A DNA stretch of 64,000 bases from Falsiroseomonas algicola. GTDB lineage: Bacteria > Pseudomonadota > Alphaproteobacteria > Acetobacterales > Acetobacteraceae. The stretch is taken from contig NZ_JAAIKB010000002.1 in the NCBI RefSeq assembly GCF_011040385.1, forward strand, positions 682,001 to 746,000, in the 5' to 3' direction. Below the pieces are notes generated by a model that saw only the letters and a list, made by a program, of their open reading frames with translations, ran no database searches and had not been told where the DNA came from. How positions within the stretch are numbered: the first letter of the stretch is position 1; the number at the start of each line of letters is the position of its first letter. Positions 1 to 64,000 of the stretch are shown here, piece by piece. The translations under genes and the position numbers were made by a program.

Positions 1-311
1 ACTGGCGGCTCGGCGGTCGCAGCGCGGCGGAGCGGGCGGAGCGCATCAGCGTCGCCGGCACGGTGAAGGTGCCCTATTTCGCGCCGCAGGGTGAGATCGC
101 CGGTGCGATCCTGGATGACGGGACCGTCGTCACGGTGCCGCCCGGTGCCTCCGAAGGGTTGCGCGACCTGCTGCGGCCCGGTGCCCGGCTGGCGGCGGAA
201 GGGCCCGGCGTAGCCGGAGAGCATGGCCGCGCCCTGGCCGCCGACCGCATCGGCGACACGGCCGAAAACCTGAAGCCCGTCACGGTTCCCGAACCCCAAC
301 GCAGGCGCTGA
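1..311 (+). CDS. C-terminal part of a small uncharacterised protein
   Basis: The reading frame is open from base 3 to the TGA before 311, so the gene begins before the window. A GTG at 63 is the first internal start-like codon, but in-frame codons upstream (ending AERISVAGTV) continue the protein, so I treat it as 5'-truncated. The visible part has a beta-rich pattern: GEIAGAILDDGTVVTVPPGA, then a short helix, then RLAAEGPG and GRALAADRIG. This resembles small OB-like proteins of alphaproteobacteria, but I cannot name a family. It ends 5 bases before the ABC exporter gene and may share its transcript. Confidence 0.5.
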   Translation, partial: WRLGGRSAAERAERISVAGTVKVPYFAPQGEIAGAILDDGTVVTVPPGASEGLRDLLRPGARLAAEGPGVAGEHGRALAADRIGDTAENLKPVTVPEPQRRR

Positions 312-316
312 TACCC

Positions 317-2176
317 ATGCCGGATACGACCGAGGCGCAACCCGAGTCCGCGCCGCGGCAGGGTTTTCTCAGGCGCTTCTGGCGCCTGGCGCGCGGCTAC
401 TATGCCTCGCCGCAGGACCGCAAGCGGGCCTGGCTGCTGACCATCGCGGTGGTCGTGCTGACGCTGGCGCAGATCCTGGTGCAGCTGCGCTTCAACCTCT
501 GGAATCGTGACTTCTTCAACGCGCTGGAGAATCGCGACCGCGCCGCCTTCTTCGGCGAGATGTGGATGTTCGGCGCGCTGATCCTGGCCGCGATGGTCAC
601 GGCGGTCGCGCAGCTCTGGGCGCGGCAGGCGCTGATGCTGGATTGGCGGCGATGGCTGGTGCACCGGCTGCAGCAGCGCTGGCTGGAAAGCGGGCGGCAC
701 TACCAGCTGAACTTCATGCCCGATGCCGCCGACAATCCCGACCAGCGCATCAGCGAGAACACCCGCTGGGCGACGGCGATGGCGGTGGACCTGCTGGTCG
801 GGCTGCTGGGCTCGATCCTGACGCTGGCGTCGTTCCTCGGCATCCTCTGGACGCTGTCCGGGCCGCTGCACATGGCCTTCGGCGCCAATGAGTTCGAGAT
901 TCCCGGCTACATGGTCTGGGCGGCGCTGCTCTATGCCACCGTGGGCTCCGTCCTCACCTGGCTGATCGGCGGGCCGATGGTCTCCATCAACATCCGGCGC
1001 AACGAGGCGGAGAGCAACCACCGCTTCGCGCTGATCCGCATGCGGGAGAGCAGCGAGGGCATTGCGCTGATCCGCGGCGAGCCGGATGAGGAGCGCGGGC
1101 TGAAGCGCGCCTTCGGCCAGGTCGCCAACGTGATGAAGGACCTCTACGGCAGCGAGCGCCGGCTGATGTGGCTGACCTCCGCCTATGGCATGGCGGCTGG
1201 CGTGGTGCCGATCCTGGTGGCATCGCCGCGCTACTTCGCCGGCGCCATCACGCTCGGTGTCCTCATGCAGATCACCCAGGCCTTCCTGGAGGTGACGCGC
1301 AGCCTGAACTGGTTCGTCGACAAGTTCCCGATCCTCGCGGATTGGCGCAGCCATGTGGAGCGCGTGGTGGCGCTGGAGGACACTTTCGACGAGGCCGAGG
1401 CGATGGAGGGCGCCGACCGCATCACGGTGAAGGAAGGGCCGGATGAGGAGGGGCGGGAGGTGCTGGCCTTCCGCGACCTGCAGATCGGCCATGCTGACGG
1501 CAATGTCGTGATCCAGGAAGCCAATGCCGAGATCAAGGCCGGCGAGAAGGTGCTGATCGTGGGCGAGAGCGGGACGGGCAAGTCGACGTTGTTCCGCGCC
1601 ATTGCCGGGCTCTGGCCCTGGGGGGCGGGGGAGATCCGCATCCCGCCGCGCGACCGCATGATGTTCATGCCGCAGCGGCCCTACATCCCGCTCGGCTCGC
1701 TGCGCGCCGCGCTGGCCTATCCGGCCGCGCCGAAGAAGTTTCCCGATGCGGCCATGACGGCGGCGCTGGAACGCTGCGGCCTGCCCCACCTGGTGCCGCG
1801 GCTGGAGGAGGAGGATCGCTGGGATCGCGTGCTGTCGCTTGGCGAGCAGCAGCGGCTGGCCTTCGCGCGGCTGCTGCTGCACCGGCCGCGCTGGGTGTTC
1901 CTGGACGAGGCGACCGCCGCGCTCGACGAGGAGAACCAGGACGTGATGATGAACCTGTTCAAGGAGGAACTGGCGGAGAGCGCGCTGGTGTCGATCGGCC
2001 ACCGGCCGGGGCTGGATGCCTATCACGACCGGACGCTGCACCTCTCGCGCGCGCCGGACGGGGCGCGGCTCGAGGTGCGGCGGCGGGTGGGGCCGGCGCC
2101 AAGGCCGAAGGGCAAGGCGGGGCCGCTGGTGGCGGCGGGGCGCGGGGCGCTGCGGCGGATGCTGCGGCGGAACTAG
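317..2176 (+). CDS. ABC exporter, permease-ATPase fusion of the YddA/SbmA-BacA-like family
   Basis: This is a 619-residue half-transporter with an N-terminal membrane domain (about residues 30-350, several hydrophobic segments) and a C-terminal nucleotide-binding domain. Walker A is GESGTGKST at about residues 416-424. The signature region is LSLGEQQRLAFARLLL, followed by Walker B WVFLDEATAALDEE and the switch His in IGHRPG. The early segment RFNLWNRDFFNALENRD is characteristic of the ABC_membrane_2 family, which includes YddA, Rv1819c and eukaryotic ABCD proteins and is related to SbmA/BacA. Members move peptides, cobalamin or very-long-chain acyl compounds. The substrate here cannot be read from sequence. 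It probably works as an inner-membrane homodimer. The signature lacks the usual SGG, having SLG, which is common in this family. Confidence 0.88.
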   Translation: MPDTTEAQPESAPRQGFLRRFWRLARGYYASPQDRKRAWLLTIAVVVLTLAQILVQLRFNLWNRDFFNALENRDRAAFFGEMWMFGALILAAMVTAVAQLWARQALMLDWRRWLVHRLQQRWLESGRHYQLNFMPDAADNPDQRISENTRWATAMAVDLLVGLLGSILTLASFLGILWTLSGPLHMAFGANEFEIPGYMVWAALLYATVGSVLTWLIGGPMVSINIRRNEAESNHRFALIRMRESSEGIALIRGEPDEERGLKRAFGQVANVMKDLYGSERRLMWLTSAYGMAAGVVPILVASPRYFAGAITLGVLMQITQAFLEVTRSLNWFVDKFPILADWRSHVERVVALEDTFDEAEAMEGADRITVKEGPDEEGREVLAFRDLQIGHADGNVVIQEANAEIKAGEKVLIVGESGTGKSTLFRAIAGLWPWGAGEIRIPPRDRMMFMPQRPYIPLGSLRAALAYPAAPKKFPDAAMTAALERCGLPHLVPRLEEEDRWDRVLSLGEQQRLAFARLLLHRPRWVFLDEATAALDEENQDVMMNLFKEELAESALVSIGHRPGLDAYHDRTLHLSRAPDGARLEVRRRVGPAPRPKGKAGPLVAAGRGALRRMLRRN

Positions 2177-2184
2177 AAGGGCGG

Positions 2185-2820
2185 TCAGGCCCGCTCCAGC
2201 CGAATCGCGTCGCGCAGCGCGGCGCGGGCGGCGGCGGCGAAGCGGCAGGCGAGGCGGATCGCTTCCTCCCCCCCGCGCCGGTCATGGGTGATGGTGATGC
2301 CCACCGTCATCATCCGGCCGGCGACGCCGGAGACGCAGACCACCTCCGTCACCAGCCCGCGCGAGGCGGGAAGGGCGGCGCGGTTGCAGAGGAGGTCGGT
2401 GCTGCTGCCGTCATGCACCACGAAGCTGCGCCAGCGCAGCTCCGTCGGGCGCCGGCCGGACCCGGCGCGGGCGCGGCGGGTGGCTTCCTCCAGCATGCGG
2501 AGCGAGGCGTCGCCGGTGGCCTCGGCCAGGGCGCCGCGGGCGCTGGCCGAGGTCGGGCCGTCAGGGACGGGAAGGGCTGTGCGGCCCGAGAGGGTGACGG
2601 CGGCCGTGACGTTCTGGCGTGCGAAGGCGAGCACGGCACCGCCCTCCGGCCCCGGGGCCGGGCCCGGCGGCCCTTGGCGGCGGAGACCCGCCAGGCGGGC
2701 GGGCAGCGTGGACAGCATGGCGGCATCGTCGCCGGCCGAGGGGCCGGAGCCGCGCGCCGGGTGCGGCGCGACGCTGGCCAGTGCGGCAAGGGCGAGGAAT
2801 GCCGCGTGCACCCGCCTCAT
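2185..2820 (-). CDS. exported protein of unknown function
   Basis: The protein has 211 residues and begins with a signal peptide (MRRVHAAFLALAALASVAPH, likely cut near PARGSG), so it should be periplasmic. The rest is Ala/Arg-rich with no motif I recognise. Two cysteines (in LLCNRA and VVCVSG) and a third near the end (RLACRF) could form a disulfide. A run of predicted beta strands (LRWRSFVVHDGSS, VTEVVCVSGVAG, MMTVGITITHD) suggests a compact beta domain. It converges on the ABC exporter gene, with 8 bases between the stops. The coding strand is supported by the clean signal peptide and the absence of a better overlapping frame. Confidence 0.6.
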   Translation of the reverse strand: MRRVHAAFLALAALASVAPHPARGSGPSAGDDAAMLSTLPARLAGLRRQGPPGPAPGPEGGAVLAFARQNVTAAVTLSGRTALPVPDGPTSASARGALAEATGDASLRMLEEATRRARAGSGRRPTELRWRSFVVHDGSSTDLLCNRAALPASRGLVTEVVCVSGVAGRMMTVGITITHDRRGGEEAIRLACRFAAAARAALRDAIRLERA

Positions 2821-2920
2821 GCATCATCCTTTCCCGAAGCGGGAAGGATAGGCGGGCGGAACGGGGCGCGCTACCGGCCGGTGAAGATTTCGCCTGCCGA
2901 TTGCGTGCCCCTGGTTCGGT

Positions 2921-3157
2921 TCAGCGCCAGGCCGGGCGGCCGAGATTGACCGAGCCGGGGCTCGTCAGCGCACCGCCGGCCGCGCCCGCCGCGCCGCCGA
3001 TCAGCGCGCCGGTGCCGACGCCGCCGCCCGAGACGGCGCCGATCGCCGCGCCGGCGCCCGCGCCGAGCAGGCCGCCGGAGACGGCGCGGTCACCGGTGGT
3101 CTGCCCGCAGGCGGCCAGGGAGCCAGCGACAATGAGAAGCAGGGGAAGACGGCGCAT
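2921..3157 (-). CDS. small glycine-zipper lipoprotein
   Basis: This 78-residue protein starts with a lipoprotein signal, MRRLPLLLIVAGSLAACGQ, whose lipobox LAAC predicts lipidation at Cys17. It continues with a glycine-zipper stretch (GGLLGAGAGAAIGAVSGGG and GTGALIGGAAGAAGG). Such proteins (Glycine_zipper_2 / YMGG-type, OsmB-like) insert as hairpins in the outer membrane or periplasmic face and are often stress-linked. A 100-base gap separates it from the exported protein downstream on the same strand. The role in this organism is unknown. Confidence 0.75.
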   Translation of the reverse strand: MRRLPLLLIVAGSLAACGQTTGDRAVSGGLLGAGAGAAIGAVSGGGVGTGALIGGAAGAAGGALTSPGSVNLGRPAWR

Positions 3158-3325
3158 CGTGACCTCCTTCGGGGTTCGTGTGCCGGCCGTAACGCTGCGG
3201 AACCCTGCCGGTTCGCCGGGGGCGGGCCCTGGCTTGTCATCAGGGCTTGAGCCAGGGACGGGGGAGGGCTATCGGAGGCGCCTCTCGCCACCCCGCGGCG
3301 CCGTGAGGACCGGGCGGCGCCATGA

Positions 3326-4447
<1,122 letters not shown>

Positions 4448-4480
4448 TAGGGGGGTCAGGTCCTTGCGGGGGGGCGTCGG

Positions 4481-5344
4481 TTGATCCGTCTGAGCATTCC
4501 GCTCCGGCAGGCATTGTCCCGCCTGTCGCTGCCCGTGCTGATCGCGGTGGCGTTCGGCACCATGCTGCTCGGCAAGGCCGATGCGCTGCTGGCGGAACGC
4601 GCGCGGACGGCGCTGGCGGATGCGCTGATGCCCTTCTACGCGGCCTTCGCGGAGCCCGCCCATGCGGTGCGGGACGCGGTGGAGGAGATCGAGCAGCTTT
4701 TCGTCATGCGGGAGGAGAATGCCCGCCTGCGGGAGGAGAATGAGCGGCTGCGGCGCTGGCAGGCGGCGGCGCTGTCGCTGGAGGCGGAGAACGCCATGCT
4801 GCGGCGGCAGCTGGCCTTCGTGCCGGAACGGGCGCCGGCCTACCAGACGGCGCGGGTCGTGGCCGATGGCGGGGGCGTCTATGCCCGGGCGGTGCTGCTG
4901 TCCGTGCCGCCGGAGATGCAGGTGCGGCGCGGGCAGATCGCGCTGGATGAGCGGGGCTTCGTGGGGCGGGTGACGGAGGTGGGCAACCGCTCCGCCCGCG
5001 TGCTGCTGGCGACCGACATGAACAGCCGCATTCCCGTGACGCTGGAAGGCAGCCGGGCGCGGGCGATGATGGTCGGAACCAACGGGGCCCGGCCGCGGCT
5101 GCAGCACTGGGCGGAAGGCAGCCGGCCGGCGGAGGGCGAGCGGATCGTCACCAGCGCGGAGGGCGTCGCCTTCCCGTCGGGCCTGCCGATCGGCGTGGTG
5201 CGCTGGACGGAATCCGGCACGGCGGAGGTGGAGCTGTTTGCCAGGCTCGATCGGCTGGATGTGGTGCGGCTGTTCGATTTCGGGCTCGGGGGCATCCTGC
5301 CGCCGGAAGCCGTGGCGCGGCCCGAACCGCGTGGCCGGCGCTGA
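4481..5344 (+). CDS. mreC: rod-shape-determining protein MreC
   Basis: The protein has 287 residues from a TTG start at 4481, chosen because it lies 33 bases after mreB and starts right before the membrane helix (LSLPVLIAVAFGTMLLG). The helix is followed by a coiled coil rich in heptads (EEIEQLFVMREENARLREEN, about residues 66-115) and then the beta-barrel periplasmic domain (GFVGRVTEVGNRSARVLLAT; GLPIGVV). It scaffolds the elongasome and activates PBP2. The last residues (RPEPRGRR) are a basic tail. Confidence 0.93.
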   Translation: MIRLSIPLRQALSRLSLPVLIAVAFGTMLLGKADALLAERARTALADALMPFYAAFAEPAHAVRDAVEEIEQLFVMREENARLREENERLRRWQAAALSLEAENAMLRRQLAFVPERAPAYQTARVVADGGGVYARAVLLSVPPEMQVRRGQIALDERGFVGRVTEVGNRSARVLLATDMNSRIPVTLEGSRARAMMVGTNGARPRLQHWAEGSRPAEGERIVTSAEGVAFPSGLPIGVVRWTESGTAEVELFARLDRLDVVRLFDFGLGGILPPEAVARPEPRGRR

Positions 5345-5355
5345 GGGCATCCCCC

Positions 5356-5889
5356 ATGGTCGGGCGGAAGGAACCCTCGCCCGGTCTGCTGCGGCGGCTG
5401 GACGATTGGGCGCGGGCGGCCTTCCCGGCCATCAGCACGGCGGTGCTGATGATCATGGCGTCGGGCCCCACCGGCCTGGCGACGCTGGTGCCGGGCGTGG
5501 CGCTGCCCTGCATCATCTTCTGGTCCATCTTCCGGCCGGGTGCGATGCCGCCGCCGGCGGTCTTCGTGCTGGCGCTGCTGCAGGATCTGCTGACGCTGGC
5601 GCCCTTCGGGACAGGCGTGGTGACGCTGCTGGTGGCGCATGGGCTGGCGGTGGCCTGGCGGCGCTTCCTGGTGCGGCAGAGCTTCCTGTTCGTCTGGCTG
5701 TGCTTCTGCGGCTTCGCGGTCGGGGCGGCGGGGCTCGGCTGGGTGCTGACGGCGCTGCTGGCCTGGGACCTGCCGGCGCCGGCGCCCTCCCTGCACCTGG
5801 CGGCGCTCTCCGCCGGGCTCTACCCGGCCTTCGCCTTCGTGCTGGGGCGCATCCACACGGCGATGCGGCAGGCGGAGGAGATGGTGTGA
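5356..5889 (+). CDS. mreD: rod-shape-determining protein MreD
   Basis: The protein has 177 residues with about five to six hydrophobic helices and a cytoplasmic N terminus. The segment FRPGAMPPPAVFVLALLQDL matches the conserved loop in which MreD proteins carry RP..P....F..GL..D. Position between mreC and the PBP2 gene is diagnostic. It is an inner-membrane partner of MreC. The start at 5356 lies 11 bases after the mreC stop. Confidence 0.9.
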   Translation: MVGRKEPSPGLLRRLDDWARAAFPAISTAVLMIMASGPTGLATLVPGVALPCIIFWSIFRPGAMPPPAVFVLALLQDLLTLAPFGTGVVTLLVAHGLAVAWRRFLVRQSFLFVWLCFCGFAVGAAGLGWVLTALLAWDLPAPAPSLHLAALSAGLYPAFAFVLGRIHTAMRQAEEMV

Positions 5890-6073
5890 CCAGGCTCACG
5901 GCCCCGCCCACACCCACCAGCGCAACCGCGTCTCTTTCGGCCCGGCTGTTCCGCCGGGCCGCGGCCGCGAATGCGGCCCCGCGCACAGACCGCCAGCATG
6001 GCCCCACGCCACAGCGCGTAGGCGCGCAGGCAAGCGCGCGGAGCGCGCGCCCGCCGCTTGAGGGCACAGATTT
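5890..6073 (+). repeat. GC-rich spacer packed with hairpins inside the mre operon
   Basis: These 184 bases separate mreD from the PBP2 gene, although every other junction in the cluster is short or overlapping. They hold a 9-bp stem with a 6-base loop at 5938-5961 (CGGCCCGGC / GCCGGGCCG), a GCGGCCGC..GCGGCC inverted repeat just after it, and nested GCGCGC arms around 6021-6051. No uridine run follows, so it is not a standard terminator. It could be an mRNA-processing or attenuation site, or a copy of a dispersed intergenic repeat. No gene is seen in it. Confidence 0.4.
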
Positions 6074-7966
6074 ATGAGCCGCAAGCAGCGGGAGGAGGAG
6101 CGGGTCCGCGGCATCTTCGGCCGCCGCGCGCTTCTGCTGGGCGCCGGGCAGATGGGGCTGCTGGGCTTCCTGGCCCATCGCCTGCACACGCTGCAGGTGG
6201 ATGAGGGGGAGCGCTACGCGACGCTGGCGGAGGAGAACCGTCTCTCCGCCCGGCTGCTGGCGCCGCCGCGCGGCCGGGTGCTGGACCGGGAAGGTCGCGT
6301 CGTCGCCGGCAACCAGCTGAACTGGCGCGCCCTGCTGGTGGCGGAACAGACCTCGGACGTCAGCGCGACGCTGGAGACGCTGACGAAGATCATCCCGCTG
6401 ACGGATGCCGAGCGCGCGCGGATCGAGCGCGAGGTGCGCCGCCGCCGCCGCTTCGTGCCGGTGGTGGTGCGGGAGTTCCTGAGCTGGGAGGAGATGGCGC
6501 GGATCGAGCTGAACGCGCCGGACCTGCCGGGCATCAGCGTCGATGTCGGCACCACGCGCGTCTATGCGGAGGGCGAGCACCTCGCCCACATCGTCGGCTA
6601 TGTGGCGCCGCCGGCGGAGCGCGACATGGATGGCGACCCGCTGCTGGAACTGCCGGGCATCCGCGTCGGCCGCGCGGGGATCGAGCGGCACCATGACCGG
6701 ACGCTGCGCGGCCGCGCCGGCGCGGTGCAGCTGGAGGTGAACGCCGTCGGCCGCGTGATCCGGGAGCTGGACCGGCGGGAGGGCGTGCAGGGGCAGGACG
6801 TGCAGCTTTCCGTGGATGCGGAGCTGCAGAAGTCGATCCGCGGCAAGATCGAGGAAGGCACCTCCGTCGTCCTGATGGATGCGCGGAATGGCGAGCTGCT
6901 GGCCATGGCGACGCAGCCGAGCTTCGACCCCAATGTGTTCAATTCCGGCGTCTCCGCCGCGCAGTGGCGCGAATGGACGGCCAACCGCGCGACGCCCCTG
7001 ATCAACAAGGCGACCAACGGGCTCTACGCGCCGGGCTCCACCTTCAAGATGGTGGTGGCGCTGGCGGGGCTGGAGGCGCGGGCGGTGACGTCGGGGGAGC
7101 GTGTGACCTGCCCAGGCTACATGGACCTCGGCGATACGCGGTTCCATTGCTGGCACCGGCCAGGCCATGGCGGCGTGGACATGCGGACGGCGCTCAAGCT
7201 GTCCTGCGACGTCTACTTCTACGAACTCGCCAAGCGCGTCGGCATGGACCGGATAGCCGCCATGGGGCGCCGCTTCGGGCTCGGCGTGCCGCTGGAGATC
7301 GAATTGCCGGGCACGCGGGCCGGCCTCATGCCGACGCGCGAATGGCGCCAGGCGCAGGGGCGGCCCTGGGCGCTGGGCGATACGGTGGTGCATGGCATCG
7401 GCCAGGGCTTCTACCAGCTGACGCCGCTGTCGCTGGCGACGATGACGGCGCGGCTCGCGACCGGGCGCGCGGTGCAGCCGCATCTGACGCGGGCGATCGG
7501 CGGGCGTCCGGTGCGCGGCACGCGGGCGGAGGATTGGCCGAGCCTCGGCATCCCCGACCGCGACCTGCGCCTGGTGCGAGAGGCGATGTGGGCGGTGGTG
7601 AATGAGCAGGGCGGCACGGCCCGCGCCGCAAGGCTGCCCGCGGAAATCGGCACCATGGCCGGCAAGACGGGCACGACGCAGGTGCGGCGCGTGAGCCGCG
7701 AGCAGCGGGAGAGGGGCTTCCGCGTGGACCAGATGCCGCGGGAATGGCGACCGCATGCGCTGTTCGTCGCCTTCGCGCCGGTGGAGAACCCGGTCTTCGC
7801 CGTCTCCGTCGTGGTGGAGCACGGCACGAGCGGATCGGGCGCCGCGGCGCCGCTGGCCCGCGATGTGCTGGTGGAGGCCTTCCAGCGGCTGCGGCCGGGG
7901 CAGGGCGGGCCCGCCGCGCGGGTCGCGGAGGCGCCGCGATCGCCCATCCCGCCGGTGCGGCCATGA
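6074..7966 (+). CDS. mrdA: peptidoglycan transpeptidase PBP2
   Basis: The protein has 630 residues. It has an N-terminal membrane anchor (about 17-38), a PBP dimerisation domain (RLLAPPRGRVLDREGRVVAGN through about 215) and a class B transpeptidase domain. The catalytic motifs are S322-T-F-K (YAPGSTFK), S377-C-D and K531-T-G (AGKTGTT). It cross-links new glycan during rod elongation together with RodA. The C-terminal 20 residues are Pro/Arg-rich. The stop TGA overlaps the rodA start (ATGA), so the two are translationally coupled. Confidence 0.95.
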   Translation: MSRKQREEERVRGIFGRRALLLGAGQMGLLGFLAHRLHTLQVDEGERYATLAEENRLSARLLAPPRGRVLDREGRVVAGNQLNWRALLVAEQTSDVSATLETLTKIIPLTDAERARIEREVRRRRRFVPVVVREFLSWEEMARIELNAPDLPGISVDVGTTRVYAEGEHLAHIVGYVAPPAERDMDGDPLLELPGIRVGRAGIERHHDRTLRGRAGAVQLEVNAVGRVIRELDRREGVQGQDVQLSVDAELQKSIRGKIEEGTSVVLMDARNGELLAMATQPSFDPNVFNSGVSAAQWREWTANRATPLINKATNGLYAPGSTFKMVVALAGLEARAVTSGERVTCPGYMDLGDTRFHCWHRPGHGGVDMRTALKLSCDVYFYELAKRVGMDRIAAMGRRFGLGVPLEIELPGTRAGLMPTREWRQAQGRPWALGDTVVHGIGQGFYQLTPLSLATMTARLATGRAVQPHLTRAIGGRPVRGTRAEDWPSLGIPDRDLRLVREAMWAVVNEQGGTARAARLPAEIGTMAGKTGTTQVRRVSREQRERGFRVDQMPREWRPHALFVAFAPVENPVFAVSVVVEHGTSGSGAAAPLARDVLVEAFQRLRPGQGGPAARVAEAPRSPIPPVRP

Positions 7967-9114
7967 AGTTCGAGCGGCGGCTGCTGCTGCGGGAACGCGG
8001 CTCGGGGGTCTTCGAGAAGCTGTGGCAGATTCCCTGGGTCTTCGTGCTGCTGCTCTGCGCCGTCGCCGGCGTGGGGTATGTGGCGCTGTATTCGGCGGGG
8101 GGCGGGGCGCCCGATCCCTATGCCGGGCGGCATGCCATCCGCTTCGGTTTCGGCCTGGTGATGATGCTCTCCATCGCGCTGGTCGATATCCGGCTGATCG
8201 CCCGCTTTGCCTGGGTGGGCTATGCGATGGGCGTGGGGCTGCTGGTGCTTGTGGCGCTGCATGGGCAGGTGGGGAAAGGGGCGCAGCGCTGGATCGATAT
8301 CGGGCCGGTGCAGCTGCAACCGTCCGAGCTCATGAAGATCATGCTGGTGGTGGCGCTGGCATCCTGGTTCCACAAGGCGTCCTGGGAACGGATCGGCAAT
8401 CCGCTTTTCCTCATTCCGCCGATCATCGCGGTGCTGATTCCGGCGGCGTTGATCTTCAAGCAGCCCAATCTCGGCACATCGCTGATCACGCTGATGATCG
8501 GAGGCGCGGTGTTTTTCGCCGCCGGCGTCCGGCTCTGGAAATTCGCGATACTGGTCGGCGCGGTCGCGATCGCGGCGCCGATCGTCTACGAGAACCTGCA
8601 TGATTACCAGCGGGCGCGGATCACCACCTTCCTCGATCCGGAAAGCGATCCGCTGGGCGCGGGCTACAATATCATCCAGTCAAAGATCGCGCTTGGCTCC
8701 GGCGGTTTCTGGGGCAAGGGGTTCCTGCAGGGCACGCAGGGCCACCTGAATTTCCTGCCGGAAAAGCAGACGGACTTCATCTTCACCATGCTGGCGGAGG
8801 AATTCGGCCTGGTCGGCGGGCTGTCCGTGCTCGGCCTCCTGGCCAGCGTGATCGCCTTCGGCTTCCTGGTGGCGCTGCGCAGCCGGCACCAGTTCGGACG
8901 GCTGCTCGCGGTGGGGCTGGCGACGAACTACTTCCTCTATGTCTTCGTGAACATCGCCATGGTGACCGGGTCCATCCCCGTCGGCGGCGTGCCGCTACCG
9001 CTGATCAGCCATGGCGGGTCGGCCATGATCACGGTCATGATCGGCTTCGGGCTGCTGATGTCGGCGCATGTCCACCGGGATGCCGATCTCGGTGCGGATC
9101 GCGGCGAGACCTGA
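7963..9114 (+). CDS. rodA: peptidoglycan glycosyltransferase RodA (SEDS family)
   Basis: The protein is 383 residues from the ATG at 7963, chosen because it overlaps the PBP2 stop by four bases and gives the normal RodA N terminus (MKFERRLLLRERG). It has ten or so membrane helices and the SEDS motifs GKGAQRWIDIGPVQLQPSE, GGFWGKGFLQGTQ, LPEKQTDFIFTMLAEEFG and PLPLISHGGSAM. With PBP2 it polymerises lipid II for side-wall growth. A longer in-frame reading from 7744 only adds sequence overlapping PBP2 and is not needed. Confidence 0.95.
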   Translation: MKFERRLLLRERGSGVFEKLWQIPWVFVLLLCAVAGVGYVALYSAGGGAPDPYAGRHAIRFGFGLVMMLSIALVDIRLIARFAWVGYAMGVGLLVLVALHGQVGKGAQRWIDIGPVQLQPSELMKIMLVVALASWFHKASWERIGNPLFLIPPIIAVLIPAALIFKQPNLGTSLITLMIGGAVFFAAGVRLWKFAILVGAVAIAAPIVYENLHDYQRARITTFLDPESDPLGAGYNIIQSKIALGSGGFWGKGFLQGTQGHLNFLPEKQTDFIFTMLAEEFGLVGGLSVLGLLASVIAFGFLVALRSRHQFGRLLAVGLATNYFLYVFVNIAMVTGSIPVGGVPLPLISHGGSAMITVMIGFGLLMSAHVHRDADLGADRGET

Positions 9115-9199
9115 CGAAGTTGCAGGTCTCGTATGACCTCATGGGCTTGCCAAAGGGCCTCCGACCCCTTAAACGCCCCCCACCGGCGGTTACCGCCCC

Positions 9200-9275
<76 letters not shown>

Positions 9276-9690
9276 TTCTCCCCCCTTCCAGAGCATGGTC
9301 CAGCGGCAGCCGGGAACGGCGGCAGCAAGGGCGTCGGCCGATTCGCGCCAGTTCGCGCGGCATTTCACGAAATAATGTCGTACCGCGCTGCGCGATTGCG
9401 TGTGGCGGCCGGAATGGGCTACTGCGCCGGACGGAATGCAGGCCAGCCGCGCTGATCCCCGCCGTGATCCAGCGAAACCGCCCATCACAACGCGAAAAAG
9501 CAATTCCCGGACTGGAATGGAATAATAAACGATATCGCAATAATTGTCGCCCGGGCGGTCCGCATTAAGCACCTGCGGTGCCGCGCGCCGGTGACCCTCG
9601 CCATTAATTCGTTTCCCTGGCCGGTTTTACGCAGTATGCCCTTCGCATTCGTCGTGCATAAACGCGGACGAACCGGATAGAGGCACCACC
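9276..9690. other. gene-free, AT-richer stretch upstream of the H-NS gene
   Basis: This is 415 bases between tRNA-Lys and the H-NS-like gene. It is visibly poorer in GC than the rest of the window, especially about 9510-9670 (for example GGAATAATAAACGATATCGC). No frame in it looks like a protein. The open frames crossing it start inside the tRNA. One weak promoter-like pair is TTGTCG, 16 bases, TAAGCA near 9545. An AT-rich leader ahead of an H-NS gene would suit autoregulation by its own product, but that is inference. Confidence 0.45.
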
Positions 9691-10071
9691 ATGACGGCAT
9701 CGGAAAAGAACTCACTGTCCTCGGCGCTGGAGGCGCTGCAGACGCTCGGCGTCGCGGAATTGCGGCAGGTCGCGGCCGAGGCGGAACGGCTGGCGCAGGA
9801 GCGTGGCGAGAGCGAGCGCCGCAGCTTCATCGAGGAGACCCGGAAGAAGGCGGCGGCGCTCGGCCTGGCCATGAGCGACCTGCTCGGCGACATGGAGCCG
9901 GCGTCCGGCGGGCGGCGGCGCGGCCCGAAGCCCGGCAAGAAGACGCGCGCGAGCGCCGCGGTGAAGTATCGCGGTCCGAATGGCGAGCCCTGGTCGGGCC
10001 GTGGCCGCCCGCCGCGCTGGGTGCAGGCGGTGGAAGCCGAAGGGCGCAGCCGGAGCGACTTCGCCGTCTGA
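9691..10071 (+). CDS. H-NS family histone-like nucleoid protein
   Basis: The 126-residue protein has an N-terminal helical oligomerisation part (about 1-60, Leu/Glu-rich) and a linker GGRRRGPKPGKKTR. The C-terminal DNA-binding domain is KYRGPNGEPWSGRGRPPRWV, the H-NS/BpH3 signature with the AT-hook-like core GRGRPPRW. It should bind curved AT-rich DNA in the minor groove and silence genes. AGAGG lies 9 to 10 bases before the ATG. It ends in a strong hairpin terminator shared with the convergent sigma factor gene. Confidence 0.9.
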   Translation: MTASEKNSLSSALEALQTLGVAELRQVAAEAERLAQERGESERRSFIEETRKKAAALGLAMSDLLGDMEPASGGRRRGPKPGKKTRASAAVKYRGPNGEPWSGRGRPPRWVQAVEAEGRSRSDFAV

Positions 10072-10077
10072 ATCGAA

Positions 10078-10109
10078 AAGCGCCGGCGGGGTGTCCCCCG
10101 CCGGCGCTT
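10078..10109. terminator. bidirectional hairpin terminator
   Basis: A perfect 14-bp stem (AAGCGCCGGCGGGG with CCCCGCCGGCGCTT) closes a 4-base loop at 10092-10095. It lies between the convergent stops of the H-NS gene (10071) and the sigma factor gene (10134). Short A and T ends on either side suit rho-independent termination in both directions. Confidence 0.8.
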
Positions 10110-10133
10110 CGCGTTCCAGCGCTACGGGAGGCC

Positions 10134-11948
<1,815 letters not shown>

Positions 11949-12349
11949 CTGTCAGCCCGTGTCCCTGCCGCCGTCACATCGGTGCCCGAAGCCGAACCCC
12001 GCCGCCATGCTCCGCACGACCAATGGGGCGCGCGTGCTCCGCACGACCGATGGCCCGCGCGGGTTCGCCGGCGGGTCATGCATCGTGCGGTTGGGAAGGG
12101 GCCGGGTTTCGGCCGCCGGCACCATATGGGCCAGTCAAGGCGTCAAGACACCCCCAAATCGCAAGAAACCTGTCATGTGCAAAACGCCGGGCAGGATGCG
12201 GAAAAGCCCGGGAAAAGCGCGGCTTGGCCGCAGACCTGCTACTGGGGCTGCCCAGGATTGACTCTGGCGCATGGCGGAGTCGCGTCTCGTGACCGCCCAT
12301 TGCGCCATCAGGGGCTTACCGCCCGCCCGGGGCCCCCAACCTGCATGGG
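11949..12349. other. divergent intergenic region between the sigma factor and type III PKS genes
   Basis: These 401 bases carry no convincing gene. On the sigma-factor strand there are overlapping CTTGAC-like elements around 12135-12155 next to CATATGG, without ideal spacing. On the PKS strand TTGACT occurs near 12258 with no clear -10. A direct repeat lies at 12008-12053 (listed separately). Promoters for both flanking genes must be here. Confidence 0.4.
12008..12053. repeat. 19-base direct repeat upstream of the sigma factor gene
   Basis: TGCTCCGCACGACCAATGG at 12008-12026 recurs as TGCTCCGCACGACCGATGG at 12035-12053. That is 18 of 19 bases identical, with a 27-base period. It sits 60 to 105 bases ahead of the sigma factor start. 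It may be an operator pair or chance duplication. Confidence 0.5.
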
Positions 12350-13408
12350 ATGACACAGGTCTTCCTGAACCGCATCGCGACCGCCACCCCCCGACACCAG
12401 GTGCATGGCGCCTTTTCGGCCTTTGCCATGGCGCAGGCGCTGGGGCGGGATCGCACGGCCTTCGCCAAGATGGCGTCCAGGGCCGGCATCGCAAGCCGGC
12501 AGTCGGTGCTTCACCCCTCGGAGCCCGAGGGGTCCGGCACCAGCTGCGGCTTCTATCGCCAGGGCGGCGCCTTTCCCGGCACGCGCGCCCGGATGCAGCG
12601 ATGGGAGGCGGAGGCGCCGGCGCTGGCGGAGGCGGCGCTGGAACGGCTCGGGCTGCGGCAGGAAGCGCCGGCGATCACCCATATCATCGTCGCGACCTGC
12701 ACCGGCTTCGTGGCGCCGGGGCTCGACCGGACCATCATCGACCGCTTCGGCCTGCCCCTGTCCGTGGAGCGGACGACGGTGGGCTTCATGGGCTGCCAGG
12801 CCGCGATCAACGCGCTGAAGCTGGCCTGGCATGTGGTGCGGAGCGAGCCGGGATCGCGGGTGCTGGTGGTGTGCCTGGAACTCTGCACCTTGCACCTGCA
12901 GGACACGACGGCGCTGGAACAGCTGCTGTGCTTCCTGCTGTTTGCCGATGGCTGTGCCGCCGCCATCGTGTCCGCGGAGGCAACGGGGCTGCTTCTGGAT
13001 GGGTTCAGCAGCGTGGTGATCCCGGAAGCGCATGAGCAGATCACCTGGCGCATCGGCGATGCCGGCTTCGACATGACCCTGTCCGGCATGGTGCCCTTCA
13101 CCCTGGCGCATGCGTTGCCGGGCCTGGTGCCGCGCATGCTGAAGGGGCGGGGGGTCGCGGAGGTGGACCTCTGGGCCGTGCATCCGGGCGGGCGGAGCAT
13201 CCTGGATGCGGTGGCGCATGGGCTCGACCTGCCGGGGGATGCGATGGAGACGAGCCGCAGCGTGCTGTCCGACCACGGCAACATGTCCTCCGCCACCGTG
13301 CTCTTCGTGCTGGAGCGGATGATGCGGGAGGGGCGGCGGGGACGCGGCTGCGCGCTGGCCTTCGGGCCGGGGCTCTCGGCCGAGGCGATGCGGTTCGAGG
13401 CCGCCTGA
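12350..13408 (+). CDS. type III polyketide synthase (chalcone/stilbene synthase family)
   Basis: The 352-residue protein has the complete thiolase-fold triad: Cys149 in VGFMGCQAAINAL, His278 in WAVHPGG and Asn311 in SDHGNMSSATV. The N-terminal part contains the usual THIIVATCTGFVAPGLD. Such enzymes load an acyl-CoA, extend it with malonyl-CoA and cyclise it to resorcinols, pyrones or phloroglucinols. The starter cannot be told from sequence. It heads a three-gene operon: 2 bases to the methyltransferase, which overlaps an FAD oxidoreductase. That composition parallels srsABC of Streptomyces griseus, which makes methylated phenolic-lipid quinones. The start is the ATG at 12350; the ribosome-binding site is weak. 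Confidence 0.92.
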   Translation: MTQVFLNRIATATPRHQVHGAFSAFAMAQALGRDRTAFAKMASRAGIASRQSVLHPSEPEGSGTSCGFYRQGGAFPGTRARMQRWEAEAPALAEAALERLGLRQEAPAITHIIVATCTGFVAPGLDRTIIDRFGLPLSVERTTVGFMGCQAAINALKLAWHVVRSEPGSRVLVVCLELCTLHLQDTTALEQLLCFLLFADGCAAAIVSAEATGLLLDGFSSVVIPEAHEQITWRIGDAGFDMTLSGMVPFTLAHALPGLVPRMLKGRGVAEVDLWAVHPGGRSILDAVAHGLDLPGDAMETSRSVLSDHGNMSSATVLFVLERMMREGRRGRGCALAFGPGLSAEAMRFEAA

Positions 13409-13410
13409 CC

Positions 13411-14094
13411 ATGCCGCGCAGCCGGGCCGAGGAGATCATGGACGACCCGGGGCAGTCGGAGGCCGACTTCGCCGCGGCGCTGCGGGACCTCGAGACACTG
13501 AACCGCATCACCTTCGCCTATCTGCCCCTGCTGCGCTTCCTCGACCGGGTGGTGGCGGCGCGACCGCGGGAGTCGATCTCCGTGCTGGATGTCGGCGCGG
13601 GCGGTGGCGATGCGCTGCGGGCGGTGGCCGGGTGGGGGGCGAGGCGAGGGATCGCGACCGACCTCTGGGGGCTCGACCGCAGCCCCTGGGCGGAGCGCCA
13701 CGCCATGGCGCGCGGCACGCCGGCGCGCTGGATCACGGCCGACCTGTTCGACCTGGAGCCGGGGCGGCGCTTCGATGTCGTGATCTGCGGGCTCTTCGCC
13801 CATCACCTGGATGACGCGACGCTGGTGCGCTTCCTGCGCTGGCTGCCGACCCATGCGCGGGAGCGCTGGCTGATCCTCGATCTGCATCGCCACTGGATCC
13901 CCTGGACGGCGGTCTGGGCGGGGACGCGGCTGATGCGGATGCACCCCATGGTGAGCCATGACGGCCCGATCTCCATCGCGCGCGCCTTCAAGCGGGAGGA
14001 CTGGGACCGGCTGGTGGCGGAGGCGGGGGTGGAGGCGCGGGCGCGCTGGGTGCTGCCCTTCCGCTGGGCGGTGGAAGGGCCCGGCGGGGGATGA
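13411..14094 (+). CDS. class I SAM-dependent methyltransferase of the type III PKS cluster
   Basis: The 227-residue protein has the Rossmann SAM motif I VLDVGAGGGDALR (about residues 54-66), an acidic motif II region (WGLDRSPWA) and motif III/IV (FDVVICGLFAHHLDD). The opening EIMDDPGQSEADFAAALRDL matches small methyltransferases that accompany bacterial type III PKSs, where a MDDP motif is common. It probably O- or C-methylates the polyketide phenol. It begins 2 bases after the PKS stop and overlaps the next gene by 4 bases. A shorter start at 13438 (MDDPGQ) is possible. Confidence 0.82.
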   Translation: MPRSRAEEIMDDPGQSEADFAAALRDLETLNRITFAYLPLLRFLDRVVAARPRESISVLDVGAGGGDALRAVAGWGARRGIATDLWGLDRSPWAERHAMARGTPARWITADLFDLEPGRRFDVVICGLFAHHLDDATLVRFLRWLPTHARERWLILDLHRHWIPWTAVWAGTRLMRMHPMVSHDGPISIARAFKREDWDRLVAEAGVEARARWVLPFRWAVEGPGGG

Positions 14095-15164
14095 TCGTCA
14101 TCGTCGGCGGCGGGCCGGCGGGCGCCGCGGCCGCCATCACCCTGGCCCGCGGCGGGGCCGCGCCGCTGCTGCTGGAGCGCGACGCCGCGACGCGGGAGAA
14201 GGTGTGCGGGGAGTTCCTGGGCGCCGATGCCGCGGCGGCGCTGGCAACGCTCGGGATCGACCTGCCGGCGCTGGGGGCCGTGCCGGTGCGGCGCGCGGTC
14301 TTCGCGGCCGGTGGGCGGGAAGGGCGATTCGAGCTGCCCTTCGTCGCCTGGAGCCTGCCGCGGCTGGTGCTGGATGAGGCGTTGCTGCGGGCGGCGGAAG
14401 CGGCCGGCGCTGAGGTGCGCCGCGGCGTCGCGGTGGCCGCCGCCAGTGAGGACGCCGGCGGCTGGACGCTGCGCCTGGCCGATGGCGGCGTGCAGCGGGC
14501 GCGACATCTGGTGCTGGCGACCGGGAAGCACGAACTTCGCGGGCTGGGGCGCGGCGCGGGGGCTGGCTCCATCGGGCTGAAGCTGCCGCTGGCGGGCGTG
14601 CCGATCGGGGACGCCATCGCGGTGCTGGCCTGCGCGGGGGGCTATGCCGGGTTGCAGCCTCGGGCCGGGGGCGGGGCCAATCTCTGCCTGGCGCTGAAGC
14701 CGGGCGCACCGGGGCTGGCGGAGGCCGCGCGCGATGCGGCGGCGCTGGTCGCGCTGGTGTCGGCGGGCAGCCGGGCCGCGCGCGACCTGCTGCGGGATGC
14801 CGAGCCCTTGTGGCAGCGCCCGATGGCGGTGGCTGCGGTGCCCTATGGCTATGTGGCGCCGGCCGAGTCGCGGGCCTTCCGCGTCGGGGACCAGGCGGCG
14901 GTGATCCCCTCCCTTTGCGGCGACGGGATCGCCATGGCGCTGGGGTCCGGCATCCAGGCGGCGCGGGCGATCCTGGCGGGGCACGGCGCGGCCACGCATC
15001 AGGCGGCCTGGGGCGCGCATGTGCGGCCGGGGATGCGGGTGGCGGGGCTGCTGGATTCGGCGCTGGCGCGGGGGCCGCGAATGGTGGCGACGCTGGCCGG
15101 TTGGGCGCCTGGACTGGCGCGCTGGGCGGCGCGGCAGACCCGATTGGGCAGCCCCGGGGCTTGA
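14091..15164 (+). CDS. FAD-dependent oxidoreductase of the geranylgeranyl-reductase/UbiH type
   Basis: The 357-residue protein begins at once with the dinucleotide-binding motif VIVGGGPAGAAAAITLARGG, followed by REKVCGEFLGADA, typical of the geranylgeranyl-reductase-like flavoprotein group. Later come the second FAD motif FRVGDQAAVIPSLCGDGIAM and a C-terminal helix. No membrane anchor is seen. In this operon it most likely oxidises or reduces the methylated polyketide, for example a resorcinol to a quinone. That role is inference from the neighbours. The ATGA overlap with the methyltransferase shows coupled translation. Confidence 0.82.
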   Translation: MIVIVGGGPAGAAAAITLARGGAAPLLLERDAATREKVCGEFLGADAAAALATLGIDLPALGAVPVRRAVFAAGGREGRFELPFVAWSLPRLVLDEALLRAAEAAGAEVRRGVAVAAASEDAGGWTLRLADGGVQRARHLVLATGKHELRGLGRGAGAGSIGLKLPLAGVPIGDAIAVLACAGGYAGLQPRAGGGANLCLALKPGAPGLAEAARDAAALVALVSAGSRAARDLLRDAEPLWQRPMAVAAVPYGYVAPAESRAFRVGDQAAVIPSLCGDGIAMALGSGIQAARAILAGHGAATHQAAWGAHVRPGMRVAGLLDSALARGPRMVATLAGWAPGLARWAARQTRLGSPGA

Positions 15165-15205
15165 CCGGTGGCGCCGGCGCGGCCATACGCCCCCCACCTC
15201 CGGCT

Positions 15206-15278
15206 GTCCCGTTCGTCTAGAGGCCTAGGACACGGCCCTTTCAAGGCTGTAACACGGGTTCGAATCCCGTACGGGGCA
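15206..15278 (+). tRNA. tRNA-Glu(TTC)
   Basis: The acceptor GTCCCGT pairs with ACGGGGC (15271-15277, one G-T pair), with discriminator A at 15278. CCA is not encoded (the next bases are TAC). The anticodon stem CGGCC/GGCTG encloses the loop CTTTCAA, giving anticodon TTC at 15240-15242. The T arm has GGGTTCGAATCCC. It lies 41 bases after the FAD oxidoreductase stop, on the same strand. Confidence 0.95.
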
Positions 15279-15355
15279 TACCCTCTCCAGGGTCGCCATC
15301 GCCTTCCCCACCCCACTCCGATGTGCGCGGCCGCAAGGCGGCGCGGGAGGAAGCC

Positions 15356-15676
15356 ATGAGCCGGCGTCGCCAGAAGCCCTCCATCCGCAGTCCGAAGTCC
15401 GCCGCGGCCACCGATGTCGATGCGCTGCGGCAGTCGCTTGACGCGATGGAGGCGAAGCTTCGCGTGATCGAGGCCGAGGGCGCCGATGCCTACATGAAGC
15501 GGCGCATGGCGGAGATGGACGAGGCTCGGCTGGTGGCGCGCGGCCAGGCGCTGGAAGCCGCCGCCGCGCGGGCGAAGGCGGAGGCCGAGCGGAAGGCGCT
15601 GAGCGACCTCATCGACAAGGCGCCTGGTGTCGCGGGCTGGCTGATGCGTCGCGCGCGGAAACGCGCGGGGCTATAG
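15356..15676 (+). CDS. small basic coiled-coil protein, function unknown
   Basis: The product is 106 residues from the ATG at 15356, preceded by GGGAGG at a good distance; an upstream in-frame start at 15323 has no such site. The N terminus is very basic (MSRRRQKPSIRSPKSAAA). Residues about 20-95 form a charged Ala/Glu/Arg helix (ALRQSLDAMEAKLRVIEAEG, MKRRMAEMDEARL) likely to be a coiled coil. The tail is WLMRRARKRAGL. There is no membrane segment and I do not recognise a family. It ends 1 base before the stop of the convergent monooxygenase gene. Confidence 0.6.
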   Translation: MSRRRQKPSIRSPKSAAATDVDALRQSLDAMEAKLRVIEAEGADAYMKRRMAEMDEARLVARGQALEAAAARAKAEAERKALSDLIDKAPGVAGWLMRRARKRAGL

Positions 15677-15677
15677 G

Positions 15678-17036
15678 TCAGCGTCGCGCGGCGGTGTAGC
15701 GGTTCTCCGGCACGCGCAGGCCGAGGTTGTCGCGCAGCGTCGGGCCCTCATAGGCCGTGCGGAAGATGCCGCGCCGCTGGAGTTCGGGGATCACCTGGTT
15801 GGCGAAGTCGTCGAAGGGGCCCGGGTAGTAGTTGCAGATGACGTTGAAGCCGTCGCAGGCATCGGCCTCCAGCCATTCCTGCATCTGATCGGCGATGTAG
15901 CCGACGGTGCCGACCAGCACGCGATGCCCCTGCGCGGCGGAGACGGAGCGCGCGACCTGGCGCAGCGTCATGTTGTGCTTCTTCGCCATGTCCATGATCA
16001 GCTTCTGGCGGGATTTAGCCGAGTTCGCCTCCGGCAACTCCGGCATCGGGCCGTTCAGGTCGTAGCTGAAGATGTCGATGCCACGGGTGAAGCGGGCCAG
16101 CGCCGCCAGCGCCACATCGTCAGGCAGCAGGGCCTGGAGCGCGTCGTATTTCTCCTGCGCCTCCTCCATCGTGCGGCCGATGACGGGGGTGATGCCGGGC
16201 ATGATCTTGATGTCGTCGGGCGTGCGGCCGTAGCGCGCGGTGCGGCCCTTCACATCGGCGAAGAACGCCCGCGCGGCCTCCAGCTCCGTCTGCGCCGTGA
16301 AGACGATGTCGGCGGTGCGGGCGGCGAGTTCGCGGCCGGGTTCGGAGGAGCCAGCCTGCGCCACCACGGGCCTGCCCTGCGGCGTGCGGGGCGAGTTCAG
16401 CGGGCCGCGCACATGGAAGTACTTCCCGTGGTGGTCGAGGAAATGCATCTTCTCCCGGTCGAACCAGACGCCGCTTTCCTTGTCGCGCAGGAAGGCATCG
16501 TGTTCCCAGGAATCCCAGAGACCGGCCACGACCTCGTAGAACTCGATCGCGCGTTCGTAGCGCAGCGCGTGGTCCACATGGGTGTCGAGGTTGAAGTTGC
16601 CGGCCTCGTCCTCGATCTGAGAGGTCACCAGGTTCCAGCCGCAGCGGCCGCCGCTGATGTGGTCGATGGTCGAGAAGCGGCGGGCGATGTTGTAGGGCTC
16701 GTTGAAGGTCGTGGTCGCCGTCGCGATCAGGCCGATGTTCTTCGTGCCGACGGCGAGTGCCGCCAATGTCGCGGTGGGTTCCAGCTTGACGATGCGGGAC
16801 AGCCGCGTGCGCGTCAGGTCGCCCGCCTTCAGCGCATCGCTGCCCGCGACGGCCACCGTGTCCTGGAAGAAGATGGTGTCGTAGAGCGCACGCTCCGCGG
16901 TCTGCGCGAGCCGCATGTAGAGCGAGAAATCCATGTCGTAGTCGGGCACGGCATCCGGGTGGCGCCAGCCGGCCAGGTGGTTGCCCGGCACCGAGAGGAA
17001 GGCGCCGAGCTTCAGCTGTTTCTTCTTCGAAGGCAT
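15678..17036 (-). CDS. flavin-dependent monooxygenase of the NtaA/SnaA/DszA (LLM) family
   Basis: The 452-residue protein has the bacterial-luciferase-like barrel with family motifs HLAGWRHPDA, TATTTFNEPYNIARRF, DHISGGRCGWNLVTS and RGPLNSPRTPQGRPVVAQAG. The closing RGIFRTAYEGPTLRDNLGL is typical of the NtaA/SnaA/DszA group. These use reduced FMN from a separate reductase and O2 to cleave C-N or C-S bonds in compounds such as nitrilotriacetate or sulfones. No flavin reductase gene is adjacent. It lies 25 bases after the solute-binding protein gene and is likely cotranscribed with it and with the paralogue upstream. Confidence 0.9.
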   Translation of the reverse strand: MPSKKKQLKLGAFLSVPGNHLAGWRHPDAVPDYDMDFSLYMRLAQTAERALYDTIFFQDTVAVAGSDALKAGDLTRTRLSRIVKLEPTATLAALAVGTKNIGLIATATTTFNEPYNIARRFSTIDHISGGRCGWNLVTSQIEDEAGNFNLDTHVDHALRYERAIEFYEVVAGLWDSWEHDAFLRDKESGVWFDREKMHFLDHHGKYFHVRGPLNSPRTPQGRPVVAQAGSSEPGRELAARTADIVFTAQTELEAARAFFADVKGRTARYGRTPDDIKIMPGITPVIGRTMEEAQEKYDALQALLPDDVALAALARFTRGIDIFSYDLNGPMPELPEANSAKSRQKLIMDMAKKHNMTLRQVARSVSAAQGHRVLVGTVGYIADQMQEWLEADACDGFNVICNYYPGPFDDFANQVIPELQRRGIFRTAYEGPTLRDNLGLRVPENRYTAARR

Positions 17037-17061
17037 GTCAGGCTATCCATCCAGGGGCCGT

Positions 17062-18651
17062 TCAGCGGGCGAGGCGGATGCCGGTCGCCATGGTGTACTG
17101 GTCCCCGCGCGGGGTCAGCGTGATGTTGCGCGCCGTGCCCCAGGCGGAGCGGACGAAGAAGACCGGCACGATGGCCGCTTCCTGCATGGCGTAGCGCACC
17201 GCCTCCTGCGTCAGCGCCTCACGCCGCGTGTCGTCCAGCGTGGTCTCGATGGCGGCGAGCAGTCGGTCGAGGTTGGCGTCGGAGTAGCGGCCGCGGTTGG
17301 AGGCGCCGTGGCTCAGCTGCGCGTTGTAGGTCCGCAGGATCGTGCTCATCCCCTCCGGCGCCGCGCCGGTGGTGGTGAAGAACATGCTGAGGGAGACGGA
17401 GAATTCCGGGCCGCCCTGCGCGGGGTTGCGGTTGGCGCGGCGGAAGAAGACGGCGGAAGGCAGGGCCTCCACCTCCGTCCTGATGCCGATCGCGGTCAGC
17501 ATCTGGCCGATCGCCTGGCAGCTGCGGGCATCGCCGGCGAAGCGGTCCCCGGTGCAATGGATGGTCAGGCCGAAGCCGTTGGGATAGCCGGCCTCCGCCA
17601 GCAGGGCGCGGGCGCGGGCGGGGTCGAAGGCGGGGATGGGGAGGTCCGGCACATGGCCGATGAAGCCCGCCGGCGCGATCTGCCCCGCGGGCTCCGCGCC
17701 GCCTTCCATGGCGCGTTCCGCCAAGGCCGTGCGGTTCAGCGCGTGGGACAGCGCCAGGCGCACGCGCCGGTCCTGCAGCGGGTTGCGGTCCAGCGGCTGG
17801 CCTTCCGTCGTGGTGACGAAGGGCGAGCGTTCGCGGCCGCTGTCGATGTACATGTAGAAGTTGAAGCCGGAGGTGGAGGTGACGAGGCGCGAGCGCGCAT
17901 CGGTCCGCACGCGGCCATAGAGCGCGGGCGGCACCGCATCCACCACATCGACGTCGTTGGCGAGCAGCGCGGAGACGCGCGCGCTGTCATTCGGGATGAA
18001 GCGGAAGACCACCCGCTCCCACGGTTCCTGCGGGCGGCCGGAGGGGCGCTGCACGCGTTCGATGGTGACGTCGGCGCCGCGGTTGAAGCGCACCCAGCGA
18101 TAGGGGCCGGTGCCGATGGCGGCGCGGCCGCCGTTGAAGTCATCCTCCGTCGCATTTTCCCCGACCGCGGCGGCGGAGACGATCATGATGGAGGCGAGGT
18201 TGTAGGGCAGCAGCGGCGAGGGGCCGTGGGTGCGGATGCGGATGGTGCGCGCATCCACCTCCTCCACCCCCGCCACGGCGCGCATCTGCGCGCTGTAGGT
18301 GCGCAGCCCCCGCGCATCGCCGGCGCGGGTGAAGGAGAAGGCGATGTCGGCCGCGCGCAGCGGCGTGCCGTCATGGAAGGTGGCGCCAGGCCGCAGCTTG
18401 AACTCCCAGGTCGTGTCGTCCACCACGCGCCAGGATTCCGCGAGCCCCGGCAGGGCCTGCATGTTGGGGTCCTGCTCCACCAGCGATTCATAGACGTGCA
18501 TCTGCACGTTGCGGTTGGGGCTGTAGGATTGATGCGGGTCGGAGCCGTCGATCGCGGCCTTCATGCCGATGCGCAGCGTCTGCGCGGCCGCGGGCAGCGC
18601 GGCGTTGACGGAGCCAAGGGCCAGGAGCAGGGCGAGCGTCGGACGGATCAT
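17062..18651 (-). CDS. periplasmic solute-binding protein, ABC family 5 (peptide/opine/nickel type)
   Basis: The 529-residue protein has a Sec signal (MIRPTLALLLALGSVNAALP, cut near AAAQ) and the SBP_bac_5 signature region LAESWRVVDDTTWEFKLRPG with FHDGTPLRAADIAFSF. Its start overlaps the stop of the upstream flavin monooxygenase by 4 bases. It sits between two NtaA-type monooxygenases, yet no permease or ATPase gene is nearby. It must either borrow membrane components or belong to a split system. The ligand is presumably the substrate of the two monooxygenases. Confidence 0.9.
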   Translation of the reverse strand: MIRPTLALLLALGSVNAALPAAAQTLRIGMKAAIDGSDPHQSYSPNRNVQMHVYESLVEQDPNMQALPGLAESWRVVDDTTWEFKLRPGATFHDGTPLRAADIAFSFTRAGDARGLRTYSAQMRAVAGVEEVDARTIRIRTHGPSPLLPYNLASIMIVSAAAVGENATEDDFNGGRAAIGTGPYRWVRFNRGADVTIERVQRPSGRPQEPWERVVFRFIPNDSARVSALLANDVDVVDAVPPALYGRVRTDARSRLVTSTSGFNFYMYIDSGRERSPFVTTTEGQPLDRNPLQDRRVRLALSHALNRTALAERAMEGGAEPAGQIAPAGFIGHVPDLPIPAFDPARARALLAEAGYPNGFGLTIHCTGDRFAGDARSCQAIGQMLTAIGIRTEVEALPSAVFFRRANRNPAQGGPEFSVSLSMFFTTTGAAPEGMSTILRTYNAQLSHGASNRGRYSDANLDRLLAAIETTLDDTRREALTQEAVRYAMQEAAIVPVFFVRSAWGTARNITLTPRGDQYTMATGIRLAR

Positions 18652-20021
18652 TCAGCGGCACTCCCGAGGGCTTGTGACAGGGCGGCACGGCGGGCGGCGG
18701 CGGCGGGGTGTTCGGGATAGGCGAGCCCGAGATTCTCCCGCAGCGTGCGGCCCTCATAAGCGGTGCGGTAGAGGCCGCGCCGCTGCATCTCCGGCACCAC
18801 CATCTCCACGACTTCCTCCAGCCCGCCGGGCAGCCAGGTGGGCAGGATGTTGAAGCCATCGGCGGCCTCGCCGTGGAACCACTCCTCCATCGCATCGACG
18901 ATGTCGGCGGGCGTGCCGATGACGGTGCGGTGGCCGTTGCCGCCGGCGATGGAGAGGTAGAGCTGGCGGATCGTCAGGTTGTTGCGCCGCGCCATGTCGA
19001 TGAAGATCTGGCCGCGGCTGTGGTCGCGCCGATCCTTCGGTTCCGGCAGCGGGCCGTCGAGGTCGTACTCCGACAAGTCGCCGAGGTAGTTGGCGAGCGC
19101 GCCGAGCCCGACCACGGGCTGCACCAGTTCCTGCAGGACCTGGTAGCGGTCCTGTGCCTCCTGCCGCGTGCGGCCGGGCACGGCCATGAGGCCCGGCATG
19201 ATCTTCAACTGGTCGGGATGGCGGCCGTAGCGCGGCATGCGGCGCTTCACATCCTGGTAGTAGGCGCGTGCATCCTCCAGCGTCTGCGCCGCGGCATAGA
19301 CGACATCGGCCGTGGCGGCGGCCAGTTCGCGCCCCTGGTCGCTGGCGCCGGCCTGCACGATGATGGGGCGGCCCTGCGGCGTGCGCTGCACGTTGAGCGG
19401 CCCGCGGACGCGGAAATGCTCGCCCTGATGGTTCAGGATGTGCAGCTTGGCGGGGTCGTAGTTGACGCCGCTCGCCTTGTCCCGGACGAAGGCATCATCC
19501 TCCCAGGATTCCCACAACCCGCGCACGACATCGACGAATTCGATGGCGCGGTCGTAGCGGCCGCCCTTGGCGGGGGCGCCGTCCAGGCCGAAATTCTGCG
19601 CCTCCATGTCCGTCGCGCTGGTCACCACGTTCCAGCCCGCGCGCCCGCCACTGATATGGTCGAGCGAGGCGAATTTGCGCGCGACGTGATAGGGCTCGTT
19701 GTAGGTGGTGGAGGCGGTGGCGACGAGGCCGACACGCTCCGTCACCATCGCCAGCGCGGAGAGCAAGGTCAGCGGCTCGAACTGCACGTTCTTGCAGGTG
19801 TGGCTCAGCGCGCCCGGCGGACGGTCATTGAAGCGGATGCCGACGCCGTCGGCCAGGAAGGCCATGTCCAGCAACCCGCGTTCCGCCACCTGCGTGGTCT
19901 TCACGAAGTGCTGCAATTCCATGTTGCCGCCCGCGGAAGCATCGGGATGGCGCCAGGCGGCGAGGTGATAGCCCATGCCGACCATGGAGACGCCGAGCCG
20001 GATCTTTCGCGTCGCAGGCAT
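18648..20021 (-). CDS. flavin-dependent monooxygenase of the NtaA/SnaA/DszA (LLM) family, second copy
   Basis: The 457-residue paralogue of the enzyme at 15678-17036 shares HLAAWRHPDA, TASTTYNEPYHVARKF, DHISGGRAGWNVVTS and RGPLNVQRTPQGRPIIVQAG, and ends RGLYRTAYEGRTLRENLGL. GGAGG lies about 10 bases before the ATG at 20021. It is first in a run of monooxygenase, solute-binding protein and monooxygenase, so both enzymes probably attack the same imported molecule, or successive intermediates of it. The 136-base gap upstream holds a weak TTGCAA, 17 bases, ATGCTT pair on this strand. Confidence 0.9.
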   Translation of the reverse strand: MPATRKIRLGVSMVGMGYHLAAWRHPDASAGGNMELQHFVKTTQVAERGLLDMAFLADGVGIRFNDRPPGALSHTCKNVQFEPLTLLSALAMVTERVGLVATASTTYNEPYHVARKFASLDHISGGRAGWNVVTSATDMEAQNFGLDGAPAKGGRYDRAIEFVDVVRGLWESWEDDAFVRDKASGVNYDPAKLHILNHQGEHFRVRGPLNVQRTPQGRPIIVQAGASDQGRELAAATADVVYAAAQTLEDARAYYQDVKRRMPRYGRHPDQLKIMPGLMAVPGRTRQEAQDRYQVLQELVQPVVGLGALANYLGDLSEYDLDGPLPEPKDRRDHSRGQIFIDMARRNNLTIRQLYLSIAGGNGHRTVIGTPADIVDAMEEWFHGEAADGFNILPTWLPGGLEEVVEMVVPEMQRRGLYRTAYEGRTLRENLGLAYPEHPAAAARRAALSQALGSAAE

Positions 20022-20157
20022 CGTGCAAAGCCCTCCAGCCCCTTCGGCACCGCGCCAGGGTGATGCCGGGAATGCGACGGGTTGGTGGGAGCCGTCGCGA
20101 CAGGCGAAAGCATGTCACGCGGTGGGACTATTGCAACGTGCTTTTCGCTGATCCTGA

Positions 20158-21444
20158 CTACGGCATCGCGGGATTGCCGGTTGCGGATCGCCGGCGCGCG
20201 GCCTCGCTGTCCGGGGTGATGTCCTCCAGCCGGTCGATGTCCCGCAGCGCGGGGAAGATCCGCATCCAGAGCAGGGCCACCGCGACGGTTCCGACGCCAC
20301 CCAGCACCACGGCGGCGACGGGGCCGATCAGCGCGGCCGCTACGCCGGATTCGAATTCGCCAAGCTGGTTGGACGCGCCGATGAAGAGCGAGTTCACCGC
20401 GGCGACGCGGCCGCGCATCTCATCCGGCGTGGCCAGCTGCACGAGCGTCTGCCGCACCACGACGCTGACGACATCGCCCATGCCGATCAGGGCCAGCGCG
20501 GCGGCGGAGAGCCAGAGGTTGGTGGAGAAGCCGAAGATCACGGTCGCCACCCCGAACAGGATGACGCCCGCGAACATCTTGCGCCCGGCATTGCGGCCGA
20601 GCGGCACCCAGGCCAGCACCAGCGACATGCCGAGCGCGCCCACCGCCGGCGCGGCGCGCAGGATGCCGAGGCCCCAAGGGCCGGTCTGCAAGATGTCCCG
20701 CGCATAGATCGGCAGCAGCGCTGCCGCACCGCCCAGCAGCACCGCGACCATGTCGAGCGAGACGGCGCCGAGCAGCACCGGACGGTTCCTGACGAAGACG
20801 AGGCCGGAGAGCAGGTTCTCGATCGTCACTCGGCCGCGGATGCCCTGGCGCGGCGCGGTCCGGATGGCGAAGGCCATGATCGCGGCCAGCAGGAAACCGC
20901 CTGCCGCCGTGCCATAGGCGATCTCCGGCCCGCCGAGCGCGTAGAGGAAGCCGCCCGCCGCCGGCCCCGCGATGGTCGCGGCCTGGCTGGCGGAGGAGGA
21001 GAGGGCGGTCGCGCGTGCCATGTCGGTGTTGCGCACGACGCCGGCCAGCAGCGCCTGCTGCGCCGGCATCTCGAAGCCGCGCGTCGCGCCGATGACGGCC
21101 ACGAAGGCGAAGATGGTGCTGCTGGTGACCCATCCGCCATGGCTGGCCAGCGTCAGCGCCAGTGCGGCGAGGCCTGTCATCGTGCGGCAGATGCCGACGA
21201 CCAGGCGGCGGTCGAAGCGATCCGCGACCTCCCCGGTGAAGGGGGTCAGCAGCAGCACGGGCAGGAACTGTACCAGCCCGACCAGGCCGAGGGCGAAGGC
21301 GCTGTCCGTCAGGTCATAGACCTGCCAGCCCACCGCCACGACCTGCACTTGCACGGCCATGGCGGAGATGATGCGGGACGCCAGGAAAAGGGCGAAGGGC
21401 GTCTGGCGCAGCAGGGACGCCGCGCCAGCGGAGGGATCGGGCAT
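20158..21444 (-). CDS. MFS transporter (MFS_3 / enterobactin-exporter-like)
   Basis: The 428-residue, twelve-helix protein has the MFS loop motif GEVADRFDRRLVVG between helices 2 and 3 and TRGFEMPAQQALLAGVVR further on. The MPAQQA segment is typical of the EntS/MFS_3 group of exporters. The open frame continues far upstream, but that part is antisense to the sulfurtransferase gene. I start at MPDPSAG (21444); a start 15 bases upstream (21459) is the only close alternative. Export of a metabolite or drug is likely, with substrate unknown. It is divergent from the sulfurtransferase with about 90 bases between. Confidence 0.87.
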   Translation of the reverse strand: MPDPSAGAASLLRQTPFALFLASRIISAMAVQVQVVAVGWQVYDLTDSAFALGLVGLVQFLPVLLLTPFTGEVADRFDRRLVVGICRTMTGLAALALTLASHGGWVTSSTIFAFVAVIGATRGFEMPAQQALLAGVVRNTDMARATALSSSASQAATIAGPAAGGFLYALGGPEIAYGTAAGGFLLAAIMAFAIRTAPRQGIRGRVTIENLLSGLVFVRNRPVLLGAVSLDMVAVLLGGAAALLPIYARDILQTGPWGLGILRAAPAVGALGMSLVLAWVPLGRNAGRKMFAGVILFGVATVIFGFSTNLWLSAAALALIGMGDVVSVVVRQTLVQLATPDEMRGRVAAVNSLFIGASNQLGEFESGVAAALIGPVAAVVLGGVGTVAVALLWMRIFPALRDIDRLEDITPDSEAARRRSATGNPAMP

Positions 21445-21531
21445 GGCGCAGGGGAGCATTGCCGCCCCCCGCTTCGCAACCACGGCCTGCGCGGGGCAGG
21501 ATGCGCGGCGCCGCAATGCTCCGGAGATTCC

Positions 21532-22380
21532 ATGCCCACCGACCCCCGCGACCAGGTTTTCATCACCGCGCCCGCGCTGGCGGCGGCCCTGCAGGGCGCG
21601 CGGCCGCCGGTGGTGCTCTGCGTGCGGAACCCGAGGACGCCGGAGATGGCCGTGGCGCCGCGGATTCCGGACGCCATCGATGTGGACCTGCCGAGCGAAC
21701 TCGCCTCCCCGGGCGGCGGCACCAAGGGCAGCCGGCCGCTGCCGGAGATCGGCGCGCTGCAGGACGCCGCACGGCGCTGGGGCATCCGCGAGGGGGATGC
21801 GGTGGTGGTCTATGACCACGACCGCTGCCTGGTGGCGGGGCGCGGCTGGTGGGTGCTGCGCTGGGCGGGGATCGCCGATGTGCGGCTGCTCGATGGCGGC
21901 TTCGCGGCCTGGCAGGGGGCGGGGCTGCCTGTCGCCACCACGCCGGGGGTGCCGGCGGCGGGGGATGTGGTGCTGTCGCCAGGCCATCTCGGCGTGCTGG
22001 ATGCCGATGGCGCGGCGAGGCTGGCGCGGGAGGGGGTGCTGCTCGATTCGCGCGTGCGGCCCAACTACATCGGCGCGACGGTGGCGCCGGGGCAGCCGCG
22101 GCGTGGGCATATCCCGGGATCGGTCAGCGCGCCGGCCATCGACAACCTGACCGAGGCCGGCACCTTCGCGGAGGCGGAGACGCTGCGGCACCTCTATGCC
22201 GCGCTCGGGGCGGATGGCAGCCTGCCTGTGGGGGTTTCCTGCGGTGCCGGCATCTCGGCCGCTCATGCGGTGGCGGTCCTTGCCTCGATCGGGGTGGAGG
22301 CGTCGATGTATCCGGGATCCTGGTCCGCCTGGATCGCCGATCCCGACCGGCCGGTGGTGGTGGGCGGCCGCCCGGAATGA
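21532..22380 (+). CDS. two-domain rhodanese-type sulfurtransferase (SseA-like)
   Basis: The product is 282 residues from the ATG at 21532, which has CGGAG 7 bases upstream. It shows tandem rhodanese domains: the first is inactive (ends GRGWWVLRWAGIADVRLLDG), and the second carries the active Cys237 in VSCGAGISA. Mercaptopyruvate sulfurtransferases usually have CGSGVTA here and thiosulfate sulfurtransferases CRxG, so this loop is intermediate and the donor is uncertain. It transfers sulfane sulfur to thiol acceptors or cyanide. It overlaps the C-S lyase gene (ATGA), a sulfur-themed pair. Confidence 0.88.
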   Translation: MPTDPRDQVFITAPALAAALQGARPPVVLCVRNPRTPEMAVAPRIPDAIDVDLPSELASPGGGTKGSRPLPEIGALQDAARRWGIREGDAVVVYDHDRCLVAGRGWWVLRWAGIADVRLLDGGFAAWQGAGLPVATTPGVPAAGDVVLSPGHLGVLDADGAARLAREGVLLDSRVRPNYIGATVAPGQPRRGHIPGSVSAPAIDNLTEAGTFAEAETLRHLYAALGADGSLPVGVSCGAGISAAHAVAVLASIGVEASMYPGSWSAWIADPDRPVVVGGRPE

Positions 22381-23519
22381 GCGGCTTCGACTTCGACACG
22401 CCGATCGACCGCCGCGGCACCGGCTGTTCCAAATGGAGCCGCTACGGGGACGACGTGCTGCCGATGTGGGTCGCCGACATGGATTTCGCCGTGGCGCCGC
22501 CGATCCTGGACGCGATCCGCGCGCGGCTGGAACACCCCGTGCTGGGCTATGGCGTGGCGCGGGATGCGCTTCGGGATGCCGTGGTGGCGATGCTCGCCCG
22601 CGAATACGGGTGGGATGTGGCGCCGGAGGCGGTGTGCTTCCTGCCGGGCGTCGAGCCCGGCTTCAACATGGCGCTGCGTGCCTTCCTGGAGCCTGGCGAC
22701 GGCGTGGTGGTGCAGACACCAGCCTACAAGCCGATGCTGGCGGCGCCAGGCCATTGGGGCCTGCGGCGGGTGGATGCACCGCTGGCGGTGCGCGGCGACG
22801 ACGTGGTCTGCGACCTGGACGCGCTGCGCGCCGCGCTGGCGCCGTCGCGCGCGTTGCTGTTCTGCAACCCGCACAACCCGCTGGGGAAGGTGTTTTCGAG
22901 AGCCGAGTTGGAAGCCATCGCCGCGGCGGCGCTGGAGGCCGGCGCGGTGATCATCTCCGACGAGATCCATTGCGAGTTGCTGTTCGACGGGCGGCGGCAC
23001 ATCCCGATCGCGTCCCTCTCGCCGGAGGTCGCGGCGCGCACCGTCACGCTGATGTCGGCGAGCAAGAGCTACAACATCGCCGGCCTGAAGACCGCCTTCG
23101 CCATCATCCCCGATGCGGCCATGCGCGACCGCTTCCTGGCCAGCAAGGCGGGGATGGTGGACAGCGTGAACGTGCTGGGGCTGGAGGCGACGCTGGCGGC
23201 GCTGGAGCACGGCGCGGCCTGGAAGGCGGCGCTGCTGCCCTACTTGCAGGCGAACCGCGACTGGCTGGTGGAGACGGTGCGCGCGCGCCTGCCGGGTCTC
23301 TCGATCCACAAGCCGGAGGGGACCTTCCTCGCCTGGCTGGATGGCAGCGCCCTCGGCATCGGGGAGCCGCAACCCTGGTTCCTGGAGCGTGCGAAGGTCG
23401 CGCTCAGCCCGGGCGCCGAATTCGGCGTGCCGCTCGGTGCCCGGCTGAATTTCGGCTGCCCGCGCTCGGTGCTGGAGGCGGGGGTCGCCCGCCTCCAGGC
23501 CGCGCTGGCGGCGCGCTGA
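22377..23519 (+). CDS. PLP-dependent C-S lyase / aminotransferase of the MalY-PatB family
   Basis: The 380-residue fold-type I enzyme starts at the ATG overlapping the sulfurtransferase stop. PatB/MalY marks are TPIDRRGTGCSKWSRYG, LPMWVADMDFAVAPPI, LFCNPHNPLGKVF, IISDEIHCELLF and the PLP lysine K230 in SASKSYNIAGLK. It probably cleaves cystathionine or cysteine S-conjugates to pyruvate, ammonia and a thiol. With the adjacent rhodanese and the nearby monooxygenases it suggests recovery of sulfur from organic thiol compounds. It ends flush with the convergent phoX stop. Confidence 0.92.
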   Translation: MSGFDFDTPIDRRGTGCSKWSRYGDDVLPMWVADMDFAVAPPILDAIRARLEHPVLGYGVARDALRDAVVAMLAREYGWDVAPEAVCFLPGVEPGFNMALRAFLEPGDGVVVQTPAYKPMLAAPGHWGLRRVDAPLAVRGDDVVCDLDALRAALAPSRALLFCNPHNPLGKVFSRAELEAIAAAALEAGAVIISDEIHCELLFDGRRHIPIASLSPEVAARTVTLMSASKSYNIAGLKTAFAIIPDAAMRDRFLASKAGMVDSVNVLGLEATLAALEHGAAWKAALLPYLQANRDWLVETVRARLPGLSIHKPEGTFLAWLDGSALGIGEPQPWFLERAKVALSPGAEFGVPLGARLNFGCPRSVLEAGVARLQAALAAR

Positions 23520-25520
23520 TTACGACCCGATCTCGCCGCCATCCTTCTTGACGATGGCGATGACGGCGGGGCGGGGTGGCATGCCCTCCGCGAAGTCGGG
23601 CCAGCGGGTGGAGGGGCGTTCGAAGGTGCTGCCCGCATCATCGCCGGGGTGCTGGATGGCGAGGAAGAGGGTACGGTCATCCGGCGTGAAGCAGGGGCCG
23701 CAGACCTCCGCACCGGTGGGCGCGCGGTAGAACTGCTTGGTCAGCGCGCGGCCGGCGCCCATCGTATCCGCGGCCCAGATGCCGTCGGCGACGCCGGCGG
23801 CGGAAGGCGCGCCATCGGTCGCGATCCAGATCCGACCCTTGCTGTCGAAGGCGCAATTGTCGGGGCAGGAGAGCCAGCCGGCATCGCTGGTGGCGCGGTG
23901 GTAGCGCGCGCCCGCATCGGTGCCGGGCTTGCCGGCCATCAGGAAGATCGCCCAGCGCGCCTCGGTCGCCGCGTGGTCCACGGCGTTGGTGCCGGCGCCG
24001 GGCGGGATGATCTCCACCACATGGCCCTGGGTATTGGCCGCGCGCGGGTTCACGCGGTTGACCTGCTGCGCCGTGCGGTTGCTGTTGTTGGTCAGCATCA
24101 CGTAGACCCGGCCGGTGGCGGGGTTCGCCTCCACATCCTCCGGCCGGTCCATCGGCGTGGCCTGCAGCAGGTCGGCGGCGCGGCGGGTGTTGATCAGCAC
24201 CTCCGCCTGGCTGGCGAAGCCGTTGGCCGCGGTCAGCGGGCCCTGGCCATGCACCAGCGGCAGCCATTCCACGCGGCCATCATCGTGGAAGCGGGCGACA
24301 TAGAGCGTGCCGTCATCCAGCAGGTCGCGATTGGCGGCGCGGTCGTTCGGGTTCCAGGGACGCGCGGTGACGAACTTGTAGACGTAGTCGAAGCGCTCGT
24401 CGTCGCCCTGGTAGAACACCACGCGGCCATCGGCGCTGATGGCATGCGTCGCGCCCTCGTGCTTGAAGCGGCCCATCGCCGTGCGCTTCACCGGGACGCT
24501 GGTGGGGTCGTAGGGGTCGAATTCGACGTTCCAGCCGAAGCGGTTCGGCTCGTTCGGCTCCTTGTCAAGGTCGAAGCGATCCATGAATCGTGACCAGCCA
24601 TAGGTGCCCTCGGCCGCGATCCCGTAGCGGCGATAGGCTTCCGCCTGCGCGCCGGTCGTGGCCGCGCGGCCCGAGAAGTACTGGTTGAAATTTTCCTCGG
24701 AGGTGATGACGGTGCCCCAGGGCGTATTGCCGCCGGCGCAGTTGTTCAGCGTGCCGAGGACCTGGGTGCCGGTCGGGTCGGCCGAGGTCTTCAGCAGGTC
24801 ATGCCCTGCGGCCGGGCCGCTGACGCGCATCGGCGTCTCGCCGGTGATGCGGCGGTTGTAGCGGCTGTTGGGGACCACGGCCCAGCGGCCATCGGCCTTG
24901 CGGATCTCCACCACGCTGAGGCCATGGGCGAGCAGTTCGATGCGGGACTGTTCGGCGGTGGCGCGCAGGCGGCCGGTGCGGCCGGCGCCGATGCCGGCGA
25001 ACATCAGCTGCGTGTCGGTGTATTCGTGGTTCACCACCAGCAGGCCGCTGTCGCTGTTGCGGCTGCCCTGCGGCAGCGGGCGGAAGTCGATGAAGTCGTT
25101 GTTGTAGCCGAACTGGACTTCCTGCGCGGCGGCAGTCTGCGCCGTCGGGTTGAAGGCCGGCGCCTCCCCCACCACCGCATCGCCCCAGCGGATCACGGTC
25201 TGGATCTCGTAGCCCTCGGCCACCGCGTCGCGCTGCGCCATGCCGTGGCGGATTTCGGCGAAGCCGAGGGTGGAGGGCCCATCCGTCATCGGCACCAGGC
25301 CCTGGGCCAGGGCGCCATCGGCGGCGGCGACCATCTGGTCCACCAGCGTGGCCGCGGCCGCCGCGCCACCCAGGCCGAGCACAGCGGCGCGGCGGGACAG
25401 GCGCCGCTGCATCACATCCCCGATCGTCTCCCGGGGGTTGGGGTTGCTGCCGATATCCTCGATCTCGATTGGCTTGCCGGTGTCGGCTGGCGACCCGAGG
25501 GGCTCCAGGGTGTCGGGCAT
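23520..25520 (-). CDS. phoX: PhoX-family alkaline phosphatase, Tat-exported
   Basis: The 666-residue protein has the DUF839/PhoX architecture. After a 40-residue leader (MPDTLEPLGSPADTGKPIEI) comes a Tat signal (QRRLSRRAAVLGLGG, arginines about 43-44). The mature part contains GLLVVNHEYTDTQLMF, CAGGNTPWGTVITSEENFNQ and RPEDVEANPATGRVYVMLTN. This Glu/Asn/Cys-rich set belongs to the Ca2+/Fe-dependent PhoX active site. It releases phosphate from organic esters in the periplasm under phosphate starvation. A phased 11-bp repeat like PhoB boxes lies at 25599-25647 on this strand, upstream of the start. Confidence 0.92.
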   Translation of the reverse strand: MPDTLEPLGSPADTGKPIEIEDIGSNPNPRETIGDVMQRRLSRRAAVLGLGGAAAAATLVDQMVAAADGALAQGLVPMTDGPSTLGFAEIRHGMAQRDAVAEGYEIQTVIRWGDAVVGEAPAFNPTAQTAAAQEVQFGYNNDFIDFRPLPQGSRNSDSGLLVVNHEYTDTQLMFAGIGAGRTGRLRATAEQSRIELLAHGLSVVEIRKADGRWAVVPNSRYNRRITGETPMRVSGPAAGHDLLKTSADPTGTQVLGTLNNCAGGNTPWGTVITSEENFNQYFSGRAATTGAQAEAYRRYGIAAEGTYGWSRFMDRFDLDKEPNEPNRFGWNVEFDPYDPTSVPVKRTAMGRFKHEGATHAISADGRVVFYQGDDERFDYVYKFVTARPWNPNDRAANRDLLDDGTLYVARFHDDGRVEWLPLVHGQGPLTAANGFASQAEVLINTRRAADLLQATPMDRPEDVEANPATGRVYVMLTNNSNRTAQQVNRVNPRAANTQGHVVEIIPPGAGTNAVDHAATEARWAIFLMAGKPGTDAGARYHRATSDAGWLSCPDNCAFDSKGRIWIATDGAPSAAGVADGIWAADTMGAGRALTKQFYRAPTGAEVCGPCFTPDDRTLFLAIQHPGDDAGSTFERPSTRWPDFAEGMPPRPAVIAIVKKDGGEIGS

Positions 25521-25598
25521 GGTTACTCGTCTCTCCTTGGCCGCACGGAATGGCGCGGCGGTCGGGCGGAGCGATAGACGAGGTCGGCTAAAGGCCGA

Positions 25599-25647
25599 TG
25601 ACGCAACGATGAAGCATCAATGGCGGTTGCATGGCTGCCGTGTGACG
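25599..25647 (-). promoter_or_regulatory. candidate Pho box array for phoX
   Basis: Read toward phoX, five pentamers CGTCA, AGCCA, CGCCA, CTTCA and CGTCA begin at 25647, 25636, 25625, 25614 and 25603, exactly 11 bases apart. As 7-mers (CCGCCAT, GCTTCAT, GCGTCAT and others) they each match PhoB's CTGTCAT half-site at about five of seven positions. The 11-bp phasing is the hallmark of PhoB binding sites. They end about 78 bases before the phoX start, leaving room for a -10 and leader. Binding itself is not shown. Confidence 0.6.
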
Positions 25648-25726
25648 CGCGCCGGCATTGCAGGCTGGCGCGGCGGGACGCCTGCGCCCATGATTCATCC
25701 CGTACGACGGAGGAACGAACGAAGCG

Positions 25727-26779
25727 ATGGCAGTGGTGGTGGCGGAACGGTTGATCGGCTTCGTCGCGGCGCTCTATCGCGCGGCGGGGTTGCCGGAGGC
25801 GGATGCGGCGCTGGTGGCGGACAGCCTGGTGCGCGCGGACCTCTGGGGGCATTCCTCCCACGGTGTGATGCGGGCGCCGTGGTATCTCGACCGGATTCGC
25901 AACGGCGTCATGAAGCCGGTCACGCAGGCCAACTTCCTGGTCGATGGCGGGGCGATTGCCGTGCTGCACGGGCATGACGGCGTCGGCCAGGTGATCGCGA
26001 AAATGGCGATGGACAGCGCGATCGAACGGGCCAGGAAGCACGGCGTCGGCATCGTCTCCGTGCGGGAAAGCAACCACCACGGGGCGCTCGGCTATTTCAC
26101 GCGGATGGCCGCGGCGGCGGGATGCATCGGCATGCTGGTCGCCAATGGCAGCCCGGCCATGGCGCCCTGGGGCGGGCGGAAGAAGGTGGTGGGGAACAAC
26201 CCCTGGTCCATCGCGGCACCCGCGGGGCGGCATGCGCCGATGATGCTGGACATCGCCAATACCAGCGTGGCGCGCGGCAAGATCTTCCTGGCGCGGCAGA
26301 AGGGGCAGCCGATTCCCGATTCCTGGGCGCTGGACAAGGAAGGGCGGCGCACGACGGACCCGGTGTCGGCGCTGGAGGGCGTGATCCAGCCGATGGGCGA
26401 GCACAAGGGCTATGCCATCTCCGCCATGATGGACGTGCTGGCGGGCGCGCTGTCCGGCAGCGGGATGCTGACGGAGGTTTCCGGCCCCTACCAGGCGGAG
26501 AAGCGCAGCCGCAGCGGCCATTTCGTCATGGCGCTGAACATCGCCGCCTTCGGCCTGCTGCCGGTCTTCGAGGACCGGATCGAGCGCATGATCGCGGAGC
26601 TGAAGGCGGCGCCGCGCGCGGAGGGGGTGGAGGAGATCTTCTACCCCGGCGAGATCGAGGCGCGTAACGAGTCGCGGCACCTGGCGGAGGGGATCGACCT
26701 GCCGGCGAATACGGTGCTGGATCTGCGACAGGCGGCGACGCATTGGGGCGTGGCCTTCCCGGAGGAGTGGCAGGCGTGA
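25727..26779 (+). CDS. Ldh-family NAD(P)-dependent malate/lactate/sugar-acid dehydrogenase
   Basis: The 350-residue protein of the Ldh_2 (malate/L-sulfolactate/ureidoglycolate dehydrogenase) fold is recognised by DLWGHSSHGVMRAPWYLDRI, VSVRESNHHGALGYFTR, MLVANGSPAMAPWGG, GNNPWSIAAPAG and MGEHKGYAISAMMDVLAGAL. The His in SHGVM and the Asn/His in ESNHHG are conserved catalytic or NAD-binding positions. It interconverts a 2-hydroxy acid and a 2-oxo acid; the specific acid is unknown. Its stop overlaps the GTG start of the metallo-hydrolase gene, so they form a pair. Confidence 0.88.
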   Translation: MAVVVAERLIGFVAALYRAAGLPEADAALVADSLVRADLWGHSSHGVMRAPWYLDRIRNGVMKPVTQANFLVDGGAIAVLHGHDGVGQVIAKMAMDSAIERARKHGVGIVSVRESNHHGALGYFTRMAAAAGCIGMLVANGSPAMAPWGGRKKVVGNNPWSIAAPAGRHAPMMLDIANTSVARGKIFLARQKGQPIPDSWALDKEGRRTTDPVSALEGVIQPMGEHKGYAISAMMDVLAGALSGSGMLTEVSGPYQAEKRSRSGHFVMALNIAAFGLLPVFEDRIERMIAELKAAPRAEGVEEIFYPGEIEARNESRHLAEGIDLPANTVLDLRQAATHWGVAFPEEWQA

Positions 26780-27537
26780 GCTGGACCGTCGAGACGCTGA
26801 TCCAGGGCTATCCCGGCAAGTCGAAGCAGCAGGGCGGGCTGGGCTTCAGCACGGTGGCGCTGGCGCGCGGGCCGGAGGGAAGGATCGCCGTGCTGGACAC
26901 CAGCCGCAGCGGCGCCCGGCGCCTGATCCTGGACCGGCTGAAGGAAGTGGGCGTGGCGGCGGAGGCGGTGACCGACGTGCTGGTCACGCACCTCCACTAC
27001 GACCATGTCGAGAACTGGCCGATGTTCCGCAACGCGCTGATCCATGTGCCGGGCGCGGAGATGGACTATGCGCTGCGCCAGCCCGAAGGCGCGCCGCTCT
27101 GGCCGGAATTCTGCCTGCGCGCGCTGGCCGACAGCCCGCGCATGCGACGGCTGGCGGAAGGGGAGACGGGCATTCCCGGCATCACCTGCTTCGAGGCGCC
27201 GGGCCATTCGCCGCATCATCTGGTGTTCGTGCTGGAAGGGACGACGCGGACGATCTTCTCCGCCGATGTCGCCAAGAACCGCGCGGAGCTGGCGACGGGT
27301 ATCGCGGACATGACGATGGATGCCGAGGTGCATCGTGCCTCCATCGCGCGGCTGAACGCGGTGTGGCGCGACAGGCCTGGCACCGTGCTGCTGCCCGGGC
27401 ATGACGTGGCGCTGCGCATCGGGGCGGACGGACAACCGGAGGCGATCGAGGCGCGCAAGCTGGAGATCCAGGCGTGGTTCGGCGCCAGCCTGGATGACGT
27501 CACGAAGTTCGACGTGACGGAGAGTGGCGCTACCTGA
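26776..27537 (+). CDS. metallo-beta-lactamase-fold hydrolase
   Basis: The product is 253 residues from the GTG at 26776, chosen for its 4-base overlap with the dehydrogenase stop. The metal motif is THLHYDHVENW (HxHxDH), with a third His in APGHSPHH, an Asp in TIFSADVAKN and a final His in LLPGHDV. The spacing fits the lactonase/glyoxalase-II-like group, so a lactone or thioester is a reasonable substrate, for example a sugar-acid lactone feeding the neighbouring dehydrogenase. Its last 8 bases overlap the convergent epimerase-family gene. Confidence 0.82.
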   Translation: MSWTVETLIQGYPGKSKQQGGLGFSTVALARGPEGRIAVLDTSRSGARRLILDRLKEVGVAAEAVTDVLVTHLHYDHVENWPMFRNALIHVPGAEMDYALRQPEGAPLWPEFCLRALADSPRMRRLAEGETGIPGITCFEAPGHSPHHLVFVLEGTTRTIFSADVAKNRAELATGIADMTMDAEVHRASIARLNAVWRDRPGTVLLPGHDVALRIGADGQPEAIEARKLEIQAWFGASLDDVTKFDVTESGAT

Positions 27538-28354
27538 TCCTGTCGGGGTCGCCGCTGAAACCGTATTCGCAGACGACGCCGCCATGGAAGCGCGCGGCGA
27601 CGCTGCCGGCGGGCGGGCGCTTGTCCTCGAGCTCGGCGGCGAAGGCCTCCGCATCGTCCTTCGGCCACCAGCCCAGCGCGGCGCGCGCGGCCTCATCCTT
27701 GCCCCAGAGCGCGCGGCGGTTGGCGGAGACGCCATAGACGACCAGGAAGTGGAAGGGCGCAGCGTCCACGGCCGCGCGCGCCAGGCTCGCCATGTCGCCA
27801 TGGCTGATCCAGCCGCCGAGTTCCCGCGCATTGCCAGGCCGCGCGCGGAAGGCGCCAATGCGCAGGCAGGCGACCTCGATACCGTGCTTGTCGGCGTAGA
27901 GGCGGCCGAGCGTCTCGCCCCACACCTTGCTGGCGCCATACTGGCCGGAGGGGCGCGGGCGCTCCTCCGTGCCCACCAGCGCATCGGCGGGGTGGAAGCC
28001 GATTGTGTGGTTGGAGCTTGCGAAGATGACGCGCTTCACGCCGTTCTCCCGCGCAGCCTCGAAGACCGCATGGCAGGCGATGACGTTGGCGCGCAGGATT
28101 TCTGCTGCCGTGCCGCCGGTCTCGCGAGGGATCCCGGCGAGATGGATGAGGCAATCGACGTCGCGCGTCGCCGCCAGCGCCACGCCGAGCTCCGCCAGGT
28201 CTCCACGCATCACCTCCTCATCTGCCGCGGCATCGGCGATCGGGCGGATGTCGTGCCAGCGGAGATGCGCCGCGGCGCCGCGCAGCGCGGGGCGGATGAC
28301 GCCGCCGATCTCCCCGGCCGCGCCGGTGACGAGGAGGCGGTTCCAGCGCGGCAT
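27530..28354 (-). CDS. NAD-dependent uronate-dehydrogenase-like SDR protein
   Basis: The product is 274 residues from the ATG at 28354, 1 base after the upstream gene's stop. It is an extended SDR: NAD motif VTGAAGEIGG, LIHLAGIPRE, ASSNHTIGFHP, and the catalytic YGASKVWGE (Tyr/Lys). The SSNHTIGF and RIGAFRARPGNARELGGW segments are hallmarks of bacterial uronate dehydrogenases, which oxidise galacturonate or glucuronate to aldarolactones. It is last in the operon of TTT permease, tautomerase-like protein, dehydrogenase and receptor, consistent with sugar-acid oxidation. Longer in-frame starts overlap the receptor gene. Confidence 0.83.
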   Translation of the reverse strand: MPRWNRLLVTGAAGEIGGVIRPALRGAAAHLRWHDIRPIADAAADEEVMRGDLAELGVALAATRDVDCLIHLAGIPRETGGTAAEILRANVIACHAVFEAARENGVKRVIFASSNHTIGFHPADALVGTEERPRPSGQYGASKVWGETLGRLYADKHGIEVACLRIGAFRARPGNARELGGWISHGDMASLARAAVDAAPFHFLVVYGVSANRRALWGKDEAARAALGWWPKDDAEAFAAELEDKRPPAGSVAARFHGGVVCEYGFSGDPDRIR

Positions 28355-28355
28355 C

Positions 28356-29333
28356 TCAGCTTTCCACCGTGATCTTCGCCTCTTCCACGATGCGGCCGAA
28401 CTTCGCGGCCTCATTCGCCACGAAGGCCTGGGACTGCGCCAGGTTCATGTTCTGCACCAGCAGGCCCTGGTTCTCGAACCGCCCACGCAACTCGGGATCA
28501 ACCAGCGCGGTCGCGATCACGTCCTGCAGCCGCTGCATGATCACGTCGGGCACGCCGGTGGGGGCGAAGACGCCGAAGAAGTTCACGAGCTCATAGGAAG
28601 CGAGCGGCGCGTATTCGGAGACGGAGGGGCTGTCCGGCAGCTGCGGCATCCGTTCCTTGCTGGTGACGGCCATCGCCTTGATGCGGCCTTCGCGGATCAG
28701 CGGCAGGCCGGAGGCGAGGCTGTTGTAGCCGAACTGCACCTGGCCGCCGGCGATGTCGATCACCGCCTGGCCCGATCCGCGATAGGGGACATGGATCGTC
28801 CGGATGCCCGCCATGTAGTCGAACAGCGCACCGGCGAGGTGCTGCGGATTGCCGATGCCGGAGGAGGAGTAGGAGAGGCTGCCGGGATTGGCCTTGGCGT
28901 AGGCAACCAGCTGCTCCACCGTGCTGAAGGGCGCCTGCGGGTTCACCATCAGCACGTTCGGCACCTTCACCACGACCATCACCGCGCGGATGTCGCGCAT
29001 CGGGTCGTAGGCCATGCGGCCGCGGAAGAGATGATGGTTGATCGCTGTCTCCCCGGCGCCACCCAGCATCAGCGTGTAGCCATCCGGTGCCGCGGTGGAG
29101 AGCGCCTGCGCCGCGATCATGCCGCTGGCGCCGGTGCGGTTCTCCACCACCACGGGCTGGCCGAGCGCGTTGCGCAGCGGCTCCGCCAGCAGGCGGGCGG
29201 AGATGTCCTGCCCGCCGCCGGCGGCATAGGGCACCAGCAGGCGGATCGGGCGATTGGGGTAGCCGCCCTGGGCGAGGGCCGGCGCGGCCAGCGCGGCGGA
29301 AGCGCTGGCCAGCAGGGTGCGGCGCGTCAGCAT
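28356..29333 (-). CDS. TTT periplasmic receptor (Bug family), copy 1
   Basis: The 325-residue Bug/TctC-type binding protein has a signal peptide MLTRRTLLASASAALAAPAL cut after AQ. Family motifs are PIRLLVPYAAGGGQDISARL, VVVENRTGASG, PDGYTLMLG, HVPYRGSGQAVIDIAGGQVQ and FFGVFAPTGVP. The two beta-hairpin lips around AAGG and PYRG hold carboxylates through ordered water. It is embedded in the operon with the fused TctAB permease, so it is a plausible partner. The next gene begins 1 base after its stop. Confidence 0.93.
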   Translation of the reverse strand: MLTRRTLLASASAALAAPALAQGGYPNRPIRLLVPYAAGGGQDISARLLAEPLRNALGQPVVVENRTGASGMIAAQALSTAAPDGYTLMLGGAGETAINHHLFRGRMAYDPMRDIRAVMVVVKVPNVLMVNPQAPFSTVEQLVAYAKANPGSLSYSSSGIGNPQHLAGALFDYMAGIRTIHVPYRGSGQAVIDIAGGQVQFGYNSLASGLPLIREGRIKAMAVTSKERMPQLPDSPSVSEYAPLASYELVNFFGVFAPTGVPDVIMQRLQDVIATALVDPELRGRFENQGLLVQNMNLAQSQAFVANEAAKFGRIVEEAKITVES

Positions 29334-29370
29334 GAACGTTTCCTCCGATTTGGGACGGAGGGTAGCGCCG

Positions 29371-30402
29371 TCAGTCCTCGCCCGCCAGTTCCCGCAGTTT
29401 CACGAGGTCGGCCGTCGCCACGCGCACGCCGCTGGCGCGGCTGCGATGCAGGGACTGCATCTCCCGCTCGCCGGGCAGCATCACCGGGCGCGCGGGATCG
29501 GCGGGCGGCGTGGTGTGGATGATGTCCATGAAGTCGGCCATGCGCGCACGGAGGACATCGGGGGGCGCGAGCTTCGTCGCATCGATGGCGATGAAGACAT
29601 GGCCGAGGTCCTGCGCCACCTCCGGCGTCTTGTCCCAGGCGCGGACGCGGGTGAGGTAGGAGGCGCCGGAGAGCAGGCCGGCCAGCAGATCGACCATGAT
29701 GGCGAGGCCGTAGCCCTTGTGCCCGCCGACCGGCAGCAGGAAGCCTGCCAGCGCGGCCTTGGGATCGGTGGTCGGCCTGCCATCGGCATCCGTAGCCCAT
29801 CCCTCCGGCATAGGTTGGCCCGACGCCGCCAGGCTGCGGATCTTGGCGCGCGCCGCGACGGACAGCGCCATGTCCAGCAGCACGGGATCGCCGCCGGGAT
29901 TGGGCACGCCAATGCCGAAGGGGTTGTTGCCGAGCCGCGTATCCTTGCCGCCGGTCGGCGCGATGGTCGTCGTGGCGTTGCTGGCGATGAAGGTGGCGAA
30001 GCCCTGTTCGGCCGCGATCATGGAGTAGGGCGCGATCGGGCCGAAATGGTTGCTGCCGCGGGCGAAGGCGGCGCCGATGCCGCAGGCGCGGGCGCCTTCG
30101 AGCGCTGCCTCCAGCGCCTTCATGCCGACCAGCGGGCCGATGCCGTTGCGGCCATCGACCATGGCCAGCGCGGGCATCACGCGTTCCACCTGCACCTCCG
30201 CCGCCGCGTCGATGCCGCCGACCTTCACGCGGCCGAGATACTGCGGCACGCGGCTGATGCCATGGGTGGACAGGCCGAAGAGATCGGCCATGACCAGCAC
30301 GCGCGCGGCCAGCGCCGCTTCGTCCTCCCGCATCCCGCCCGCGGCGAGCGCGCGGGTGGCGAGCGAGAGCAGCGCGTCTTCCGCGATGGTGGCGTCCGTC
30401 AC
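29371..30402 (-). CDS. Ldh-family NAD(P)-dependent 2-hydroxyacid dehydrogenase
   Basis: The 343-residue second Ldh_2-fold enzyme in the window starts with a GTG (MTDATIAEDA) that overlaps the PrpF-like gene's stop. Motifs are ADLFGLSTHGISRVPQYLGR, FARGSNHFGPIAPYSM, TIAPTGG, LGNNPFGIGVPNPGG and GHKGYGLAIMVDLLAGLLSG. It interconverts a hydroxy- and an oxo-dicarboxylate, for example malate or a related acid. In this operon it probably acts on the acid imported by the TctAB system. The two dehydrogenases in the window are clearly paralogous but diverged. Confidence 0.88.
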   Translation of the reverse strand: MTDATIAEDALLSLATRALAAGGMREDEAALAARVLVMADLFGLSTHGISRVPQYLGRVKVGGIDAAAEVQVERVMPALAMVDGRNGIGPLVGMKALEAALEGARACGIGAAFARGSNHFGPIAPYSMIAAEQGFATFIASNATTTIAPTGGKDTRLGNNPFGIGVPNPGGDPVLLDMALSVAARAKIRSLAASGQPMPEGWATDADGRPTTDPKAALAGFLLPVGGHKGYGLAIMVDLLAGLLSGASYLTRVRAWDKTPEVAQDLGHVFIAIDATKLAPPDVLRARMADFMDIIHTTPPADPARPVMLPGEREMQSLHRSRASGVRVATADLVKLRELAGED

Positions 30403-31526
30403 GCGCCGTGTCCCGCCCAGACGCGCGCGGGGATGTAGACCTCCCCCTTCATGATGCGCCGCGCGGTGCGCAGCGTGCCGCCGCCGAGGATGGTGGCGCT
30501 GCCATCGGCCGCCGTGCCGGTGGTGATGACGGCATCCATGACGCCGGAGGGATGTTCGATGGTGACATTCTCCCGCGCCTCGCTGTTCACCACGGCGATG
30601 CCTTCCGCGACGGTGCCGGGCAGCTTGCAGGCGCTGGCGATGCAGATGCCGCCGGTGACGGCCATGGCTTCGTGCAGCGCGAGCGGCGTGAAGTAGCGCG
30701 CGGCGACGCCGGTGCCGCCCTTCGGTTCACCGACAATGGCGAATTTCGGGATGACGCGGCCTTCCGCATCGCCCATGCCCATGGCGAGGCTGGCCGCGCG
30801 GCGGATGCGCTCGATCCGCGCCATGAACTCCTTGTCGCCATCGAGATCGGCGCTGGTCTCATGCCCCGTCTTGCCGAGGTCCTTTGCGCGGGCGATGACG
30901 ACGGGCATGGCGACGTCGAGGCAGGTGACCTCCACGCCCTCGATCACATCCTTCGGGTTGCCGGTGGGCATCAGCCTGCCGGTGGAACCGCCGACGGCGT
31001 CGGCGAAGTTCAGCACAATGGGCGCCGCGGTGCCGGGGACGCCGGCGATGGCGGTGTCGCCATCATAGGTCACGCGGCCGCCGGGGGTCTGCACCACGGC
31101 TTCGATCAGCGCGCCGGTATTGACGGCGCGGATGAGCACCTTCGTCTCGCCGTCCTCGGCCGGGACCAGGCCGTTCTCGATCGCGAAGGGGCCGATGCCC
31201 GCGAGCATGTTGCCGCAAGTGGGGCCCCAATCCACGAAATCCTTGTCCACATTCACCTGGGCGAAGAGGTAGTCCACCTGCTGGGGCTGGCCGGGCTCCG
31301 CCTTGCTCACCATCACCGTCTTGCTGGTCAGGGTGGTGGCGCCGCCGAGGCCGTTGATCTGCCGCGCATCGGGGGACCCCATCACGGCCTGCAGCACGCG
31401 GCCCGCCGTCTCCCGGTCCGCAGGCAGGTCGCTGCGCAGGAAATAGGGGCCGCGGCTGGTGCCGCCGCGCATGAAGGTGCAGGGGATCGCTGTCTGGAGA
31501 ACGGGTTTCGTCATCGGAGCCTTCAT
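30399..31526 (-). CDS. PrpF / 4-oxalomesaconate tautomerase-like isomerase
   Basis: The product is 375 residues from the ATG at 31526, which overlaps the TctAB stop (ATGA); a start at 31514 (MTKPVLQ) is also possible. The family marks are IPCTFMRGGTSRGPYFL and GLGGATTLTSKTVMV. VDWGPTCGNMLAGIGPFA contains the likely catalytic Cys, and MAVTGGICIASACKLPGT follows. Members isomerise aconitate-like tri-acids (PrpF) or oxalomesaconate (GalD/LigU). In this operon a tricarboxylate or aromatic-ring-cleavage acid is a likely substrate. It has the diaminopimelate-epimerase two-domain fold. Confidence 0.87.
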   Translation of the reverse strand: MKAPMTKPVLQTAIPCTFMRGGTSRGPYFLRSDLPADRETAGRVLQAVMGSPDARQINGLGGATTLTSKTVMVSKAEPGQPQQVDYLFAQVNVDKDFVDWGPTCGNMLAGIGPFAIENGLVPAEDGETKVLIRAVNTGALIEAVVQTPGGRVTYDGDTAIAGVPGTAAPIVLNFADAVGGSTGRLMPTGNPKDVIEGVEVTCLDVAMPVVIARAKDLGKTGHETSADLDGDKEFMARIERIRRAASLAMGMGDAEGRVIPKFAIVGEPKGGTGVAARYFTPLALHEAMAVTGGICIASACKLPGTVAEGIAVVNSEARENVTIEHPSGVMDAVITTGTAADGSATILGGGTLRTARRIMKGEVYIPARVWAGHGA

Positions 31527-33478
31527 CGGAGCGGCCAGGGCAGGTCGATCATGGATTGCAGCAGGCCATTGGGGAAGTCGAGCACCAGGATGTCCGCCAC
31601 GGCGACGAGGCCTCCATTGGCGATGGCGGTCAGCACCAGCGTCTTGGTCCAGCTGCATTTCGCGGCAACGCGGAGGAAGGCGAGGAAGAAGACGATGCTG
31701 GCCAGCAGGAAGCCGACCAGGGCGGAGCCCAGGATCAGGCCCGCGAACCAGAAGAGGTAGGTCCAGAAGCCGCCCTGGCTTTCATCGGCGCCTTCTTCCC
31801 CATCATGCAGCAGGGATCCCGGGTCGTTCGCGAAGGCGAGCTTGAGGGCGATGGGGATGCTGATGACCAGCATCGCCGCCGCGACCATGCCGGGGAAGAC
31901 GGCGCCAAGGAAGCTGTGCTTGGTGGCGTCCAGCAGCACGGCGGCGAAGATCGCGATGGGGACCAGGGCGAAGATCGCCTGCGGTCGCGCATGGCCGCGC
32001 TTGTCGCTCTCGTCATCGGTGTCCGCGAGCCGCCGCTGGCGCGCGCCGATGAAGACGAACAACGCGATCATGGCGGCGATGATCAGCACGCCCGGCCGTT
32101 CCACGAAGCTCCAGCCATAGAACTGGACCGCCTGGTAGAGATAGGTCTCCATCGGCTGGGCGAGGACGAAGCCCACCACGAAGGGCGGCCGCGGCCAGCC
32201 GAAGCGGCGCATGAAGAGCCCCAGCACCCCGACCGCCAGCAGCAGATAAAGGTCGGCGGCATCGCGGCTGGTGTTGAAGGCGCCGAAGCAGACGATCATC
32301 ACCATGAAGGGCGCGATCAGCCCGAAGCGGATCGTCGTCAGCTTCGCGATCAGCGGCGAGGTGACGAAGCAGAGGCCGGTGCCCATGACGTTGGCGATCG
32401 CCAGCGACCAGATGATGGCATAGGTCAGGTCGAGGCGTTCGCCGACGAGCTGCGGCCCGGCCTCGATCCCGATCAGCGTCATGCCGCCGAGGAAGACGGC
32501 CATGGAGCCGGAGGAGGGGATGCCGAAGAACAGCGTCGGCACCAGCGCGCCGCCTTCTCGCGCGTTGTTGGAGGCCTCGACGGCGATGACGCCGCGCACA
32601 TCGCCCTTGCCGAACTGGCCGTTCTTCTCCGTCTGCACGGCGTGGCCATAGACGATCCAGTCCGTCACGCTGCCACCGAGCCCTGGGATGGCGCCGAGCA
32701 GGCTGCCGATGGTGGACGTGCGCAGCAGCAGCCACCAGTGGCGCGCGATGTCGCGCAGCCCCGCGATCCAGCCCTTCCCCAGCTCTGCCGTCTTGGAAAT
32801 GGTGCCGCCGCCACGCGCGAGGTCCACGATCTCCGGCAGCGCGAAGATGGCCAGCACGAGGACGGGCAGGGGCAGGCCGTCGCTGAGGTAGAGCGTGCCG
32901 AAATCCAGCCGGTACTCGGCCGTGGCCGGCGCCGATCCGATGGTGCCGAGCGCGAGGCCGAGTCCGCAGGCGACCAGCCCCTTGCCGAAGCTGCGCCCCG
33001 CCAGCACGCCCACCATGGAGAGGCCGAGCACGGCCAGCATGAACAGCTCCGCCGTGCCCAGCGCCAGGATCAGCGGGCGCGCCACCAGCACCGCGCAACT
33101 CAGGATCACCGCGCCGACCAGGCCGCCGATCATGGAGGCGATGAAGGAGGCGGACAAAGCGCGCGCCGCCTCGCCGCGCCTGGCCATCGGGAAGCCGTCC
33201 AGGATGGTCGCCTGGCTGGCGGAGGAGCCGGGAATGCCCATCAGGATGGAACTGTAGGTATCCGCCGTCGCCGCCACGGCGACGAGCCCCGTCAGCATCG
33301 CCAGCGCGGAAACCTGGTCCAGCCCGTAGATGAAGGGCAGCACGAGCGAGAGGCCCGCGAGCCCGCCGAGGGCCGGCAGCACGCCGATCGCGTAGCCGAT
33401 GGCGACGCCGAGCGCCATGTAGGCCAGCCGGTCGGGACTCGACAGCTGCACGAGGGCGGAGAGCAGGGCTTCGAACAT
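31523..33478 (-). CDS. TTT permease, TctA-TctB fusion
   Basis: The 651-residue membrane protein joins both subunits of a tripartite tricarboxylate transporter. Residues about 1-475 are TctA: AIGYAIGVLPALGGLAGLSL, YSSILMGIPGSSASQATILDG, AIPGLGGSVTDWIVYGHAVQ and LFFGIPSSGSMAVFLGG, about a dozen helices. After a charged linker (RRLADTDDESDKRGHARP), residues about 500-651 give four further helices typical of TctB. Fused TctAB forms occur, but separate genes are commoner. It is the only TTT membrane unit in the window, against seven receptors. A Bug gene lies 63 bases upstream and the PrpF-like gene overlaps downstream. Confidence 0.9.
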   Translation of the reverse strand: MFEALLSALVQLSSPDRLAYMALGVAIGYAIGVLPALGGLAGLSLVLPFIYGLDQVSALAMLTGLVAVAATADTYSSILMGIPGSSASQATILDGFPMARRGEAARALSASFIASMIGGLVGAVILSCAVLVARPLILALGTAELFMLAVLGLSMVGVLAGRSFGKGLVACGLGLALGTIGSAPATAEYRLDFGTLYLSDGLPLPVLVLAIFALPEIVDLARGGGTISKTAELGKGWIAGLRDIARHWWLLLRTSTIGSLLGAIPGLGGSVTDWIVYGHAVQTEKNGQFGKGDVRGVIAVEASNNAREGGALVPTLFFGIPSSGSMAVFLGGMTLIGIEAGPQLVGERLDLTYAIIWSLAIANVMGTGLCFVTSPLIAKLTTIRFGLIAPFMVMIVCFGAFNTSRDAADLYLLLAVGVLGLFMRRFGWPRPPFVVGFVLAQPMETYLYQAVQFYGWSFVERPGVLIIAAMIALFVFIGARQRRLADTDDESDKRGHARPQAIFALVPIAIFAAVLLDATKHSFLGAVFPGMVAAAMLVISIPIALKLAFANDPGSLLHDGEEGADESQGGFWTYLFWFAGLILGSALVGFLLASIVFFLAFLRVAAKCSWTKTLVLTAIANGGLVAVADILVLDFPNGLLQSMIDLPWPLR

Positions 33479-33541
33479 CGCGCGTCATCCATCCAGGCAA
33501 GGCGATCGGGCCCGCATCGGCGATGCGGGCCCCGTCACGCG

Positions 33542-34660
33542 CTATTCGCGACCGAGCGTGTGGTTGAAGCGGCGCTGCAGCCAGTCCCGCGTCCATTGCC
33601 GGACCTCCGGCGCCATGGTGGTGGCGGCGGCATAGGCGCGGTCGGCGGGCTCGCCCACCGTCTCGTTGTACTCGCCGATGACGGGGCCGCGCTTCTCCCG
33701 GTATTCGGCATCGGCGATGGTCTTGCGGAAGGCCTCCTTGTAGGCGTTCACCAGGTTCGCTGGCGTGGACTTCGGCAGCACCACGAATTTCTGCGCGCCG
33801 AAGCCGGCGACGAAGAGGGCCTTCCAGGCTTCCCAGGCGGGGCCGGACGGGGCGCGGCCCGTCGCGGCCTGCAGGAATTCCGCGAAGTGCGGCAAGTCAG
33901 GAAAATTGCTGTCGCGCACGAGTTCGCCGGCATCGTTGAGGCTGCCCCAGCTGCACAGCGGCACGGCCTTGCCCTCTCGCACCAGCGGCAGGACCTGGCT
34001 GATGTAGGCAGAGCTGGTCTGGTAATCGATCGGCGTCTCTCCACGCTCGAAGGCCAGCCGCCCCTGGCCGCGGCCCTGCATGCCCATCACGACCTGCACG
34101 TCGAGGCCCAGCAGTTCGAAGGCCAGCGCGGGCACCATGTCGAGCGAGGTCGGCCCCTGGCTGCCGAACTTCAGGCCGCTCGCGGAACGCAGCCTGGCGA
34201 TGTCACCCGGGCCGCGGACGCCGAGTTCGGGGCGGATATACATGACGCCGCCGGTGGGGGAGGCCATGACCGGCACCCAGTTCGCATAGTCGTAGCGCAC
34301 GCGCGGATCGCCGAGCAGGAAGGGGAACTGGATGGAGGCGGTGGTGCCGAGGATGGTGAGCCCATCCGGCCGCGCCCTTGCGGCGAACTGGTTGGTGCCG
34401 TTGATGCCGCCGCCGCCGGTAATGTTGCGGATGACGATGGTGGGGTTGCCCGCCATGTGGCGGTTGAGGAAGGGCAGGTGGAAGCGCGCCCAGGTGTCGG
34501 AGCCGCCGCCCACCGACATGGGGATGATCCATTCGATGGTGCGGCCGACGAAATCCTGCGCCCTTGCCACGCCCGGCAATGCCGCCGCCGCGCCCAGCCC
34601 GGCGCCGAGGCGGATGAGGTCGCGTCGTCCGGCGTGCATGACGCCCGTGAGGTCAGCCAT
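33542..34660 (-). CDS. TTT periplasmic receptor (Bug family), diverged long form beside TctAB
   Basis: The product is 372 residues from the ATG at 34660, with GGGGAGAGAG upstream. The signal is twin-arginine-like (HAGRRDLIRLGAGLGAAAAL, cut near ARAQ). It keeps the Bug fold, with IEWIIPMSVGGGSDTWARF, IVIRNITGGGG, PDGLTILGTTA and VVLPKSTPANLV. It is about 50 residues longer than the other copies and lacks the usual PYRG lip, having VVMGMQGRGQG. Immediate adjacency to the fused permease makes it the best candidate cognate receptor. An in-frame frame extension to 35254 overlaps the divergent gene and is rejected. Confidence 0.87.
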   Translation of the reverse strand: MADLTGVMHAGRRDLIRLGAGLGAAAALPGVARAQDFVGRTIEWIIPMSVGGGSDTWARFHLPFLNRHMAGNPTIVIRNITGGGGINGTNQFAARARPDGLTILGTTASIQFPFLLGDPRVRYDYANWVPVMASPTGGVMYIRPELGVRGPGDIARLRSASGLKFGSQGPTSLDMVPALAFELLGLDVQVVMGMQGRGQGRLAFERGETPIDYQTSSAYISQVLPLVREGKAVPLCSWGSLNDAGELVRDSNFPDLPHFAEFLQAATGRAPSGPAWEAWKALFVAGFGAQKFVVLPKSTPANLVNAYKEAFRKTIADAEYREKRGPVIGEYNETVGEPADRAYAAATTMAPEVRQWTRDWLQRRFNHTLGRE

Positions 34661-34746
34661 GGTCGCTCTCTCCCCAGAACTGGCGAGTTTGTCCCGCCTG
34701 GTGGGAACGATAGAACCCTTTTGGCGACGGACGCAAAACCCCCCGC

Positions 34747-34777
34747 CGTCACGCCGCTGCCAGCCGGCGGGGTGACG
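34747..34777. promoter_or_regulatory. inverted repeat in the divergent receptor-receptor intergenic region
   Basis: CGTCAC (34747-34752) and GTGACG (34772-34777) form 6-bp arms around a G/C-rich core that is itself partly palindromic. The same 187-base region (34661-34847) also has GCATGCAACATGC at 34790-34802 and GCGCC..GGCGC at 34801-34816. The first repeat sits about 70 bases before the right-hand gene. It may be an operator or structured leader for one of the two divergent Bug genes. No clear -35/-10 pair is seen. Confidence 0.35.
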
Positions 34778-34847
34778 GGGGCGTCCAGGGCATGCAACAT
34801 GCGCCGCAAGAGGCGCGGTCCACCGTGCCCGCCAAGGAGGAAACGCC

Positions 34848-35816
34848 ATGCAGCGCAGGCAGGCCCTGCTGATCGCCGGGGGGACGCTCCTCGTGCCCAC
34901 GGTCCTTCGCGCCCAGGAGGCCTGGCCCGTGCGCCAGGTGCGGATCATCATCCCCTTCGCCGCCGGCGGCCCGCAGGACGTGCCGGCGCGCATCATCGCG
35001 GACCGGCTGAGCCGGCGCCTGGGCGCGACCTTCATCGTGGAGAACCGGCCCGGCGTCGGCGGCGGCCTCGGCGCGCAGGCGGTGGCGCGGAGCGAGCCGG
35101 ATGGGGCGACGCTGCTCTTCATCTCCTCCTCCATCGCCATCCTGCCGACGCTGCAGACGCAGCTGAACTTCGACCCGCTGCGGGATCTCGCGCCGCTGAC
35201 GGTCGTGTGCGATGTGCCCGCGGGGCTGATGGTGCGCGCCGACAGCCGCTTCACGGACCTGCCTTCCCTGATCGCCGCGGCGCGCGCGCAGCCGGGGATC
35301 CTGACCTATGGCTCGGGCGGCGTCGGTTCGGCGAACCACCTGGCGGCGGCGCAGTTCGGCGCGCTGGCGAATATCGAGATCACGCATGTGCCGTATCGCG
35401 GCGTCAGCCAGGCGGTGAATGCGATCTACACCGGTGAGATCGACTTCGTCTTCGGCAGCACCGTCGAAGTGCTGGCGCATTACCGCCAGGGCCGCGCAAG
35501 GCTGCTCGGCATGACGATGCCGGCGCGCGTTCCCGCCGTGCCGGAAATCCCGGCCATCGCGGAATTCGTGCCGGGCTATGCGGCGCCCAACTGGTTCGCG
35601 ATGTTCGCCCCGAAGGGGATGCCCGAAGCGCTCATGGGGCGCCTCGTCGCGGAGCTGACGGCCATGCGCAGCGACGAGGATCTGCTCAACCGCCTCAACA
35701 GCGCCGCCGCCATCGTGCGCATGGATGGGCCGGCGGCACTGACTGCGCAGCTGACGGCCGAGATTCCCCGCTGGCGCGACGTCATCCAGCGTGCCGGCAT
35801 CCGCGGCGATTCCTGA
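34848..35816 (+). CDS. TTT periplasmic receptor (Bug family), copy 3
   Basis: The 322-residue protein has an AAGGAGG-like site right before the ATG and a signal peptide MQRRQALLIAGGTLLVPTVL cut after RAQ. Motifs are RIIIPFAAGGPQDVPARI, FIVENRPGVGGGLGA, HVPYRGVSQAVNAI and WFAMFAPKGMPEAL. It lies 13 bases ahead of the aldolase-family gene, and the pair forms a separate rightward unit, divergent from the TctAB operon. It would need the TctAB unit or another one encoded elsewhere. Confidence 0.92.
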   Translation: MQRRQALLIAGGTLLVPTVLRAQEAWPVRQVRIIIPFAAGGPQDVPARIIADRLSRRLGATFIVENRPGVGGGLGAQAVARSEPDGATLLFISSSIAILPTLQTQLNFDPLRDLAPLTVVCDVPAGLMVRADSRFTDLPSLIAAARAQPGILTYGSGGVGSANHLAAAQFGALANIEITHVPYRGVSQAVNAIYTGEIDFVFGSTVEVLAHYRQGRARLLGMTMPARVPAVPEIPAIAEFVPGYAAPNWFAMFAPKGMPEALMGRLVAELTAMRSDEDLLNRLNSAAAIVRMDGPAALTAQLTAEIPRWRDVIQRAGIRGDS

Positions 35817-35829
35817 AGGAAACACTCCC

Positions 35830-36612
35830 ATGACCCAGTTTGGTCCGCTCGAGATCGCGCCCATCCAGGCTTCCGTCAGTGACGCGGAATGGCAGGCGCG
35901 GCTCGACCTCGCCGCCGCCTATCGGCTCTGCGAGGGCTACGGCATGTCCGACATGATCTACACCCACATCTCGGCGCGCGTACCGGATGCGCCGGACCAG
36001 TTCCTGATCAATCCGAACGGCATGCTGTTCGGGGAGATCACGGCATCCTCGCTGCTCAAGGTCACGATCGAGGGCGAAGTGATCTACAAGCCGGAGCTTC
36101 CCTATGGCCTGCACAAGGCCGGCTTCACCATCCACAGCGCGCTGTACCGCGCGCGGCCGGATGCCATGGCGGCGATGCACACCCACACCATCGCGGGCAT
36201 GGCGGTCTCCGCGCTGAAATGCGGGCTGCTGCCGCTGACGCAGACGGCGACGCGCTTCTATGGCCGCGTGGCCTACCATGATTTCCGCGGGCCGGAGCGT
36301 GATCCCTCCGAGCGCGACCTGCTGGCGAAGAGCATCGGCGAGCGGAACTACTGCATCCTCAAGAACCACGGCCTGCTGACCTTGGGGGAGAGCGTGCCGG
36401 AGGCCTTCATCGCGATGTGGGGCATGGAGCGTGCCTGCCAGGCACAGCTTGCCGCCATGGCCTGCAACACGGAGCTCGAGATGCCATCCCCGGAGGTCGT
36501 GGCGAAATCCTGCGCGGCCTATGACCTTTCGGCGTCGCGCCGCTACGGGCTGCTGGAATGGCCGGGGCTGCTGCGGAAGCTGGACCAGGCCGACAGTAGC
36601 TGGCGGCAATAG
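35830..36612 (+). CDS. class II aldolase/adducin-family protein
   Basis: The product is 260 residues from the ATG at 35830, which follows AAGGAAAC; an earlier in-frame start overlaps the receptor gene. Family marks are YTHISARVPD, INPNGMLFGEITASSLLKVT, AGFTIHSALYRARPD, the metal ligands His117 and His119 in AAMHTHT, and CILKNHGLLTLGESV. Members split sugar phosphates or related hydroxy-keto acids, or act as decarboxylases. The usual Glu of fuculose aldolase is replaced, as in many adducin-type enzymes, so the reaction is uncertain. It follows a Bug receptor, so the substrate is presumably an imported acid. Confidence 0.85.
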   Translation: MTQFGPLEIAPIQASVSDAEWQARLDLAAAYRLCEGYGMSDMIYTHISARVPDAPDQFLINPNGMLFGEITASSLLKVTIEGEVIYKPELPYGLHKAGFTIHSALYRARPDAMAAMHTHTIAGMAVSALKCGLLPLTQTATRFYGRVAYHDFRGPERDPSERDLLAKSIGERNYCILKNHGLLTLGESVPEAFIAMWGMERACQAQLAAMACNTELEMPSPEVVAKSCAAYDLSASRRYGLLEWPGLLRKLDQADSSWRQ

Positions 36613-36615
36613 GCG

Positions 36616-37554
36616 TCAGGCCAGCGTCGCCGCCACCTTCACCGCGCTCTGCTCCGCCAGGATCTGCTGCACCGCCTGGCGGAGCAGGCGCACGTCGCGG
36701 ATGCGGCTGAAGCCCGGGCGGTGGAACAGCGCCACGTCGCGGGAGATGCTGCCATCGCCGATGCGGCGATAGGCGACCATGTCGTCCAGCAGCGCGCCGA
36801 CCTGCACGGCGAGTTGCGGCAGCAGCGAGACGCCGACGCCGGCCGCGATCATCTGGCGCAGCGTCTCCAGGCTTGCGGCCTGGAGTTCCGGGCGGTCGAC
36901 CGACAGGCGTTCGGCGTAGTAGGTCAGCGCGTGCTCGCGCAGGCAATGGCCCTCGCTCATCAGGATCAGGTCCTGGACGGGCACATCCTCTCGCCTCACC
37001 GCCTCCACGCGCGCCAGGGCGTGGTCGCGCGGGACGGCGAGGACGAATTCCTCCCGGAACAGCTTGAGTTCGGTCAGCTCCGGGCCGGGGAGGGGGGAGG
37101 CGGCGAGGATGGCGTCGAGCTCGCCCTCCTCCACCTGTCGAGCAAGCTGGCGCGTATAGCCCTCCGACAGCAGCAGGCGGAGATGCGGGAAGCGCGCGCG
37201 CAGCGGCTTCAGCAGGAAGGGGACGAGGTAGGGGCCGAGGGTCGCGATGACACCCAGGCGGAAGGTGCCTTCCAGCGGCGCATTGCCGGCGGCCGCGACC
37301 TCGAACAGCCTCCGCGCTTCCGCCACCACCAGGCGGGCCTGGGCCACGACCTCCGCGCCGCGGGAGGTCACCAGCACGCCGCGGGGGGCGCGTTCGAAGA
37401 CCTCGATCTTCAGCAACTCCTCCACCTTGCGGATCTGGGCGGAGAGGGTGGGCTGGCTGACGGCGCAGGCCTGGGCGGCACGGCCGAAGCTCAGATGCTC
37501 CGCCACGGCCAGCAGGTATTCCAGGTCACGAAGCGAGAGGCCGGCGAGGGTCAT
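36616..37554 (-). CDS. LysR-family regulator, OxyR-like with a single redox cysteine
   Basis: The 312-residue protein has a winged HTH at the N terminus (LEYLLAVAEHLSFGRAAQAC, VSQPTLSAQIRKVEELL) and the OxyR-type effector domain. The peroxide loop LMSEGHCLREHAL holds Cys204, equivalent to E. coli C199. The position nine residues on, C208 in E. coli, is Tyr213 here. The intramolecular disulfide of classic OxyR therefore cannot form as such. The segment PTLSAQIRKVEELL and PGPELTELKLFREEF are otherwise OxyR-like. It follows the GntR gene by 63 bases on the same strand and converges on the aldolase-family gene. Confidence 0.87.
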   Translation of the reverse strand: MTLAGLSLRDLEYLLAVAEHLSFGRAAQACAVSQPTLSAQIRKVEELLKIEVFERAPRGVLVTSRGAEVVAQARLVVAEARRLFEVAAAGNAPLEGTFRLGVIATLGPYLVPFLLKPLRARFPHLRLLLSEGYTRQLARQVEEGELDAILAASPLPGPELTELKLFREEFVLAVPRDHALARVEAVRREDVPVQDLILMSEGHCLREHALTYYAERLSVDRPELQAASLETLRQMIAAGVGVSLLPQLAVQVGALLDDMVAYRRIGDGSISRDVALFHRPGFSRIRDVRLLRQAVQQILAEQSAVKVAATLA

Positions 37555-37617
37555 GGCGGGTCCCGGACGAATCCGCGCGCAGTATCGCTGCGTGGACGCA
37601 CAGGTCCAGGCCCGTCG

Positions 37618-38367
37618 TCACTCCGGCGATGACAGGCGGATCGCGTAGGCGAAGCGGGGGGAGGCGGCGTGGAGGTTGACCGTGGCTTCCAGCAGCAGCG
37701 CCTTCGGGCCGTAGAAGCGCCGCACGATGCGAAGCCCCGGCGTGCCGGCGCGCACGCCCAGCGCATGGGCGGCGGTCCGGGGCAGGGACAGGGCCGCGAT
37801 CTCCTGCCGCATGTCCACCACGGGAATCTTCCATTGCCGCTCGATCAGCCGGTAGATCGGCGTGCGGCCCACCTCCGGCCGTTCCGCGGCGGCGGCGAAG
37901 GGGGCGGGGATGAACATCTCCACCGCCGCGAGCGGCGTCGGGTCCGCGCCGGCGGCGGTGCGGATGCCGGTGATGCGCGCCATCTCCACCCCCGCGCCAT
38001 CGCCGAGCAACGCGCCGAGCGCGGGGTCCACCACCAGCCGGTCGCGCTTCGTGACGGTGAGGTGCGTCGGGCCGCCATAGCCCATGAGGTCCGCCAGCGA
38101 CCGCACCGCCATCTCATAGGTCGGGCGCGGGCGGCGGGCGGTGACGCGGGTGCCGACGCCATGGACGGGCTCCACCAGCCCCTGGTCGCGCAGGCGTCGG
38201 AGCGCTTCGCGCACCGTGGCGCGGCTGACGCCATGCGTCTCCGCCAGCTTGGCCTCGGTGGGCAGGTTCTCCCCGATCGCGGGCTGGCCGGCGGCGATGC
38301 CCGCGGCGAGTGTCTCCGCCAGCGCGGCGTAGCGAGGGCCGAGGCGGGTGGCGCTGCGGCGGGTCAC
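37618..38367 (-). CDS. GntR-family regulator with UTRA ligand domain
   Basis: The product is 249 residues from the GTG at 38367, which overlaps the hydrolase stop (GTGA). The winged HTH at about 12-75 reads LPTEAKLAETHGVSRATVRE and ALRRLRDQGLVEPVHGVGTR. The rest is a UTRA (HutC-type) sensor domain with MARITGIR, PTPLAAVEMFIPA and IVRRFYGPKALLLEATVNLH. It probably represses the two divergent promoter regions at 39106-39146 and 41131-41170, which share the palindrome TTGT(C/A)CGGACAA, and is relieved by the pathway's substrate. That link is inference from position and repeat. Confidence 0.9.
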   Translation of the reverse strand: MTRRSATRLGPRYAALAETLAAGIAAGQPAIGENLPTEAKLAETHGVSRATVREALRRLRDQGLVEPVHGVGTRVTARRPRPTYEMAVRSLADLMGYGGPTHLTVTKRDRLVVDPALGALLGDGAGVEMARITGIRTAAGADPTPLAAVEMFIPAPFAAAAERPEVGRTPIYRLIERQWKIPVVDMRQEIAALSLPRTAAHALGVRAGTPGLRIVRRFYGPKALLLEATVNLHAASPRFAYAIRLSSPE

Positions 38368-39083
38368 GCGGGGGCCGTCCCGTCGCGCAGCGTGCCGAGC
38401 CAGGCCAGGACCTCGGCCATCGGCAGGACATCGGCAAATTGCCGGTCCATGTCGAACAGCGCGATGGCATGGGAGATGGGGATGCGGTCGAACACGGCTT
38501 CCTGGGGCACGATGGCACGAAGGTTGTAGGAGGCAGCATCGAAGACCGTCGCCTGCACGCAGTTGCTGGTGGCGCCGCCGGTGACGATGACGGTGTCGAT
38601 GCCGCGGTCGATCAGGTAGCCCAGCAGGGGCGTGCCGTGGAAGGCGGAAGGCTTCTTCTTCACGAAGACCAGGTCCCGCGCATGGGGCTCCATGCCCTCT
38701 GCCAGTTCGGCACCGCGCGATCCGGCCAGGCACCAATGGTCGCTCGCCAGCAGGTCGCGCTTCCGGCCATAGACGCCGATGTCGCGGCCCTCCGGGTCCA
38801 GTTCGAAGCGGGTGAAGATGCAGGGCGCGCCGGCTGCCTGCGCGGCGCGGACCACCTGGGCGGCGGCGGCCAGTGATGCGCGGCCGATGGGCCCGCAGGA
38901 GGAAGGCCAGGCGGCGTCATCGCCTTCCGCCCCCACCATGTAGCGCTGCGCATCGATGACGAGGACCGCCGCGCGACGCCCGAAGCCCATGCGACGGCCG
39001 AAGCGCCCCTTGGACAGGACGGCGCGATCGGCCTCCGTCAGGAAGACATCCCAGGGCTTCGCGGGGGCGGTGTCACTCGGCAT
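38364..39083 (-). CDS. isochorismatase-fold cysteine hydrolase, N-carbamoylsarcosine-amidase-like
   Basis: The 239-residue protein has the Asp-Lys-Cys triad: D44 in VLVIDAQRYMVG, K144 in FVKKKPSAF and C175 in GGATSNCVQATVFD. The preceding GRFGRRMGFGRRAAVLVIDA resembles N-carbamoylsarcosine amidase, which hydrolyses a terminal carbamoyl or amide. It probably releases ammonia from a ring-opened amide. It shares an operon with the GntR gene (4-base overlap) and diverges from a Bug receptor across the 39135-39146 operator. Confidence 0.88.
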   Translation of the reverse strand: MPSDTAPAKPWDVFLTEADRAVLSKGRFGRRMGFGRRAAVLVIDAQRYMVGAEGDDAAWPSSCGPIGRASLAAAAQVVRAAQAAGAPCIFTRFELDPEGRDIGVYGRKRDLLASDHWCLAGSRGAELAEGMEPHARDLVFVKKKPSAFHGTPLLGYLIDRGIDTVIVTGGATSNCVQATVFDAASYNLRAIVPQEAVFDRIPISHAIALFDMDRQFADVLPMAEVLAWLGTLRDGTAPA

Positions 39084-39105
39084 GCGGTTCCTCCTGGCCG
39101 CGGCG

Positions 39106-39146
39106 TTGACCCCGATGGGGGGCGCCGACTAGCCTTGTCCGGACAA
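39106..39146 (+). promoter_or_regulatory. promoter with palindromic operator TTGTCCGGACAA (site 1)
   Basis: A -35-like TTGACC (39106-39111) is followed after 18 bases by TAGCCT (39130-39135). Overlapping and following it is the perfect 12-base palindrome TTGTCCGGACAA at 39135-39146. It lies 69 bases ahead of the Bug gene at 39215 and 52 bases ahead of the divergent hydrolase-GntR operon. The same layout recurs at 41131-41170. An operator over the start of transcription fits repression by the adjacent GntR protein. Confidence 0.62.
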
Positions 39147-39214
39147 CATGATAACCGAGGGCGCCGCGCATCGCGAGCGGCGCATCCCGTGAAACCGCCG
39201 AGGGAAACGAGACC

Positions 39215-40183
39215 ATGATGCGACGCAGGACCCTGCTGGTTGCCAGCAGCGTGGGACTTTCGATGCCGGCGCTGGCGCAGGGCAGCGACTGGCCGAACCG
39301 CCAGGTGCGGCTGGTCTCGCCCTTCCCGCCGGGCGGCGCCGCGGACCTCACGGCACGCATGGTGGCGGAGGAGCTGACGGCGGCGCTGCGCCAGACCGTC
39401 TTCGTGGAGAACCGCGTCGGCGCGGGCGGCGCGATCGGGACGGAATACGCAGCGCGTGCCACGCCGGATGGCTACACCTTCCTGCTGGCCAGCACCGGGC
39501 CCTTTGCCATCAATCCCGGCCTGTTCAGGCTGAACATCGACCCGTCCCGCGACCTGACGCCGGTGGCGATGGTGGCGATCGTGCCCTCCATCTTCATCGT
39601 GAACTCGGCGGTGCCGGCGCGGACGATGACGGAGTTGCTGGCCCTGGCGAAGGCGCAGCCCGGCGCGCTGTCCTATGCCAGCGGTGGCAATGGCACGGCA
39701 CAGCATCTGTTCGGCGAGTTGCTGAAGCAGATGGCCGGGATCGACATCCAGCACATCCCCTATCGCGGCGGCGGCCCGGCCATGACGGACACCATCGCGG
39801 GCCGCGTGCAGATCCTGTGCGACACGCTGCCCTTGGCGCTGCCGCATGTTCGGGAAGGCCGCGTGCGGGCGCTGGCGGTGACGACGGCCACGCGCAACCA
39901 GGCGCTGCCCGACATCCCGACCGTCGCGGAATCCGGCGTGCCGGGCTACGAGGCCACGGGCTGGTACGGCATCGCCGCGCCGACCGGCACGCCGGCTGCG
40001 ATGATCGAGCGCGTCAACAGCGAGATCAACGCGCTGCTCGCCCGCCCTGCCTTCCGCGAGAAGCTGTTGGCGCAGGGATCGGACCCCGCGCCGATGACGC
40101 CCGCCGCCTTCGGCGCGCTGATCGAACGTGACCGCGCGCGCTGGACCCGGGTTATCCGGGAGGCGAATATCCGACCGGACTGA
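39215..40183 (+). CDS. TTT periplasmic receptor (Bug family), copy 4
   Basis: The 322-residue protein has a signal peptide MMRRRTLLVASSVGLSMPAL cut after AQ and Bug motifs VRLVSPFPPGGAADLTARM, VFVENRVGAGGAIG, PDGYTFLLAST, HIPYRGGGPAMTDTIAGRVQ and WYGIAAPTGTPAAM. It is transcribed from the operator-bearing promoter at 39106-39146, as a single gene that converges on the deacetylase-family gene 4 bases later. The context points to an imported cyclic amide, its acid or a precursor as ligand. Confidence 0.93.
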   Translation: MMRRRTLLVASSVGLSMPALAQGSDWPNRQVRLVSPFPPGGAADLTARMVAEELTAALRQTVFVENRVGAGGAIGTEYAARATPDGYTFLLASTGPFAINPGLFRLNIDPSRDLTPVAMVAIVPSIFIVNSAVPARTMTELLALAKAQPGALSYASGGNGTAQHLFGELLKQMAGIDIQHIPYRGGGPAMTDTIAGRVQILCDTLPLALPHVREGRVRALAVTTATRNQALPDIPTVAESGVPGYEATGWYGIAAPTGTPAAMIERVNSEINALLARPAFREKLLAQGSDPAPMTPAAFGALIERDRARWTRVIREANIRPD

Positions 40184-40187
40184 ACCC

Positions 40188-41114
40188 TTATTCGTTCAGT
40201 CCCTTGCCGGGATAGGGATGCGTCTGGACCCAGTGGCGGGCGATGTCGATCCGCCGCGTGATCCAGACGCCCTCCTTCGCGGCCATGTGGTCCAGCAGGC
40301 GATGCAGGCCGGCGGCGCGGGCGGGCTGGCCGGTGATGCGGGAATGCAGGCCGATGGACATCATCACCGGCCGGCCCGCCGCGCCTTCGGCGTGGAGCAC
40401 GTCGAAATGGTCGCGGCAGAACTGGAACCAGTCATCGGAGGTGGTGGCGGCGCCGAAGTGGCGCGCGTCATTCGTCGTCATGGTGTAGGGCACGACGAGA
40501 TGCGGGTTGCCCTGCACCGTCACCCAATGCGGCAATTCGTCGCCGTAGTAGTCGCTGTCGTAGAGGAAGCCGCCGTGTTCGGCGACCAGGCGGCGCGTGT
40601 TCACGCTGGGTCCGTATCGGCAGTACCAGCCCTCCGGCGTCAGGCCCGTCGTCTTCCTGAAGCTCGCGACCGCGCGGGCGATCTGCGACCGCTCCTCGGC
40701 CTCATCCATCTCGTAGTGCTTCACCCAGCGCCAGCCATGGCTGCAGATATCCATGCCGCTGTCGCGGATCGCCTCCGCGATCGGCTGGTTGCGTTCCAGC
40801 GCCAGGGCGCAAGCGAAGAAGGTGAGGGGGAGCTTGCGCTCATCGAAGGCGCGGAGGATGCGCCAGAAGCCGGCGCGGCTGCCGTATTCGAACATGCTCT
40901 CCGCCGCCAGGTCGCGGCCGCGCGGGATCTGCGCGCGGGCGGCGGCCTCCGTCAGGTTGTTCTCGGTGAATCCCTCGCCGTCCTGGACGGAGGGTTCGGA
41001 GCCTTCCTCCACATTGAGGACGAAGTTGACCGCGATGCGCGCGCCGTTCGGCCAGCGCGGGTCGGGCGTGTGGCGGCCATAGCCGACGAAGTCGCGCTTC
41101 ACCTCGTAGTGCAT
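40188..41114 (-). CDS. polysaccharide-deacetylase-fold hydrolase, PuuE allantoinase/imidase-like
   Basis: The product is 308 residues from the ATG at 41114 with GGGGGCAGG just upstream; a longer frame crosses the divergent gene. The opening RDFVGYGRHTPDPRWPNGAR with VNFVLNVEEGSE is the PuuE-type allantoinase signature, replacing the NodB TFDDG motif. Metal or catalytic candidates are Glu37/38, His126 in DICSHGWRWV and the His in MSIGLHSRITG. PuuE opens the hydantoin ring of allantoin, and relatives hydrolyse cyclic imides. No urate or ureide genes are nearby, so a cyclic imide or amide is as likely. It diverges from the CoA-transferase operon across the second operator. Confidence 0.87.
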   Translation of the reverse strand: MHYEVKRDFVGYGRHTPDPRWPNGARIAVNFVLNVEEGSEPSVQDGEGFTENNLTEAAARAQIPRGRDLAAESMFEYGSRAGFWRILRAFDERKLPLTFFACALALERNQPIAEAIRDSGMDICSHGWRWVKHYEMDEAEERSQIARAVASFRKTTGLTPEGWYCRYGPSVNTRRLVAEHGGFLYDSDYYGDELPHWVTVQGNPHLVVPYTMTTNDARHFGAATTSDDWFQFCRDHFDVLHAEGAAGRPVMMSIGLHSRITGQPARAAGLHRLLDHMAAKEGVWITRRIDIARHWVQTHPYPGKGLNE

Positions 41115-41130
41115 CCTGCCCCCATGCTGA

Positions 41131-41170
41131 TTGACCCCCTGGAAGGGGACGCCTACCGTTGTACGGACAA
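41131..41170 (+). promoter_or_regulatory. promoter with operator TTGTACGGACAA (site 2)
   Basis: TTGACC at 41131-41136, a 17-base spacer and TACCGT at 41154-41159 precede TTGTACGGACAA at 41159-41170 (5-bp arms GTTGT/ACAAC). Eleven of 12 operator bases equal site 1 at 39135, and the TTGACC-to-TTGT distance is 28 versus 29 bases. The following bases CA are also shared. It drives the CoA-transferase operon whose first gene starts at 41194, and lies 17 bases from the divergent deacetylase start. Confidence 0.62.
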
Positions 41171-41193
41171 CAACAGTAACTGAAGGCCTGCTT

Positions 41194-42453
41194 GTGGGCG
41201 ATACCCCTTCGAAGCCGCGATCCAGCAAGCGGCGACGCGACTTCGACCCGGCGGCGAAGGGCGCGCTGGATGGGCTGCGCGTGGTGGACCTGGCGCGGCT
41301 CGTCGCGGGCAACATGCTCACCAAGGTGCTGGCCGATCATGGGGCGGAGGTGGTGAAGGTGGAGCCGCCGGCGGGTGACAGCCTGCGCGCCTGGAAGGTC
41401 GGCGGCGTGGAGACGGCGTGGAAGACCTGGTGCCGCAACAAGCGCAGCACCTGCATGGACCTCCGCAATGCCGAGGCCATCGAGGTGGTGAAGCGCCTGG
41501 CCGCCACGGCCTCCATCTTCGTCGAGAGCTTCAAGCCTGGCACGCTGGAGGCGATGGGCCTGGCGCCGGAGACGCTGCTCGCGATCAACCCCAAGCTTGT
41601 CATCGTGCGCGTCTCCGGCTGGGGGCAGACGGGGCCATACCGCCACAAGGGCGGGTTCGGGACGCTGGTGGAAGGCTATTCCGGCTTCGCCGCGATCAAT
41701 GGCTTCGAGGATCGGGAGCCCGTGCTGCCGCCCATGTTCATGGCGGATGCCTATGCGGGCCTCTACGGCGCCTCCGCCGCCATGATCGCGCTGCATCACG
41801 CGGAGCGGACGGGGCAGGGGCAGGTCATCGACCTGTCGCTGTTCGAGCCGATCTTCGCCGTGCTGGAGCCGCAGATGGCCAACTGGCGGATCATGGGGCG
41901 GAAGAAGCCGCGCACGGGCAGCCGCAGCACCAACACCGCGCCGCGCAATGCCTATCGCACCAGGGATGGCGGCTGGCTCAGCCTGTCCACCTCCACCCAG
42001 GCGGTCTTCGTGCGATTGATGCAGAGCATCGGCCGGCCGGAGCTGGTGGATGACCCGCGCTTCCGCACCAACCCCGATCGCCTGAAGCACATCGAGGCCA
42101 TCGACGGCGTGATCCGCGACGCCATCGCATTGATGACGCGCGAGGAAGCCCTGGCAAAGTTCGACCGCGACGGCGTCACCATCGGCCCCATCATGGATGT
42201 CGAGGATATCGATGCCGATGACTACGCCGCGGAGCGGGAGGCGCTGATCGAGGTGCCGGACGCCGAGATGCCGGATGGCTGGCTGCCCATGCATGGGGAG
42301 GTGCCGCGGCTTTCGGCCACGCCGGGCATCCTGCGCAACCCCGCGCCGCGGCTCGGCCAGGACAATGATGCGCTGCTGGTGCCCCTGCTGGGCGCAGCGG
42401 AAGTCGCGCGGCTGCGTGAAGCCGGCGTGATCCTTCACGGAGAGACTGTCTGA
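41194..42453 (+). CDS. family III (CaiB/BaiF) CoA transferase
   Basis: The product is 419 residues from the GTG at 41194, with GAAGG 8 bases upstream. A longer reading from a TTG at 41131 would start on the -35 box. Motifs are LDGLRVVDLARLVAGNMLTK, ADHGAEVVKVEPPAGD, SGWGQTGPYRHKGGF, the catalytic Asp185 in FMADAYAGLYGAS and GQGQVIDLSLFEP. It moves CoA to a carboxylate, most likely an acid freed by the amide hydrolases. It is first in the CoA-transferase, lyase, small subunit, amidase and receptor operon, and the next ATG overlaps its stop (TGATG). Confidence 0.9.
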   Translation: MGDTPSKPRSSKRRRDFDPAAKGALDGLRVVDLARLVAGNMLTKVLADHGAEVVKVEPPAGDSLRAWKVGGVETAWKTWCRNKRSTCMDLRNAEAIEVVKRLAATASIFVESFKPGTLEAMGLAPETLLAINPKLVIVRVSGWGQTGPYRHKGGFGTLVEGYSGFAAINGFEDREPVLPPMFMADAYAGLYGASAAMIALHHAERTGQGQVIDLSLFEPIFAVLEPQMANWRIMGRKKPRTGSRSTNTAPRNAYRTRDGGWLSLSTSTQAVFVRLMQSIGRPELVDDPRFRTNPDRLKHIEAIDGVIRDAIALMTREEALAKFDRDGVTIGPIMDVEDIDADDYAAEREALIEVPDAEMPDGWLPMHGEVPRLSATPGILRNPAPRLGQDNDALLVPLLGAAEVARLREAGVILHGETV

Positions 42454-43289
42454 TGACCCGCGTCTGGCGTTCCATGCTCTATGTCCCCGCCAATGTGCCG
42501 CGCTTCGTCGCCAAGGCGCCGGGCGCCGGCGCCGATGCGGTGGTGCTGGATGTCGAGGACAGCGTGCCGCATGACCGAAAGCTGGAGGCCCGCGCCGCGC
42601 TGAAGGACGCTGTGCCGATGGCGGCGTCCGGCGGCGCGGATGTGCTGGTCCGGATCAACCGCCCGATGAAGCTCGCCGTGCCGGACATGGAGGCGGCGGC
42701 GGAAGCCGGGGCGAAGGGCATCCTGCTGACCAAGTGCATGGGCCCCGACCATGTGCGGCTCGCTGCCGAGGTGCTGGCGGAAGCACGGCAGAAGATGGTC
42801 ATCGTGCCGATGATCGAGACGGCGGCGGCGCTGCCGCAGATGGAGGCGATCGCCCGCGCGTCGTCCATGGTGGCGGGGCTGCTGGTGGGGGCGGAGGATC
42901 TGGCGCTGGAATGCAATGCGGGCTCCGATGACGACCTCATCGTGCTGGCCAAGCGGCAGATGGTGCTGGCGGCGGTGGCGGCGGGTGTCGCGCCGCTCGG
43001 CACGCTCGGCACCGTCGCGGACTACCGCGATGCGGATCGCATCCGCGACCTGGTCGCGCGGTCGAAGCGATCCGGCTTCGTCGGCGCCACCTGCATCCAT
43101 CCGGCGCTGGTGCCGGTGCTGAATGAGGGGTTCTCGCCGTCCGAGAAGGAGATCGACCTGGCGCGCCGGCAACTGGCGGCGGCGGAGGAGGCGGCGCGGG
43201 ACGGGCGCGGGTCCTTCACCGTGGATGGCATGATGGTGGATGAGCCCATCCTGATCCGCGCGCGCCGCATCCTCGCGCTGGCATCATGA
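42453..43289 (+). CDS. HpcH/HpaI-type CoA-ester lyase (CitE-like)
   Basis: The 278-residue TIM-barrel protein has WRSMLYVPANVPRFVAKAPG, VVLDVEDSVPHDRKLEAR, VRINRP, the metal-site AGLLVGAEDLALE and GFVGATCIHPALVPVLNEGF. These are the citrate lyase beta / malyl-CoA lyase-like motifs. It would cleave, or hydrolyse, the acyl-CoA made by the preceding CoA transferase into acetyl-CoA or glyoxylate-type products. The pairing CoA transferase plus CitE-like lyase recurs in catabolism of C4-C5 dicarboxylates. ATGA overlap with the small next gene. Confidence 0.9.
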   Translation: MTRVWRSMLYVPANVPRFVAKAPGAGADAVVLDVEDSVPHDRKLEARAALKDAVPMAASGGADVLVRINRPMKLAVPDMEAAAEAGAKGILLTKCMGPDHVRLAAEVLAEARQKMVIVPMIETAAALPQMEAIARASSMVAGLLVGAEDLALECNAGSDDDLIVLAKRQMVLAAVAAGVAPLGTLGTVADYRDADRIRDLVARSKRSGFVGATCIHPALVPVLNEGFSPSEKEIDLARRQLAAAEEAARDGRGSFTVDGMMVDEPILIRARRILALAS

Positions 43290-43495
43290 GCGAGGAGATC
43301 GCGCGGCTGGTCGGGATTTCCGTGCGCGAGCTGCATGGGATCGAAAGCCGCGCCGGCGCGGAGGCCGTGGCGCGGGAAGTGGTGCGGCTGAACAAGGCGG
43401 TGCGGGACCTCGCCCGCCCGGCGCTGCACTTCAGCGACCAGCCCGCGGATTTCCCCGCGGCGCTGCTGCGCAACGCCGACCCCGCCAATGATTGA
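43286..43495 (+). CDS. small AtzG/GatC-like accessory subunit of the amidase
   Basis: The 69-residue, mainly helical protein reads MSEEIARLVGISVRELHGIE and VAREVVRLNKAVRDLARPAL, with tail HFSDQPADFPAALLRNAD. The length, the two-helix layout and the D-x-P tail just before an amidase gene recall GatC and the AtzG (DUF4089) partner of AtzE. It overlaps the lyase by 4 bases and the amidase by 8, so strict coupling is likely. It probably wraps the amidase as a stabilising belt. No catalytic residues are expected. Confidence 0.65.
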   Translation: MSEEIARLVGISVRELHGIESRAGAEAVAREVVRLNKAVRDLARPALHFSDQPADFPAALLRNADPAND

Positions 43496-44909
43496 GCTGT
43501 CCCTGGCACAGATCGCCGCCGCCATCCGCGCGCGGCAGGTCAGCTGCCTGGAGGTGACGCTCGCCGCCATCGAGCAGGCGGAGGTTGCGCAGCCCGTCAC
43601 CAACGCCTTCGTTGAGATCTTGGCCGATCGCGCGCTGGACCAGGCGCGGGCGCTGGACGCGGAGTTGCAGGCCGGGCGCATCCGCGGCCCGCTGCATGGC
43701 GTGCCGCTGGCGCACAAGGATTGCTTCGAGCGTGCGGGCGCCGCCATGGGCGTAGGGTCGAAGCTGCTGGCGGGCAGCGCGCCGGGCACGCGGGACGCGA
43801 CGGCGCTGGTGCGGCTGGAAGCGGCGGGCGCGGTCGATTTGGGGCGGCTGAACCTGAACGAGTTCGTGGCCGGGCCGACGGGGCAGAACCCTCATATCGG
43901 CGACTGCACGAATGCCTGGGATCCCGATCGCATCTCCGGCGGGTCGTCCTCCGGCTCCGGCTCTGCCGTGGCGTCCGGGGCGGTGTTCGGGGCGCTGGGG
44001 TCGGATACCGGGGGGTCCATCCGCCTGCCCGCGGCCATGCAGGGGCTGTTCGGGCTGAAGCCGACCTATGGCCGCGTCAGCCGCGCGGGCTGCTTCCCGC
44101 GGGCGCACAGCCTGGACTGCGTGGGTCCGATGACGCGCACGGCGGAGGATGCGGCGATCATGCTCGGCGCCCTGGCCGGCCCCGATCCGCGCGACCCGAC
44201 CGCGCTCGATGCGCCGGTGCCCGATTATGCCGCGCGGATCGCGACCTCGGCGGCGGGCTCGCGCCTTGTCACCCTGGCCGATCCCGGGCCCATGGACCCC
44301 GACATCGCGGCCCGGATCGAGGATCTGCTGCGCGTCGCGGCCGAGCTTCACGGCCCCGTCGCACGCCGCGCTTTCCCGCAATTCGCGGCCTGCGACGCGC
44401 TGGGCGACGTGCTGTCGAAGGTCGAGGCCTCGACGCTGCACGGCCACTGGATGGCGACGCAGGGCGGTGACTATTCGACCGCCGTCCATTCACGGACGGA
44501 ACCCGGCCTGCACATCCCGGCGCAGCGCTACCTGGAAGCGCTCGCGCTGCGGGCCCGGATGCTGGAGGATTTTCTCCAGACCGTCATGGACAGTGCGGAT
44601 GCGCTGATCTGCCCCGCCATCCCCATCCCGGTGCCGACGCGCATCGAGGCCGACATGGAGGGCGCGGGCCGCGTCTTTCCCGTGGTGGCGGCGCTGACCA
44701 GCTGGACGCGCCCCTTCTCCTATCTCGGCCTGCCCGTGCTGACCGTGCCGATCGGGCTCGACCGCAACGGCATGCCGGTGGCGGCGCAGCTGGTCGGGCG
44801 GCCCTTCGGGGAGGCACGGCTGCTGTCGCTCGGCGCGGGCCTAGCGGCCGCGCTGGGCTGGTCCTTCACGCCGGGGCTGCCGGCACGCATCGACGGAGAC
44901 GCCGCATGA
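43488..44909 (+). CDS. amidase-signature hydrolase (GatA/AtzE-like)
   Basis: The 473-residue protein has the Ser-cisSer-Lys triad: K77 in GVPLAHKDCF, S153 in ISGGSSSGSGSA and S177 in GSDTGGSIRLPAA. GLFGLKPTYGRVSRAGCFPR is the GatA-like substrate loop. It hydrolyses a terminal amide or carbamoyl group. With the small upstream partner it resembles the AtzE-AtzG pair that deaminates 1-carboxybiuret. It overlaps its partner and the following receptor gene (ATGA), so it belongs to the operon under operator site 2. Confidence 0.92.
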   Translation: MIELSLAQIAAAIRARQVSCLEVTLAAIEQAEVAQPVTNAFVEILADRALDQARALDAELQAGRIRGPLHGVPLAHKDCFERAGAAMGVGSKLLAGSAPGTRDATALVRLEAAGAVDLGRLNLNEFVAGPTGQNPHIGDCTNAWDPDRISGGSSSGSGSAVASGAVFGALGSDTGGSIRLPAAMQGLFGLKPTYGRVSRAGCFPRAHSLDCVGPMTRTAEDAAIMLGALAGPDPRDPTALDAPVPDYAARIATSAAGSRLVTLADPGPMDPDIAARIEDLLRVAAELHGPVARRAFPQFAACDALGDVLSKVEASTLHGHWMATQGGDYSTAVHSRTEPGLHIPAQRYLEALALRARMLEDFLQTVMDSADALICPAIPIPVPTRIEADMEGAGRVFPVVAALTSWTRPFSYLGLPVLTVPIGLDRNGMPVAAQLVGRPFGEARLLSLGAGLAAALGWSFTPGLPARIDGDAA

Positions 44910-45871
44910 TGGATCGCAGGACGTTGATGGCCGCCGCCGCGCTGGCCGCGCTGCCGGGGATCGCGCGGGCGCAGCCGGCTTGGCCGTCCCGCGCCGTGCG
45001 CATGGTCGTGCCCTTCCCGCCGGGCGGGAGCAACGATGTGCTGGGCCGCGCGCTCTGCGAAAGGCTCGGGGCTCAGCTCTCGCAGCCCTTCGTGGTGGAG
45101 AACCGCGGGGGAGCCGGCGGGGCGATCGGTGCCGACCAGGTCGCGAAATCGGCGCCGGATGGCTACACGCTGCTTTTCATGTCGTCCTCGCTGACGACCA
45201 ACGCCGCCGTGCAGCGCCTGCCCTACGACCCCGTCGCCGACTTCACGCCGATCGCCCAGGCGGCGGTGGCGCCGATGATCGTGACGGTCGGCAAGGACAG
45301 CCCGGCCCGCACCATGGCGGATCTGGTGCGGATCGCCCGCGAACGGCCCGGGATGCTGCGCTTCGGCGGCGCCGGCCCCGGCGATACCTCCTTCTTCGCG
45401 ACGGAGCTGCTGAAGATGGCGGCCAATCTGGACATGGAGGCCGTCGCCTATCGCGGGATCACGGAGGCGCAGACCGATGCCGCCGCCGGGCGCATCGACC
45501 TGGTGGTCACGACCCTCGCCTCCGCCCGCGGGTTGATCGAGGCCGGGCAGCTTCGCCTCCTCGCCACCGCTTCCGCCGAGCGCGACCCCCGCATGGCGGA
45601 TGTGCCCACCGTCCGCGAGGCGACGGGGATCGACTACGTCACCGGCGTCTGGTGGGGCGTTTTCGCGCCGGCCCGGATGCCGCCCGCCCTGACCGCTGCC
45701 ATCAACGCCGCGGTCAACCGGGCGATGGCGGAGCCGCAATACCAGCGGGTGCTGGAAGCCGGCGGCGCCTCCATGGCCGCGCTGGCGCCGGAGGCCTTCG
45801 CCGCCCGTGTCCGGTCCGAGGTCGCGCGCTGGACGGATGTGGCGAAGCGGGCGGGCGTCGCCCTGAACTGA
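44906..45871 (+). CDS. TTT periplasmic receptor (Bug family), copy 5
   Basis: The 321-residue protein has a signal peptide MMDRRTLMAAAALAALPGIA cut after RAQ, and Bug motifs VRMVVPFPPGGSNDVLGRAL, FVVENRGGAGGAIGADQVA, PDGYTLLFMSS, AVAYRGITEAQTDAAAGRID and WWGVFAPARMPPAL. The lip reads AYRG instead of PYRG. It is the last gene of the CoA-transferase operon, which ties it to the amide/imide pathway. It is the second receptor under the shared operator, after the one at 39215. Confidence 0.92.
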   Translation: MMDRRTLMAAAALAALPGIARAQPAWPSRAVRMVVPFPPGGSNDVLGRALCERLGAQLSQPFVVENRGGAGGAIGADQVAKSAPDGYTLLFMSSSLTTNAAVQRLPYDPVADFTPIAQAAVAPMIVTVGKDSPARTMADLVRIARERPGMLRFGGAGPGDTSFFATELLKMAANLDMEAVAYRGITEAQTDAAAGRIDLVVTTLASARGLIEAGQLRLLATASAERDPRMADVPTVREATGIDYVTGVWWGVFAPARMPPALTAAINAAVNRAMAEPQYQRVLEAGGASMAALAPEAFAARVRSEVARWTDVAKRAGVALN

Positions 45872-45954
45872 CAAGCGTGCCGCGCGGTGCTGCCATGCGC
45901 GGCCTTCCGGTAATGCGTGCGGTGCGCCCCTTTCTGCGCTAGGGGGGGCGCACA

Positions 45955-47721
45955 ATGCCATTTCCCGAACTGCCCCAGCCGCTCGCCCAGGCCCTGGCCG
46001 AGCGCGGCTACGCCGAACCCACCCCCGTCCAGGCCGCCGTCCTCGACCCCGCAACCCAGGGACGGGACCTGCTCGTCTCGGCCCAGACCGGCTCCGGCAA
46101 GACCGTGGCCTTCGGCCTCGCCATGGCCGCCGATGTGCTGGAAGGCCGCCGCACCGGCGCGCCGCTTGCCCTCATCATCGCGCCGACCCGCGAACTCGCC
46201 CAGCAGGTGCGGGACGAGCTGACCTGGCTCTATGGCGGCACTGGCGCCCGCGTCATCGCCTGCGTCGGCGGGACGGAGGTGCGCGGCGACCGGCGCATGC
46301 TCTCCATCGGCGCCGAGATCGTCGTCGGCACCCCCGGCCGGCTGCGGGACCATGTGGAGCGCAACGTGCTCGACATGTCCCAGCTCCGCGCCGCCGTGCT
46401 GGATGAGGCGGATGAGATGCTGGACATGGGCTTCCGGGACGATCTGGAAGCCATCCTGGAAGCGGCGCCGGAATCGCGCCGCACGCTGATGTTCTCCGCC
46501 ACCGTGCCGCGGGAGATCGCGGCGCTCGCCGCCTCCTACCAGCGGGATGCCATGCGCATCGCCGCGACGGCGGAGGGCGAGCGCCATGGCGACATCGCCT
46601 ATCGCGCCATGATGGTGGGACCGCGGGAGGTGGAGGCGGCCGTCGTCAACGCGCTCCGCTGGTTCGAGGCCTCCGGCGCGCTGGTCTTCTGCAACACCCG
46701 CGAACAGGTGGCGCGGCTGCATGGCAGCCTCTCGGAGCGCGGCTTCTCCGCCGTGGCGCTCTCCGGCGAGCTGACCCAGGCGGAGCGCAACCGCGCGCTG
46801 CAGGCGCTGCGGGACCGGCGCGCGCGGGTCTGCGTCGCGACCGATGTGGCGGCGCGGGGGATCGATTTGCCGGATCTCGGCCTGGTCATCCATGCCGAGC
46901 TGCCGCGGGACAAGGAGACGCTGCTCCACCGATCCGGCCGCACGGGCCGGGCGGGGCGCAAGGGCACGGCGGTGATGCTGGTGCCGCATTCGCGGCGCCG
47001 CATCGCGGAGCGGCTGCTGGCCATGGCGCGACTCCAGGCCGAATGGTCGGGCCCGCCGAGTGCCGATGACGTCCATGCCAAGGACCGCGAACGCCTCGCG
47101 GCCCAGGCGCGGGAAGCGGCCGATGCGGCGGCGGATGAGGATGATGTGGCGCTGGGCCAGGCCCTGCTGGCGGAACGCAGCCCGGAACAGGTGGCGGCCG
47201 CGCTGTTCCGCGCCCTGCGCTCCACCTTGCCGGCGCCCGAGGAGATCACCGCCTTGCCGCCACCCGCGCCTCGCGCGCCGCGCGACACCGGGGGCGGTGA
47301 TGGCGTGTGGTTCCGCCTGTCCATCGGCCGCCATTCCCAGGCCGATCCGCGCTGGGTGCTGCCCTTCCTCTGCCGCCGGGGCGATTTGACGCGGCGGGAG
47401 GTCGGGCGCATCGACGTGCTGGACCGGGAGACGCGGGTCGAGATCGCGCCCTGGGCCGCGGAGCGCTTCCTGGCCGCCGTCGCACGGCCGACGGGCGACG
47501 AGGATGACCGCATCAAGGTGGAGCCGCTGGGCCGGCCCGCGCCGCATCGCGCGCCGCCGCGGCCTTCCGGGCCCCGGCGGGAGGATGAGCGCGGGCCGCC
47601 GCGTGGGGAAAACCGCGGGCCGCCGCGAGGAGAGGACCGCGGCCCGCCAAGAGTAGAGGACCGCGGCCCGCCGCGAGGGCCGAAGCGCCCCTACGTGCCG
47701 AAGAACCGGGCGCCGCGGTAG
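45955..47721 (+). CDS. DEAD-box RNA helicase with DbpA-type RNA-binding tail
   Basis: The 588-residue protein has a Q motif (TPVQAAVL), motif I AQTGSGKT (43-50), Ia PTRELAQQ, the DEAD box at 150-153 and SAT at 181-183. Motif V/VI is ATDVAARGIDLPDLG and HRSGRTGRAGRKG. A DbpA RNA-binding-like domain occurs at about 440-520 (GVWFRLSIGRHSQADPRWVL, GRIDVLDRETRVEIAP). It ends in a charged repeat: four copies of GPPRGE-type heptads (RGPPRGENRGPPRGEDRGPP) plus KRPYVPKNRAPR. It unwinds structured RNA, likely in ribosome assembly or cold adaptation. Confidence 0.93.
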   Translation: MPFPELPQPLAQALAERGYAEPTPVQAAVLDPATQGRDLLVSAQTGSGKTVAFGLAMAADVLEGRRTGAPLALIIAPTRELAQQVRDELTWLYGGTGARVIACVGGTEVRGDRRMLSIGAEIVVGTPGRLRDHVERNVLDMSQLRAAVLDEADEMLDMGFRDDLEAILEAAPESRRTLMFSATVPREIAALAASYQRDAMRIAATAEGERHGDIAYRAMMVGPREVEAAVVNALRWFEASGALVFCNTREQVARLHGSLSERGFSAVALSGELTQAERNRALQALRDRRARVCVATDVAARGIDLPDLGLVIHAELPRDKETLLHRSGRTGRAGRKGTAVMLVPHSRRRIAERLLAMARLQAEWSGPPSADDVHAKDRERLAAQAREAADAAADEDDVALGQALLAERSPEQVAAALFRALRSTLPAPEEITALPPPAPRAPRDTGGGDGVWFRLSIGRHSQADPRWVLPFLCRRGDLTRREVGRIDVLDRETRVEIAPWAAERFLAAVARPTGDEDDRIKVEPLGRPAPHRAPPRPSGPRREDERGPPRGENRGPPRGEDRGPPRVEDRGPPRGPKRPYVPKNRAPR

Positions 47722-47725
47722 CGCC

Positions 47726-48697
47726 TCAGATCAGGTCGATCCGGGCGTCGCGCACCACGCGGCGCCAGCGCGCCAGGTCGGCGGCGATCAGGCGGGCCAG
47801 GGTCGGCCGGTCCGTCGCATCCACGGCGAAGCCGACGCGGGCCAGGCGCTCCGTCACCTCGGGCGTCTTCAGCGCGGCCACGATCACCTCGTTCAGCCGG
47901 TCCAGGATCGGCGCCGGCGTCGCGGCGGGGGCAACGATGGCGGTCCAGGATCCGGAGACATGGTCGGGCAGGCCCTGCTCCGCCATGGTCGGCACGGCGG
48001 GAAGCTGCGGGAAGCGGTTCGGGCCGCAGATGGCGATGCCGCGCAGCGCGCCGGAGGCGACATGGGTGCCGACCGTCGCCGCGTTCAGCACGGCGATCGG
48101 CGCCTGGTTCTGGATGACGGCCGTGGCCGCGGCGGGGCCGCCGGCGAAGGGCACCGCCACCGCCTCCGTCCCCGTCAGCAGCTTGAACAGTTCCATGCCC
48201 AGCTGTTCGGAGGAGCCGACGCCGGAGGAGGCATAGGCCGGGCCGCCCGCGATGGTCTTCATCCAGGCCACCACCTCCGGCACCGTGCGGGCGGGGATGG
48301 AGGGGTGGACGACCAGCATGTTCGGCGCCGTCATAACCAGCGTCACCGGCGCGAAGTCTCGTTCCACGTCATAGCCGGGGCTGCGCATGATGACGGGGTT
48401 GATGGTCAGCGTGCCGCTGGCCGCGACCAGCAGGGAATGGCCATCGGCCGGCTGGCCCGCGACATAGCGGGACCCGATGGCGCCCGTGGCACCCGGGCGG
48501 TTGTCGATGATCACGGTCTGGCCGAGCGCCGCCTGCATCGGCTGCTGCACGACGCGCGCGGCCAGGTCGGTCGGCCCGCCGGGCGGGAAGGGGACGACCA
48601 TGCTGACGGGGCGCGTCGGCGCCCAGCCTTGCGCGGCGGCGCGGTGCGGCAGCAGCAGGGGGGCGGCCAGCAGGCCGAGGGCATCGCGACGACGCAT
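47726..48697 (-). CDS. TTT periplasmic receptor (Bug family), copy 6
   Basis: The 323-residue protein has a signal MRRRDALGLLAAPLLLPHRA cut after AAQ, with Bug motifs VSMVVPFPPGGPTDLAARVV, VIIDNRPGATGAIG, DGHSLLVAASG and SGSWTAIVAPAATPAPIL. It is the last gene of a leftward group and lies 45 bases after the SMP-30-family gene. The TPVPFAGG lip (VAVPFAGGPAAATAV) replaces PYRG, so ligand contacts may differ. It converges on the helicase gene. Confidence 0.92.
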   Translation of the reverse strand: MRRRDALGLLAAPLLLPHRAAAQGWAPTRPVSMVVPFPPGGPTDLAARVVQQPMQAALGQTVIIDNRPGATGAIGSRYVAGQPADGHSLLVAASGTLTINPVIMRSPGYDVERDFAPVTLVMTAPNMLVVHPSIPARTVPEVVAWMKTIAGGPAYASSGVGSSEQLGMELFKLLTGTEAVAVPFAGGPAAATAVIQNQAPIAVLNAATVGTHVASGALRGIAICGPNRFPQLPAVPTMAEQGLPDHVSGSWTAIVAPAATPAPILDRLNEVIVAALKTPEVTERLARVGFAVDATDRPTLARLIAADLARWRRVVRDARIDLI

Positions 48698-48742
48698 GGT
48701 GTGAAGTCTCCCGTTGTTGAGGCGTAGTGAAGCACGGGTTCG

Positions 48743-49636
48743 TCAGCCCGCGAACATGGGTTCCGGCAGGGCCTTCACGCCGAGGCCCGTCACCTCCAGC
48801 AGCGCGCCTTCCCATCGCTGCACGCCGCGCTGCCAGCCATTCAGGAACTTCCGCGCGGTGGTGACGAACATCACGTCATGCGCCGCGCCGCCGAAGCTCG
48901 GCATGGTGGGGCAGGAGGACGGCATGCGGTAGCAGCGGTCGATCCGCCCATCCGGCGCGTAGCGCATCAGCAGCCCGTCATAGGGCAGGGCCGCCCAGTA
49001 GAATCCCTCCGTATCCACCGCCGCGCCATCGACCTTGCCGTTATGGCCGGGGAAGTTGGTGGCGGAGAGGAAGATCCGGCGGTTGCCGATGGTGCCGGCT
49101 TCCAGGTCGAAGTCATAGGCCCAGACGGTCTTGGCGCTGCTGTCGGAGAGGTACATGGTCCGGTCGTCGGGGCTGAAGGCGATGCCGTTGCCGACGATGA
49201 TGCCCGTCTCCATCCGGTGCACGCTGCCATCGGGGTCGAGCCGCCAGAGCGAGGCCGACGCCTCATAGGTCTCGACGAAGCGGGCATTCATGCCGCCGCA
49301 CCAGAAGCGGCCGCGGCGATCCACCTTGCCGTCATTCATGCGGTTGCCGGGGCAGTCGGGCTCCGGCCGCGCGATGGTCTCGAAGATGCCCTTCTCCGGC
49401 TCGATCACCGCGAAGCCCTGCAGCGTGCCGGCGATGAAGCCGCCCTTGGCGCGCAGCCCGATGGAGCCCACGAATTCCGGCAGCTTCCACTCGGCATGCG
49501 CGCCCGTGGCGGGGTCGCAGCGATGGATGGCGGGCTTGAGGTTGTCGAGCCACCAGACGCAATGGTCGCGGGGGTCCCAGACCGGGCTCTCGCCGAGCTC
49601 GTCGGCCGTGTCGGCCAGGCAGCGGATGGCTTCCAT
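48743..49636 (-). CDS. SMP-30/gluconolactonase-family hydrolase
   Basis: The product is 297 residues from the ATG at 49636, 1 base after the receptor stop. It is a six-blade beta-propeller of the senescence-marker/gluconolactonase type: LGESPVWDPRDHCVWWLDNL, the metal Glu in GESP, NRMNDGKVDRRGRFWCGGM, the Asn/Asp pair in IVGNGIAFSPDDRTMYLSDS, and DFDLEAGTIG. It opens an aldonolactone to the acid. Its operon with a Bug receptor and an amidase suggests a sugar-acid or lactam-like substrate. The long in-frame extension upstream is antisense noise. Confidence 0.9.
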   Translation of the reverse strand: MEAIRCLADTADELGESPVWDPRDHCVWWLDNLKPAIHRCDPATGAHAEWKLPEFVGSIGLRAKGGFIAGTLQGFAVIEPEKGIFETIARPEPDCPGNRMNDGKVDRRGRFWCGGMNARFVETYEASASLWRLDPDGSVHRMETGIIVGNGIAFSPDDRTMYLSDSSAKTVWAYDFDLEAGTIGNRRIFLSATNFPGHNGKVDGAAVDTEGFYWAALPYDGLLMRYAPDGRIDRCYRMPSSCPTMPSFGGAAHDVMFVTTARKFLNGWQRGVQRWEGALLEVTGLGVKALPEPMFAG

Positions 49637-49637
49637 C

Positions 49638-50600
49638 TCAGCTCTCCCGCGCGCCGGCGGTCTCGACGATGCCGCGCCACTTTTCCATCTCCGCCGCGAC
49701 CAGCGCGCGCAGCGCCTCCGGCGTGGAGGTCGCGGCATCGGCGCCGAGCGCGGTGGCGCGGGCGCGGAACTCGGGCCGGGCGGTGATGGCGCCGATGGCG
49801 GCGTTGAGTCGCGCGACGAGGGGCTCCGGCGTGCGCGGCGGCGCGAAGATGGCGTTCCAGGTATAGGCGTCATAGGGGCGGATGCCGGCTTCCTGCATGG
49901 TCGGCAAATCCGGCAGCGCGGCGATGCGGTTGGGCGTGGTGACGGCCAACGCGCGCACGGCATTGCCCTGGATGGCGCCCATGGCGCTCGGCACCGCATC
50001 GAACATGAAGGTGAGCCGCCCGCCCTGGAGGTCCTGGATGGCGGGGGCGGAGCCGCGATAGGGGATGTGCTGCGCCTGCACGCCGGCGACCGCTTCCAGC
50101 AGCACGGCGGAGAGGTGGATGGGCGACCCGATGCCGGCGGAGCCGTAGTTGTGCTTGCCCGGTTCCGCCTTCAGCAGCGCCACCAGCTCGGCTGCGCTGC
50201 GGACATTCACGCCGGGATGCACCATCAGCACATTGGCGATGGTGGCGAAGAGGGCGACGGGCGTGAAATCCCGCCGCGGGTCATAGGCCGGCGTCTTCGC
50301 GATCAGGGGCTGGAGCGCGTGGCTGCCCAGCGTGCCGACGACCAACGTGTAGCCATCCGGCGGCGACTGCATGACGGCGGTGCTGCCGATGGCGCCCGTG
50401 GCGCCGGCGCGGTTCTCCACCACGACGGGCACGCGGAGATCGACTTCCAGCGCCTGCGCCAGCAGCCGGCCCATGATGTCGGTGGGGCCGCCGGGCGGGA
50501 AGGGGACGACGAGGCGGATGGGGCGGCTCGGCCAGCCATCCTGCGCCAGGGCTGGCGTCGCCAGAAGCGTGCCCAGCAGGGTCCGTCGGGTGAGGGTCAT
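49638..50600 (-). CDS. TTT periplasmic receptor (Bug family), copy 7
   Basis: The product is 320 residues from the ATG at 50600, chosen for its 4-base overlap with the amidase stop. The signal is MTLTRRTLLGTLLATPALAQ. Bug motifs are IRLVVPFPPGGPTDIMGRLL, VVVENRAGATGAIG, PDGYTLVVG, HIPYRGSAPAIQDLQGGRLT and WNAIFAPPRTPEPL. It lies between an amidase and the SMP-30-family lactonase, so the three probably serve one imported substrate. Confidence 0.93.
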   Translation of the reverse strand: MTLTRRTLLGTLLATPALAQDGWPSRPIRLVVPFPPGGPTDIMGRLLAQALEVDLRVPVVVENRAGATGAIGSTAVMQSPPDGYTLVVGTLGSHALQPLIAKTPAYDPRRDFTPVALFATIANVLMVHPGVNVRSAAELVALLKAEPGKHNYGSAGIGSPIHLSAVLLEAVAGVQAQHIPYRGSAPAIQDLQGGRLTFMFDAVPSAMGAIQGNAVRALAVTTPNRIAALPDLPTMQEAGIRPYDAYTWNAIFAPPRTPEPLVARLNAAIGAITARPEFRARATALGADAATSTPEALRALVAAEMEKWRGIVETAGARES

Positions 50601-52015
50601 GGCGTTTCTCCCAGGGGCGGCCGCGCCTTGTGCCACGCGGTCCGCTGTTGAAAGGCCTCGGCCAGGGCGAGCACGCGCGCATCCTCGCCGTAGCGGCCGA
50701 TCAGGTGCAGGCCGATCGGCAGGCCATCGGGTGACAGGCCGCAGGGGATGCTGATGGCGGGCCAGCCCATGGCATTGGCGAAGGCGGTGAAGGCGACCGG
50801 CATACGCGGGCCGGCGGGCTGGCCGCCGACGGTGGCGGGCGGGCCGGACTCGATCGGCCAGGGCGGGGTGGGGCAGGTGGGCGTCACCAGGATGTCGTCA
50901 TCGCCCATCGCCGCGCCGACGCTGGCGCGCCAGGCGGCCAGCCCATCGTGGGCGCGGGCGTAGTCGATGCCGGACAGCGCCAGGCCGCGTTCGGCCACCG
51001 CGCGGATGGCGGGGGTCACGAGGTCCTGCCATCCCTCATGCGCCTGCACGACGCGCGCGACGCCGACGGCGGAGAGCACGGCGGAGAAATCGCGCAGTGC
51101 CGTGGCATCGCCGGGCATGTCGCCCTCGGCGATGGTGCATCCCGCTTCCGCCAGCACCGCGGCCGCGCTGCACAGCAGCGCCGCCACGGCGGGGTCCGTG
51201 CCCTCGCCGCCGGCCTGCATCACCAGGCGGATGCGCGTGCCGCCGGCAGGGGCCGATGCATCGAGCGGCCCGAAGGCGAGGGAGGCGCGGTCCCGCGCGT
51301 CGCCGCCGGCCAGCACGTGCATCGCGAGGCGCAGCCCCGCGACATCCCGCGCCATGACGCCGATGGCCTGGTAGTCCAGCGACAGGGCCGGAAAACCGTG
51401 CAGGCGGGGGATCCGCCCCGTGCTGGGCTTGAAGCCGCTGAGGCCCGTGAAGGCAGCCGGCAGGCGGATGGAGCCGCCGGCATCCGTGCCGATGGCGAGC
51501 GGCGCCATGCCCGCCGCCACCGCCGCGGCCGCGCCGCCCGATGACCCGGCCGGCACCATCGCGGGGTTCCAGGGGTTGCGCGTGGTGCCGAAGACCGGGT
51601 TGCTGGTGTGCACGGCCAGCGCGAATTCGGGCGTGTTCGTCTTGCCGACCAGCACCGCCCCCGCCGCGCGCAGGCGCGCGACGCAGAGGTCATCGACGCC
51701 AGGCACAAAATCCCGGAACAGGCGCGATCCCCAGGTCGCGCCGAAGCCGGCGGCGTAGAGGTTGTCCTTCACCGTGAAGGGCACGCCATCCAGCGGGCCG
51801 ATCGCCTTTCCCGCGCGGCGCCGCGCCCCGGACTCTGCCGCCGCCGCGCGGGCGGCCGGCAGGTCCATGGCGATGATGGCGTTCAGCTCGGGGTTGTGCG
51901 CCTCCAGCCGCGCCAGGCAGGCCTCCAGCAGCGTCTCGGGCGTGGTGCGCCCCTCCGCCAGGGCGGACGCGGCCTCGGCCAGGTCATCGACAGGCGGGGC
52001 GGGGACAGGTTCCAT
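50597..52015 (-). CDS. amidase-signature hydrolase
   Basis: The product is 472 residues from the ATG at 52015. Catalytic residues are K83 in GVPFTVKDNLYAAG, S158 in VPAGSSGGAAAAVA and S182 in GTDAGGSIRLPAA. The motif NPVFGTTRNPWNP is typical. It is unrelated in operon context to the other amidase at 43488 and lacks the small partner gene. It is first in the leftward amidase, Bug, lactonase, Bug group. The reading frame is open for 2 kb more upstream, but that is antisense to the transaminase and binding-protein genes. Confidence 0.92.
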   Translation of the reverse strand: MEPVPAPPVDDLAEAASALAEGRTTPETLLEACLARLEAHNPELNAIIAMDLPAARAAAAESGARRRAGKAIGPLDGVPFTVKDNLYAAGFGATWGSRLFRDFVPGVDDLCVARLRAAGAVLVGKTNTPEFALAVHTSNPVFGTTRNPWNPAMVPAGSSGGAAAAVAAGMAPLAIGTDAGGSIRLPAAFTGLSGFKPSTGRIPRLHGFPALSLDYQAIGVMARDVAGLRLAMHVLAGGDARDRASLAFGPLDASAPAGGTRIRLVMQAGGEGTDPAVAALLCSAAAVLAEAGCTIAEGDMPGDATALRDFSAVLSAVGVARVVQAHEGWQDLVTPAIRAVAERGLALSGIDYARAHDGLAAWRASVGAAMGDDDILVTPTCPTPPWPIESGPPATVGGQPAGPRMPVAFTAFANAMGWPAISIPCGLSPDGLPIGLHLIGRYGEDARVLALAEAFQQRTAWHKARPPLGETP

Positions 52016-52066
52016 ACAAGCAGCATGCGACGCCGCCGCGGCGCTGCAAAGCGGGCAGGTCGCGGT

Positions 52067-52096
52067 TTGACGCGGCTCGCCGGCGATCCCTATCCT
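52067..52096 (+). promoter_or_regulatory. promoter for the transaminase-ABC operon
   Basis: TTGACG (52067-52072), an 18-base spacer and TATCCT (52091-52096) form a good -35/-10 pair 22 bases ahead of the transaminase ATG at 52118. AAGAGGG follows as ribosome-binding site. Confidence 0.55.
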
Positions 52097-52117
52097 GCCG
52101 AGACAAGAGGGCGATTG

Positions 52118-53068
52118 ATGACCGAGGCGTTGCAGGTTCCCACGCACCTGACCGTGGAGAACGCGGATTTCAGCAAGGCGCTCGGTTACGTCGATGGCGC
52201 GGTGGTGCCGCTGGCGGAGGCGAAGATCTCGGTCCGCGACCTCGGCCTGATGTATGCCGACATGACCTATGACGTGGTGCACACCTGGAAGGGCGGCTTC
52301 TTCCGGCTGGAGGATCACCTCGACCGCTTCTTCGCCTCCATGCAGGGGCTGCGGCTGGATGCGGGCATGGACCGCGCGCAGATGCGCGCCGTGCTGTCCG
52401 ACCTGGTGCGCCGGAGCGGGCTGCAGGACACGCTGGTCTATTTCGCCTGCACGCGCGGCATGGCCGTGCCGGGGTCGCGGGACCCGACGCTGTCCAAGAA
52501 CAACTTCTTCGCCACCGTCACGCCGCTGGTGCTGCGCGGGCAGCCGGAGGAGATGGCGCGCGGCAAGGATGCGATGCTGGTTCGCGATATCCACCGCATC
52601 CCGGCCTCCGCCGTGAATCCCCTCTGGAAGAACAGCCATTGGGGCGACTTCATCCGCGCCACCTTCGCCGCCAAGGATGCGGGGTTCGACACGCCGATCC
52701 TGCTGGCGACGGATGGGCTGGTGGCGGAATCGCCCGGCTTCAACATCGTGGCCGTCATCGATGGGGCGCTGCTGAGCCCCGATTCGGGCGTGCTCGGGGG
52801 CATCTCCTGCCGCACCATGTTCGAGATCGCGGCCGAACTCGGCATTCCCGCCCGCTACGGCGCCCTGACGCCCGAGGCGCTGCTGGGCGCGGAGGAGGCC
52901 TTCCTGACCGCGACCTCCTGCGGGTTGTTCCCGGTGACGCGCATCGATGGGCAGAAGATCGGCGCCGGCGTGCCCGGGCCGATCACGACGCGCTTGCTCA
53001 ACACCTATTACCGCAAGAAGAATGCGGGGTGGCACATCACACCGGTGACGGCCAGGGATGAAGGGTAG
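52118..53068 (+). CDS. fold-type IV PLP aminotransferase, (R)-amine-transaminase-like
   Basis: The 316-residue protein starts at the ATG after AAGAGGGCGATTG. Its PLP lysine is K171 in NPLWKNSHWGDFIRA, with ATDGLVAESPGFNIVAV as the cofactor phosphate region. The pattern GLMYADMTYDVVHTWKGG, FFRLEDHLDRFFASM, GVLGGISCRT and TSCGLFPVTRIDGQ follows the order seen in (R)-selective amine transaminases rather than BCAT or D-amino acid transaminase. It could act on an amine taken up by the polyamine-type ABC system that follows 6 bases downstream. BCAT-like activity is the alternative. Confidence 0.85.
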   Translation: MTEALQVPTHLTVENADFSKALGYVDGAVVPLAEAKISVRDLGLMYADMTYDVVHTWKGGFFRLEDHLDRFFASMQGLRLDAGMDRAQMRAVLSDLVRRSGLQDTLVYFACTRGMAVPGSRDPTLSKNNFFATVTPLVLRGQPEEMARGKDAMLVRDIHRIPASAVNPLWKNSHWGDFIRATFAAKDAGFDTPILLATDGLVAESPGFNIVAVIDGALLSPDSGVLGGISCRTMFEIAAELGIPARYGALTPEALLGAEEAFLTATSCGLFPVTRIDGQKIGAGVPGPITTRLLNTYYRKKNAGWHITPVTARDEG

Positions 53069-53074
53069 GGCGCG

Positions 53075-54100
53075 ATGAGGCGTTTGCTGGGGAAACTGGC
53101 CGGGCTCGCGATCGGCGTCTTCGCCGCCGTGATGCCGGCGGAAGCGCGGGACCTGACGGTGGTCGCCGGTGGCGGCGCGCTGCAGGACCATATGCGGCGG
53201 ACGCTCTTCTCCACCTTTGCCGGCGGCCCGGTGGTGGACACGGCCTATGACTACAATGTCGGCCCCATCCGCGCGATGGTGCAGGCCCGCAACGTGACCT
53301 GGGACGTGGTGCTGGTGGAAGCGCCGGACCTGATCCGCGGCTGCGAGGACGGCATCTTCGAGCGCATCGACTACAGCGTGGTGGACCGCGGCAAGTTCAT
53401 GCCGGGCGGCGCCACCACCTGCGGCGCCGGCGCCATCGGCTGGGGTGTCGCCGTCTTCTATGACGAGGCGCGGCACGCCAACGGCCCCGCCACCTTCCAG
53501 GAATTCTGGGACACGCAGCGCTTCCCTGGCCGTCGGACGCTGCGCCGCGGTGCGCGCATCACGCTGGAAGCGGCGCTGATGGGCGATGGCGTGGCGCCCG
53601 CCGATGTCTATCGCGTGCTGGCGACCCCGGCCGGCCAGGCGCGCGCCTTCGCGGCGCTGGACCGGCTGCGGCCGAACCTCGTGTTCTGGACCGGCGGGCA
53701 GCAGCCGATCGAGCTGGTGAACTCCGGCGAGGTTGCCTATGCGCTCGGCTTCGTCGGCCGCACCGCGAACGGCATCCGCGCCGGGGCGCGCTACAACCTG
53801 CGCTGGTCCACGCTGCTCTATGCCTATGACAGCTGGGCGGTGGTGCGCGGCTCTGCCAACGCCGCGGCGGCGATGCGGCTGATCCAGCACATCACGGAAG
53901 CGGGCCCGGTGACGGAGCTGACGAAGCTCTGGCCGATCAACCCCGCCACGGCGTCGGTCGCGAACGACCCTGATGTGCGCGCGCGCAATCCGCTGATGAT
54001 GACGAACCACCAGGCCGGCGGCCTCGAGATCAATACCGAGTTCTGGCTGGAATACGGGCCGGATCTGGAACAGCGCTTCGCATCCTGGGTGAATCGCTGA
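53075..54100 (+). CDS. periplasmic solute-binding protein, polyamine (PotD/PotF) type
   Basis: The 341-residue protein has a signal MRRLLGKLAGLAIGVFAAVM cut near AEA. The mature protein has the SBP_bac_8-like layout (DLTVVAGGGALQDHMRR, YDYNVGPIRAMVQARNVTWD, GAGAIGWGVAVFYDEA). It lies 6 bases after the transaminase and 20 before the first permease, so it feeds that importer. The ligand is probably a polyamine, an amine or a related amino acid. Confidence 0.88.
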   Translation: MRRLLGKLAGLAIGVFAAVMPAEARDLTVVAGGGALQDHMRRTLFSTFAGGPVVDTAYDYNVGPIRAMVQARNVTWDVVLVEAPDLIRGCEDGIFERIDYSVVDRGKFMPGGATTCGAGAIGWGVAVFYDEARHANGPATFQEFWDTQRFPGRRTLRRGARITLEAALMGDGVAPADVYRVLATPAGQARAFAALDRLRPNLVFWTGGQQPIELVNSGEVAYALGFVGRTANGIRAGARYNLRWSTLLYAYDSWAVVRGSANAAAAMRLIQHITEAGPVTELTKLWPINPATASVANDPDVRARNPLMMTNHQAGGLEINTEFWLEYGPDLEQRFASWVNR

Positions 54101-54120
54101 CCTGATCCCGGCGCGCGGCG

Positions 54121-55302
54121 ATGCGACGCACCAACTGGCTCGCCGCGCTGCTCATCGCGCCGCTGATGCTGCTGATCCTGGGCAGCTTCCTGCTGCCCGT
54201 GGGCTTCGCGCTGTTCACCGCGGTGGCGGATCGGGAGGTTGCGGCGACGCTGCCGCGCACCCGTGCGGCGCTCGCGGCCTGGGACGGAGTGGGCCTGCCG
54301 CCGGAGCCCGCCTTCGCCGCCATGGCGCAGGAGTTGGGCCAGGCGCTGGAGGACCGGCGCATCGGCGACATGGCCCAGCGCCTGAACTTCGAGCGAACGG
54401 GCATGCGCGGCCTGCTGCTGCGGACCGCACGGGCGGCGGGACGGCTGGAGGCGCCCTATGCGGCCTCCATGGTCGCGCTCGATGCGCGATGGGGTGAGGG
54501 TGACACATGGCTGCTGGTCCAGCGCGCCGGCGGGCCGGTGACGCCGCTGTATCTGCTGCGTGCCATGGATCTGCAACGCGCGCCGGGTGGCGGCGTGCAG
54601 GCGGTGGCGGCGGAGGAGGCGCTGTACAGGCAGCTCTTCTGGCGCACGCTCGGCATCAGCCTGGCTGTGACGGCGCTCTGTGTGCTGCTGGCCTATCCCG
54701 TCGCCTACACCATCGCGAAGCTGAGCGCGCCGTGGTCGGCTGTCGCGCTCATGCTGGTGCTGATCCCCTTCTGGTCCAGCGTGCTGGTGCGCAGCACCGC
54801 CTGGTTCGTCCTGCTGCAACGGGAAGGGCCGGTGAACCAGGCGATGATGGCGCTGGGCCTCATCGACGCGCCGGTGCAGGTCGTGGGCACGCGCATCGCG
54901 GTGGTGGTGGCGCTGGTGCATGTGCTGCTGCCCTTCGCGGTGCTGCCGATGCACAGCGTGATGAAGCGGCTGGATGGTATCTATCTGCGCGCGGCGGCCT
55001 CGCTTGGTGCGAACGGCGTGCAGCGCTTCCTGCGAGTCTATCTGCCGATGTCGATGCCGGGCGTGCTGGCAGGCGCGGCGATGGTCTTCCTGCTGGCGGT
55101 CGGCATGTACACCGCGCCGGCGCTGGTCGGTGGCGATCGCGACCAGATGGTGGCCTGGTTCATCGCCTACTTCATGAACCGCGAGGTCAACTGGGGCATG
55201 GCGGCCGCGCTGTCGGCCTATCTGCTGGCGATGACCGGCGCGGCCATCGGGTTGGCGCGGGTGCTGACGGGCGGCGTGGCGACGATCGGCGGACGGGCCT
55301 GA
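54121..55302 (+). CDS. ABC permease subunit, PotB-like, with enlarged first loop
   Basis: The 393-residue protein is about 100 residues longer than usual. The extra part is a hydrophilic stretch between helix 1 (LIAPLMLLILGSFLLPVGFA) and helix 2 (about residues 35-170), probably periplasmic. The BPD_transp_1 core follows with LRAAASLGANGVQRFLRVYL (EAA-like loop) and PSMPG-type turns. It partners the permease at 55302. The two genes overlap by one base (TGATG). Confidence 0.88.
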   Translation: MRRTNWLAALLIAPLMLLILGSFLLPVGFALFTAVADREVAATLPRTRAALAAWDGVGLPPEPAFAAMAQELGQALEDRRIGDMAQRLNFERTGMRGLLLRTARAAGRLEAPYAASMVALDARWGEGDTWLLVQRAGGPVTPLYLLRAMDLQRAPGGGVQAVAAEEALYRQLFWRTLGISLAVTALCVLLAYPVAYTIAKLSAPWSAVALMLVLIPFWSSVLVRSTAWFVLLQREGPVNQAMMALGLIDAPVQVVGTRIAVVVALVHVLLPFAVLPMHSVMKRLDGIYLRAAASLGANGVQRFLRVYLPMSMPGVLAGAAMVFLLAVGMYTAPALVGGDRDQMVAWFIAYFMNREVNWGMAAALSAYLLAMTGAAIGLARVLTGGVATIGGRA

Positions 55303-56098
55303 TGCGGGAAGGCCCGGTCGCGCGGCGGCTGCTCCGCCTGGTGACGGCGCTGGTGCTGGCCTTCCTGCTGGCGCCGATGGTGGCGGTGATCCTGCTCTCC
55401 TTCTCCCCCACCGAATTGCTGGCCCTGCCGCCGCGCGGCTTCTCGCTGCGCTGGTATGGGGAGTTGCTGGACAGCGCGCGCTGGATGCTGGCGATGAAGA
55501 ACAGCTTCGTCGTCGCCGGCGCCACGACGGTGGTGGCGACGCTGCTCGGCACCGCGGCGGCGGTCGGCCTGCAACTCGGGCGCTTCCGCGGCAAGGCGGT
55601 GCTGGTGACGATCCTGACCCTGCCGATGGTGACGCCCTACATCGTCACCGCGGCCGCGATGTTCTTCGCCTATTCGCTGGTGGGGCTGACCGGGTCGCTG
55701 CCTGGGCTGGTGCTGGCGCATACCGTCGTCGCGGTGCCCTTCGTCGTCGTCAGCGTGCTGGCCACGCTTCAGACCTTCGATGCGACGCTGCTCCGCGCCG
55801 CGGCCTCGCTGGGTGCTTCCCCCGCCACGGCGCTGATCCGCATCGTCGTGCCGAACATCTGGCCCGGCATCGCCGCCGGCGCCATCTTCGCCTTTGCCAC
55901 CTCGCTTGATGAATTCGTCATCACGCTGTTCATGGCGGGGCCGGGGCAATTCACCCTGCCGCGCCAGATGTATGCCAGCGTGCGCGAATTCCTGAGCCCC
56001 ACGATCCTGGCCGCCGCGACCATGCTCTTCCTCTGCTCGCTCCTCTTCCTGCTGGTGAGCGAGGCGCTGCGCGTCCGCGCCGAGCGACGGGGCCGCGC

Positions 56099-56102
<4 letters not shown>
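55302..56102 (+). CDS. ABC permease subunit, PotC-like
   Basis: The product is 266 residues from the ATG at 55302. It has six helices, the helix-1 motif LLAPMVAVILLSFSPTELL and the EAA loop LLRAAASLGASPATALIRIV. The late FATSLDEFVITLFMAGPGQF is a hallmark of PotC-type permeases. It ends with an ATGA overlap into the ATPase gene. The frame is open upstream but overlaps the other permease. Confidence 0.9.
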
Positions 56103-57163
<1,061 letters not shown>

Positions 57164-57184
57164 ATTTTTGCTGCGGTAATCCGC

Positions 57185-57213
57185 TTGACAGGACGGCCCC
57201 CGTCCCGTGGCAT
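57185..57213 (+). promoter_or_regulatory. candidate promoter with inverted repeat ahead of the peptide ABC operon
   Basis: TTGACA (57185-57190), a 17-base spacer and TGGCAT (57208-57213) lie 40 bases before the binding-protein ATG. The spacer holds GGACGG CCC CCGTCC (57191-57205), a 6-bp inverted repeat that could be an operator. The region upstream (57164-57184) is unusually AT-rich for this window. Confidence 0.5.
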
Positions 57214-57252
57214 CGCGGGGACCGACCAGACCCCGATGCGCAGGATGCCGCC

Positions 57253-58776
57253 ATGCCGACGTTGAACCGACGCAGCTTCCTCGGTGCCGCCGCCGCCCTG
57301 CCGGTGCTGTTCAACGAAGCGCGCGCGCAGCAGCGCCCCTCCACGATCCGCTTCGGCCTCTCCGCCTGGCCGCCCAACCTGCAGCCCTGGGTCTCCACCG
57401 GCGCCTCCGCCGGCACGGTGAAGCTGCTGATCCATCGCCGCCTGGTGGGCTTCGACGAGAAGGGCGAGATGCGCGGCGAGCTCGCGCGCGAATGGTCGCT
57501 GGATGCGCAAGGCGCCTGGGTCTTCAAGCTGCGTCCGGAAGCCGTCTTCCATAACGGGGAGAAGGTGACGTCGGAGGACGTGAAGTGGACCATCGAGCAG
57601 ATGGCCGCCGAACGCTCCACCGCCTATTACCGCCAGCAGATGCAGCAGGTGGAGCGCGTCGAGACGCCGGATGCGCAGACCGTGCGGCTGGTGATGAAGG
57701 AGCCCTCGGCGACGGTGCCGCTCTGGTTCACCAACTACAACATGGGCATCGTCTGGCGCGGGTCGCGCGACATGAACGCACCGATCGGTTGCGGCCCCTA
57801 TCGCGTGACGTCGCAGGAACGCGGCACCTGGATCGAGGTGCAGGCCGTGCCGAACTACTGGGTGCCCGGCCTGCCGCGCACGCGCACCATCCGCTTCACC
57901 GTCTATGCGGATGAGAACCTTCGCCTCGCCGCGCTGCAATCCGGCGACATGGACATGATCGAATACGTGCCATGGTCCGGCATGGCCGCGGTGGAGGCCG
58001 ATCCGCGCCTGACGCTGGCGACCCAGATGGGCCCCTTCATGGACATCCTGTTCAACGGCACGCGCCCGCCCTTCGACAACCCGCTGGTGCGCCGCGCCGT
58101 GGCGCATGCGGTGAAGCGCGACGACATCGTGCGCGTCGCCTTCTCCGGCCGCGGCAAGGTGCTGGAGGGCATGCCGATCGCCGAGGGCACGCCCTGGTTC
58201 GACGCGGAGCTCTCGCGTGGCCACGCCTACGATCCCGAACGGTCGAAGGCGCTGCTGGCGCAGGCGGGCCACCCGAACGGCTTCAGCACCACCCTGCTCG
58301 CGGCCTCGCAATTCGCCATGCACAAGGACAGTGCGGAGATCAGCCAGCAATACCTGGCCGCCATCGGCATCCGCGCGGAACTTCAGCTGGTGGACTGGTC
58401 CACGCGCGTCAGCCGCGGCATCCGCGGGCAGTATGACCTGGCGGTGCATGGCGTCTCCTCCGAATTCAACGATCCGGATGGGCTGAGCGTGGTCATGGAC
58501 ACCTCGCTGTCGCCGGCGCATGGGCGGTCCTTCGGCCTGCGGGCACCGCGGACGACGGAGCTGCTGGCCAAGGGCCGCACGGAATTCGACCAGGCGAAGC
58601 GCGTCGAGATCTATCGCGACATGCAGCGCGCGGCGCTGGAGGAGGTGCCGCTGGTCGGCCTCGCCTGGCGTGAACAGGGCTACGGCTTCGACCGCCGCAT
58701 CACCGGCTTCGCGAATCTGCCAGGCGCGCTCAGCACGGCGTCGGGCGCCCTGCTGGAATTCGCGGCCTTCGGCTGA
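57253..58776 (+). CDS. periplasmic solute-binding protein, ABC family 5 (peptide type)
   Basis: The product is 507 residues from the ATG at 57253. The signal is twin-arginine-like (NRRSFLGAAAALPVLFNEAR, cut near AQQ). The SBP_bac_5 motifs are LAREWSLDAQGAWVFKLRPE and VFHNGEKVTSEDVKWTIEQM, then DNPLVRRAVAHAVKRDDIVR. It heads a tight operon with two permease parts, two ATPase parts and a creatininase-family gene. The ligand may be a cyclic or oligomeric amide such as a peptide or creatinine-like compound. Confidence 0.92.
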   Translation: MPTLNRRSFLGAAAALPVLFNEARAQQRPSTIRFGLSAWPPNLQPWVSTGASAGTVKLLIHRRLVGFDEKGEMRGELAREWSLDAQGAWVFKLRPEAVFHNGEKVTSEDVKWTIEQMAAERSTAYYRQQMQQVERVETPDAQTVRLVMKEPSATVPLWFTNYNMGIVWRGSRDMNAPIGCGPYRVTSQERGTWIEVQAVPNYWVPGLPRTRTIRFTVYADENLRLAALQSGDMDMIEYVPWSGMAAVEADPRLTLATQMGPFMDILFNGTRPPFDNPLVRRAVAHAVKRDDIVRVAFSGRGKVLEGMPIAEGTPWFDAELSRGHAYDPERSKALLAQAGHPNGFSTTLLAASQFAMHKDSAEISQQYLAAIGIRAELQLVDWSTRVSRGIRGQYDLAVHGVSSEFNDPDGLSVVMDTSLSPAHGRSFGLRAPRTTELLAKGRTEFDQAKRVEIYRDMQRAALEEVPLVGLAWREQGYGFDRRITGFANLPGALSTASGALLEFAAFG

Positions 58777-59722
58777 TGCTCTGGATCGCCAAGCGCATCG
58801 GCGTCTCGCTGGTGCTGATGTGGGTGGTCGCGACGGTCGTCTTCCTCGCGCTGCACATGGTGCCGGGCGACCCGGCGGAGCTGCTGCTGTCCACCGGCGG
58901 CGCCATGCCGGATGCCTATGCCATCGCGGAACTGCGGGAGAAGCTCGGCCTCAACCGGCCGATCTGGGAACAGTACCTGGCCTTCCTGGAAGGGCTGTCG
59001 CGCGGGGACCTCGGCAATTCGCTGGTGGATGACTATCCGGTGGCGGAGGAGATCCTGCTGCGCCTGCCGCGCACGCTGGAACTGATCCTGGCCGGCACGA
59101 TCCTGTCCGTGCTGATCGCGCTGCCGGCGGGCACCTTCGCCGCCGTGCGCGCGGGCGGGGCCTTCGACCGCGCCGCATCCTGGATTGCGGCGCTGCTGCA
59201 GGCGGTTCCGGTCTTCGTGCTGGGCACGCTGCTGATCCTGCTGCTGGCGCAGACGCTGCGCTGGATGCCTGCGGGGGGCTATGTGCCGCTGGCGCAGGAC
59301 CCGGCGCGGCACCTGCTGCTGCTGTCGCTGCCCGCCATCGCCATCGCGAAGGGGTTGACGGCCACGGTCTTCCGCATGACGCGCGCCTCCGTGCTGGACG
59401 CGCTGTCGCGCGACCATGTGCGCACCGCCCGCGCCAAGGGGCTGACGCCGCGGCGGGTGCTGACGCGCCATGTCGTGCGCAACGCGCTGATCCCGGTCAC
59501 CACCGTGCTCGGCCTGCAGATGGGCACGCTGCTCGGCGGCACCGTGCTGGTGGAATACGTCTTCAACTGGCCGGGCCTTTCCACGCCGCTGCTGCGCGCG
59601 GTGGAGGGGCGGGACTACCCGATGGTGGTCGGCATCGTGCTGACGGTCTCCGCGCTGTTCCTGCTCATCAATCTGGCGATGGACCTGCTCTACGCCGCCC
59701 TCGATCCGCGGATCAGCCGGTC

Positions 59723-59726
<4 letters not shown>
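58776..59726 (+). CDS. ABC permease, DppB-type
   Basis: The 316-residue protein overlaps the binding-protein stop (TGATG). N-terminal WIAKRIGVSLVLMWVVATVV and LHMVPGDPAELLLSTGG, helix-4 loop TVFRMTRASVLDALSRDHVR (the ARAKG EAA loop follows: RTARAKGLTPRRVLTRHVVR) and EYVFNWPGLSTPLLRAVEGR are the DppB/OppB marks. ATGA overlap joins it to the fused partner. Confidence 0.92.
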
Positions 59727-61542
<1,816 letters not shown>

Positions 61543-61546
<4 letters not shown>

Positions 61547-62517
61547 CCGCGCCGCTGGTGGTGGCGGAGGCGGTGGAGATGAGCTTCGCCCCGCGCGGCA
61601 TCCTGGCCGGCGGGCGGCCCGTGCGCGCCGTCGCCGGCGTGGATGCGACGGTCGCGAAGGGGGAGGCGCTGGGCGTCGTCGGCGAAAGCGGCAGCGGCAA
61701 GTCCACGCTGGGGCGCCTGCTGCTGGGCCTGCTGGCGGCCACGGGCGGCAGCGTGCGCTTCGATGGCGAACCGCTGCCCAAGCCCGGCAGTGCCGCCTGG
61801 CGCAAGCTGCGTGCCCGCATGGGCATCGTCTTCCAGGACCCCTTCGGCAGCCTCGATGCGCGGCGCAGCATCGGCGCGCAGGTGATGGATGGGCTCACCA
61901 TCCACACCACGCTGAACGCCGCCGAGCGCGAGGAGCGCACCGCGGCGCTGTTCCGGCGCGTCGGGCTCGACCCGCAGCGCATGGGCGCCTATCCGCACGA
62001 GTTCAGCGGCGGGCAGCGGCAGCGCCTCGGCATCGCCCGCGCGCTCGCGACCTCGCCCGACTTCCTGGTGGCGGATGAGCCGGTCTCCGCGCTCGACGTC
62101 TCCATCCAGGCACAGGTGGTGAAGCTGCTGGCGGAACTCCGCGGCGATCTCGGCCTGGCCATGCTGTTCATCAGCCATGATCTGCCGGTGGTGCGGCATC
62201 TCTGCGACCGCGTCATCGTCATGTATCTCGGCCGTGTCATGGAGGAAGGGCCGGTCGCCCAGGTCTTCGCCAGGCCGCTCCACCCCTACACGGTGGCGCT
62301 GCTGTCGGCGACGCCGATGCTCGATCCCGCGAAGCGCGCGCAGCGCGTGATCCTGCCGGGTGAGCCGCCGAGCCCGTCCAACCCGCCCTCAGGCTGCGTG
62401 TTCCGCACGCGCTGCCTGCATGCCCGCCCTGCCTGCGCGGAGGCGGTGCCCCCGCTTCGCAGCCTCGACCAGAGCGGGCACCGTGTGGCCTGCATCCGTG
62501 CCGAGGAAATCGGCTGA
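61543..62517 (+). CDS. ABC ATPase, DppF-type
   Basis: The product is 324 residues from the ATG at 61543, overlapping the fusion gene's stop. Walker A VGESGSGKSTLGRLLLG (about 45-61), FQDPFGSLDARRSIGAQV, signature EFSGGQRQRLGIARALA, Walker B FLVADEPVSALDVSIQ, switch His FISHDLPVV and the Cys cluster CVFRTRCLHARPACAE are typical of OppF/DppF. It completes the importer: binding protein, DppB, DppC-DppD, DppF. Confidence 0.92.
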
Positions 62518-62534
62518 ACAAGAGGAAGACTGAG

Positions 62535-63347
62535 ATGACGACGCTGTCGCCGACCAAGGTGCGCATGGGGGAGATCACTGGGGGCGAGGCCCGCGCGCTC
62601 TACGCCACCAACCCCGTGATCCTGCTGCCCATGGGGAGCCATGAGGACCAGGGCCCGCATGCGCCGATGGGCGACTATTTCCTGGCCGAGAAGATGGCGG
62701 AGTTGATCGCGCTGCGCGCGACGGCGGAGGGCACGCGCACCGTCGTGGCGCCCGTGCTGCCCTTCGGCAAGGGCGATTTCTTCGGCCCCATGCCGGGCGG
62801 CATCGCGCTCTCCGCCGCCACCTTCCGCGCCGTGCTGGATGAGCTGTTCGGGGAGCTGCTGCGCCACAAGCTGACGAAGCTCATCGTCATCAACGGCCAT
62901 GGCGGCAACGTCAACGTCATCAACGAGGCGACGCGGGCGGTGATGCACAAGACGGGCCTGGTGATCCCGGCGCTGTATCTCTGGCGCATTGCCTATGCGG
63001 AGATGCCGAAGCTGCTGGGCGCGGAGAAGGCGAAGGCGGTGTCGAGCCACGGCGCGGATCCGCTGACCAGCCTGTGCATGCACCTGTTCCCGGAACGCAT
63101 CCGCGGCGACCTGGTGCCGGAGCCGCGCAGCGGCAAGCCGGAAGCGCTGGGCCTGCCCTTCTCCGGCTGGGGCGCGCTGAGCTTCGAAGGCGCGGAAGTC
63201 ACCGTCCCCATCGAATACGATGCCGTCAGCCCCAACGGCCTCGGCACCGGCGATCCGCGGCTGTGCAGCGCGGAATCCGGCAAGCTGATCGCCGACCGCC
63301 TGACGGAAATCGGCGCCGGCTTCTGCCACCACTACGCCAAGCAGTAA
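62535..63347 (+). CDS. creatininase-family amidohydrolase
   Basis: The 270-residue protein has the family metal motifs VILLPMGSHEDQGPHAPMGD (Glu, His and Asp ligands) and LIVINGHGGNVNVINEATR. Members open cyclic amides, for example creatinine to creatine or MftE-type peptide hydrolysis. It begins 17 bases after the ATPase stop, so it acts on the imported compound or on a peptide. It ends at the hairpin at 63357. Confidence 0.9.
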   Translation: MTTLSPTKVRMGEITGGEARALYATNPVILLPMGSHEDQGPHAPMGDYFLAEKMAELIALRATAEGTRTVVAPVLPFGKGDFFGPMPGGIALSAATFRAVLDELFGELLRHKLTKLIVINGHGGNVNVINEATRAVMHKTGLVIPALYLWRIAYAEMPKLLGAEKAKAVSSHGADPLTSLCMHLFPERIRGDLVPEPRSGKPEALGLPFSGWGALSFEGAEVTVPIEYDAVSPNGLGTGDPRLCSAESGKLIADRLTEIGAGFCHHYAKQ

Positions 63348-63356
63348 CCCTTCACT

Positions 63357-63382
63357 CCCTCCCCCGCGCTTGCGGGGGAGGG
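63357..63382. terminator. bidirectional hairpin between creatininase and dehydrogenase genes
   Basis: An 11-bp perfect stem (CCCTCCCCCGC with GCGGGGGAGGG) closes the 4-base loop GCTT at 63368-63371. It lies between convergent stops at 63347 and 63408. The C/G stem with a weak T run resembles the common CCCTCCCCCGC..GCGGGGGAGGG intergenic element of GC-rich alphaproteobacteria and could terminate both genes. Confidence 0.6.
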
Positions 63383-63407
63383 TCGGGGTGGGGGTCTGCG
63401 CGACCCC

Positions 63408-64000
63408 TCAATCCACCACGCGATCCTGCTCCGGGATCGGCTCGCCCTTCTCCACCCGCATCATGTTGCCCAGCCAGTGCTGGATGCTCCGCCGGCTGTT
63501 CTCATAGGCGGTGGAGGCGCAGTGCGGCGTGACGATGACGTTGTCCATGTGCAGCAGCGGGTGGTCGGCGGGCGGCGGTTCCTGGTCGAAGACATCGACG
63601 GCGGCGCCGCGCAGCGTGCCGTCCTTCAGCGCCGCCACCAGGTCGGCCTCCACCACCACGCCGCCGCGCGCGACGTTGATCAGCAGCGCGCCGCGCTTGA
63701 TCTTCGCGAAGGCCTTGGCATCGATCATCTTCGCCGTCTCCGGCGTCAGCGGGCAGTTCAGCGAGAGGATGTCCACCTCCGGCAGCAGCGCGTCGAGCGT
63801 GCGGTATTCCACGCCCAGCGCCTTCTCCTGCTCCGGCGGCAGCTGCGTGCGGCTGTAGTAGAGCACGCGGCAATCGAAGCCCTGCAGGCGCTTGGCGACA
63901 CCCTTGCCGATGGCACCCAGCCCGATGATGCCGACGGTCTTGCCGGACACCATGATGGACTGCTTCCAGACCTCGTTCTTGGCCCAGCCGCCGGCGGCGG
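63408..64000 (-). CDS. D-isomer-specific 2-hydroxyacid dehydrogenase, truncated by the window end
   Basis: The frame stays open to base 64000 (KNEVWKQSI continues upstream of the internal ATG at 63953), so the N terminus lies beyond the window. Visible parts are the NAD motif GKTVGIIGLGAIGKG, LSLNCPLTPETAKMIDAKAF, the Arg-loop LLINVARGGVVVEADLVAAL, Glu in VDVFDQEPPPADHP and the catalytic His in VIVTPHCASTAYE. It reduces a 2-oxo acid or oxidises a D-2-hydroxy acid. The exact substrate is not evident. Confidence 0.88.
   Translation of the reverse strand, partial: AAGGWAKNEVWKQSIMVSGKTVGIIGLGAIGKGVAKRLQGFDCRVLYYSRTQLPPEQEKALGVEYRTLDALLPEVDILSLNCPLTPETAKMIDAKAFAKIKRGALLINVARGGVVVEADLVAALKDGTLRGAAVDVFDQEPPPADHPLLHMDNVIVTPHCASTAYENSRRSIQHWLGNMMRVEKGEPIPEQDRVVD

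Follow-up and report, generated by a model that had tools for sequence, protein, structure and literature searches.

We identified two near-identical candidate promoter-operator elements in a 64,000-nucleotide stretch of the Falsiroseomonas algicola genome (hereafter, the window), at a locus which codes for a GntR/UTRA regulator and several enzymes. Judged from sequence, it is quite likely that each palindrome is the operator of a dimeric GntR/UTRA repressor and that the pair is controlled by the local regulator, possibly with cross-talk from its paralogue elsewhere in the genome. The system appears to be of a known kind, a GntR/HutC repressor with a palindromic operator, that is, of the ordinary repressor-operator type. 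Below, genomes, contigs of the host assembly and loci are designated by G, C and L numbers, respectively.

Two candidate promoter-operator elements in the window

The genes of the locus are as follows.

37618-38367, minus strand: GntR/UTRA (HutC-subfamily) regulator gene (Pfam GntR 2.2e-17, UTRA 2.3e-12), GTG start, second gene of a leftward operon
38364-39083, minus strand: isochorismatase-family hydrolase (Pfam PF00857, 9.4e-32), first gene of this operon, overlapping the GntR gene by 4 bases
39215-40183, plus strand: TctC-type solute-binding protein (Pfam PF03401, 6.5e-73)
40188-41114, minus strand: polysaccharide-deacetylase-family hydrolase, PuuE-like (Pfam PF01522; NCBIfam TIGR03212 at 370.3 bits, below the cut-off of 424.6)
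41194-42453, plus strand: CoA-transferase family III (Pfam PF02515, 7.8e-110), GTG start preceded by GAAGG
42453-43289, plus strand: HpcH/CitE-type lyase family (Pfam PF03328, 1.9e-27; RipC and CitE models match below their cut-offs), probably in the CoA-transferase operon

Operator 1 is located between the isochorismatase-GntR operon on the left and the TctC gene on the right, and operator 2 between the deacetylase-family and CoA-transferase genes. Thus, the gene map bears out the statement of the initial annotation that both sites lie between divergent genes; their placement beside a GntR/UTRA gene is correct for site 1, which is upstream of the regulator operon, but not for site 2, which is 2.8 kb away from the GntR gene. 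A pathway name for the locus was considered and rejected: the RipC-, RipB- and PuuE-like matches were all below cut-off, and a CoA-dependent acid pathway therefore stays only a guess. Three TctC-type binding-protein genes (34848-35816, 39215-40183 and 44906-45871) lie in the window within 11 kb.

The two elements consist of the following features.

39106-39111, plus strand: -35 element TTGACC of the TctC gene promoter, unchanged in 5/5 aligned genomes including G014
39130-39135, plus strand: -10 element TAGCCT, unchanged in 5/5 aligned genomes, matching TATAAT in 3/6 bases
39135-39146: candidate operator 1, TTGTCCGGACAA, a perfect palindrome, kept in G004, G006 and G013 and gone from the G014 gap
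39147-39184, minus strand: near-invariant flank beside operator 1, alike in the four genomes with the local GntR gene and unlike G014
41131-41136, plus strand: -35 element TTGACC of the CoA-transferase gene promoter, unchanged in 7/7 aligned genomes, including three without the local GntR gene and without the operator
41154-41159, plus strand: -10 element TACCGT, whose last base is shared with operator 2; the three operator-less genomes have TAGCTT here
41159-41170: candidate operator 2, TTGTACGGACAA, kept in G004, G006 and G013, absent in G014, G007 and G009

Element 1 (39106-39146, 41 bases) has the form TTGACC-N18-TAGCC-TTGTCCGGACAA and element 2 (41131-41170, 40 bases) the form TTGACC-N17-TACCG-TTGTACGGACAA, which agrees with the one-base difference in spacing noticed earlier; with TAGCCT (39130-39135) and TACCGT (41154-41159) taken as -10 hexamers, the spacers measure 18 and 17. 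The operators differ in 1 of 12 bases, again as noticed. An exact search of the window for TTGTNCGGACAA found both near-identical copies, at 39135-39146 (matched on both strands, being a perfect palindrome) and 41159-41170, and confirmed that there is no third; 100 dinucleotide shuffles gave none. Similarly, TTGACC followed by the operator after 16-25 bases occurred exactly twice in the window (39106-39146 and 41131-41170) and never in shuffles. When up to two mismatches were allowed, the sole additional match was at 11928-11939, and the count was at chance level (5 strand hits versus a mean of 4.64).

A generic sigma-70 scan over 38900-41400 found no promoter, and the -10 elements, originally described as TA-rich, share just 3/6 bases with TATAAT. 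Although this consensus scan was negative, the hexamers TTGACC-N17/18-TACCGT/TAGCCT were kept even in genomes that lack the operator. At both sites the first operator base is also the last base (T) of the -10 hexamer, so a transcription start about 7 bases further on would fall inside the palindrome. The earlier suggestion that the operators cover the expected start gains support, which comes from the comparison among genomes. The conserved promoter elements of both sites point rightward, and the case for leftward promoters is weaker: a TATCAT on the minus strand (39148-39153) adjoins operator 1 and may serve as a leftward -10, which makes the flank of operator 1 a candidate leftward promoter.

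Additional sites in the genome and a paralogous regulator

The 6.56 Mb assembly contained 11 places matching TTGTNCGGACAA (two on C22, which holds the window, five on C88, and one each on C33, C44, C66 and C90), compared to 0.58 expected from independent bases at the base composition of the window; the reversed pattern had one strand hit. Among the places matching TTGTNNNNACAA, 11/13 had an NCGG/CCGN center (binomial 2e-11). The reversed bare outer pattern of TTGTNNNNACAA occurred at 8 places versus 13 in the forward direction, and strong enrichment is therefore confined to the center. A chance origin of the sites was rejected on the basis of the shuffles (none), the 11 places against 0.58 expected, and the binomial value of 2e-11. 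The genome had eight UTRA matches over cut-off, two of which adjoin these sites: the regulator of the window and the following paralogue.

C88:143167-143877: GntR/UTRA paralogue (C88 paralogue), flanked by a site on either side, with another three within 17 kb

Identity between this paralogue and the window regulator is 39-40%. Sites on C88 adjoin acyl-CoA dehydrogenase, enoyl-CoA hydratase, TRAP-transporter and MaoC-type genes, the C44 site adjoins an amidohydrolase gene and a peptide-binding-protein gene, the C66 site TRAP components, and the C90 site genes for TctB and an FMN oxidoreductase. The C33 site (G000 C33:111645-111656; L006 7646) has the perfectly palindromic form TTGTCCGGACAA and is flanked by LptC and RNase D-like genes; because it recurred in 0/10 relatives, it is probably a chance occurrence or a species-specific gain. 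The concern that the motif might be found at unrelated genes applies only in part: most other sites lie by transporter and acyl-CoA/amidohydrolase-type genes, the C33 site being an exception. Of the small regulon with one repressor site that the initial annotation had envisaged, the shared repressor-type operator is supported by comparison among genomes, but a regulon of two sites had to be rejected because the genome has 11 places, with a second GntR/UTRA paralogue among five of them.

The sites differed in their flanks. In the C88 cluster, A was present at -8 in 76/104 and T at -7 in 59/104 flanks, whereas the window pair had C/G at -7 in 16/16; sites near relatives of the window regulator had C/G at -7 in 18/20 flanks, and 35 scattered sites of the genus had mixed flanks. 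These preferences are confounded with the -10 register, which may explain part of the difference. Another UTRA regulator of the host genome (L015 2169) has a palindrome, ATTATGTCTAGACATAAT, directly upstream; its center is TA, usual for HutC-type operators and unlike that of the window sites.

Conservation within Falsiroseomonas and promoters without operators

In the 15 genomes of the genus, all 11 with a C88-type regulator (66-100% identity) carried 4-12 places, and all four without it carried none (Fisher p = 0.0007, not corrected for relatedness). This table links the motif to the C88-type gene, and the window-type gene was found only in genomes that also have the C88-type. The five C88 positions were kept in 47/50 cases (10 relatives; G005, G009 and G012 each lacked one), with flanking proteins as low as ~62% identity. 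The C44 site recurred in three relatives, and the C66 and C90 sites in four each; in all, 8/9 places outside the window had counterparts next to orthologous genes in three or more relatives.

The window pair recurred in 3/3 other genomes of the genus with the window-type GntR gene (G004, G006 and G013), so that both sites are kept in the orthologous intergenic regions to which the initial annotation had pointed. In the four genomes with this gene, TTGACCC and the -10/operator block are invariant, and the -35 to -10 spacers diverge and take indels; the four regulators are 95-97% identical, and such close genomes are pseudo-replicates. G004, G006 and G013 have a further conserved promoter-operator (L095 2967, L100 3053 and L119 3046), in which TTGACT is followed by TTAGCG and, immediately after it, TTGTCCGAACAA; counted from the first base of the -35, the operator is 29 bases away. 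The gene behind it shares 44% identity with the C44 peptide-binding protein, and a genome-wide search of the host found no exact place of this type.

Deacetylase orthologues (64-73% identity) were present in eight further genomes of the genus, and all eight loci were compared. None had TTGTCCGGACAA within two mismatches. G014 has the gene order of the window (isochorismatase, 82% identity; TctC, 80%; deacetylase, 73%; CoA-transferase, 82%; and lyase) with the GntR gene missing, and no GntR gene was found in the surrounding 17 kb. The CoA-transferase gene of G007 and G009 (81-82%) is divergent beside the deacetylase gene, and in the remaining five loci the deacetylase gene is the sole close match to the window locus. 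No GntR was detected among the scanned neighbor genes (8 of G014, 6 of G009 and 4 of G007); the other neighbors at these three loci were matched by BLAST or lay outside the scan.

G014 lacks operator 1 and the local GntR gene, yet the TTGACC and TAGCCT corresponding to 39106 and 39130 are present (TTGACC...TAGCCT in gap 1), and its gap 2 keeps TTGACC...TAGCTT. The latter is also kept in gap 2 of G007 and G009, at the same position as the window element. Thus, the promoter element persists where the operator is missing, whereas presence of the operator goes with that of the local regulator gene. The proposal of the initial annotation that the local GntR is the likely owner of the sites therefore fits the pattern among the genomes compared. 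Both G007 and G009 carry the C88-type regulator without operator 2, which argues against the C88 paralogue as the cause of operator 2. A ParE gene tree of 14/15 genomes of the genus (with three GyrB rows as a remote outgroup; G005, for which the search gave just a paralogue, was omitted) had support too weak to decide between gain and loss of the operator. Joint addition of a repressor gene and two matching operators to two pre-existing promoters, with reuse of the operator code of the paralogue, is a tentative scenario which we consider slightly more apt to be wrong than right.

Operator-like palindromes near related regulators in other genera

In a 59-genome set, 30 genomes had a match; outside the genus, exact counts were generally not above the reversed control, with G020 as a clear exception. 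Relatives of the window regulator with 42-49% identity in four other genera had operator-like palindromes in nearby gaps between divergent genes: TTGTTCGTACAA and TTGTACGTACAA in Humitalea, CTGTCCGTACAG in Acidisphaera, TTGTACGGACAT and TTGTGCGAACAA in Plastoroseomonas, and CTGTACGGACAA in the fourth genus. These are intergenic palindromes that were selected; L133 had two more matches within two mismatches. Two loci of other GntR relatives, L132 and L138, had no match within two mismatches.

Among the best 80 of 548 loci around regulator relatives, exact TTGTNCGNACAA was found 31 times in 23 loci and was absent in 57/80, compared to 0-5 hits for each of 14 control palindromes. Five of the 23 loci belong to the same genus and four more to close genera. 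In 11 of the 18 loci with an exact site outside the genus, TTGTNCGNACAA was located 16-196 bases upstream of the matched regulator sequence, a distance that refers to the start of the match rather than to a mapped start codon; metagenome-assembled genomes account for several of these loci. When one mismatch was allowed, the motif had 72 hits in 47 of the best 80 loci, one GC-rich control palindrome 91 hits in 48 loci, and the other controls 3-28 hits; because of the former control, the one-mismatch motif no longer stands out from it.

In G020, an Acidisphaera genome, the C88-type regulator was matched at 39% or less; this genome contained ten TTGTNCGGACAA-type places (L124-L127 and L129-L131), several of which adjoin peptide-binding-protein and amidase-like genes. 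In addition, TTGTGCGGACAA was found in a nearly identical stretch with GGGCAA repeats in two genera (L085 ~2993 in G003 and L135 ~4972 in G019), which looks like a mobile or repeated element.

Regulator family and DNA recognition

The window regulator has an N-terminal GntR helix-turn-helix (PF00392, 62.9 bits, cut-off 27) and a C-terminal UTRA domain (PF07702, 47.3 bits, cut-off 23.8); the model of HutC proper, the histidine utilisation repressor, matched below its cut-off (TIGR02018, 74.8 bits against 220). In operators of the HutC subfamily, GT and AC are mostly 4 bases apart (PMC4494728, section 11), and if the window sites are operators of this regulator, TTGT-CCGG-ACAA and TTGT-ACGG-ACAA have this spacing. 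The published consensus NyGTMTAKACNy has a TA center, typical rather than required, with exceptions listed (PMC4494728). Both window sites and 11/13 genome places of TTGTNNNNACAA depart from it with a CG center.

Among solved structures, NagR/YvoA of Bacillus subtilis and DasR of Streptomyces came next to 2ra5 in sequence match; they belong to the same subfamily and share the GntR helix-turn-helix and effector domain with the window regulator. Compared to operators of this type, with their published TA center (PMC4494728), the window sites have CG in the center and T instead of the outer G. In NagR structures, Arg38 reads the outer and Arg48 the inner of the consecutive guanines of the half-site (PMC4333415), and in the HutC subfamily Arg at position 28 of the helix-turn-helix accompanies G/C at the outer position (PMC4494728, section 11). 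In a 9-row alignment of the window protein and relatives, Ala is present in most rows at the position aligned to Arg38, and R49, aligned to Arg48, is invariant in 9/9 rows, the register to NagR being an inferred one. Ala in place of the former Arg and retention of the latter would fit TTGT rather than TGGT.

AraR of Bacillus subtilis has a GntR-type helix-turn-helix, and its DNA-binding domain (4egy) was among the structure matches of the window regulator. In contrast to the UTRA domain of the window and C88 proteins, the effector domain of AraR is LacI-type. The AraR operator ORX1, ATACATACGTACAAAT, is also CG-centered, and the window sites resemble it in this respect (PMC4218819). A literature search for the operator letters, with most subscription journals outside its scope, found no relevant paper.

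Proposed mechanism and ownership of the window pair

We suggest that a dimeric GntR/UTRA repressor of the HutC subfamily would bind each candidate operator over the expected transcription start and, once bound, obstruct RNA polymerase at both the TctC promoter and the CoA-transferase-lyase promoter. As operator 1 is upstream of the isochorismatase-gntR operon, autoregulation of the repressor is probable. Binding of a small molecule to the UTRA domain would release the repressor, the ligand probably being one of the substrates or intermediates of the catabolic locus. The C88 paralogue is surrounded by the same core, which would serve a greater number of transport and acyl-CoA genes, possibly with cross-talk onto the window pair, and the code TTGTNCGNACAA is found in the neighborhoods of other related regulators as well.

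The local GntR (37618-38367) is the probable owner of the window pair, because both sites recur in the three other genomes of the genus with this gene. Control in trans by the C88 paralogue, with the local GntR acting elsewhere or only jointly, would explain why the presence of the motif tracks the C88-type gene exactly across the 15 genomes and why the C88 sites share the 12-base core with the window pair. However, operators at this locus were found only where the local GntR is present, and the flanks differ (A at -8 and T at -7 in the C88 cluster versus C/G at -7 in the window pair). As the orthologous CoA-transferase/deacetylase gap of G007 and G009 holds no operator despite the C88-type regulator in these genomes, we rank the C88 paralogue as sole owner lower and regard it as rather improbable.

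Somewhat unlikely, too, is a merged regulon in which both paralogues bind all sites equally, as two repressors with different effectors. Its attraction lies in the identical 12-base core of both site sets, in relatives of both kinds adjoining TTGTNCGNACAA, and in a precedent: GntR1 and GntR2 of Corynebacterium glutamicum are reported to be functionally redundant GntR-type regulators which co-regulate genes (PMC2230225). Unlike that pair, the present paralogues are only ~40% identical, lie in separate catabolic loci, and differ in the flanks of their sites; moreover, their recognition helices differ (SRATVRE against SRHTIRE), and the shared gap has no operator in the two genomes with the C88-type regulator only. 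Very improbable is the reading that the palindromes belong to some unrelated regulator or form a repeat with no regulatory role. In its favor stands the C33 place, which recurs in 0/10 relatives and may be chance, but the sites adjoin conserved promoter elements, are kept while their surroundings diverge, and co-occur with GntR genes inside and outside the genus. Control by the local GntR is thus the reading we prefer.

Significance

These data predict a regulon of about ten sites with promoters, and point to a CG-centered operator of various GntR/UTRA regulators inside and outside this bacterial group. Insulation versus cross-talk can be studied well in a pair of paralogues that share one core operator, and whether a repressor circuit was gained or lost can be tested directly on the bare promoters of G014, G007 and G009. 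If repressor and operators were indeed added jointly, the locus would represent a traceable case of a new circuit placed over old promoters by means of an existing code.
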